From Arenicella sp. (GTDB lineage: Bacteria; Pseudomonadota; Gammaproteobacteria; Arenicellales; Arenicellaceae): a stretch of DNA of 33,396 nt. Positions 1 to 33,396 of the stretch are shown here, piece after piece (the first letter of the stretch is position 1; the number at the start of each line of letters is the position of its first letter). The position numbers were made by a program, and so were the translations under genes. A model generated the notes under the pieces. The model saw only the letters and a list, made by a program, of their open reading frames with translations, ran no database searches and was not told the DNA's origin. The stretch covers positions 1 through 33,396 of the forward strand of contig JALZVW010000029.1 of NCBI GenBank assembly GCA_023301745.1, written 5' to 3'.

Positions 1-136
1 ACGCCTTCGCCCCATGCATAAAAGAGCAAGCTGGCGGCAAGCAGAAGGCCGTTTTTGAAAATTCTAGGCGTGCTGAAGTACAACACCATTAAGGCGGGTA
101 GAAAGCCAAAGAGAAAGATTGTCGACGAGAAGACCA
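1..136 (-). CDS. MBOAT family O-acyltransferase (AlgI-like), 5' end only
   Basis: Only the first 45 codons are visible; the gene runs off the left edge. The reverse-strand reading starts MVFSSTIFLFGFLPALMVLY and reaches SLLFYAWGEG. This is the classic N-terminus of AlgI-type membrane-bound O-acyltransferases: a short MVFSS leader, a first membrane helix, then a second helix ending in FYAWGE. Family members move acyl groups (often acetyl) onto extracellular polysaccharide or other exported substrates and usually work with a periplasmic partner. The substrate cannot be told from this fragment. No clear ribosome binding site is seen upstream, but the start matches the family. The catalytic histidine region lies outside the window. 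A transposase remnant lies directly upstream. Confidence 0.8.
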
Positions 137-190
137 TTTTTTATTTATGCCCGCTGGCGCACCTATTATCAGAAGTAATGGTAACAGATT

Positions 191-466
191 TTATTCATTC
201 ATAATTTTGCGGCAGAGGACCCAAGCAGCTCTTTCCAAACAGCGTCATGCTGGTCCCAGTTCGTTAGTCTCTTTACAGCGCAGTTGTCGGGTCGAAATAG
301 TCTGCGCGACATTGTCGAAAAAATGAGTGCTCAGACGCATCGCCTTTAGCACCTGGGCAGCGCTAAGCTGATTCGCTCAAACCTCAGCCGCATAAATGAA
401 AACAGACCGTATCAAGGTTACCAAGCCTTGTTTGCCCGCTTATTTTGGCGAGATCAAAGTATCTAA
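191..466 (+). pseudogene. Remnant of IS4-family (DUF4372-type) transposase
   Basis: Reading the plus strand in the frame of 203-205 gives a fragment typical of the N-terminal DUF4372 region of IS4-type transposases. It contains SFQTASCWSQFVSLFTAQLSG, then RNSLRDIVEKMSAQTHRL, a TAG stop at 347-349, then HLGSAKLIRSNLSRINE and NRPYQGYQALFARLF, ending at a TAA at 464-466. In relatives the stop falls where a tyrosine is expected (the RLYHLG-like motif). Only about 80 residues of a protein usually several hundred long remain. There is no start codon and no catalytic DDE region, and I could not find terminal inverted repeats. It is a dead fragment. It covers most of the otherwise gene-free 137-486 stretch. 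Confidence 0.75.
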
Positions 467-486
467 TAGATTGGGTGCTCAAACTC

Positions 487-1626
487 TTAAAAACTATCGA
501 TTTCTAAGCTCGTTCCTCCATTAAATAATAAAAATTTATCCAGCGCCTTATCTAGTTGTGGCTGGTGAACTAAGTGTTTATTAGTTTCAAAGAACAGTTT
601 AAGAATGCTCATCAACTTGGTTTTTCGGTCAATCTTGGCATCCATTCTGCCAATAAATTCGTCACCACATAGAATAGGCAAGACAAAGTAGCCGTATTTC
701 CGTTTTTTGGCTGTAACGTAGCACTCGATTTGGTAATCAAAATTAAATAAATCTCGCATTCGCTGCCGTTGAATCAATAGATTGTCGAACGGTGACAAGA
801 TTTTCACCGTGGTGCGGTTGAGTTTTTTCTTCAAGGCTACTTCGAACTCAGGAAGCGCGAAATAGGTTTTACCCGCTACGTCTAGCAGCACTAAACGCCG
901 GTCTTCAACAAGGCTTTGACAGCGCGCTTGAATTTTACGCTTAAGCCCTTTGCGCAAATACGCTATTTCGGGTGCGGTGCCGATCCCGTTGGCGGTTAAA
1001 AAACGCATCACTAGGTGATCAAAATAGTCAGTATCACTAGGCATTGACTGATCAATGCTGTCGGGCAAGACCCTCTCTGTGAGATCAAAAACTTTGTGAA
1101 AGTTAGTGCGCCGTGACACCATTAGTTCGCCTTGCATAAATAACTGCTCTAAGGCGATTTTTGCAGGCTTGTGACCGCCCCATGCATGACCACTGCTGCG
1201 GCGAGGTTGATCAAAGTCTTTTGCTCCGAGCTCTCCCTCTGCACGAATTCGCTCTAGGACGTACTTCATTTGCTTTAAGTCTTTATTAAACCAATGCTCA
1301 TCACCGTTTTGATGTGCCCGTTTTCTTGGCAACGAAAACCGGTAGTCGTTGATCGGCAAATAAGCCGCCGCGTGCGACCAATACTCAAATAGATCTCGAC
1401 TCACTAAAGCATCATTAAGCAAAGTCGGTGAGTAATTCTTAAGCCTATTCCATAAGGTATGGTGATGCGCACGCTCAACCACTGATATTGTATCTATTTG
1501 AACGTAACTCAGCCGTTCGACTATTTTGATCAAACCCGCTCGGCCGGCGCCAAACTCACCTTCACGGCACATACCTTGACTAACCAGCACCAACTTTCGA
1601 GCTTGCTTAGGGCTTAGAGAGTTCAA
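487..1626 (-). CDS. YcaQ/AlkX-like winged-helix DNA glycosylase
   Basis: The 379-residue protein matches the HTH_42/YcaQ family, which in E. coli unhooks interstrand DNA crosslinks and removes bulky alkylated bases. Near the N-terminus, residues 41-54 read YVQIDTISVVERAH. Q43-I44-D45 corresponds to the Q-hydrophobic-D catalytic motif that separates the YcaQ branch from the AlkZ branch (Q-hydrophobic-Q). It continues with HHTLWNRLKNYSP and FEYWSHAAAYLP, also typical of the family. Length is normal and there is no signal peptide, so it should be cytoplasmic. The gene ends just before the transposase remnant and lies 21 bases downstream of the serine hydrolase gene on the same strand, so co-transcription is possible but their functions look unrelated. 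Confidence 0.85.
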   Translation of the reverse strand: MNSLSPKQARKLVLVSQGMCREGEFGAGRAGLIKIVERLSYVQIDTISVVERAHHHTLWNRLKNYSPTLLNDALVSRDLFEYWSHAAAYLPINDYRFSLPRKRAHQNGDEHWFNKDLKQMKYVLERIRAEGELGAKDFDQPRRSSGHAWGGHKPAKIALEQLFMQGELMVSRRTNFHKVFDLTERVLPDSIDQSMPSDTDYFDHLVMRFLTANGIGTAPEIAYLRKGLKRKIQARCQSLVEDRRLVLLDVAGKTYFALPEFEVALKKKLNRTTVKILSPFDNLLIQRQRMRDLFNFDYQIECYVTAKKRKYGYFVLPILCGDEFIGRMDAKIDRKTKLMSILKLFFETNKHLVHQPQLDKALDKFLLFNGGTSLEIDSF

Positions 1627-1647
1627 ACTAAATTACCCGCAACATAA

Positions 1648-2850
1648 CTAGTCATAAACTTGAGAAATTGCTTCAAACGCGGCGGCCGTTTCTCGTTGGC
1701 GGCTTGAAAAATTGTTGTCGGCAGAGGTTTTTACAATCACCAAATTACGGGCGGGGTCAATCCAGATAAATTGGCCATAAACCCCCGCAGAGAAAAAGAC
1801 ACCTTGTCGCTCAGGCAACCAAAAATGATAACTATAACCACGTCCAGAGTAATTTTCACCGCCAGGCCTATGCGCTGGCGTTGCCGGTTTTGCTAAGCTT
1901 TCGACCCATGTCTTGGATAAGGTTTCCACGCCCAAGCCTTGACCATTTGAGGCATTCAAATAAAATTCACCAAACCTTGCGTAGTCTCTTAAACGCGCGT
2001 TTAAGCAGCAATAACCCAACGCAAGACCTTGAGCGTCAGCTCTGTGTTGCAACCAAGTTGCATCGGCCTCCATACCCAAGGGCCGCCAGATTTTATCGGT
2101 CATAATTTCAGCGATAGACTTTTTGTAAACACCTCGCAATACGGCCGACAGCACATGAGAATTAGGCGAAATATAATGAAAGTCGGTAAAGGCTTCTCGA
2201 TTGCGTTTGAACGGCAGTAACAAGTCATCTGGGTCCTTACCTAGAATAAAACTATTGAAGAAAAACGGCCGGACATCTGAGTCGTCGGACACGTAATCCT
2301 CATTAAACTCAATGCCGGTCGACATGGCGAGCAAACTGTTCAATGTGCTCGCCCCAAAATCAGAGCCCGCGTATTGCGGAGCGTACTTTTCAGCTTTGTC
2401 ATCTAAACTCTCGATTAGACCGTCTTTATGAGCCATGGCAATTACCGTCGCGACAAAACTCTTCGCAACAGACCATGACGTAAACAACGAATCTCGGGCA
2501 CCTCCATTGAGATATTGTTCGTGGCGCATAACACCATCTTTAAGAACGATTAAACCGGTGGTGCTCGACTCAGCCAGAAATTGATCTAAACTTTTGCTCA
2601 CTCCTTGAAACTCAAACTCTAAGCTTAAAGGTTGCAGCTGCTCCACGAATTCTGAGGGACTATCAGCCTTATAGATAGGCTTATTCGGAACAAGCGAACT
2701 CATTGTACGAAAGTTTGTGGCTGTTCGGCTGGGGTCTTCCAAGGCGGCCATACTCGCGGGGGAATACTCAGACCAAGGCCGGTAATACCATGATGCCGCG
2801 GCAATTGCGGCTAGCATGATAAGTATTAAAACAATTTTTATTATTTTCAT
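1648..2850 (-). CDS. Serine hydrolase, class C beta-lactamase/NylB-like fold, membrane-anchored or exported
   Basis: A beta-lactamase-related serine hydrolase of about 400 residues. Residues 127-130 are S-V-A-K, the SxxK nucleophile motif, inside TSWSVAKSF. Y226 in YISPNSHVL is the likely general base (YxxxN arrangement), and a GVYGQFIWIDP segment near the C-terminus replaces the KTG-type motif. This pattern resembles 6-aminohexanoate-dimer hydrolases and esterases more than true AmpC enzymes. The ATG at 2850 is preferred over the longer reading from 2898 because GGGGAG lies about eight bases upstream and the protein then begins with a clean hydrophobic leader, MKIIKIVLILIMLAAIAAAS. No lipobox is evident, so it may stay anchored or be cleaved. 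The substrate is unknown. Confidence 0.8.
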   Translation of the reverse strand: MKIIKIVLILIMLAAIAAASWYYRPWSEYSPASMAALEDPSRTATNFRTMSSLVPNKPIYKADSPSEFVEQLQPLSLEFEFQGVSKSLDQFLAESSTTGLIVLKDGVMRHEQYLNGGARDSLFTSWSVAKSFVATVIAMAHKDGLIESLDDKAEKYAPQYAGSDFGASTLNSLLAMSTGIEFNEDYVSDDSDVRPFFFNSFILGKDPDDLLLPFKRNREAFTDFHYISPNSHVLSAVLRGVYKKSIAEIMTDKIWRPLGMEADATWLQHRADAQGLALGYCCLNARLRDYARFGEFYLNASNGQGLGVETLSKTWVESLAKPATPAHRPGGENYSGRGYSYHFWLPERQGVFFSAGVYGQFIWIDPARNLVIVKTSADNNFSSRQRETAAAFEAISQVYD

Positions 2851-3058
2851 ATTGTTGACTCCCCGTTCACGTTTATCTATCGAACTCAAGACTAACATGG
2901 CTACGTTAAACGCATGTGCTAGGCACTCGACGTCAAGCGGCGAGTCATTGCAACGATAGTGCGTATAAACAATAAAAGGAAACTTACGATAGACTTAACA
3001 AAACGGTCAAACCATCGCCCTAATGCGCCACTAATCAATTCGCCAAACAATAGCCATT

Positions 3059-4315
3059 ATGAGTTCAAAACTTTTTACACCTCTTACCCTTCCAAATGAC
3101 AGCGTCATTGCCAACAGAATCTGTAAGGCGGCAATGGAAGAGAACCTCAGCGATCAGGGTCAGCTCCCAGGCGATCGGCTTTATACACTCTATAAAGCAT
3201 GGTCTGAAGGCGGTGCAGGACTACTCCTGACCGGCAATGTAATGATTAGCCCTGACGCACTCACCGGCCCAGGTGGCGTCGTGTTGGAGAATGTCGACCA
3301 CTTAGACAGCTTCCGAAAGTGGGCCGCGGCAGGCACCTCAAATGGCAATCAATTGTGGATGCAAATAAACCACCCAGGCCGGCAAGTCTACCAAGCAATG
3401 GGCGAGCAAGCATTGTCTCCGTCTGGCATTGCATTAAACATTCCGGGTTTTTCGAAGATGTTCGCTCAACCCAAAGCAATGAGTGAGACGGAGATATTGA
3501 ACGTTGTTGAACGCTTTGCAAATACAGCGGCACTGGCCGAGCAAGCGGGTTTTACCGGCGTACAGATCCATGCGGCTCACGGGTATTTACTGAGTCAATT
3601 TTTATCGCCGCTGGTAAATCAAAGAGAAGACCAATGGGGGGGCAGTTTAGAAAATCGAGCTCGTATCGTTTTTGAGGTTGTAACCGCAGTGCGAGCGCGT
3701 GTCAGCAACGAATTTTGTGTTTCGATTAAGATCAACTCAGCGGATTTCCAAAAAGGTGGCTTTAGCGCCGACGACGCTAAATGGATCGTCACGCAGCTCA
3801 ATAGTTATCGATTGGATTTAGTCGAGCTTTCAGGTGGTAGCTATGAAAGCCCTGCAATGTCGGGAAATGCGGCCGACCCAACGAGTGGTGATAGCACCAC
3901 ACGACGTGAAGCTTATTTTGTAGACTTCGCCCGAGATATCGCCCAAGTGGCAAGCATGCCAATCATGGTAACCGGTGGCATCACAAAGCGTTCGGTCGCT
4001 GAAGAGGCACTAGAGAAACAAGCAGACATATCGGTTGATATGCTAGGTATTGCACGCGCACTCGCCTATGAACCCGCACTGCCTAATAAATGGCAACAAG
4101 ATCAAGCGTTGGAAATCTCTCTGCCGGTGGTAAATTGGAAAAACAAAACTCTGAGCGCACTTGCTAGCATGGCAATTACTAAGGCTCAATTAACGAGAAT
4201 GGCCGCTGGTAAATTACCCAAGCCGAACATACACCCGCTGTTCGCCTTGATTATGGGGCAACTAAAAACCAAGCTACGCACTCGTCAATATCGAGCCTGG
4301 CGTTCGAAGGCCTAG
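3059..4315 (+). CDS. Old Yellow Enzyme-type NADH:flavin oxidoreductase
   Basis: A 418-residue FMN-dependent oxidoreductase with a TIM-barrel OYE domain. The diagnostic block is IHAAHGYLLSQFLSPL followed by NQREDQWGGSLENR; H171 and H174 are the pair that binds the substrate carbonyl. Early residues NRICKAAMEEN and the C-terminal MVTGGI also fit, and the absence of a C-terminal FAD/NADH domain separates it from 2,4-dienoyl-CoA reductase. It probably reduces activated C=C bonds of enones or enals with NAD(P)H, in the cytoplasm; the physiological substrate cannot be inferred. The ATG lacks a strong ribosome binding site. It is divergent from the serine hydrolase and converges on bfr, sharing a bidirectional terminator. 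Confidence 0.88.
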   Translation: MSSKLFTPLTLPNDSVIANRICKAAMEENLSDQGQLPGDRLYTLYKAWSEGGAGLLLTGNVMISPDALTGPGGVVLENVDHLDSFRKWAAAGTSNGNQLWMQINHPGRQVYQAMGEQALSPSGIALNIPGFSKMFAQPKAMSETEILNVVERFANTAALAEQAGFTGVQIHAAHGYLLSQFLSPLVNQREDQWGGSLENRARIVFEVVTAVRARVSNEFCVSIKINSADFQKGGFSADDAKWIVTQLNSYRLDLVELSGGSYESPAMSGNAADPTSGDSTTRREAYFVDFARDIAQVASMPIMVTGGITKRSVAEEALEKQADISVDMLGIARALAYEPALPNKWQQDQALEISLPVVNWKNKTLSALASMAITKAQLTRMAAGKLPKPNIHPLFALIMGQLKTKLRTRQYRAWRSKA

Positions 4316-4383
4316 GGAGCTCTTCACCCTCAGCTATAAACTAGCCACCAAGGCACGTGCCGCCCTAGCCACTTAAAGAACGT

Positions 4384-4420
4384 AAAAAGCCCCTCACCAC
4401 GGCAGCGATAAGGGGCTTTT
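4384..4420. terminator. Bidirectional rho-independent terminator between oxidoreductase and bfr
   Basis: AAAAGCCCCT pairs with AGGGGCTTTT across a loop of about 17 bases. The stem has A-rich and T-rich ends, so it can work in both directions. It lies between the convergent stops at 4315 and 4443. Confidence 0.8.
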
Positions 4421-4442
4421 GAAACTTCGCTTCAAGCCGAGA

Positions 4443-4907
4443 TTACATCATTGATTGTAAGTAGTTTTGCTCACCGACTTTGCCAAATAATTCAATTTGA
4501 GTTTCTAACCAATCAAAATGCTCTTCTTCACTCTCTAAAATATTAGACAGTAAATCGCGTGTCACGTAATCGCCCACTTTTTCACAATGAGCAACACCGG
4601 CAGCGTACATCGGAATGGCTTCTTCTTCGAGACGCAAGTCACACTTAAGCATCTCTAAGACGTTTTCACCAATGTATAACTTGCCAAGGTCTTGTAAGTT
4701 AGGCAGCCCTTCGAGCATTAAAATACGCTCTATTAGCATATCAGCGTGCTTCATTTCGTCGATTGATTCTGCGTATTCTTTCTCATTAAGTTTTTCTAAA
4801 CCCCAGTTTTTATACATTCTGGCATGCAGAAAATATTGATTGATTGCGGTTAATTCGGCTCTTAGTGCCGTGTTTAGAACGTTGATTACGCCTTCTTTTG
4901 CTTTCAT
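4443..4907 (-). CDS. bfr: Bacterioferritin
   Basis: At 154 residues this is the standard bacterioferritin length. All expected ligands are in place at canonical numbering: E18, E51, H54, E94, E127 and H130 for the di-iron ferroxidase centre, and M52 for the bridging haem. It forms a 24-subunit iron-storage shell in the cytoplasm, oxidising ferrous iron and storing it as ferric mineral. AGGA lies upstream of the ATG. An extended -10-like TGCTATACT and, further upstream, a Fur-box-like sequence are seen in the 144-base gap before the gene. No bacterioferritin-associated ferredoxin (bfd) gene is adjacent, so the iron-release partner would be elsewhere if present. Confidence 0.96.
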
Positions 4908-4940
4908 TGTGCTAATCCTAGCTTAATATTAGATAGCCAG

Positions 4941-4949
4941 AGTATAGCA
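4941..4949 (-). promoter_or_regulatory. Possible extended -10 of the bfr promoter
   Basis: On the minus strand TGCTATACT matches the extended -10 pattern TGnTATAAT in eight of nine positions (counting the free one) and lies about 35 bases before the bfr start. No strong -35 element is visible at the right distance, which is acceptable for an extended -10 promoter. Confidence 0.4.
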
Positions 4950-5010
4950 AACTTATCTACCTTCAATCTAGAAAAATTTAACTAAGTTATTGTTTTTAAA
5001 CATTTTTATC

Positions 5011-5029
5011 AATGATAATAGTTGTCATT
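5011..5029. promoter_or_regulatory. Candidate Fur box upstream of bfr
   Basis: The core TGATAATAGTTGTCA (5013-5027) matches the 7-1-7 Fur consensus TGATAATnATTATCA. The first half-site is perfect and the second has five of seven matches. It lies in the intergenic region upstream of bfr, about 65-85 bases beyond the likely -10. A position this far upstream fits activation or anti-repression by iron-loaded Fur better than simple promoter blocking, and iron-dependent activation is what an iron store needs. The role is inferred from position only. Confidence 0.55.
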
Positions 5030-5051
5030 TAGTTTCGCATTAGCCAACTGC

Positions 5052-5675
5052 TTAGGTGTTTTTTTGCCAAACCAAACACTGATTGTTCGCTGGCATTGAA
5101 TGATCTTTGATCAGACTAAAGCCTTGCTCTAAGGCTAACGCGTCAACAAACTCGAAATCTCGAATCGCACTGCCAACACCTCTCGACCTAAGGCTTGCAT
5201 CGAAGTCGGCATTACTCTCGCTGGTAAACTTGCCGTTGTACTTAAATGGGCCGTAGACAACTAGATAGCTAGCGGCCTTAGTCACCGCGCTCAAGCCCGC
5301 AAAGAATTGTTCAACATCTGCCTGGCTCATAATATGAAATGTATTGGCGGTATAAATGGTGCCGTAATGTTGGCCCGCTTCACTCCAAACGGCTTGATTC
5401 ACATTTAGCTCAAACGGAAGCGAGATATTGTCTAGGCTTGAATTAAGTGACTTCGCGTTTTCGATCGCGGCACAGATACCTTCCAGATAATCGGTCTGGT
5501 CACTTGTTTGCCAGTGCAAATGTGTCAATGCTTGGGAAAAATGTATTGAATGCTGCGCTGTCCCACTGCCGACTTCTAATACGGTTTGAACCTGTGATAG
5601 ATAAGGCTTAATCGTCTCGAGAATAATGTCTTTATTACGTTCGCACGCTTCAGAAAATGGAATAGTCGTATTCAT
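5052..5675 (-). CDS. DUF938 (METTL26-like) SAM-dependent methyltransferase
   Basis: This 207-residue protein has the DUF938 signature. It opens FSEACERNKDIILE, followed by the SAM-binding motif VLEVGSGTAQHSIHFS and the later segments NTFHIMSQ and VVYGPFKYNGKFT. The glycine-rich loop supports a Rossmann-fold methyltransferase. The family is widespread in proteobacteria and animals, but its substrate is not established to my knowledge. It is cytoplasmic, with no signal peptide. The gene lies upstream of bfr on the same strand, but 144 bases and a promoter candidate separate them, so it is probably its own unit. Confidence 0.85.
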   Translation of the reverse strand: MNTTIPFSEACERNKDIILETIKPYLSQVQTVLEVGSGTAQHSIHFSQALTHLHWQTSDQTDYLEGICAAIENAKSLNSSLDNISLPFELNVNQAVWSEAGQHYGTIYTANTFHIMSQADVEQFFAGLSAVTKAASYLVVYGPFKYNGKFTSESNADFDASLRSRGVGSAIRDFEFVDALALEQGFSLIKDHSMPANNQCLVWQKNT

Positions 5676-5775
5676 AACTTAAATTTAGGTAGGGAGGTAT
5701 CAATGGCTATATCAACATTATAGACCTATAAGACCCGTTAATTATTGCCAAACTCCAATCAGTCGTAAGCTTAAC

Positions 5776-5807
5776 TAGGGAGCCATAGTTAGGGAGTCAC
5801 AGTTAGG
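5776..5807. repeat. 14-base tandem repeat, two copies plus start of a third
   Basis: TAGGGAGCCATAGT (5776-5789) is followed at once by TAGGGAGTCACAGT (5790-5803), with two differences, then TAGG. It is a simple local duplication; no function is evident. Confidence 0.6.
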
Positions 5808-5962
5808 TCGGTCAAAGCAGATGCTAATTGCATACCCACAGCTATCGCATTTGGCTCGATATCAGGCGGACTGATTATGAATCTGACCACTGTATCTGAA
5901 AGGCTATCATTAGCGCACGCCATAAGCCGCAGTGGTAATTATGCAAGATAATGTTCACACTG

Positions 5963-5997
5963 ACCTCTAGTTTGCTATAACCTCTTAGTTTGCTATA
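5963..5997. repeat. 17/18-base tandem duplication upstream of the GFA gene
   Basis: ACCTCTAGTTTGCTATA (5963-5979) is followed directly by ACCTCTTAGTTTGCTATA (5980-5997), which differs by one inserted T. Each copy ends in a TATAA-like sequence. The duplication could affect the promoter of the gene at 6058, which starts about 60 bases downstream. Confidence 0.65.
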
Positions 5998-6057
5998 AGT
6001 GGTAGCCTATATTTACACAACTCAACCCGGCTATCTAAGCTAAGGAGAAACCTCATT

Positions 6058-6483
6058 ATGAGCGCATCATTTTCAGCCAAAGGCCACTGTCTATGTAAAG
6101 CCGTTAGCTTTGAAGCAAAAACAGCCTCGCATGAAATCGGCGTGTGCCATTGCAACATGTGTCGAACTTGGGGCGGCGGCCCTTATGTGGGAGTCGATTG
6201 CGGCACCGATGTTGCTTTCACTGGTGAGATTAGCTCGTTTGATTCTTCCGACTGGGCAGAACGAGCCTTCTGCACAACTTGCGGTACACATCTCTATTAC
6301 AAGTTTAAGGGCACAGGCCAAGTCATTATGCCGGCTGGCCTTTTTGACGACGCTAAGAGCCTGGTGATGGACCATCAAATATTTATCGATGAAAAACCCG
6401 AATACTACGACTTCGCTAATAAAACCAAAAACATGACCGGTGCCGAAGTAATGGAAATGTTTGCTGGCAGCGGCGAGAGTTAG
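6058..6483 (+). CDS. GFA/CENP-V domain zinc-binding protein
   Basis: A 141-residue member of the GFA (glutathione-dependent formaldehyde-activating enzyme, CENP-V) family. Zinc ligands are visible in the expected places: C11 and C13 in GHCLCKAVSF, C30, C32 and C35 in VCHCNMCRTWGGG, and C72 and C75 in AFCTTCGTHLYY. Family members are small cytoplasmic zinc proteins. The name comes from one member proposed to speed formation of S-hydroxymethylglutathione, but most homologues have no proven activity and no formaldehyde-oxidation genes are nearby. The start is well supported by AAGGAG eight to nine bases upstream. A tandem duplication lies in its presumed promoter. Confidence 0.88.
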   Translation: MSASFSAKGHCLCKAVSFEAKTASHEIGVCHCNMCRTWGGGPYVGVDCGTDVAFTGEISSFDSSDWAERAFCTTCGTHLYYKFKGTGQVIMPAGLFDDAKSLVMDHQIFIDEKPEYYDFANKTKNMTGAEVMEMFAGSGES

Positions 6484-6513
6484 TTAAAACAACGTCAGTT
6501 ATAAATAAAATAA

Positions 6514-7584
6514 ATGTTGTTAATACAAGCGTTTTTAAAGTTCAGCAGTATCGGCGTGCTTCTCGCGGTGGGGTTGCTGATATTGCGAGATGGCCGGCAT
6601 ATTCGCGCTTTGCAATTTGCGCTGCCTCTACTAGCGTCCCTCATATGCTTGTTTTTAACCACTGGCCACCCCGACATAACCATAACAGGCTCAGCGGCGA
6701 TACCATTACGCTTATTCGACATGTTGAGCTTTATCTTTGTTTGGTGGTTCGGCTTAGCCCTATTTGATGATGAATTTAAACTTGGGCTATTAGAATGGAC
6801 AGGGTGCGCGGCCTATATAGCAATTCAAGGCCCTGGTCGCCTTTACTTTCTTGGGCTTCAAGACTGGTGGTACCCACCTCTAGAATTTGTATCGGCGGCT
6901 ATTAGCTTAATGATGATGGCGCATTTGGCTTACGTGGCCATATCAGGCCTGCAAGAAGATTTGGTAGAAAACCGACGAACTATGCGCAAATACTTTGCTT
7001 CGGCAATTTTGGTGCTAACCTCAGTCTCGATATTCATCGAGCGCTTAGCGGGTAGCTTCGGTGTAGACCCATTTGCCTCGATGTTTATCATCTATATATT
7101 TACTCTACCGCTAAGCTTATGGGCGGTAGTTTGGTTAGCCAAATTAGACCCAGAACGATTAGCCTTTCCGCCAAAAGAGATAAAACCGCTTGCTAGCACC
7201 ATAGACCCCAGGGATGAACTCGCGCACCAACGCCTTGTTTCAATCATGGAGACTGAACTGGCCTACTCTGAGCACGGCCTAAGTATTGGCAAGTTAGCTG
7301 AACGAGTCGGCTTACCCTCACATCAACTACGCAGCCTGATTAACCAATCAATGGGCTATAGAAACTACACCGCGTTTTTGAATCACTATCGAATTAAAGC
7401 GGTAAAAGCAGACTTGGCTGACCCAGAAAAAAATCGCATGCCAGTGTTAACTTTGGCCATAGAAGCCGGATTTTCTTCACTCGCACCGTTTAACCGAGCG
7501 TTCAAAGATAGTGAAGGAATCACGCCAAGCGACTACCGCACCCAACAATTGAATAAACCGCCAGCGAATAAGCCGCAATCCTAA
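6514..7584 (+). CDS. Membrane-embedded AraC-family transcriptional regulator
   Basis: This 356-residue protein joins two parts. Residues 1-210 hold about seven hydrophobic helices (roughly 4-24, 32-50, 66-85, 96-112, 120-145, 160-178 and 190-209). Residues 255-350 are an AraC-type DNA-binding domain with two helix-turn-helix units: LSIGKLAERVGLPSHQLRSL, then LTLAIEAGFSSLAPFNRAFK and GITPSDYR. It is therefore probably anchored in the inner membrane and able to bind DNA directly, a one-component sensor. The ligand is unknown. It follows the GFA gene by 30 bases and precedes a membrane fatty-acid/sterol hydroxylase gene on the same strand. Either could be its target. No clear ribosome binding site is seen. 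Confidence 0.87.
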   Translation: MLLIQAFLKFSSIGVLLAVGLLILRDGRHIRALQFALPLLASLICLFLTTGHPDITITGSAAIPLRLFDMLSFIFVWWFGLALFDDEFKLGLLEWTGCAAYIAIQGPGRLYFLGLQDWWYPPLEFVSAAISLMMMAHLAYVAISGLQEDLVENRRTMRKYFASAILVLTSVSIFIERLAGSFGVDPFASMFIIYIFTLPLSLWAVVWLAKLDPERLAFPPKEIKPLASTIDPRDELAHQRLVSIMETELAYSEHGLSIGKLAERVGLPSHQLRSLINQSMGYRNYTAFLNHYRIKAVKADLADPEKNRMPVLTLAIEAGFSSLAPFNRAFKDSEGITPSDYRTQQLNKPPANKPQS

Positions 7585-7718
7585 TCAGATCTGAAATACA
7601 CTCCTCATTTTTAAAAACGACTACACTTTTTTAACTATGAGCAGACCTAAACCACTGAATCTCTTAAAGTAATTTCCATACACAATACGAAGCGCTTAGA
7701 CGCTAGGCGGAAATCACT

Positions 7719-8567
7719 ATGGAATTTATATTGGACCTTGTCGGATTTATAAACGGCGTATTAAGCAGTTTTATCTTAAACCTACCTGAAGGCATGAGAG
7801 TTGAAGGCTTGCGCTATCTCATCGGCGCAGGCGGTACATTTTTATTGATATGGGTAATTCTAGGTAGCGTTCTCGCGGGCCGCCGAATTCGAAAGCCTCT
7901 TCCAAAAAAAATGCGCCATAAGCAAATACAACGAGAAATTCTAAGCTCGACCATAACAATCTTTGTTTTCATATTTGCTTATAGCGTCACCAGTTACGCC
8001 TTAGAGGCAATATTTAATGGCCCTGTATTCAAAATTTACGATGACGTCGCTACCTACGGTTGGGCTTACTTAGTCTTCTCGGTTGCACTATGGACCTTCG
8101 GCTTAGATACCTACTTCTATTGGACGCACCGTTTTATGCATCACCCTAAGTTCTACAAGTTCTTCCATTTGACCCATCATAAATCACACAATCCAACGCC
8201 GTTTACAGCCTACTCTTTCGCACCACCTGAAGCCGTACTGGTTTACCTCTTTGTGCCAATATTCTTCACTATTGTACCAATGCACGACGTTGCCTTTGTC
8301 AGCGCGATGTTGATACAAATTATTCGCAACGGCATTGCTCATTGTGGCTATGAACTGTTTCCAAGAGGGTGGGTACAGCACCCTATTTTCGGTATCTTCA
8401 CGACTGTAACGCATCACGATTTACATCACGAAAAAAGTAATGGAAACTATGCTTTCTACTTCACCTTTTGGGACAGAGTAATGGGCACAGAGCACGCCGA
8501 CTACGCCGAACGTTTTGACAAAGCGACGGAGAAACCACTGAGCCTAAAAAGCATACCGGCACGATAA
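7719..8567 (+). CDS. Sterol desaturase/fatty acid hydroxylase family membrane protein
   Basis: A 282-residue integral membrane di-iron enzyme. Histidine clusters are clear: H137-x3-H141-H142 (HRFMHH), H150-x2-H153-H154 with H157 (HLTHHKSH), and H232-H233-x2-H236-H237 (HHDLHH), the last followed by NGNYAFYFTFWDRVMGT, a typical C-terminal family block. Hydrophobic segments lie near residues 35-50, 70-90 and 110-130. Members use oxygen to hydroxylate or desaturate lipid substrates such as fatty acids, sterols or carotenoids; the substrate here cannot be told. An AGGCGG lies before the ATG. A paralogous-type enzyme occurs at 18109-19239. Confidence 0.9.
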   Translation: MEFILDLVGFINGVLSSFILNLPEGMRVEGLRYLIGAGGTFLLIWVILGSVLAGRRIRKPLPKKMRHKQIQREILSSTITIFVFIFAYSVTSYALEAIFNGPVFKIYDDVATYGWAYLVFSVALWTFGLDTYFYWTHRFMHHPKFYKFFHLTHHKSHNPTPFTAYSFAPPEAVLVYLFVPIFFTIVPMHDVAFVSAMLIQIIRNGIAHCGYELFPRGWVQHPIFGIFTTVTHHDLHHEKSNGNYAFYFTFWDRVMGTEHADYAERFDKATEKPLSLKSIPAR

Positions 8568-8573
8568 TGCCGG
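8556..8573. terminator. Weak hairpin at convergent gene ends
   Basis: CCGGCA pairs with TGCCGG across a CGATAA loop that includes the hydroxylase stop codon. A 13-base palindrome, TGAGACCGTCTCA, follows at 8581-8593 and covers the stop of the convergent gene. Neither has a T-tract, so terminator function is uncertain. Confidence 0.3.
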
Positions 8574-8590
8574 CCTAGCTTGAGACCGTC

Positions 8591-9763
8591 TCAGACCATC
8601 TGACGATTAACCTCATCGCGATGCTTCTTTAAATATTTCATAAATGGCGTACCGCCGGTGCCAACTTCGGTTGAATTACCGGTTCCGCCTTTACCCTGCT
8701 TATTGATATAGCTGGCTGCGTACTCTAGATGTTTGGTTCTGAACGCAGCGAGTTTTTCAAGGCACTCGTTATAGGCCTCTTTTACACCGCCTTGGGTCGA
8801 GGCGACGACAGCGGCTCGCAGATCGCCTGACGCATGCACATCTTCGATAAAACGCCGATGGTTTGGCGGCCGATAAATATGCAACTCATCAAGGTAAGCA
8901 CGCAAGGGATCAGCGGCGTGGTTCACTTTGAGTAAAGCGTCCATAGAAGGAACGATTGATGACTGAGAGCCGGTTTGCCCTCTAAAAAACTGACCCTTTC
9001 CTGAAAACTCGTCGACACCTCTATAAACCACACCACTAGGTAGGCCTGGGTTATCTTTAAAACCGTGAATCCATGGGCGAACTCGGTGGAAATAGACATA
9101 GGGATCACAGCGCTCAGGCATACGATCAAAAATTGAATTAATCTCAGCCCAGCCATCAACAATCTTGAGTAAACCAGCCTCCATTGTTGAGCCATCATGA
9201 CGGCTGGCGGCTTTAATTACCCCAGGAAACTCGGCCAATACTTTGCCAGCAGTGGCTTCGATAGCAACGTGGATCAATACAAACCAAGCTTCGTCTTGAC
9301 CACCTAAAAAGGATTGGATCATTTCTATGTTAGATAAGTCTACCTCGCCATTCGGATCGATTTTACGCCAATTGTCTAATACATAATTTGAATAGGTAAG
9401 AATAGGTGGCTGACCGGTCACCTTACTCAGCTGGTGTATCGGTTTCGCCAAGCATGGTGGTAAAAAGTGCACGGCCTCGGTCTGACCCCAAATGTAAGTC
9501 TGAGCCATAAAAGTATAGTGAACCATTGCCATTTTGACTGCGCTAGCGTGAGCCTGCTGGCAAAACTCAGTTAAGTCGACGAGACCAAGCTGATCGATGT
9601 GTGCACGCACACGCCCGGTCGGAATTAACTGCGGCATACGCTTCGCTAAGCAAACAGCCGGCTCAAGTTCCCTTGGTAAGGTCACGTGCTGGGCATCGAA
9701 TTCACTTAGAAAACCGAGGCTTCGACTGATGTGGTAATCGGCAAGAATTGGCTTATTGGTCAT
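8591..9763 (-). CDS. Indoleamine 2,3-dioxygenase
   Basis: A 390-residue haem dioxygenase clearly related to eukaryotic IDO. The C-terminal third aligns by eye with human IDO1. RPPNHRRFIEDV carries the proximal haem ligand (H302 here), VKEAYNECLEKLAAFRTKHL matches the following helix, and VGTGGTPFMKYLKK contains the conserved GTGGT loop. QTGSQSSIVPSMDALL corresponds to the SAGQSS region. The expected reaction is cleavage of L-tryptophan to N-formylkynurenine; some bacterial and invertebrate members have low tryptophan affinity, so another indole substrate is possible. It is cytoplasmic. It is divergent from an Lrp/AsnC regulator 106 bases away, a classic arrangement for control of amino-acid catabolism. 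No formamidase or kynureninase gene is present nearby. Confidence 0.92.
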   Translation of the reverse strand: MTNKPILADYHISRSLGFLSEFDAQHVTLPRELEPAVCLAKRMPQLIPTGRVRAHIDQLGLVDLTEFCQQAHASAVKMAMVHYTFMAQTYIWGQTEAVHFLPPCLAKPIHQLSKVTGQPPILTYSNYVLDNWRKIDPNGEVDLSNIEMIQSFLGGQDEAWFVLIHVAIEATAGKVLAEFPGVIKAASRHDGSTMEAGLLKIVDGWAEINSIFDRMPERCDPYVYFHRVRPWIHGFKDNPGLPSGVVYRGVDEFSGKGQFFRGQTGSQSSIVPSMDALLKVNHAADPLRAYLDELHIYRPPNHRRFIEDVHASGDLRAAVVASTQGGVKEAYNECLEKLAAFRTKHLEYAASYINKQGKGGTGNSTEVGTGGTPFMKYLKKHRDEVNRQMV

Positions 9764-9869
9764 GGTTAGAAAGTAAGATTTGCTTATTTTTTATTTGCCA
9801 AGCAATATTAGTGCTCATTGATTCGAATTAGATTGCTTTTTAAACTAAAAACAAAGGAACAACACAACA
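9764..9869. promoter_or_regulatory. Divergent control region between IDO and Lrp genes
   Basis: This 106-base, very AT-rich region must hold both promoters. It contains small dyads, TTGCCAAGCAA (9795-9805) and the palindrome ATTCGAAT (9821-9828), either of which could be part of an Lrp/AsnC operator. The assignment rests on position and symmetry only. Confidence 0.4.
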
Positions 9870-10322
9870 ATGATCGAGTTAGATCGAATAAATCATAAGA
9901 TTCTTGATGTGCTTGAGAAAAATGGTCGAATCAGTAACTCCGACCTGAGCGAAAAAGTGGGCCTCTCGGCATCAGCGTGCTTACGTCGTGTTCAAGAGCT
10001 TGAGCGCACTGGCGTGATCACCGGTTACAGAGCACAACTAAATCGGTCGGCATTAGGGTCGTCAATCGTAATTTTCGTAATGGTAGGCTTATCAGAACAC
10101 GCGGCGTCTTATGCTAGTGACTTTGAAACCGCGGTTTCGGCATCACGGCAAGTAAGGGAAGTTCATAACGTCACCGGCAGTGTTGAGTACTTATTACGCG
10201 TCGAGGTTGACGACTTAAGCGCCTATAAACAATTTCATAGTGAAGTATTGGGCAAACAGCCTCAGGTGCACAGTATCACGTCGTATATTTGCCTCGGCTC
10301 GCCCAAGGACGAACGAGCGTGA
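9870..10322 (+). CDS. Lrp/AsnC-family transcriptional regulator
   Basis: A 150-residue protein with the standard architecture. The N-terminal helix-turn-helix begins LDRINHKILDVLEKNGRIS and continues DLSEKVGLSASACLRRVQEL, and the C-terminal ligand-binding RAM domain carries VREVHNVTGSVEYLLRVEVD. Members sense amino acids or related metabolites and form octamers. Because the gene is divergent from an indoleamine 2,3-dioxygenase, it probably controls that gene and itself, responding to tryptophan or kynurenine. The Lrp-type regulator KynR controls the kynurenine genes of Pseudomonas aeruginosa, which makes this reasonable, but it is an inference. An AAGGA precedes the ATG. Confidence 0.93.
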   Translation: MIELDRINHKILDVLEKNGRISNSDLSEKVGLSASACLRRVQELERTGVITGYRAQLNRSALGSSIVIFVMVGLSEHAASYASDFETAVSASRQVREVHNVTGSVEYLLRVEVDDLSAYKQFHSEVLGKQPQVHSITSYICLGSPKDERA

Positions 10323-10377
10323 TCTGAGTGCGCATGAGCCATCGGTAAGCGCGACTTATGACGACAGCTCTTACTCG

Positions 10378-11589
10378 CTAGAGGCTATCCAATAGTTCAA
10401 GGGCATTGCCGCGTAGTAGTGCGCGGCGATGGTCTCGCCGAAATGGTGACTCAGTAACAATTAACGTTTTAGCTAACGAAGAACCCAAGTGATAGAAAGG
10501 CCAATCAGTACCAAACAGAATTCTCTGGCCCTTAGTTTTTTCTATAATTTCGTCGAGCTTGGTAACTCCCTGTCCATGGGTTCCTAACCAGGCATTATTG
10601 TGAGCGAGCATTAACGCTAACATCGCATCAACGTCGCGAGCGCCGCCGTGACCCAAAATAAAGTTCACCTTAGGGAAATCGAGTAGCGCTTTTCTATAGT
10701 GTCGAGGCATCGCATATCGGTGAGATGATTCTGGCTCTATCCCCGCGCGCCCACCATGAAAGAAAACGGTGATACCTAAAGATTGGGCTTCTTCGTAAAC
10801 CTTCATTAGTGACGGATCGTCAGGGTAGAATTTCTGCACCGTGGGGTGCAGTTTCATGATTTTCAGACCTGATTTCGCATGATGCTGCATTTGCTCAATG
10901 CAATTGTCGTCTAACGGGTGAACCGAGAAACCGGCGTCTAAACGTTCACTTTCACCAGACTGAGCTATCTCAGCGCGCCAATGTTCAGTCTGGTCATCAC
11001 CAAAAGGCAAACCTAGCTTAATCGGCAAAATAACAGCGCGCTCTACCCGCATGGCATTCATTTCTTCAATAAGATTAGCGATTGTATGAGTTTGTGTAAT
11101 CTCACTTCCCCATAAACCTTGGGCGATGATTGTGCTTTCCAAGTCGTCTAAATTTTGCTCACTAAAGTTTCCGTTTACATAAATGTCTAAATCTAACTGA
11201 CATGCCGCAAGTGTATTATCACAATCGAGCAGATGGCGAACGCGTGGCGTTTTTGCTTGTAAATCGAGCTCGGGTTTAAACAGCACCGACATCCCAAGGT
11301 GTGCATGCATATCGATTGACATCGGTACATTTTCATCAACGCAAACGAGCTTGCCACTCGAATCCAGTTCAAACCATGGTAATCTAGACAAACCTCGGTA
11401 GCCGCTATATCGGTGCTCGCCAAATCGGCCTTTACCTGCAGCCTGAGCTTCAGCGCTGCGCTGCCTAGCTAATCGTTCGATATCATTAGCATTGTATCGC
11501 GACTCCGGCGGCCGATCATTACAAGCGGACGCAGAAAGCCCTAAGGCCGATATTCCAAGGTAATTTAAAAATAGGCGTCGATTTATCAT
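10378..11589 (-). CDS. Exported amidohydrolase-family (amidohydrolase 2) metallohydrolase
   Basis: A 403-residue TIM-barrel hydrolase. Metal-site motifs are visible: DMHAHLG (the HxH pair), KIMKLHP, FFHGGRAG, ILGHGGARD and LFGTDWPF with the late aspartate. The N-terminus MINRRLFLNYLGISALG carries a twin-arginine NRRLFLN motif, and ASAC at residues 20-23 is a plausible lipobox. The protein is therefore probably folded with its metal, exported by Tat and possibly lipid-anchored. The domain family includes decarboxylases and hydrolases such as ACMSD. Despite the nearby IDO gene, export argues against a role in cytoplasmic kynurenine breakdown. The substrate is unknown. Confidence 0.83.
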   Translation of the reverse strand: MINRRLFLNYLGISALGLSASACNDRPPESRYNANDIERLARQRSAEAQAAGKGRFGEHRYSGYRGLSRLPWFELDSSGKLVCVDENVPMSIDMHAHLGMSVLFKPELDLQAKTPRVRHLLDCDNTLAACQLDLDIYVNGNFSEQNLDDLESTIIAQGLWGSEITQTHTIANLIEEMNAMRVERAVILPIKLGLPFGDDQTEHWRAEIAQSGESERLDAGFSVHPLDDNCIEQMQHHAKSGLKIMKLHPTVQKFYPDDPSLMKVYEEAQSLGITVFFHGGRAGIEPESSHRYAMPRHYRKALLDFPKVNFILGHGGARDVDAMLALMLAHNNAWLGTHGQGVTKLDEIIEKTKGQRILFGTDWPFYHLGSSLAKTLIVTESPFRRDHRRALLRGNALELLDSL

Positions 11590-11820
11590 ATCGGTTTCAA
11601 ATTTGGCTTTTTAACAGACAACATCAAGTCTACCACTGCTGTACCGCCGTGGGCTAAATGAACCTATGTAGGTCAGAAACTGCCGCTGATGCTTGTGAAT
11701 ATATAGACAGTGACGGCAACTAGATGTAATTTCAGAACAGGTCTATGACGCCTGATTAGTCGACGATCTGACCGCTGTCATATTGTTGACAATTACAGAC
11801 ACTCAATTTAAGAGGCCGGT

Positions 11821-12468
11821 ATGAGAAAAAAGTCACCGTTTACGCAATCGTATGAGCAATTACCGAACACCTTACCAATATTCCCACTGCCAGGCGCAGT
11901 CGTGCTACCAGGTGGCGCGTTACCACTGAATATATTTGAACCTCGATACTTGAAGATGATTCAAGATGCGATGAGAGACGACCAACTAATCGGAATGATT
12001 CAGCCAAAAGACGAATTAGCGGACCGGTCATTGTGTGACACTGGCTGCGCAGCTAGGATAATACGTTACTCAGAAACCAGCGATGGCCGCCTAGAAGTCG
12101 TGCTGGAAGGTCTATGCCGCTTTAACATTATTGAGGAATTAAGTTGCATGCGCGGCTATCGCCTTATTAAACCTGATTGGGCTCGCTATCAACATGATTT
12201 TTCTGAGCAAGACTCATGCACGCTAAAAGACACTCAACTATTTATGAGTGCCCTTCACCGCTATTTCATAAAAGAGAACATTGACGTTGACTGGTCAGTG
12301 ATCGAAGAGTTGCCTCAACAGACCTTAGTGAGCAACTTGGTGCAGCAACTAGCACTCTCAAGTGAAGACAAACAACTATTAATAGAAGCCAGCACATTAA
12401 ACGACAGAGTTAAATCCTTCACCGCTATTTTAACGGACGATGAAAATCTTCACGCGACACGTCATTAA
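11821..12468 (+). CDS. Stand-alone Lon N-terminal (substrate-binding) domain protein
   Basis: This 215-residue protein matches the LON substrate-binding domain family. It opens with LPIFPLPGAVVLPGGALPLN and IFEPRYLKMIQDAM, followed by IGMIQP and a glycine-poor C-terminal helical part. There is no AAA+ ATPase or serine protease domain, so it is not Lon itself. Such free-standing proteins are common in proteobacteria (YcbW/PrkE-like annotations vary) and their function is not settled; a role in handling misfolded proteins is often supposed from the domain. An AAGAGG precedes the ATG. It is cytoplasmic and appears to be a single-gene unit. Confidence 0.85.
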   Translation: MRKKSPFTQSYEQLPNTLPIFPLPGAVVLPGGALPLNIFEPRYLKMIQDAMRDDQLIGMIQPKDELADRSLCDTGCAARIIRYSETSDGRLEVVLEGLCRFNIIEELSCMRGYRLIKPDWARYQHDFSEQDSCTLKDTQLFMSALHRYFIKENIDVDWSVIEELPQQTLVSNLVQQLALSSEDKQLLIEASTLNDRVKSFTAILTDDENLHATRH

Positions 12469-12560
12469 GCTAAGATTAACTAGTGATGCAAATACGATGT
12501 TTGGCGTGCTAACGTTTGTTGCATCAAATAAACAACATTAAACAAATAGGCCCAGCAAAG

Positions 12561-13010
12561 ATGAGCTATACCTTAGAAATTCATGAAACGTTTTCCACCG
12601 CGCAATCGGCAACACGAGCATTTAATTACATCGTTGATTTCTCACATATCGACGAATGGGATCATTCGATCGTAAAATCAAAAAAAATTGGTCAGGGTCC
12701 GATCGAGCTTGGGTCGCGCTTCGATTTAATCTTTGCAATGGGCAAGAGAAAGTCCCCCATCTCTTATGAGATCACTGAATTTTCTGCGCCTAAAAAAGCG
12801 GTACTCAGTGGCACCAGCAAAAATTTTACCGCTATCGATACGGTCACCATCAATACCAGCGAGAACGGCTGCATTGTCAACTGGCACGCGAAAATTGTAT
12901 TCACTGGTTTAATCTCATTACTAGTACCACTATTGGCGAATAAAATAAAAGCAGGTGGCATACAAACTATTCGAGACCTGAACACAATATTGGATGAACA
13001 AACTCGCTAG
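12561..13010 (+). CDS. SRPBCC/polyketide-cyclase-like lipid-binding fold protein
   Basis: The protein is 149 residues from the ATG at 12561, which I prefer over the TTG at 12516 because it begins MSYTLEIHETFST, where the domain begins. The sequence has the SRPBCC pattern: an initial strand, TRAFNYIVDFSHIDEWD (helix-loop with the D-x-x-x-W element), SRFDLIFAMGKRKSPISYEI strands, and a long C-terminal helix preceded by LISLLVPLLANKIK. The fold binds hydrophobic ligands in a central cavity. Neither ligand nor pathway can be told. It follows the Lon-domain gene by 92 bases and could be co-transcribed. Confidence 0.75.
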   Translation: MSYTLEIHETFSTAQSATRAFNYIVDFSHIDEWDHSIVKSKKIGQGPIELGSRFDLIFAMGKRKSPISYEITEFSAPKKAVLSGTSKNFTAIDTVTINTSENGCIVNWHAKIVFTGLISLLVPLLANKIKAGGIQTIRDLNTILDEQTR

Positions 13011-13083
13011 AGCCAGAAACATACAGGCAAAAAAAATCGCCACTCAAATAAGCGACGACCAATAACAAAAAGAAGAGAGAGTT

Positions 13084-13144
13084 ATGAAACTAAATACTCA
13101 TTTAGATTTCATAAATCAATATTAGCCGTCACCACCCTCAGATA
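13084..13144 (+). pseudogene. Possible remnant of an exported-protein gene start
   Basis: AAGAGAGAG precedes an ATG at 13084 that opens MKLNTH and stops after 13 codons (TAG at 13123). If one T is restored in the short T run at 13100-13102, the reading becomes MKLNTHFRFHKSILAVTTL. That is a convincing start of a signal peptide, with a basic n-region and hydrophobic core. It stops again at about 13142, and a terminator-like hairpin follows 50 bases later. The picture fits a gene whose body was deleted after, or along with, a frameshift. The evidence is short, so confidence is low. Confidence 0.3.
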
Positions 13145-13192
13145 AGCTTGTATTAACCGACTATTAAGGAAAACCCGACAGAAACCTAATTT

Positions 13193-13216
13193 TGTTGCTC
13201 AATCGCAACATTTTTT
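13193..13216 (+). terminator. Terminator-like hairpin with T-tract
   Basis: TGTTGC pairs with GCAACA across TCAATC and is followed directly by TTTTTT. It is well formed on the plus strand. It would end a short transcript from the gene remnant at 13084, or read-through from the SRPBCC gene. Confidence 0.55.
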
Positions 13217-13657
13217 GCGTGGTATTTACCCCTAAAAACAACAAACTCTAAGTTAAGCCGACACTAACTGACCTAAATTTGAGCGATGATTGGCTAAACC
13301 GAGAGTGACAACCACTGAAAACGGCGCACTTTGATCTGGGGCTTTTGGTCTCTGGCTCAATTGGGCAATTCGTTTTGTATCCTCAGAATACCAAGCTATT
13401 AACGATATACCACGGATTTGGCCCCTAGCTACGGCCAATAAGATAAACTAAGGTGTGCCCTCGAGTTCAATCGCGGCAACACCAGGCGGCTCTGTTTGCG
13501 TAAACCGCGCTTAACCAGATTCAGTGGAACACGCGGAAAGACTTAATATCATTAAATTAATATAAAACGCATGCTAATACCCTAATCTTAGCGATGGTTT
13601 TTTTGTACTATAGCGGTCCCTATCATTACCTCCAAAACCCTTGAAAAGGAGTTCGTT

Positions 13658-14980
13658 TTGAAAAAATTAATTATTATTCTTGTCGTGACACTAAGCATTT
13701 TATTTTTGGGTGCTCCGTATTTCACCGGTAAAGTCGCTGAAACTGAAACGTTGAAATTGGTCGAGAAGATCAATCAATCGCCGACTGAATACGGTTCAGC
13801 TGAAGTACTCAGCTACGACAGAGGTGTACGTAGCACCAGCGCGCGCTATAAATATACGCCACCGATTGCGTTTGCTGCACTTTTTGAAGAGTTTGGCGAG
13901 ATTATCTACGCTTGCGAAAGCAGTCACGGCGTTGTCGGCATAGACTACCAATGCTCGCTAGAAGGTGAATCAAGCTATAGTAAATTCGTTGCAGAAAAGC
14001 TCGATGGCAAAGACCCTCTTTCTCTTTTCGGCTCGATATCAGCGCTTGGTGGACTAAGCCAAACAATTGCTTTAGACGAAATTAAAGACGTCGAAGTCGA
14101 CGGCGTTATGCTTAGCTTTCCGAAAGCACAAATTTCAATTGAAACCGATACCAATGCCACTCATTTCGAGTTGAGCGGCAACAGTGCCCCATTTGAAATG
14201 CAAAGCAATGGCCAAAAATTATCGGTCGGTGAAGTGAAAATAGCCGGTGATTTTGAAAAAATTGCGGACGCCCTATTTACCGGTGACATGCTTATGACGT
14301 TAGATCATGTCAATACGGTTAGCCCTTTAGGCGAAACCTCATTTAAAGGCCTATCTGTGCTGTCAGGCGCCAGCGAACAAGGCGACACTTTATCCAGTAA
14401 GATACGATTTTCGGTTAAAGAAGTGATCGCAGCAGGCTTGCCATTCCAAACCGTTGAAGACATTGATTTCGAGCTCGATTTTGTCGGCCTAGATAAACAG
14501 TCCGTTATCGAATACCAGGCGTTCGCTCAACAAATGCAGCGCGACACGCTGCGTTCACTTGAGAGTGGATCAGAGCCACAATTGAATCCGGCAGAACTCA
14601 TGCCAATATTAGAAGGCATGCTCAAACAAGGTTTGGAAATTAGCTCTAAGATAAATGCGAAATTAGACAGCAAACCGAACAATATCGCTCTCGACTTAAA
14701 ACTTCTGGAGTCTCTGACATTGGCGCAAATGTCTCTATTTATGACCAACCCAGACGAGGCACTTAAAAAACTAGATGTCTCGCTAGACGCATCACTCGAT
14801 AAAATATTGGTTGACACGCAGCCGATGGCGGCCGCGTTCATCGCGCAAAGTCCGTTAGTCGCTGCAGGTAGCGACGACTACGCCTTAAACTTAAAACTCG
14901 GTGAGAAAATAGAACTTAATGGCAAGAAAATGAGTTTTTCTGAACTACAGGTTTTAGTTTTCTCTAGTCTGCCGTTCTAA
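13658..14980 (+). CDS. DUF945 (YdgA-like) family protein, TTG start
   Basis: A 440-residue protein of the DUF945 family. It has a signal or anchor helix at residues 2-20 (KKLIIILVVTLSILFLGAPY), then TGKVAETETLKLVEKIN and a long beta-rich part with SYDRGVRSTSARYKY, as in E. coli YdgA. It should be held in the inner membrane facing the periplasm. The molecular function of the family is not known; its repeat-like beta structure resembles AsmA-type lipid-transport-related proteins only loosely. The start codon is TTG, supported by AAGGAG at 13646-13651 and by the signal sequence that begins right after it. It stands alone. Confidence 0.82.
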   Translation: MKKLIIILVVTLSILFLGAPYFTGKVAETETLKLVEKINQSPTEYGSAEVLSYDRGVRSTSARYKYTPPIAFAALFEEFGEIIYACESSHGVVGIDYQCSLEGESSYSKFVAEKLDGKDPLSLFGSISALGGLSQTIALDEIKDVEVDGVMLSFPKAQISIETDTNATHFELSGNSAPFEMQSNGQKLSVGEVKIAGDFEKIADALFTGDMLMTLDHVNTVSPLGETSFKGLSVLSGASEQGDTLSSKIRFSVKEVIAAGLPFQTVEDIDFELDFVGLDKQSVIEYQAFAQQMQRDTLRSLESGSEPQLNPAELMPILEGMLKQGLEISSKINAKLDSKPNNIALDLKLLESLTLAQMSLFMTNPDEALKKLDVSLDASLDKILVDTQPMAAAFIAQSPLVAAGSDDYALNLKLGEKIELNGKKMSFSELQVLVFSSLPF

Positions 14981-15113
14981 GCTTGCTCGAACTCATCGGT
15001 GGCCTAGACAAATGCTTGGGTCATCGATGATATTATCAATATAGACGCTGATTGCACTCGGCCCTAGCGTCAACCTTATTCGTGTAATCTACAAAAATAT
15101 GATGAGTCACCCT

Positions 15114-16064
15114 ATGAAAATTTTTTATCTATCCTTACTTCTTTCTCTGGCAAGCTTTGCACAACAGAGTACCGCTGGCGATCATGATAGCGACACACCT
15201 AAAAAAGCCGTGTTAGTAACCGGCGCAACCTCAGGCCTCGGCTTGAAGATGACAAAAACACTCGCGAAGAACGGTTTCTTAGTGTATGCCGGCGCCCGCA
15301 AAGAGGCCGACATGAAACGCTTAGAGGCGATGGAAAATGTCGAAGCGATCAGAATCGACGTGACCATTCAGAGTCAAATAGATGCCGCCGTTAAAACAGT
15401 CGAAGCCAAAGGTCGAGGCTTATACGGCCTTATTAATAACGCTGGTGTGGCCATTTTTGGCCCTGTTATCGAAGTCGATGTTGCTCAACTTGAATACCAG
15501 ATGAACGTCAATGTTTACGGCCCCTATCGAGTCACACAGGCTTTCGCACCATTAATTATTAAGAGCAAAGGCCGTATCGCTACAACGGGTTCGATTGCAG
15601 GCATACGCGCAAGCAGTTTTTTTGGCCAATACGCGATGAGTAAACACGCGGTTGAGGCGTTCACTGAAGCGCTTTCGGCCGAAATGGCACGCTTTGATGT
15701 CACCGTTGGTGTCATCGAACCAGGTAACTACGCCTCACAAATTGGCAACACAGCTCGCAAACGAATCTTAGACAGCGATTATTGGTCGGCTGACTCGCAA
15801 TACGCACAAGAACGTGCTGGCTTTGTCTCTCGCCTAGCCAAGGTTACCCAAGGCAAAGACCCTCAAGATGTCGCCGACGCCGCCTTACACTTCATGAGCA
15901 ACGAGACACCACAATTTCGTTACATGGTGGCACCCGACGCACCGCAAGCTGAAGCGGTAATTCGAGCGATGATACAAAAGACATTGCAACTAAATGAAGG
16001 CCAACCATACAGTTATGACAAAGCAACTTTGTTAAAAATGGTTGAGGAAGAAATCAACAAATAG
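15114..16064 (+). CDS. SDR-family oxidoreductase with N-terminal signal peptide
   Basis: A classical short-chain dehydrogenase core is present: TGATSGLG (NAD(P)-binding glycine motif), a NNAG segment in GLINNAGVA, a serine in ATTGSIAG, and the catalytic YAMSK. It is preceded by MKIFYLSLLLSLASFAQQ and a polar linker, which looks like a cleavable signal peptide. SDR enzymes normally need cytoplasmic NAD(P)H, so export would be odd. Alternatives are that the leader only anchors the protein facing the cytoplasm, or that the NAD(P) is carried along. In-frame ATGs lie at 15099 and 15102 as well; none has a good ribosome binding site, and 15114 gives the cleanest leader. The substrate is unknown. 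Confidence 0.82.
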   Translation: MKIFYLSLLLSLASFAQQSTAGDHDSDTPKKAVLVTGATSGLGLKMTKTLAKNGFLVYAGARKEADMKRLEAMENVEAIRIDVTIQSQIDAAVKTVEAKGRGLYGLINNAGVAIFGPVIEVDVAQLEYQMNVNVYGPYRVTQAFAPLIIKSKGRIATTGSIAGIRASSFFGQYAMSKHAVEAFTEALSAEMARFDVTVGVIEPGNYASQIGNTARKRILDSDYWSADSQYAQERAGFVSRLAKVTQGKDPQDVADAALHFMSNETPQFRYMVAPDAPQAEAVIRAMIQKTLQLNEGQPYSYDKATLLKMVEEEINK

Positions 16065-16074
16065 TATTTCTCAA

Positions 16075-16107
16075 TTTAATGTGGGTGTACACACCACCCA
16101 CATTAAA
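16075..16107. terminator. Strong hairpin after the SDR gene
   Basis: TTTAATGTGGGTG pairs perfectly with CACCCACATTAAA (13 pairs) around a 7-base loop, starting 11 bases after the SDR stop. No T-tract follows, but the stem ends are AT-rich. It is probably a terminator or an mRNA 3'-end stabiliser. Confidence 0.6.
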
Positions 16108-16326
16108 GCTCAACTGTACGCAATTTTTTTATTACAAGGTTCCGCAGTGGCTCTAACACCATCGCAATAGCGTTTAGCTTGGCTCTGGCAATATGGAGTA
16201 TTGCTGACAATGAATGTACTTCATCATCGAGAAAACGCCGCCAATCAACTTAGCACCGCAAAACCAATATTCTATTTTTATATGTTGTCGAGCACATATT
16301 ACCAATGCTCACGTTTTTACTGGGGC

Positions 16327-17202
16327 TTAGCCTCTTAACTGAGCTCGCGCTTTTCCGGGGCCGAACCCCATCACGCTGGTGAATGCCTTAGAGAACGACG
16401 ACTCGCTTTCATAACCACAACGCACGGCGGCCTCATAGGTCGAGATACCTTCATCAACGAGCCAACGATACGCCAAAGTAATGCGCCATTGCTTTAAGTA
16501 CTCCATTGGCGACTGCTCAACCACCGATTTAAACAAGGTTGAAAACGCCGATCTCGACATCAAGGCTTCGTTAGCAAGTTGCTCTAAACCAAGTTTTTGA
16601 TCAGGCGCACTATGAATTAGAGCCATTGCCTTCATCAACTTAGGGTGAGACATTGCGGCGAAACCACCACTTTTCACATCTACATGATCTCGAACAATCA
16701 TTAGGAACAAACAGTCCGAAAGACGGTTAAGTAAAACGCTGGTTTCATCACCCGACGAGGCTGACTCGTCAATCAATAAATCGATTATCTTAGCGCTTGC
16801 CGAATCGGACTCACTGCGCACCACAATAACGCTCGGAAGTTGCTTGACGATTCGTTCAAATATAGGGTGTTGATGCCCAAAATTACCGCAAACAAGCCCG
16901 GTAGACGGCTCGGTAAGCACAGCCGGCATCGGGTGCGACTCAGCATGATTAATTTCTATATCTTCTTCTGGAGCGTTGGTTACGATATGCTTTGAATCAC
17001 TCGGGAAGAAAACCGCATCACCCGCATTCAATTGCGTTATCTCTTCACCGACTTTCAGATAACAACTTCCTCGCACCACAACGTGAAAGGTCATTTTATT
17101 ATGGCCAGAGGCGTCTAACGCCCACGCACCACAATATTGACCGTTATGAAACACATTGGCTTCGAGTTTTAAGGGCGCTAATAATTGATTTACGGCATTC
17201 AT
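16327..17202 (-). CDS. AraC-family regulator with N-terminal cupin domain
   Basis: A protein of about 291 residues. The N-terminal half is a cupin-type sensor (AraC_binding cupin_6 type): CGAWALDASGHNKMTFHVVV, then LNAGDAVFFPSDSKHIV. The C-terminal 100 residues are the AraC DNA-binding domain, with LEQLANEALMSRSAFSTLFK and a second helix-turn-helix ending YEAAVRCGYESESSFSKAF. The ATG at 17202 is preferred to the TTG two codons upstream. Family members usually activate a nearby gene for metabolism or stress response. Here the divergent YHS-domain gene, 139 bases away, is the obvious candidate target. An inverted repeat lies between them. Confidence 0.88.
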   Translation of the reverse strand: MNAVNQLLAPLKLEANVFHNGQYCGAWALDASGHNKMTFHVVVRGSCYLKVGEEITQLNAGDAVFFPSDSKHIVTNAPEEDIEINHAESHPMPAVLTEPSTGLVCGNFGHQHPIFERIVKQLPSVIVVRSESDSASAKIIDLLIDESASSGDETSVLLNRLSDCLFLMIVRDHVDVKSGGFAAMSHPKLMKAMALIHSAPDQKLGLEQLANEALMSRSAFSTLFKSVVEQSPMEYLKQWRITLAYRWLVDEGISTYEAAVRCGYESESSFSKAFTSVMGFGPGKARAQLRG

Positions 17203-17275
17203 GAACAATTGGACATAAGTATTGGCAGATCAAGCATATAGGTAAAAGATTAAACCTGTAGAATTCACCTTGTTC

Positions 17276-17297
17276 GAGGCAAAACAGTAATTGCCTC
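17276..17297. promoter_or_regulatory. Inverted repeat between AraC and YHS genes
   Basis: GAGGCAA and TTGCCTC are perfect 7-base arms separated by 8 bases, lying 45-66 bases before the YHS start. It could be an operator or a stem in the 5' leader. AraC proteins more often bind direct repeats, so the link to the neighbouring regulator is uncertain. Confidence 0.4.
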
Positions 17298-17341
17298 TCA
17301 CAACTACCAATTATACACATTAACATCTTCGGAGAAACAAG

Positions 17342-17836
17342 ATGAAAAAAACAAACCTAGTTACTAGCTTAGTGGCCGCTTCAGCCATTCTTTTTAGCAC
17401 GTTCAGCTTCGCCGCTGATGAAACACAACAAGACGCTAATGGCGTAATCTTATCAGGCCATGATACTGTTGCCTATTTCACTGCGAACAAAGCTGTTAAA
17501 GGTTACGCAGGAATTTCAACTGTACACGACGGTGCAATTTACCACTTCAGTTCTGAAGCTAACCGCGACCTATTTAAGGCTAACCCGTCAAAGTACGCAC
17601 CACAATATGGTGGTTTTTGTGCCTATGGTGCCGCAATTGGTGCGAAGTTCCCAATTGATCCAACGGTATTCAAAGTTGTTGATGACAAGCTATATGTAAA
17701 CAATAGTGCTGCGGTATCCAAAATCTGGACTGCGAAACAGTCAAAAGCGATCGTGCTTGCTGACAACAAATGGTCAAAAATCAGATCAACTGCTTCTGGC
17801 GATCTAGCACCAGATGACGATCTAGAAGACGAGTAA
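17342..17836 (+). CDS. Periplasmic YHS-domain protein
   Basis: A 164-residue exported protein. Residues 1-24 form a clear signal peptide ending FSFAADE. A YHS domain follows: VILSGHDTVAYFTANKAVKG, then IYHFSSEANRDLFKANPSKY and APQYGGFCAYG, whose cysteine is typical of the family and may bind a metal. The YHS fold occurs in heavy-metal proteins and in many small periplasmic proteins of unknown role. GGAG precedes the ATG. The gene is divergent from an AraC/cupin regulator and followed by two strong terminators, suggesting a strongly expressed single-gene unit. Confidence 0.87.
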   Translation: MKKTNLVTSLVAASAILFSTFSFAADETQQDANGVILSGHDTVAYFTANKAVKGYAGISTVHDGAIYHFSSEANRDLFKANPSKYAPQYGGFCAYGAAIGAKFPIDPTVFKVVDDKLYVNNSAAVSKIWTAKQSKAIVLADNKWSKIRSTASGDLAPDDDLEDE

Positions 17837-17907
17837 ATCTCGTTATTGCTTAGACTATTATCAACTTTCTGAAAAAGAAAAGTTGGTAATACCTAACTTA
17901 GATGATT

Positions 17908-17946
17908 AACAAACCCCAGTGTAATTAGCTGGGGTTTGTTGTTTTT
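17908..17946 (+). terminator. Strong rho-independent terminator after the YHS gene
   Basis: AACAAACCCCAG pairs perfectly with CTGGGGTTTGTT (12 pairs, 9-base loop) and is followed by GTTTTT. Confidence 0.85.
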
Positions 17947-17961
17947 AACGTCACGAATTAA

Positions 17962-17996
17962 AAAGAGGGGCGATTGATTAATCGCCCCTCTTTCAA
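17962..17996. terminator. Second, tandem terminator
   Basis: AAAGAGGGGCGAT pairs perfectly with ATCGCCCCTCTTT (13 pairs, loop TGATTA). The A-rich and T-rich ends allow it to act on both strands. It lies only 16 bases after the first terminator and also faces the convergent hydroxylase gene, which ends about 110 bases further on. Confidence 0.8.
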
Positions 17997-18108
17997 TTTA
18001 GCTCAGCTATTTGTCATCGAGGCTTTTTTAGAGTCTTAATGAATCGACGGACCAAAAGGCTATCTAAATCAAGCCGAAGAATGTCAAATTTAAGGCTCTA
18101 CTCACATT

Positions 18109-19239
18109 CTACTCTTTGGTGAATGGATATTTTAACTGCCCTAAGTAACTTCGCGGCAGGCGTACCGTGGTTCCATAGTCTGCAGGCCAATGCTTACCTG
18201 GGAAATGATAAGTCCCAAACAAGCGATCAAACAGCGGTGTGTGTGCGGCATAATTAGTATCAATCGCGGGTTTTTCAGAACTATGATGCCAATGATGAAA
18301 CTGAGGTGTCACAAAAATATATTTCAGCGGCCCGAATGAAATACCGACATTGCAATGAATTATGATTGCTTGCAGAGCGGCGAAAGTAACATAGATATCT
18401 AGCGCCGCCTTATCGGGGCCAATTAAGTATAACGGCACAATCACCAAGGTTCGCTCAATGAATACCTGTACCACATGAGCGCGAGAACCCGCTAACCAGT
18501 CCATCGTTTCTACCGAGTGATGCACTGCATGAAAACGCCACAACTTAGATGATTCGTGGAACATGCGATGCTCCCAATACAATATGAAGTCAGCTACCAG
18601 TAACACTAGCACCGCTTGTACCGCAATTGGCAATGATTGAATCGCTTCACTAACACCATCACTAACGGCGAAGTCAAAAACGTTTGCTAAGTAATTTCCA
18701 ACAAGAATAACCGCGGAGATAAGTAAATGATTCAAACAAAAATAGAGAAAGTCGAGTTGCCACTCCTTTCGCAAAATAACCTGATCTTTATATTTTGGAA
18801 AAAGCTTTTCTAATGTTGTAAAAATAATAGTTGAGCCTAAAAAAGCCAATATTAGCCAATCAACGCCTAACGCCAACGGCTTAGTCTCAACATCACCAAT
18901 AGGAACAGAATAACCGCCTAAGGCAAACGCGATGCCAGTTAATGCAATACCGATAAAACCCAGCAAACGACGCTTTCTTAGAAAGAAGGTTATCAGCCCG
19001 AAGAACAAAGAAAAATACATACCGTACTTCAGTACGTTTTGTAATACCGTAGCATCATAGACTTCTCTTAATTCAGCGGTCGTCAAATACTCAGGGTACA
19101 GGAACGCAAGCACCCCTAATATACTTAAAAAACCTAAGAAAAGAGACGCGTAGCCACTGGTCCGCCCAGTACCCACACCAAATTCTTTGTGCGGCATCGG
19201 TGTAACTTGCCGCTTTTTATACTCGTATTGTTCCGACAT
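18109..19239 (-). CDS. Sterol desaturase/fatty acid hydroxylase family protein, long form
   Basis: A membrane di-iron enzyme of 376 residues from the ATG at 19239, chosen because AAGGA lies just before it; a longer reading begins six codons earlier. Histidine motifs: H224-x3-H228 (HRMFH), H237-x2-H240-H241 (HAVHH), and FHHWHH near the end, followed by FDRLFGTYHFP. The N-terminal 150 residues hold about four extra hydrophobic helices not found in the shorter homologue at 7719-8567. Family members hydroxylate or desaturate lipids. It is divergent from a PlsC-like acyltransferase 203 bases away, which hints at a lipid-related role, but the substrate is unknown. Confidence 0.88.
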   Translation of the reverse strand: MSEQYEYKKRQVTPMPHKEFGVGTGRTSGYASLFLGFLSILGVLAFLYPEYLTTAELREVYDATVLQNVLKYGMYFSLFFGLITFFLRKRRLLGFIGIALTGIAFALGGYSVPIGDVETKPLALGVDWLILAFLGSTIIFTTLEKLFPKYKDQVILRKEWQLDFLYFCLNHLLISAVILVGNYLANVFDFAVSDGVSEAIQSLPIAVQAVLVLLVADFILYWEHRMFHESSKLWRFHAVHHSVETMDWLAGSRAHVVQVFIERTLVIVPLYLIGPDKAALDIYVTFAALQAIIIHCNVGISFGPLKYIFVTPQFHHWHHSSEKPAIDTNYAAHTPLFDRLFGTYHFPGKHWPADYGTTVRLPRSYLGQLKYPFTKE

Positions 19240-19442
19240 TTTTTCCTTTTTTTGCATTGATAACCCTTACCTCACTCATATATTACACCAAGACGATAAA
19301 ATACGGCGAGTTATAGCCATATTATCAAACTTCTATCCTCGGCTTTAACTAGCAATTTACAATCGCACGCGTACAATCGCTCAGCCTGCTGTACACGATC
19401 CAGACTTACCATAGACTTTCAGTATCAAAACTCACACCTTAC

Positions 19443-20210
19443 ATGACCAGTACTTTTAGACTTATTCAATACAATATCAAGATGGGCCTCGTGGCAGTTT
19501 GGTGCTCATTGGTGACGATTGTATTTTACTTATTATCATTCCCGTACAAGCATAGAAAGTGGCTTGCATGGGCGTATGCTAAGTCTTTGAATTTCGGTGT
19601 ACGTTGGGCTTTAGGGGTTCGCGTTAATGTGGTCGGGCGTGAGAATATGATTGTTGGGCCAGCCGTGGTTATTATGAATCACCAATCAAATTTCGATCCG
19701 CTACTTCAGGGCCCAGTGTTCCCCAAGAACGCGGTCATTATTGGTAAAACGGAACTATTGAAGATTCCTCTCTGGGGCCGGTTATTCCATGCGAGTAATA
19801 ACATCTTGGTAGACCGCAAAGCCCACGGTAAGAACAGCTCCAGTATCGCCCTATCGGTTGAACGATTGCAAAATGACGATTGTTATATTTGGATTTTCCC
19901 TGAAGGTACCCGCAGCCAAGGCGGGAAGATGAAACCGTTTAAATACGGCGCATTCAAGATGGCGATTCAAGCTCAAGTACCGATTATCCCAATGGTTTCC
20001 AAACCACTTGAAGCAGTATTAGATGTGCCCAATAAACAGGCTAAGGGCGGCTTGCATGAAATTAAAATTTTGAGCTCTATTAGTACCACTGGTATGACAG
20101 AGGCAAACCTTGAAGATTTGATCGCGCGCTGCGAAGCATTGTATGAAAACGAATTATCGAACTACCTTAACTGCTCACCAGCTGACATTTTTACACGCGA
20201 AAAAACTTAA
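19443..20210 (+). CDS. plsC: 1-acyl-sn-glycerol-3-phosphate acyltransferase
   Basis: A 255-residue PlsC-type acyltransferase that adds the second acyl chain to lysophosphatidate, giving phosphatidate, at the inner membrane. The catalytic NHQSNFD motif (H80, D85) and the substrate-binding FPEGTR motif (152-157) are intact, with the PIIPM motif (V/I-P-I/V-P) further on. A hydrophobic helix at about residues 15-40 anchors the protein. Length is normal. The start at 19443 has no clear ribosome binding site. Genomes often carry several paralogues, so the name is by family; this copy need not be the essential one. Confidence 0.9.
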   Translation: MTSTFRLIQYNIKMGLVAVWCSLVTIVFYLLSFPYKHRKWLAWAYAKSLNFGVRWALGVRVNVVGRENMIVGPAVVIMNHQSNFDPLLQGPVFPKNAVIIGKTELLKIPLWGRLFHASNNILVDRKAHGKNSSSIALSVERLQNDDCYIWIFPEGTRSQGGKMKPFKYGAFKMAIQAQVPIIPMVSKPLEAVLDVPNKQAKGGLHEIKILSSISTTGMTEANLEDLIARCEALYENELSNYLNCSPADIFTREKT

Positions 20211-20270
20211 CACAAAGGTGCGCGGCTGTTTCAGTCAGCTCGACCAAGATTACGCGAGCCATTGAGTCAA

Positions 20271-20510
20271 TCATGCACCATTATGTAGACTCAAGATCAT
20301 TTGAATATCATTGCGACTCAACACTTTTAACATGTCATGCTCGTCGCGAGACAAACCCTCGCCACTCTGAACATATTGCTCGATTTCGTAGGCTATTTCA
20401 CTTGTCGGGGAATAGTAAAACGACGGGTGCAGCTGACTGAGCTTTGTAACAATGACATTGATCAACTCCTTTTGCTTAGAAGCGATCAAGTCTTTACGTT
20501 TATCTTCCAT
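20271..20510 (-). CDS. Small hypothetical protein
   Basis: A 79-residue hydrophilic protein I do not recognise. It starts MEDKRKDLIASKQKELIN and is mostly helical by appearance, with charged heptad-like stretches, a central YYSPTSEIAYEIEQYV segment and a C-terminal LSRNDIQMILSLHNG. There is no signal peptide, membrane segment or cysteine. Codon use and composition look like those of neighbouring genes, and the reverse reading on the plus strand is much less protein-like. No strong ribosome binding site is seen. It lies between plsC (convergent) and grxC. Confidence 0.6.
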   Translation of the reverse strand: MEDKRKDLIASKQKELINVIVTKLSQLHPSFYYSPTSEIAYEIEQYVQSGEGLSRDEHDMLKVLSRNDIQMILSLHNGA

Positions 20511-20650
20511 TCACTATCTTACCTTTCTAATTACACGTGCTAATTTTACACTATTAAGTTTACACCACAGGCGAAACTCGTGAAGTGAGCATGCTTATTC
20601 AAGCAAACCTATGAATTGATCGACAAAAAATAAAGAGGGTTAAAGAGCCG

Positions 20651-20887
20651 CTACGAGGCTCTTACTGAATAATAGTTAACTAGGTCGTCGTGACCGCCTA
20701 TGTGTTCATCTCCAAAAAATATCTGCGGTACGGTTCTGCGCTTACTAAACGCAATCATCTCAGCTAATTTCTCGGGATGAATTTGCACATCAATTTCGTT
20801 GTACTCAACACCGCGAGATTGCAAAATTCGTTTGGCCGCCTTGCAATACGGACAGTAGTCCTTTGAGTAAATGGTTACATTTTTCAT
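20651..20887 (-). CDS. grxC: Glutaredoxin 3
   Basis: A 78-residue glutaredoxin of the GrxC type from the ATG at 20887, chosen because it gives the usual N-terminus MKNVTIYSKDYCPYC and has AGGA upstream; a longer reading adds 13 unlikely residues. The dithiol active site is C12-P-Y-C15. The TVPQIF segment supplies the cis-proline, and GGHDDL the glutathione-binding end. It reduces disulfides and mixed disulfides with glutathione in the cytoplasm. It is a single-gene unit here; the common partner secB is not adjacent. Confidence 0.93.
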   Translation of the reverse strand: MKNVTIYSKDYCPYCKAAKRILQSRGVEYNEIDVQIHPEKLAEMIAFSKRRTVPQIFFGDEHIGGHDDLVNYYSVRAS

Positions 20888-21089
20888 TATTAGGTCCTGA
20901 TGACTAATCATCGATAAAGTGTACAAAATATATATTAGCCAAACAGTGTCTAAAAAAACATGTTCAAGCGTGTATAGTTTGTGTTCAATATGCCAGTTTT
21001 ATTAACTGAAATTGCTCACTAAAAGCACCTAGGTGTAATCGATTAACTCAGCGTTACCTGATTCGCTGCAGCAAACATAGACAAGCATC

Positions 21090-21872
21090 ATGAAATTCTT
21101 AACATCACTATTAATCACCTTATTGACAACGCCCGCACACGCTAATTCTGAGCTCGAGGTTGAGAAAATATTTGCTGCTGCGAACGTCGAAGGCACCTTG
21201 GTTGTTCGCGACCGTCGCCCAAATGGCCAATCATTGGTCTATAACGAATCGCGGGCAAACAAGCGATACATGCCGGCATCAACGTTTAAAATTGCACATG
21301 CTCTTATTGCCTTGGACACCGGTATTGTAAACGATGAATTCCAAGTTTTTCCTTGGGATGGCAAGAAACGAACAATTACAAGTTGGAACCAAGACCAAGA
21401 CTTACGTTCTTCAATCCGCGTGTCCGCACTTTGGCTTTACCAACAATGGGCTGAGAAAATAGGTGTTGAAAAGGAACAAAAGTATCTTGAGCTTATGGCC
21501 TATGGAAATACAACAATCGGCAAAGATGTGAGTAAATTCTGGATTGACGATAGCCTCAAGATATCTGCCAACGAACAAATAGGTTTTCTTGAAAAGCTTT
21601 ACAAAAACCAACTGCCCTTTGATGTTGCTGATCAACGCTTAATCAAAGATTTAATGGTTAACGAGGCCGGTTACGAATGGATACTCCGAGCTAAGTCAGG
21701 CTGGGGCGTCACACCGCATAAAAGCATTGGCTGGTGGGTCGGTTGGGTAGAGAAAAAAGATGGACCGGTATTCTTCGCGCTTAATATTGATATGCCCAAT
21801 GGTATCGAAGATGCCTCAAAACGAAAAAGTATTCCAAGAAAAGTATTAAAGGAGTTAGGCGTTTTAGACTAG
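21090..21872 (+). CDS. Class D (OXA-type) beta-lactamase
   Basis: A 260-residue periplasmic serine beta-lactamase with a signal peptide (about residues 1-18, ending PAHA). All class D motifs are visible: S64-T-F-K67 with the catalytic serine and the lysine that becomes carboxylated, S112-A-L, Y138-G-N140, W151 that packs on the carboxylated lysine, and K202-S-G204. The upstream RANKRYMPASTFKIAHALIA is also typical. It hydrolyses penicillins at least; the spectrum cannot be read from sequence. No integron, insertion sequence or transposon is next to it, so it looks like a resident chromosomal gene. It is convergent with the M1 peptidase gene. Confidence 0.93.
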   Translation: MKFLTSLLITLLTTPAHANSELEVEKIFAAANVEGTLVVRDRRPNGQSLVYNESRANKRYMPASTFKIAHALIALDTGIVNDEFQVFPWDGKKRTITSWNQDQDLRSSIRVSALWLYQQWAEKIGVEKEQKYLELMAYGNTTIGKDVSKFWIDDSLKISANEQIGFLEKLYKNQLPFDVADQRLIKDLMVNEAGYEWILRAKSGWGVTPHKSIGWWVGWVEKKDGPVFFALNIDMPNGIEDASKRKSIPRKVLKELGVLD

Positions 21873-21904
21873 CCCAACTCCTCCTGTTTCTTTCAATCGG
21901 CGGA

Positions 21905-23842
21905 TTACTTCATAAAGCCTTCATTAGCTTTTACCGTTAACGGGTGATAGCCAGGCTTAGCTTGCTCAAAGGCTTTACGGCCGAGCGCTTTACCTTCAGC
22001 CGTCTTTGATAACTCTCTATACAAAGGCTTTACTAATTTGTTACGGCCAATGCTCGTTAAATACTCGTGCAATCGGGGTAACGCAGGCTCGTACCAATTT
22101 ACCACTGACATCAATAACCAGCTATGGGCTATCTCATTGTTCTTCGAATTAGTCAGGTCAAAAGCCGCATCGAGCGCCGTCATATTCGCGTCGCTCATAG
22201 CTTCAGGCATGTTATTTAGAAAGTACAACCATTGGTGTACTGTCCATTTCTCGGTTTCAATAGCATCCGCTGACAACTTGCCTGCAAGCCAATTTGTCCG
22301 TGCTACATCAACAATACTAAACGCATCAGAGGACGGCTTAGGCGCGGCTTCAGGAATGCCTGCTTCAAACACCCATTGATTAATTCGCTTAATACTCAGC
22401 TTATCAGCATGATCTACCAATAAGGTTCCCTTTAGATGCTCTAGAAATTGGTCAGTGGTAATACTTTGAAAAGCGAATTTTTCAAAGTAATTTCTCAAAA
22501 ATACATCAAAATTATCACGACCTATTTTATGCTCAATCTCGCGTAGAAACAGCGCGCCTTTCTCATAAGGAATATTCGAGAAAACGTCGTCTGGGTCTCG
22601 GCCGCGAAGGTCAATCGCTAAAATTTGATCGCCCGCATCTAAGGTATTTAAATCTTGCTCCAAATCTTGGTAACCTAGGACTGCTTCCATCTTGAACCGA
22701 TCAGTACCGTACACATTCTCCATGATGCGATAAGTAAGATAAGTGGTAAAACCTTCGTTTAACCAAAGGTCGCGCCAAGTGGCATTGGTCACCGCGTTAC
22801 CCGACCATGAATGGGCAAGCTCATGTGCGATCAGTGACACTAAACTCTTATCACCGGCGATAACGGTCGGTGTGATAAACGACAATCGAGGGTTCTCCAT
22901 GCCGCCAAACGGAAATGAGGGTGGTAAAATAAGCAGGTCATAGCGGTCCCAACTATAAGGACCATATGCTTTTTCGGTAGAAATCAACATCGACTCGGTA
23001 TCTTCAAATTCCGCCGCCGCCGCTTCCAACACGCTTGGTTCCGCGTAAACACCGGTTCGCTCACCCATCGCTTTAAATTCTAGATCACCCACTGCCAGCG
23101 CGATCAAATAAGATGGCACAGCCTGCGGCATATTAAATTCATAAACACCATCGCGTTTAGTATCTGGGTCATTCGATGCACTCATAACCGCAAGTAACTC
23201 TTTCGGGGTACGAATAACCGCTTCATAAGTAACACGAACCTGTGGCGAATCTTGTAGTGGGATAAAACTACGCGCGTGGGTGGCTTGCGCTTGAGTAAAC
23301 AGGAACGGCTGTTTGCCACCGGCCGTTTGAACCGGGGTTAGCCACTGCACACCACTGGCTTGCGGGGAAGTCGCGTAATCAATCACCAAACGGGCGTCGC
23401 TTTCAGGCAAGGTAATTTCTAACGCCGAGCCTAAAAATGAATCGCCAGATTGAAGTTTGAATGACAATTCTTGGCCGCCACTTGTTACCTTATTAATTGT
23501 AAGGTCATTGGTGTCTAAGATTAAAATTTGAGCCGTAGAGTTAATTTTTTTATAATCAATCGCGGCCGTTCCGCGCATGACTTTCTGATCAAAATCAACA
23601 GTTAAGTCTAACGCGATGTGGGTCACTCTCACCTGATCTGGGTTCGACAAAGAGTGATAATCCTTTGCGGCGTCAATCACGCCCAGTGAGCGCTCGGTGA
23701 CAACTTCACTCGGTGTTTCAAGCTTGGCTGTTTGCACCGCTACGGGCGTAGCCTCTGATTGAGTTTCACCGTTATCACCGCAAGCACTGATCAGCAATAC
23801 CATCAATGAGGCAACGCTTAAGAGAATCGTTTTTTTAAACAT
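21905..23842 (-). CDS. M1-family aminopeptidase lipoprotein (leukotriene A4 hydrolase-like)
   Basis: A 645-residue zinc metallopeptidase. The zinc site HELAHSW gives H340, E341 and H344, and E363 in NEGFTTY completes HExxHx18E. The exopeptidase motif appears as FGGMENP. The C-terminal helical part matches the leukotriene A4 hydrolase C-domain. The leader MFKKTILLSVASLMVLL runs into ISAC at residues 18-21, a lipobox, so the enzyme is probably a lipoprotein in the periplasm or outer membrane, trimming peptides from the N-terminus. AAGGAAAC precedes the ATG. It is transcribed towards the beta-lactamase gene with only 32 bases between stops and no clear terminator. Confidence 0.92.
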   Translation of the reverse strand: MFKKTILLSVASLMVLLISACGDNGETQSEATPVAVQTAKLETPSEVVTERSLGVIDAAKDYHSLSNPDQVRVTHIALDLTVDFDQKVMRGTAAIDYKKINSTAQILILDTNDLTINKVTSGGQELSFKLQSGDSFLGSALEITLPESDARLVIDYATSPQASGVQWLTPVQTAGGKQPFLFTQAQATHARSFIPLQDSPQVRVTYEAVIRTPKELLAVMSASNDPDTKRDGVYEFNMPQAVPSYLIALAVGDLEFKAMGERTGVYAEPSVLEAAAAEFEDTESMLISTEKAYGPYSWDRYDLLILPPSFPFGGMENPRLSFITPTVIAGDKSLVSLIAHELAHSWSGNAVTNATWRDLWLNEGFTTYLTYRIMENVYGTDRFKMEAVLGYQDLEQDLNTLDAGDQILAIDLRGRDPDDVFSNIPYEKGALFLREIEHKIGRDNFDVFLRNYFEKFAFQSITTDQFLEHLKGTLLVDHADKLSIKRINQWVFEAGIPEAAPKPSSDAFSIVDVARTNWLAGKLSADAIETEKWTVHQWLYFLNNMPEAMSDANMTALDAAFDLTNSKNNEIAHSWLLMSVVNWYEPALPRLHEYLTSIGRNKLVKPLYRELSKTAEGKALGRKAFEQAKPGYHPLTVKANEGFMK

Positions 23843-24010
23843 GGGTTTCCTTCAAATAAAAAACAAGTTGAACAATATTGTCACTCCAAACCAGAGAAGC
23901 AACTCAAACTATTATATTGAAATAGTAACCTGCATCAGGTGCCTAGAGAAAGGAAATTTGCTGCCTAGTAAACGCAGAGAAGCTCATCGCCTCGGTCAAA
24001 CACTCGGCAT

Positions 24011-24316
24011 CTAGATCGGTTCATCATAGTCGTACACGCTGCACTCGACCCTAAAATTCAATTTAATATCGTTTTCTTTACAGACATTGATAAAGTGATT
24101 CAATCGATCTTCTAGACTCTTAGCCACTGAGTACGCTTTGTAAAAGCCATAGCTTCCGGGGTTGTGTTTGAGCTCTTCTAAGATATCCATCGCTTCGCCA
24201 TGCAATAAAAACAAGGAATCACCTTGAATCACCGAGCCAAGATAATTGCGCTCAGGCATCCGAACTACGCCATTATTATCGGCATCGGAAAACACTTCGA
24301 TATCTATTTTTTTCAT
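24011..24316 (-). CDS. Small protein, DUF6959-like
   Basis: A 101-residue acidic cytoplasmic protein. Its first half, VEVFSDADNNGVVRMPERNYLGSVIQGDSL in family style, resembles what I recall of the DUF6959 family: an N-terminal strand pair, a conserved R-x(4)-G-x-x-IQGDSL element, and a helical second half (here SVAKSLEDRLNHFINVC). I cannot confirm the family without a search. No function is known. It follows the VOC gene on the same strand by 190 bases that hold no gene. Confidence 0.65.
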   Translation of the reverse strand: MKKIDIEVFSDADNNGVVRMPERNYLGSVIQGDSLFLLHGEAMDILEELKHNPGSYGFYKAYSVAKSLEDRLNHFINVCKENDIKLNFRVECSVYDYDEPI

Positions 24317-24506
24317 TATTTATTCAAAGCTTTAATTCGAGCACCGATTTGGCAAACGCCTATTATCGACTATTTCTTCAAACAAAACCTCAGACTACAG
24401 GGAAAACTCAAAAGCCATCGAACCAATCTATTCGCCTTGTGGCTGCACCACCTATGCGATGAAAGCTTAAAACATCCAGGCACTAGAACCATCAATACAA
24501 CGTTAT

Positions 24507-24971
24507 CTATTTACTAGGTCGGTGAATCAACTCAATACGATTACCACTGGGTTCGCGAATAATCATATGCTTTGCTGGGCCGCCGTAGGAAAGTTCAGGT
24601 GCAAATTCAACCACCACCCCTGGAATCTCTTTTACCGTTTCGTATAAGGAATCTAAGGCTTCAAAACTTGTCACTTTTATCGCTAAGTGGTGCAACCCGA
24701 CATTATGCTTACGGTCAAACCTCACGGTTTTTTCACTGGTTTGCCAAAGTGTTAAACCCATATCACCGTTATTCATAAATACGGCGGGGTATTTCGAATC
24801 GCGACCGGCTACTTTAAAGCCAAGTGCATCGACAAAGAAATTCGTCGAGCGCTCTAGATCAGAGACTGACAAGCCAATGTGGTCAACGCCTTCGGTGGTT
24901 TTCTCGGCCGCATTGATTATTGATGAGGAAAACCCCAAAAGAAGAATTAGGCTTAACAAGGTATGTTTCAT
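24507..24971 (-). CDS. Exported VOC (glyoxalase/bleomycin-resistance) superfamily protein
   Basis: 154 residues from the ATG at 24971; a TTG four codons earlier is less likely. The first 22 residues are a signal peptide (MKHTLLSLILLLGFSSSIIN, then AAEK). The rest is a single VOC module: GVDHIGLSVSDLERSTNFFV with the metal-ligand histidine, HHLAIKVTSFEALDSLY with a second histidine, and IREPSGNRIELIHRPS with the ligand glutamate. Ligands H, H and E are therefore in place for a divalent metal, as in glyoxalases and extradiol dioxygenases. Most VOC enzymes are cytoplasmic, so export is unusual. Reaction unknown. Confidence 0.82.
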   Translation of the reverse strand: MKHTLLSLILLLGFSSSIINAAEKTTEGVDHIGLSVSDLERSTNFFVDALGFKVAGRDSKYPAVFMNNGDMGLTLWQTSEKTVRFDRKHNVGLHHLAIKVTSFEALDSLYETVKEIPGVVVEFAPELSYGGPAKHMIIREPSGNRIELIHRPSK

Positions 24972-25042
24972 TTTTACTCTCAATTTTATTCAGATAAGTC
25001 ATTAGTGACCTTCCAGATTGTTTAATTATGGCATAGGCATTT

Positions 25043-25489
25043 CTAACTATCGTGAATTAGCCTTTTCCCCAAGCCAATAACATTATCGTCGAAGTAACCA
25101 AGTGCGATATAAAAGGCGATGGTGCTGGCATTCGTATTTCGTACTTGCAGGTTAATCTTGGGGCAACCCTTGGCCAATAGCTCAGCTTCAATGCGGCTCA
25201 TTAATGCTGATGCAATTCCCTGACGCTGGCAACTCGGCGCTACGCCTAAGTAATTTATCCAGCCTCGATGACCCTCATAACCACCCATCACCGAAGCAAC
25301 AATGTTATCGCCTCGCTGTGCTACCAGAAATAGCTCAGGGTTAACCTTCAACTTGCGCTGAATGTCTTTGCTCGAATCGTTGTTCGGCGTCACTAGACCA
25401 AGCTCTTGCCATAAAGCAATAACGCGCTCTTGGTCATCAATATGAAAAGGGCGAATGTCGATCATGTTAACTATATTAGAGGCGGCCAT
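25043..25489 (-). CDS. ypeA: GNAT-family acetyltransferase YpeA
   Basis: A 148-residue N-acetyltransferase very close in pattern to E. coli YpeA. It shares DIQRKLKVNPELFLVA, VMGGYEGHRGWINYLGVAP, the acetyl-CoA-binding RQGIASAL, and GCPKINLQV, ending LGKRL. The true start may be the internal ATG at 25465 (MIDIRPF), which matches the family N-terminus; neither ATG has a clear ribosome binding site. It transfers acetyl from acetyl-CoA to an unidentified substrate in the cytoplasm. Spacing of about 70 bases to both same-strand neighbours allows, but does not prove, an operon. Confidence 0.85.
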   Translation of the reverse strand: MAASNIVNMIDIRPFHIDDQERVIALWQELGLVTPNNDSSKDIQRKLKVNPELFLVAQRGDNIVASVMGGYEGHRGWINYLGVAPSCQRQGIASALMSRIEAELLAKGCPKINLQVRNTNASTIAFYIALGYFDDNVIGLGKRLIHDS

Positions 25490-25560
25490 AGTAAGGTTTT
25501 ACCACTCATAGGTGATGAAGTACGTATTTTTGCTATTACAATTTTAATTTAAGCTCGAAA

Positions 25561-26490
25561 TCAAAGAGGTAAGCTCAAGCCTTCAATCGCTATATTGAAG
25601 CCTTTAGACCTCACCAAAGCCGCCTCGTTGCTATTAGTATTTAGCAGCGGATTGGTGTGATTCATATGAATAAACCATACCTTATTTTTGTGTTTCTCTT
25701 TCAAGCTATCAAGTAAGCTCATGCTTTGAGTCACTAAAGGGTGGGGAACTTTAGACATATCTCTACCCGGTAACTCACCATCGCCAAAGAATGTAGCGTC
25801 GATCAATGCATAGTCAACCGATTTAACCAAGCTGGCTAAATCCACATTCCATTTTGACCACTTGTTAATATCTGGAATGAAAATTGCGGTTTTAGTTGGG
25901 CCGTCAATGCGGTACCCCACCGTTTCTGAAAATTCATCTCGATGCGGCACTAAAAACGGCGTCACTGTTAGCAATCCAAGATCGATCGAGCGTTCGCTTT
26001 CCAGCGGCCTAAGTTGAATGTTTTCATAATTCACCAGTTGGCTCCATGGCCCATTATTGTTTAAAAACGATCGCATTCTAGGCATGGCATAGACTGGTAC
26101 TTTGCTCGCCCCCATTGCCTCATGTCCGAAAAACATTAAGCCGGCATAATGGCCGATGTGCGCATGAGTCAGGAACACTCCGTCCAAACGGTATCGCTCA
26201 TTAGGCGCTTGCTGATCAAGCGCGAAGAGTTGTGAAGGTAAATTAGGTGTGGCTTCAAATAAATATTTTCGCTTCGAATGAGGGTCTATTAAGCCTAACG
26301 ATGTTGCGCCACGGCGCAAAGACGCATCGTTCCACGCGGGCAAACAATGCGGCTTATAACAACCGGCTTGGGGATAACCAGCGTCTTGCCCTACACCAAG
26401 CACATAAAGGTATGGCGCTTGAGTTTTTTCTGCATGTGCAGCGTCAACTAGAATAAAGTTAAACACCATTATTATGATAATAGATTTCAA
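25561..26490 (-). CDS. Exported PqqB-like metallo-beta-lactamase-fold protein, TTG start
   Basis: A 309-residue protein resembling PqqB and related MBL-fold hydrolases. It has LYVLGVGQDAGYPQAGCY with C-x4-C (GCYKPHC), an MBL strand ending LTHAHIGHYAGL, and later PHRDEFSETVGYRI, FIPDIN, LIDATFF and HMNHTNP. The usual metal motif HxHxDH reads H-A-H-I-G-H, so the aspartate is replaced by glycine. The TTG at 26490 is supported by GAGG upstream and by the signal peptide it completes (MKSIIIIMVFNFILVDAAHA). No other pqq gene is nearby, so it is unlikely to serve PQQ synthesis. A hydrolase or oxygenase acting in the periplasm is possible. Confidence 0.78.
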   Translation of the reverse strand: MKSIIIIMVFNFILVDAAHAEKTQAPYLYVLGVGQDAGYPQAGCYKPHCLPAWNDASLRRGATSLGLIDPHSKRKYLFEATPNLPSQLFALDQQAPNERYRLDGVFLTHAHIGHYAGLMFFGHEAMGASKVPVYAMPRMRSFLNNNGPWSQLVNYENIQLRPLESERSIDLGLLTVTPFLVPHRDEFSETVGYRIDGPTKTAIFIPDINKWSKWNVDLASLVKSVDYALIDATFFGDGELPGRDMSKVPHPLVTQSMSLLDSLKEKHKNKVWFIHMNHTNPLLNTNSNEAALVRSKGFNIAIEGLSLPL

Positions 26491-26536
26491 GACTCAACCT
26501 CACCATTTATTGGCAACCACTATTAATTTCAAAAAA

Positions 26537-27292
26537 CTATAACATCATTACTACCGCTGATGCCGCTGTGGCCGTGATCACAAACCAACGAAAACCCGTT
26601 TCCGGTATTTTCTTTACCACACTGACGCCCAGTATCGCGCCAATAGCAATCGCGGGAGTTAAGCTAAGGTCGAGCAAAAATGTATCCCAAGTAATTGTCT
26701 CCCAAACGAATACATGAAACGGCACTTTAACGAGGTTAATTGATAAAAAGAACCACGCTGCGGTGCCAATAAATTGATTCTTTGGCAACTGCATAGAAAG
26801 CAGGTACAGCGCCATTACAGGGGCCGCCAAATTGCCGATCATACTCGTAAAGCCGCCAACGACACCGATAGTAGCGACAAACCAAAACGAATTTGGGATT
26901 TTAATATTAGAGCTTTTCTCTCGCCATATCGTGATACCGAGTAATACGAATATTATTGTCACCATCGAATGGCTGAACACCACGTCGTTCACAACGGTAC
27001 CCGCAACCGCACCCAAAACGACACCGAAAAATGAAAATGGGATTAACTTTTTTAGGTAATCTAAACTGGCATGTTGATGATAGTAATAGACGCCAAAGAG
27101 GTCGGCGAAAATCAAAATGGGTAACATCACACCGGTAGACGCCTTACCGCCAAACACCAGCGCCAGCATAGGTATGGCCATCATTCCAGCACCTTGTAAG
27201 CCGGTCTTAGCCATTCCCACTAAGGTAGCCACGGCGACTATCAAACCAAGCTCATAGAAGGTAAAACTAAAAGACGCTATCTCGAAGGTCAT
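26537..27292 (-). CDS. TauE/SafE family permease
   Basis: A 251-residue integral membrane protein with about eight hydrophobic segments, arranged as two repeated halves. The diagnostic glycine-rich blocks are GMAKTGLQGAGMMAIPMLAL in the first half and GGFTSMIGNLAAPVMALYLL in the second. The family (also called sulfite exporter TauE/SafE, TSUP) moves organosulfur anions, sulfite or other small anions across the inner membrane. The substrate cannot be told from sequence. It lies 46 bases upstream of the PqqB-like gene on the same strand and is likely co-transcribed with it. A second family member occurs at 29272-30003. Confidence 0.87.
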   Translation of the reverse strand: MTFEIASFSFTFYELGLIVAVATLVGMAKTGLQGAGMMAIPMLALVFGGKASTGVMLPILIFADLFGVYYYHQHASLDYLKKLIPFSFFGVVLGAVAGTVVNDVVFSHSMVTIIFVLLGITIWREKSSNIKIPNSFWFVATIGVVGGFTSMIGNLAAPVMALYLLSMQLPKNQFIGTAAWFFLSINLVKVPFHVFVWETITWDTFLLDLSLTPAIAIGAILGVSVVKKIPETGFRWFVITATAASAVVMML

Positions 27293-27391
27293 ATAAACTC
27301 TATCTGGCAGTTTTATGCCGCGATGACTATTGAAATGTCATCATAACAAAGCTTATACCTCGAACGTTCGCATTCACGACTATTTTCCGAC

Positions 27392-27604
27392 ATGACAGAA
27401 AACAAAATTCCACCGCCACCCGAAAAACCAACACCACATGAATGCTGCGCAAGTGGCTGCGTGCCATGTATCTACGACTACTATTATGATGCTTTAGATA
27501 AATGGAACGACCAATATGGAGACAACATAAACAAAGCGCAACCCAACAGCGCACAACGCGACGATGAAGAAAAAAGTGAAGTGACTAACCCTATCGACTA
27601 CTAG
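27392..27604 (+). CDS. Oxidoreductase-like domain small protein
   Basis: A 70-residue soluble protein with the Oxidored-like (N-terminal) domain. The proline-rich start PPPPEKPTPHECCASGC is followed by VPCIYDYYYDALDKWND. Four cysteines (ECC, SGC, VPC) form the conserved core and may bind metal or form disulfides. Bacterial family members are short and uncharacterised; the name derives from eukaryotic proteins. No ribosome binding site is obvious. Its TAG stop shares the palindrome CTAG with the stop of the convergent gene. Confidence 0.83.
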   Translation: MTENKIPPPPEKPTPHECCASGCVPCIYDYYYDALDKWNDQYGDNINKAQPNSAQRDDEEKSEVTNPIDY

Positions 27605-28323
27605 TTAACACAAAAACCACTGGAGGCCATTTGCGCGCCAACATCTTCGAATGCGGCGAGGAGCGCCTGATGAGTATCAACGTTGGATGCCCGGTATGAC
27701 CTCATTTTCTCTCTAGCTTTTATCTCACGAGTGTGCGTTTTTAATGCCAATAGCAAATCAAGTGTGACTGTGTGCTCACCATCAGATTGGCCGTTAAACA
27801 TACGCCCGCCAAATGTTAATGTTGGATACACACGTTTTGCAAAACGATGAGGTTGCACCAGAACATAGCCACAAGAATTCAGCGTAGACCGAATATAGGG
27901 TTTCACATCATGAAATTTGCTATCCAGCTCGAGCACTAAACCACCGACAGTGCGCCGCTTACGATAGGCTTCTAATTCTTTGTCTTGTTGAGCTCGAGCC
28001 CGTGCTTTGTTTTCTAGAGCTTGAAATTTAGACTTAGCATCGTCAGAGTACTTGCCGTTCGGAAACGCCGCCAAATAAACACTTAAACTTTCGAGACTTG
28101 GATTTGCAGTAGCGTCTTGCCATAAAGAGTCTTCAGTTGGCGCTACGGTGGATTCTTTGAGTTCATTGCTAATTTGCGTTTCACCATTAGCGTTTGATTT
28201 TTCGTTAGCGGCACTGTCCAATGCCGTCAATGTATCATCAAGCAGAACATGATCTTGCGCATGTACGCAGAAAGTCATCGTTAACATAGCGCTAACTAAT
28301 AACGGCAAATGCAATTTAATCAT
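27601..28323 (-). CDS. Exported hypothetical protein with TPR-like segment
   Basis: 240 residues from the ATG at 28323, chosen because GAGG lies upstream and a signal peptide then starts directly (MIKLHLPLLVSAMLTMTFCV, cleaved after HAQ). A low-complexity linker rich in S, N and E follows, then SLSVYLAAFPNGKYSDDAKS, a segment typical of TPR-like or YbgF-type helices, and a charged coiled-coil-like stretch rich in A, R, K, E and Q (KARARAQQDKELEAYRKRR). The last 100 residues form an alpha/beta domain I do not recognise, with VLVQPHRFAKRVYPTLTF. It is probably a periplasmic binding or scaffold protein; function unknown. Confidence 0.75.
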   Translation of the reverse strand: MIKLHLPLLVSAMLTMTFCVHAQDHVLLDDTLTALDSAANEKSNANGETQISNELKESTVAPTEDSLWQDATANPSLESLSVYLAAFPNGKYSDDAKSKFQALENKARARAQQDKELEAYRKRRTVGGLVLELDSKFHDVKPYIRSTLNSCGYVLVQPHRFAKRVYPTLTFGGRMFNGQSDGEHTVTLDLLLALKTHTREIKAREKMRSYRASNVDTHQALLAAFEDVGAQMASSGFCVN

Positions 28324-28425
28324 TTTTCTTAACCTCATATCTCGGTGAACGCCAAACTCGGCGCCGATCCGCCATTGAAAATAATACTCTCTTTTCAAAC
28401 GGCTGACCACAACGCATCAACGCAA

Positions 28426-28995
28426 TTAAACAGCGACGCTGGCGTCACGTACTTCTCTAGCCATGCGCTGAACAAACTTATTTATACGGCCCATTGGAAT
28501 GTTTGCAGAGGCATTATTGCCATACCAGGCCTCAACAATGGTGCCGGTGGGGTCAATCAAAAAATCGGCCGGTAATATTTTTCCATTAGGGTTTCGCTCT
28601 ACTCTAGCGCCTTTTGAAAAACCATTTAAAACAGTCGGGAGCCTAAACAGGACTCCCTTGACCAGTCCAGCAAGAGAATGCTCGACACCATATTGATTAT
28701 AAATATCAAGATGAGGATCAGGTACTACTCGGTATCGACGAAAATCATTTTTTCGAAAATTAGGCATTTCATCGACCGTTGAACTAAAGACAGCGACAAC
28801 TTCTACCCCCACGTTACGCCACCTTCTTTGGTGTGCGGCGAGTTCAAACACTCTTTTTAAGCAAAAAGGGCAGGATGTGTTGCGAAAGAAACACAGGATC
28901 ACCGCCTTTCCTTGATAATCACTTAATCTGAATTTCTCTCCGTACATATCATGAGCTTCGAAATCAATACTTGGAGTGGGTGCTGACAATTTCAT
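28426..28995 (-). CDS. Peroxiredoxin-like (AhpC/TSA-fold) thiol protein
   Basis: A 189-residue thioredoxin-fold protein. FRLSDYQGKAVILCFFRNTS leads into C42-P-F-C45, where C42 occupies the peroxidatic position and C45 makes a CxxC pair. PADFLIDPTGTIVEAWYG is the usual late strand with the family's glycine motif. The first part matches AhpC/TSA peroxiredoxin-like proteins that reduce peroxides or disulfides. With no signal peptide, it should be cytoplasmic. It lies about 100 bases upstream of the exported TPR-like gene on the same strand. Confidence 0.83.
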   Translation of the reverse strand: MKLSAPTPSIDFEAHDMYGEKFRLSDYQGKAVILCFFRNTSCPFCLKRVFELAAHQRRWRNVGVEVVAVFSSTVDEMPNFRKNDFRRYRVVPDPHLDIYNQYGVEHSLAGLVKGVLFRLPTVLNGFSKGARVERNPNGKILPADFLIDPTGTIVEAWYGNNASANIPMGRINKFVQRMAREVRDASVAV

Positions 28996-29271
28996 TTTTG
29001 AACAAGCGACGCTTTAGATAAATTCATGGGTAATCATTATATAGCATATGAACTTAGAGCAGCTCTGTTAACCCGTATTGTGTAATCTAAACAAGTCATT
29101 AGTTAACCTTTCTTAACGATGACGGGCTTTAAACACCCGGTTACCCGAAAAGGCCGTCACCAAGCAATATAAATCAGTGAGAGGCTTAAGCCCTAATAGC
29201 CTATAATCACAACTTCAATTTGCTTAGGCAGAAAAAATAGTATCTGCTCGATAATGACTTAGAATACGACA

Positions 29272-30003
29272 ATGCCCGACTCCATTTTTTTCTTTGTTAT
29301 TTTCGCACTCGTGCTTTCGGCGTTTATAAAAGGCTCTTTGGGCTTAGGCTTTTCTACAATCTGCCTCGCAATATTGGCTAACGTGATCGAGCTAAAAACA
29401 GCGATTTCGATTGTTGTCTTGCCGTCACTGCTTTCTAATATCATAGTAATGATTGACGCTGGAAACGTAAGCATTAGCCTGAAAAAATTTGCCAGCATGA
29501 TTTTCATGGCCGTACCAGGCATGTTTATCGGGCTACAACTGTTGAGCCAAGCCGACAACACAATGTCTATTACAGTGCTGGCCACCGTGTTAATTATCTA
29601 TGGTTGTTGGGGCTGGGTAAATCACCGATTCAAACTCGATGATCTCTATATACCAAGATTAAATCCTTTTATTGGCTTTATTACAGGCGGCGTAAATGGG
29701 GCCACCGGTTCACAAATTTTTCCAATAATGCCCTATTTACTGTCATTAAATATCAGCAAAGATGTGTTAGTTCAAACAATCAATTTATCGTTTACGCTTA
29801 ATAGTCTAATCATGCTGGGCTTCTTATACACTATGGGCACCTTAGACACTGATTCAATCGCCACATACTCATTGGGCGTGATTCCGGTGGCACTTGGAGT
29901 TTGGCTTGGAGGAAAAGTGCGTAAGCGCATACCAGAAGAACTTTTCAAGCGAGCGGTAATGATTTTGATTATTTGCTTAGGTTTGCTGCTACTCACTAAC
30001 TAG
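29272..30003 (+). CDS. TauE/SafE family permease, second copy
   Basis: A 243-residue membrane protein of the same family as the one at 26537-27292. The first-half signature is FIKGSLGLGFSTICLAILAN and the second-half signature GFITGGVNGATGSQIFPIMP. About eight hydrophobic segments are seen. The two copies are clearly different in sequence, so they are not a recent duplication. Substrates are probably small anions such as sulfite or organosulfonates, but this is by family only. No strong ribosome binding site precedes the ATG. It leads a same-strand series with the DUF2505, DUF2937 and DUF1330 genes, spaced 70-95 bases apart. Confidence 0.87.
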   Translation: MPDSIFFFVIFALVLSAFIKGSLGLGFSTICLAILANVIELKTAISIVVLPSLLSNIIVMIDAGNVSISLKKFASMIFMAVPGMFIGLQLLSQADNTMSITVLATVLIIYGCWGWVNHRFKLDDLYIPRLNPFIGFITGGVNGATGSQIFPIMPYLLSLNISKDVLVQTINLSFTLNSLIMLGFLYTMGTLDTDSIATYSLGVIPVALGVWLGGKVRKRIPEELFKRAVMILIICLGLLLLTN

Positions 30004-30076
30004 CTGACTAAACGGTTGCTCAATAAAAGCACGATTAAAAGATAAAATATTTTTCAGGTTATTTAAAGGGGTTGCG

Positions 30077-30556
30077 ATGCAAGTCACATACCAGTTTCAT
30101 CACGATATTAATCTAGTATTTAAAATACTGACTGACCCGACATTTTTGAAGCAACGGGCACTTGCTCTGGGGAGTCTTGACGCGAATTGCGACAGCCGTG
30201 GCGCTCTGCCTGACTACCAAGTTAAATTGGTTCGCAAACGTGAAATAAATGTTCCGATGGTTTTATCTACTTTTTTGAAAAAAATTCAAACTGCCACAAC
30301 GCATGAACAGTGGATGCAAGTTAACAACACGTTTAACTGCGAAAACTCCACCGAGATAGACGGCGCGCCACTTACCATAACTGGGAAAGTGAGCCTGATA
30401 CCGAGTGAGTTAGGCTGCACCTTTGTTGCAGACTTTGAAACTAAAGCTAAAATAATGTTTGGCAAAAAAAAGCTTCAGCAATATGCCTCGAAAACGATCT
30501 CCAGAGAGATAGAGCTCGAGTGCGAATACACCGCGAGACACCTAAACTCACTTTAA
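30077..30556 (+). CDS. DUF2505 family protein
   Basis: A 159-residue protein that fits the DUF2505 family, which has a START/SRPBCC-like fold. It starts VTYQFHHDINLVFKILTDP and has DYQVKLVRKREINVPMVL, WMQVNNTF and a C-terminal helix. Such folds bind hydrophobic molecules, but no ligand is known for the family. AAAGGGG precedes the ATG at a good distance. It is cytoplasmic. It lies 73 bases after the permease gene, and co-transcription is possible. Confidence 0.8.
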   Translation: MQVTYQFHHDINLVFKILTDPTFLKQRALALGSLDANCDSRGALPDYQVKLVRKREINVPMVLSTFLKKIQTATTHEQWMQVNNTFNCENSTEIDGAPLTITGKVSLIPSELGCTFVADFETKAKIMFGKKKLQQYASKTISREIELECEYTARHLNSL

Positions 30557-30631
30557 GCCGATAGCCTTAACAAACTATTTCTAATTTGTCACGTCCGTGA
30601 TAAGTGCGTAACTCAATGCTAATCTGAGTGA

Positions 30632-31186
30632 ATGAGAACCATCTTGGAATACATTCGCTTAATTCTGTTTGTAGGCGGCGCATTTATAGGCGTACAAATT
30701 CCTAGCTTCGTTGATCAATATGGGCAGCGATTAGAATCACATTTAATAGAATCTAAAACCAGTATTGAAGGATTTCAAAACGACGCTAAGAAATATTTTA
30801 ACGGTGATATTGAAGCCCTTATTCGCCATTATGCAAGCAACACGGACCCGGTGATAAATGACGGTGGCGAGAGTATTGCCAGCCTGCATTCACGTGCCCA
30901 ATTTCTAACTAAGTCCTGGCTAGAGTTCAATGCAGGCTTCCACCAACGGTATTGGCATGCCTTTGCTGCGCCAGTGACGACAATACGCACTGAAACATGG
31001 GGCGGTTACGACTTTGCTGTAAAGTTAAACATCGCGGGCATTTCTTGGGCCTTAGGTTTAGGCCTAGTTCTATCAATGTTGAGTGAACTCATTTTGCTAA
31101 CATTAGGGGCGCTTATGCCGACTAGGCGGCGCACAATAATCTCTAAGCAACAAGCACCCACATTGCATGAAAAGATTAAGCTATAA
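30632..31186 (+). CDS. DUF2937 family membrane protein
   Basis: A 184-residue protein with one hydrophobic segment at each end. An N-terminal helix (IRLILFVGGAFIGVQIPSFV) is followed by DQYGQRLESHLIESKTSIEG, a soluble middle, and a C-terminal helix (GISWALGLGLVLSMLSELIL). The pattern, including the FVDQYxQRL-like segment after the first helix, is that of DUF2937, a gammaproteobacterial family of unknown function. The middle part probably faces the periplasm. No clear ribosome binding site is visible. Confidence 0.8.
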   Translation: MRTILEYIRLILFVGGAFIGVQIPSFVDQYGQRLESHLIESKTSIEGFQNDAKKYFNGDIEALIRHYASNTDPVINDGGESIASLHSRAQFLTKSWLEFNAGFHQRYWHAFAAPVTTIRTETWGGYDFAVKLNIAGISWALGLGLVLSMLSELILLTLGALMPTRRRTIISKQQAPTLHEKIKL

Positions 31187-31279
31187 CAGGTTTTCATGTC
31201 GCCTCCCAAGGTCACGTATTCTTTATAAGCACCCTATATGCTTAATATACATTCAATGCAGACCAATAAAGAGCCTTCA

Positions 31280-31699
31280 ATGAGCCAATATATCGACCCA
31301 ACAGAAGAGCAGTTTAAGACATTCAAGAACCTGCCTCGAGATACCCCAATCATGATGCTTAACCTAATTGAGCTAAATGATAGCGCCAGCTATAAAGATG
31401 GGCGTATCACCACCGGCGCTGATGCATATAGGGCGTACGGCAAGGAAAGTGGGCCGCTTTTCTCAAACGTCGGAGGCGAGATAATCTGGAGAGGCCGGCC
31501 TGAAAGCATGCTCATTGGGCCAAGCGAAGAACGCTGGGACATTGCCTTTATTGCCCAGTACCCGAACGCAGGCGCTTTCTTAGAAATGGTCACTAGCTCA
31601 GCTTATCAAGCCATCGTTTTTCATCGACAAGCCGCGGTTAAAGATAGTCGCCTTGTGCGTATGGGCGACGCAATTGAAGGCGCTGGTTTCTCAGAGTAG
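31280..31699 (+). CDS. DUF1330 domain protein
   Basis: 139 residues from the ATG at 31280, preferred over the ATG at 31238 because the domain begins here (MSQYIDPTEEQ) and AAAGAG lies upstream. MMLNLIELND, DAYRAYGKESGPLFSNVGGE and AFLEMVTSSAYQAI are typical of DUF1330, a small dimeric ferredoxin-like (dimeric alpha/beta barrel) fold. Function is unknown. It ends 30 bases before a strong terminator, which closes this plus-strand series. Confidence 0.82.
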   Translation: MSQYIDPTEEQFKTFKNLPRDTPIMMLNLIELNDSASYKDGRITTGADAYRAYGKESGPLFSNVGGEIIWRGRPESMLIGPSEERWDIAFIAQYPNAGAFLEMVTSSAYQAIVFHRQAAVKDSRLVRMGDAIEGAGFSE

Positions 31700-31729
31700 T
31701 GGCTCGGCAAGATTAAGTAGGCGATACTA

Positions 31730-31755
31730 AAAAGGGGCTCAAATGAGCCCCTTTT
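31730..31755. terminator. Bidirectional rho-independent terminator
   Basis: AAAAGGGGCTC pairs perfectly with GAGCCCCTTTT (11 pairs, loop AAAT). It lies between the convergent stops of the DUF1330 gene and the small exported protein gene and can serve both. Confidence 0.85.
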
Positions 31756-31812
31756 AAATCTCGATTATTGTCATTTAAACCTAATTTCAACGACACCAAA
31801 CACAAAGAATTG

Positions 31813-32097
31813 TTAACTGCTCTCGCCCATGCACTTCTGAGCTACCGCAATAGCATCAGTTTGCGCCGACGCATCACCCGCCGCAGACTTAGCAATCAAT
31901 GTCTCATAGTCGGTATTCTCTACCGTACATTTACAAATTTCAGAGATTTGTTCACGCTGCTCTTCTGGCACCTGAGATGATTGTGCCTCGCAGGCTTTCA
32001 GTGACATCTCTTTAAGTTGGGCGGCGTCTTGCCCGAATGTGATGCCTGAAGCGAGTAGAGCGATAACAGTGCTCGTTAAAATGATTAAATTTTTCAT
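31813..32097 (-). CDS. Small exported four-cysteine protein
   Basis: A 94-residue protein with a clear signal peptide (MKNLIILTSTVIALLASGIT, cleaved near FGQ). The mature part of about 70 residues is acidic and helical, with four cysteines: KACEA, ICKC and QKCM. The spacing suggests two disulfides holding a helical hairpin in the periplasm. I do not recognise a named family. Similar small secreted proteins with a CKC motif are, as I recall, scattered in gammaproteobacteria. It is alone, facing a terminator shared with the DUF1330 gene. Confidence 0.72.
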   Translation of the reverse strand: MKNLIILTSTVIALLASGITFGQDAAQLKEMSLKACEAQSSQVPEEQREQISEICKCTVENTDYETLIAKSAAGDASAQTDAIAVAQKCMGESS

Positions 32098-32192
32098 AAA
32101 TTTAACTAACTGGTTGTTGTAGGGATGCTCACATTAACATGACTGAGCCACAACTATTTATTAAGATTCAGTTAGCTGTCTGTCATGTAAAT

Positions 32193-32214
32193 GCCCCACC
32201 GGGGGCTCTTTTAT
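32193..32214 (+). terminator. Short GC hairpin with T-rich tail
   Basis: GCCCC and GGGGC pair across ACCG and are followed by TCTTTTATT. It resembles a terminator on the plus strand, but I see no gene in the 262-base gap for it to end. It may block antisense or read-through transcription before the MscS gene. Confidence 0.4.
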
Positions 32215-32359
32215 TCGAACAAAACTGGCTCTAAAGCTAAATAATGTATACGCTCCTTGGCATTATTTAGTTCTAAAAACAGTACCCACTTTTGTAATGA
32301 TAAGATAAAGTCTCATCGGAAAACATTAGGCGCATAAAGCTAACCCTAGGCATCAACGA

Positions 32360-33396
32360 ATGACGTTTACAGAAACGACAATAATAAAACTTGAGCAGCT
32401 CTTAGGGCTGCAAAATCAAATGCTATCAGGCAACTCGTGGGCGGCGGCCACAACAACCATGCTGGTGTTTGCCTTGTTTGCCTTATTTGCTCACTTAGTC
32501 GCTCGTGGTTTAATTAAGTTGTTTACCGCAAAGTACCCCTCTGAATTGGGGAACAACCTAGTGCACTCGGTCAAAGCACCCATATTTTGGTCATCCTTGG
32601 TGACCGGTGTTGCCTTATCCTTGCGCCACTTTGATGCACCTGAGATGTTGCTCCACCGCTTCGACAGCAGCATGCTTACCATTATGCTGTTGTTTTGGTC
32701 ACGTTGTATTATCAATGCATCACAGCTCGTTTTGAAGGCGATGAGCCGCGAGCGAAAAGGAAAATCATCCATCATTCGTGCACAGACTTTGCCTCTGCTG
32801 CAGAATTTCTCATTCATTCTCATTACAGTTTATGCCACTTATTTATTATTCAGCGCCTGGAATGTAGACCTTACAGCATGGATAGCATCGGCGGGGGTTG
32901 TCGGTATTGCCATGGGCTTTGCCGCTAAGGACACTCTTGCCAACCTAATATCTGGCGTATTCATCATGGCCGACGCGCCCTATAAGTTAGGTGACATGGT
33001 GGTATTAGAAACACTAGAACGCGGAGAAATCACCCACATTGGCCTGCGCAGCACGCGCATGTTCACGACTGACCACGCCGAAATAACCATCCCAAACTCA
33101 GTGATGGGCAATTCAAAAGTAATTAACGAATCGGGCGGCCGCCATCTAAAGAGTCGCATACGTTTACCTGTTGGCGTAGCCTATGGCAGTGATGTCGATC
33201 GTGTAAAAAACATACTGATGGATGTTGCCAGTGGGCATCGTGAAGTCTGTAGCGCGCCAGAGCATCGAGTTAGATTCAGAGTGTTCGGCACATCAAGCTT
33301 GGATTTTGAACTGCTGTTTTGGATAACAGACCCTCAATCTCGAGGCCGGATTATCGACGAGCTCAATACCTTAATCTATAAGGCGTTCCAAGAAAA
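32360..33396 (+). CDS. MscS-family mechanosensitive ion channel, 5' part
   Basis: An open reading runs from the ATG at 32360 to the window edge: 345 codons without a stop, continuing beyond. Four hydrophobic segments are followed by the MscS pore signature AGVVGIAMGFAAKDTLANLI, then SGVFIMADAPYKLGD and the beta domain (TRMFTTDHAEITIPNSVM). The C-terminal alpha/beta domain begins at about residue 275. It releases solutes through the inner membrane when osmotic downshock stretches it. It is one of the small-to-medium MscS types with four N-terminal helices. No strong ribosome binding site is visible. Confidence 0.92.
   Translation, partial: MTFTETTIIKLEQLLGLQNQMLSGNSWAAATTTMLVFALFALFAHLVARGLIKLFTAKYPSELGNNLVHSVKAPIFWSSLVTGVALSLRHFDAPEMLLHRFDSSMLTIMLLFWSRCIINASQLVLKAMSRERKGKSSIIRAQTLPLLQNFSFILITVYATYLLFSAWNVDLTAWIASAGVVGIAMGFAAKDTLANLISGVFIMADAPYKLGDMVVLETLERGEITHIGLRSTRMFTTDHAEITIPNSVMGNSKVINESGGRHLKSRIRLPVGVAYGSDVDRVKNILMDVASGHREVCSAPEHRVRFRVFGTSSLDFELLFWITDPQSRGRIIDELNTLIYKAFQE

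Follow-up and report, generated by a model that had tools for sequence, protein, structure and literature searches.

Our analysis places the gene at positions 25561 to 26490 of the window (the whole stretch of Arenicella sp. DNA analysed here, 33,396 nucleotides) in an unnamed, widespread and mostly exported sister family of PqqB with a rearranged metal motif. HxHxDH is the usual hallmark by which the metallo-beta-lactamase (MBL) superfamily is recognised. In place of this canonical motif, HxHxGH was found in all 102 aligned rows of the family (100 of them distinct), and a motif held this uniformly is a family mark and not a product of chance.

Reading frame, predicted export and fold

The features that define the gene and its start are as follows:

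25561 to 26490, minus strand: predicted exported PqqB-sister MBL-fold protein of the HxHxGH family, 309 aa, TTG start (open reading frame, PF12706, TIGR02108, AF2 model)
26498 to 26504, minus strand: GGTGAGG, ribosome-binding-like, 5' of the TTG (sequence)
26431 to 26490, minus strand: putative Sec signal peptide, residues 1-20, cleavage between AHA and E (by eye; AF2 helix 2-19; N-termini of relatives)

The TTG start is sound: no other start codon comes between it and an in-frame TGA at 26494-26496, two codons upstream, GGTGAGG precedes it at a normal spacing, and it opens a full signal-peptide shape. Judged by eye, the N-terminus (MKSIIIIMVFNFILVDAAHA, with E following the cut) is shaped like a Sec signal peptide, AxA cleavage site included. 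The original prediction, which had described an exported PqqB-like protein with a TTG start and a signal peptide, is borne out on these points. A crude rule sorted the N-termini of the 102 family rows into 64 hydrophobic, 34 lipobox and four of neither type (L032 and L061, both truncated, the weakly hydrophobic L075, and L154); over-long ORF starts were left in, and the rule places the haloarchaeal row L191, which we read as cytosolic, marginally above its threshold. From these sequences we infer that the protein is exported to the periplasm and that many of its relatives are lipid-anchored. The N-terminus of the deep-branching member L154 looks Tat-type (RRHFLTLLA), in which case the protein would be exported already folded. 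The GC fraction of the gene is 0.445 against 0.444 in the window, giving no compositional sign of transfer.

The protein matched Lactamase_B_2 (PF12706) at 80.5 bits, above the gathering cut-off of 27, and its best NCBIfam match was PqqB (TIGR02108), at 113.6 bits against a curated cut-off of 245. An AF2 model built from 48 sequences (mean pLDDT 90.7) had the PqqB fold, the best match being 4z7r with a VIA Z of 29.6 and an rmsd of 2.6 over 271 aligned residues at 26% identity. Among the 50 matches listed, the PqqB structures 4z7r, 1xto, 4z67 and 6e13 resembled the model across most of its length (Z 27.4-29.6, 24-26% identity), followed by PhnP-family proteins (TIGR03307; 3g1p and 6b9v, Z about 23.5), Apyc1, YhfI and RNase Z; persulfide dioxygenases were not among them. 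The HxHxGH family is a coherent one, sister to PqqB: a tree made by a quick method grouped its rows on a single starred branch (99) and PqqB on another (96), with L191, L154 and L062 as long branches of unsure placement. Its rows include L041, which is gammaproteobacterial, L082 and L083, which come from another class of the window's phylum, and L011, a Neomarinimicrobiota MAG, and the Bacteroidota group contains one Rhodothermota row. We found no discussion of an exported PqqB-like family or of HxHxGH in the open-access literature, subscription journals lying outside the scope of the search.

The contig scan uncovered 47 loci with relatives at 43-68% identity. The gene is sparse in the window's phylum, where six of 398 genomes, the window's own included, carried it at E 1e-20. 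Only the window's own genome passed that threshold in a sample of 185 genomes from its class; 27 others matched at E 1e-5, the best at 1.4e-14 or weaker, and those weaker matches whose protein was read had PqqB features. The gene was present in 6/119 relatives of G459, a host from the same phylum and another class. It was commoner than in the window's phylum among the Bacteroidota (41 of 296 genomes, counting the Polaribacter host whose phylum this is). A plasmid of the haloarchaeon Halostella pelagica carries a relative at 36% identity.

The metal site and the loop around D36

The residues that would build the metal centre, and the two flanking elements that differ from PqqB, are encoded at these positions:

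26371 to 26397, minus strand: loop after strand 1, G32-P40 (GVGQDAGYP), with invariant Q35-D36 (D36 codon 26383-26385); D36 in 99/99 rows with a letter there
26344 to 26361, minus strand: C44-x3-H48-C49, probable structural zinc site together with H278 (25657-25659) (alignment; comparison with the PqqB zinc finger)
26140 to 26169, minus strand: THAHIGHYAG, residues 108-117, the HxHxGH motif, with G113 (codon 26152-26154) for Asp in 102/102 rows
25933 to 25944, minus strand: H183-R184-D185-E186, loop with the site-1 His ligand; H183 in 102/102 rows, aligned with the His of PhnP-like L190
25870 to 25872, minus strand: D207, the bridging Asp of canonical MBL sites; 102/102 rows, Gly/Ala/Thr in 30/30 PqqB-type rows
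25741 to 25743, minus strand: H250, candidate proton-shuttle pair with D231 (25798-25800); both in 102/102 rows
25666 to 25668, minus strand: H275, C-terminal metal ligand in FIHMNHTNP; 102/102 rows

The absence of the second-site Asp, reported at first for the single sequence, thus extends to the whole alignment. Invariant in all 102 rows were H109, H111, G113, H114, H183, D207, D231, E239, H250 and H275. Two of these rows, L053x and L185, repeat L062 and L148 and were omitted from the set of 100; L024 (on the same contig as L058), L076 and L150 (the gene being missed by the ORF picker) and L145 were dropped before counting. The MBL gene of L145 (genome G609) is interrupted by an in-frame TAA. 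The H250 position may serve as the proton shuttle, as in RNase Z.

In a profile alignment with PhnP-like proteins that carry HxHxDH, the ligands of the family fell on their counterparts, with the Asp replaced; the remaining canonical ligands H183, D207 and H275, invariant in the family, were present in 8/8 PhnP-like rows. The two groups thus share fold and ligand positions, the Asp excepted, and PhnP-family proteins, unlike the HxHxGH family, keep HxHxDH. The stretches NGPW, SETVG and IPDIxKW of the family were unmatched in PhnP-like L190. The comparison with PqqB gave the reverse picture. D231, E239, H250, H275, N277 and N280 are common to both, whereas the 30 PqqB-type rows (recognised from motifs and sequence matches, without a TIGR02108 score for each) had all lost H109, H111 and D207 and all kept D113, reading D/N/G109, Q/D/E111, D113 and G/A/T207 where the HxHxGH family reads H, H, G and D. 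The changes in PqqB and in the HxHxGH family thus fall on opposite parts of the metal site; because PqqB has the reverse pattern, the protein studied here is not PqqB.

A second difference lies in the loop after strand 1, glycine-rich (AGGG) in PqqB and QDAG in the HxHxGH family. Column 36 is Gly in every one of the 30 PqqB-type rows. The combination of D36 with G113 was found in 99 of 100 members, the other having a gap, and G36 with D113 in 30/30 PqqB-type rows. An Asp at column 36 beside D113 also occurs in 3/8 PhnP-like rows, where the alignment is doubtful; the better-aligned ones have Ser or Ala. In the available part of the PqqB paper, a close-up of the putative active site is cited for the loop GSAAGGG (PMC2294125), and the protein carries no such loop. 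The D36/G113 swap, taken with this placing of the loop by the part of PMC2294125 available, leads us to propose that D36 supplies the carboxylate lost from the second site. D36 could instead be structural. The fuller version of the proposal is speculative and on the unlikely side: the clade would have lost the Asp of HxHxDH and replaced it functionally with D36, and the resulting centre, either binuclear and rearranged or mononuclear with 2-His-1-carboxylate ligation, would have new chemistry. On this view, the mostly exported family would seem to have spread through gene transfer among marine Gammaproteobacteria, Bacteroidota and at least one haloarchaeon.

Other acids were considered for the part of a residue new to the clade. 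D207 was rejected, for it is missing from PqqB yet present in 8/8 PhnP-like rows and must be old. E124 was also rejected, as it faces a gap in one alignment and a PqqB Glu in the other, and so was E186, since at least 8/30 PqqB-type rows have Asp at column 186. E186, invariant except in one row, would be a weaker candidate than D36 for supplying the missing carboxylate.

The probable structural zinc site seems altered relative to PqqB, judging from the alignment. The accessible portion of PMC2294125 describes the PqqB zinc finger as C19/C21/C24/N272. This arrangement of three Cys and an Asn is replaced in most family rows by C44-x3-[H/C/N]-C49 with H278. The cytosolic-looking L062 and the haloarchaeal L191 have C44-x-C46-x2-C49 with H278, and the PhnP-like proteins L054, L187, L188 and L190 likewise have CxCxxC with a His. 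C44 and C49 were lost and H278 kept in ten rows (L044, L075, L077-L081 and L151-L153); position 278 is His in 101/102 rows and Asn in L154.

Neighbouring genes and PQQ synthesis

Two genes flank the MBL gene on its own strand:

26537 to 27292, minus strand: TauE/SafE permease (PF01925, 1.7e-28), present in most genus-mates
25043 to 25489, minus strand: GNAT acetyltransferase (domain scan, genus loci), found 3' of TauE in two genus-mates without an MBL gene there

The permease gene ends 46 bases upstream of the MBL gene, as the original prediction had noted; from this proximity it had proposed a two-gene system, in which the enzyme would make or remove a small anion carried by the permease, to be refuted if the pair proved not to be conserved. 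TauE/SafE permeases with partner enzymes form known systems, and the shared strand and short gap in the window fit such an arrangement, but the adjacency is not conserved. TauE was the immediate upstream neighbour in 1/96 loci, the window's own (25 of the 119 neighbour families were listed, by member count and then E-value, and a second TauE would have been listed; the contigs of L032, L043 and L061 hold no ORF upstream of the gene, and these loci stand outside the 96). A blastp search of nine window proteins against the 47 contig-scan loci, flanks of up to 8 kb included, found neither TauE (1e-6) nor any other of the eight neighbours. Among genus-mates, TauE was present in 14/17 genomes (E 1e-40) against 4/17 for the MBL gene, and the four with both (G001, G008, G010 and G016) have them on different contigs; in G016, the 370 bases 3' of TauE hold no MBL N-terminus, which speaks against a pair hidden by a contig break. 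In G009 (L211), TauE, GNAT and DUF6959 stand in the window's order, but the MBL and VOC genes are missing and TauE and GNAT are 91 bases apart; G006 (L210) has TauE-GNAT-DUF6959-aminopeptidase without the MBL gene, a 124-aa opposite-strand ORF lying between TauE and GNAT. G007 has a glutaredoxin-like gene (by eye) 3' of TauE. Since these genus loci have TauE and GNAT without the MBL gene, the latter occupies a variable slot between the two, by gain here or by loss in relatives, and its adjacency to TauE thus seems accidental. The two-gene system is refuted as a conserved one, and what is left of it, a private pairing in the window's strain, is extremely improbable.

Two further genes were observed in this part of the window. 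A second TauE/SafE permease (PF01925) lies at 29272-30003 on the plus strand, about 2 kb from the first and on the opposite strand. The VOC/glyoxalase-fold gene missing from L211 is a TTG-started ORF at 24507-24983 on the minus strand, with a signal-peptide-like N-terminus (by eye).

No recurrent partner gene was general among the families listed for the 96 upstream and 97 downstream neighbours, and we do not infer a substrate for this reason. The ORF picker took the longest non-overlapping ORFs of at least 80 aa from their earliest start, so that some N-termini are too long and some of the neighbours counted may be spurious, especially in G+C-rich genomes. Upstream, 11/96 neighbours matched SnoaL_2, three of 96 were amidohydrolases and three of 96 loci had a rhodanese-domain gene directly upstream. 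Downstream, serine beta-lactamase-type and carboxymuconolactone-decarboxylase-type genes accounted for 7/97 each and amidohydrolases for 2/97, and most of the 11 ABC_tran matches trace back to a single gammaproteobacterial synteny. The start of the MBL gene overlaps, by 4 nt in L075 and by 1 nt in L079, with the gene of an amidohydrolase whose N-terminus is signal-like, and in the genus-mate locus L059 an amidohydrolase ends just 5' of it. The haloarchaeal relative is preceded by a polyamine/aminoethylphosphonate-type ABC transporter, a class III aminotransferase and an Amidohydro_2 gene. These neighbours, found in few lineages, hint at the breakdown of small nitrogen compounds.

Some arrangements were seen besides. 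In two unrelated groups of hosts (L003, L005-L008 and L013; L117, L118, L123, L125, L127, L131, L134 and L135), the nearest upstream gene is on the same strand and looks SnoaL-like by eye. In L001, L002, L004, L009, L010, L012, L028, L033 and L041, the start of the HxHxGH gene shares 4 nt with a gene of about 150 aa whose product looks like a membrane protein; the one copy examined, that of L001, had no Pfam match. In L075, a second Lactamase_B_2 protein, lipoprotein-like by eye, is encoded at 8924-9877 on the plus strand directly 3' of the HxHxGH gene, making a tandem of MBL folds.

A role in PQQ synthesis was considered and rejected. No pqq protein was found among the ten window proteins scanned around the MBL gene, in agreement with the first reading of this DNA, and PqqC was not found anywhere in the window's genome; of the host genomes searched, 0/23 had it (several of them drafts, 75-88% complete). 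The controls within that search were silent, and G021, with a pqqB-type gene beside pqqC, was therefore searched as a positive control; it scored 360.5 bits, whereas six genomes of the window's genus, searched along with it, gave no signal. The signal-like N-terminus and the absence of PqqC from these hosts further set the HxHxGH family apart from PqqB.

Possible functions of the HxHxGH family

We give an even chance to the reading we favour, in which the gene stands alone, with no fixed partner, and its product, which has no part in PQQ synthesis, is a periplasmic hydrolase of small molecules whose metal site is mononuclear or rearranged. The protein retains site 1 (H109, H111 and H183), the bridging D207, the site-2 histidines H114 and H275 and the D231/H250 pair. 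With these elements intact, and by analogy with the fold family, it would bind at least one metal, activate water and hydrolyse a small molecule in the periplasm; hydrolysis and the number of metals are both read from this likeness. The second-site Asp being gone, either one metal would be strongly bound at site 1 or two would be held with the help of the D36 carboxylate. A decayed enzyme is hardly to be expected, as the ligand set is invariant in rows from several bacterial phyla as well as an archaeon.

In the MBL hydrolases that have been studied, losing the second-site Asp cripples catalysis, and its loss here would also fit an oxygenase or a binding role. The main rival, unlikely in our estimation, is a periplasmic mononuclear non-haem iron oxygenase or hydroxylase with chemistry like that of PqqB or the persulfide dioxygenases. 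The loss leaves two possible two-His-one-Asp sets, H114/H275/D207 and H109/H183/D207, and PqqB, sister to the family and its nearest characterised relative, is called an iron-dependent hydroxylase and not a hydrolase in the accessible part of a review (PMC11002830). However, given that PqqB-type rows are without H109, H111 and D207 and have D113 instead, an iron site in the HxHxGH family could not use the same residues as that of PqqB. The rhodanese-domain neighbours would suit this chemistry, but by their N-termini the three loci (L034, L035 and L042) look like one Eudoraea lineage, and the closest solved folds among the 50 matches listed are relatives of PqqB, PhnP and RNase Z.

It is very unlikely that the protein is no enzyme and works as a metal-dependent binding or chaperone protein, holding a periplasmic ligand in a PqqB-like cavity. 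The loss of an Asp that is usually catalytic would agree with this, and PqqB was once proposed to be a carrier, according to the available part of PMC2294125, but the invariance of the other metal ligands and of D231/H250 speaks against it. An ordinary two-metal hydrolase, to which the change from Asp to Gly would be functionally meaningless, is quite improbable: the fold and the other ligands are standard, yet all 102 rows show the change, and it goes together with D36.

The HxHxGH genes are so similar to pqqB that they could be mistaken for genes of PQQ synthesis, although none of the hosts searched carried PqqC. A clade that lacks the hallmark Asp in all rows of the alignment, retains the other ligands and has a new invariant D36 in a loop placed by PMC2294125 at the putative active site of PqqB is a natural experiment on how the MBL fold holds its metal.
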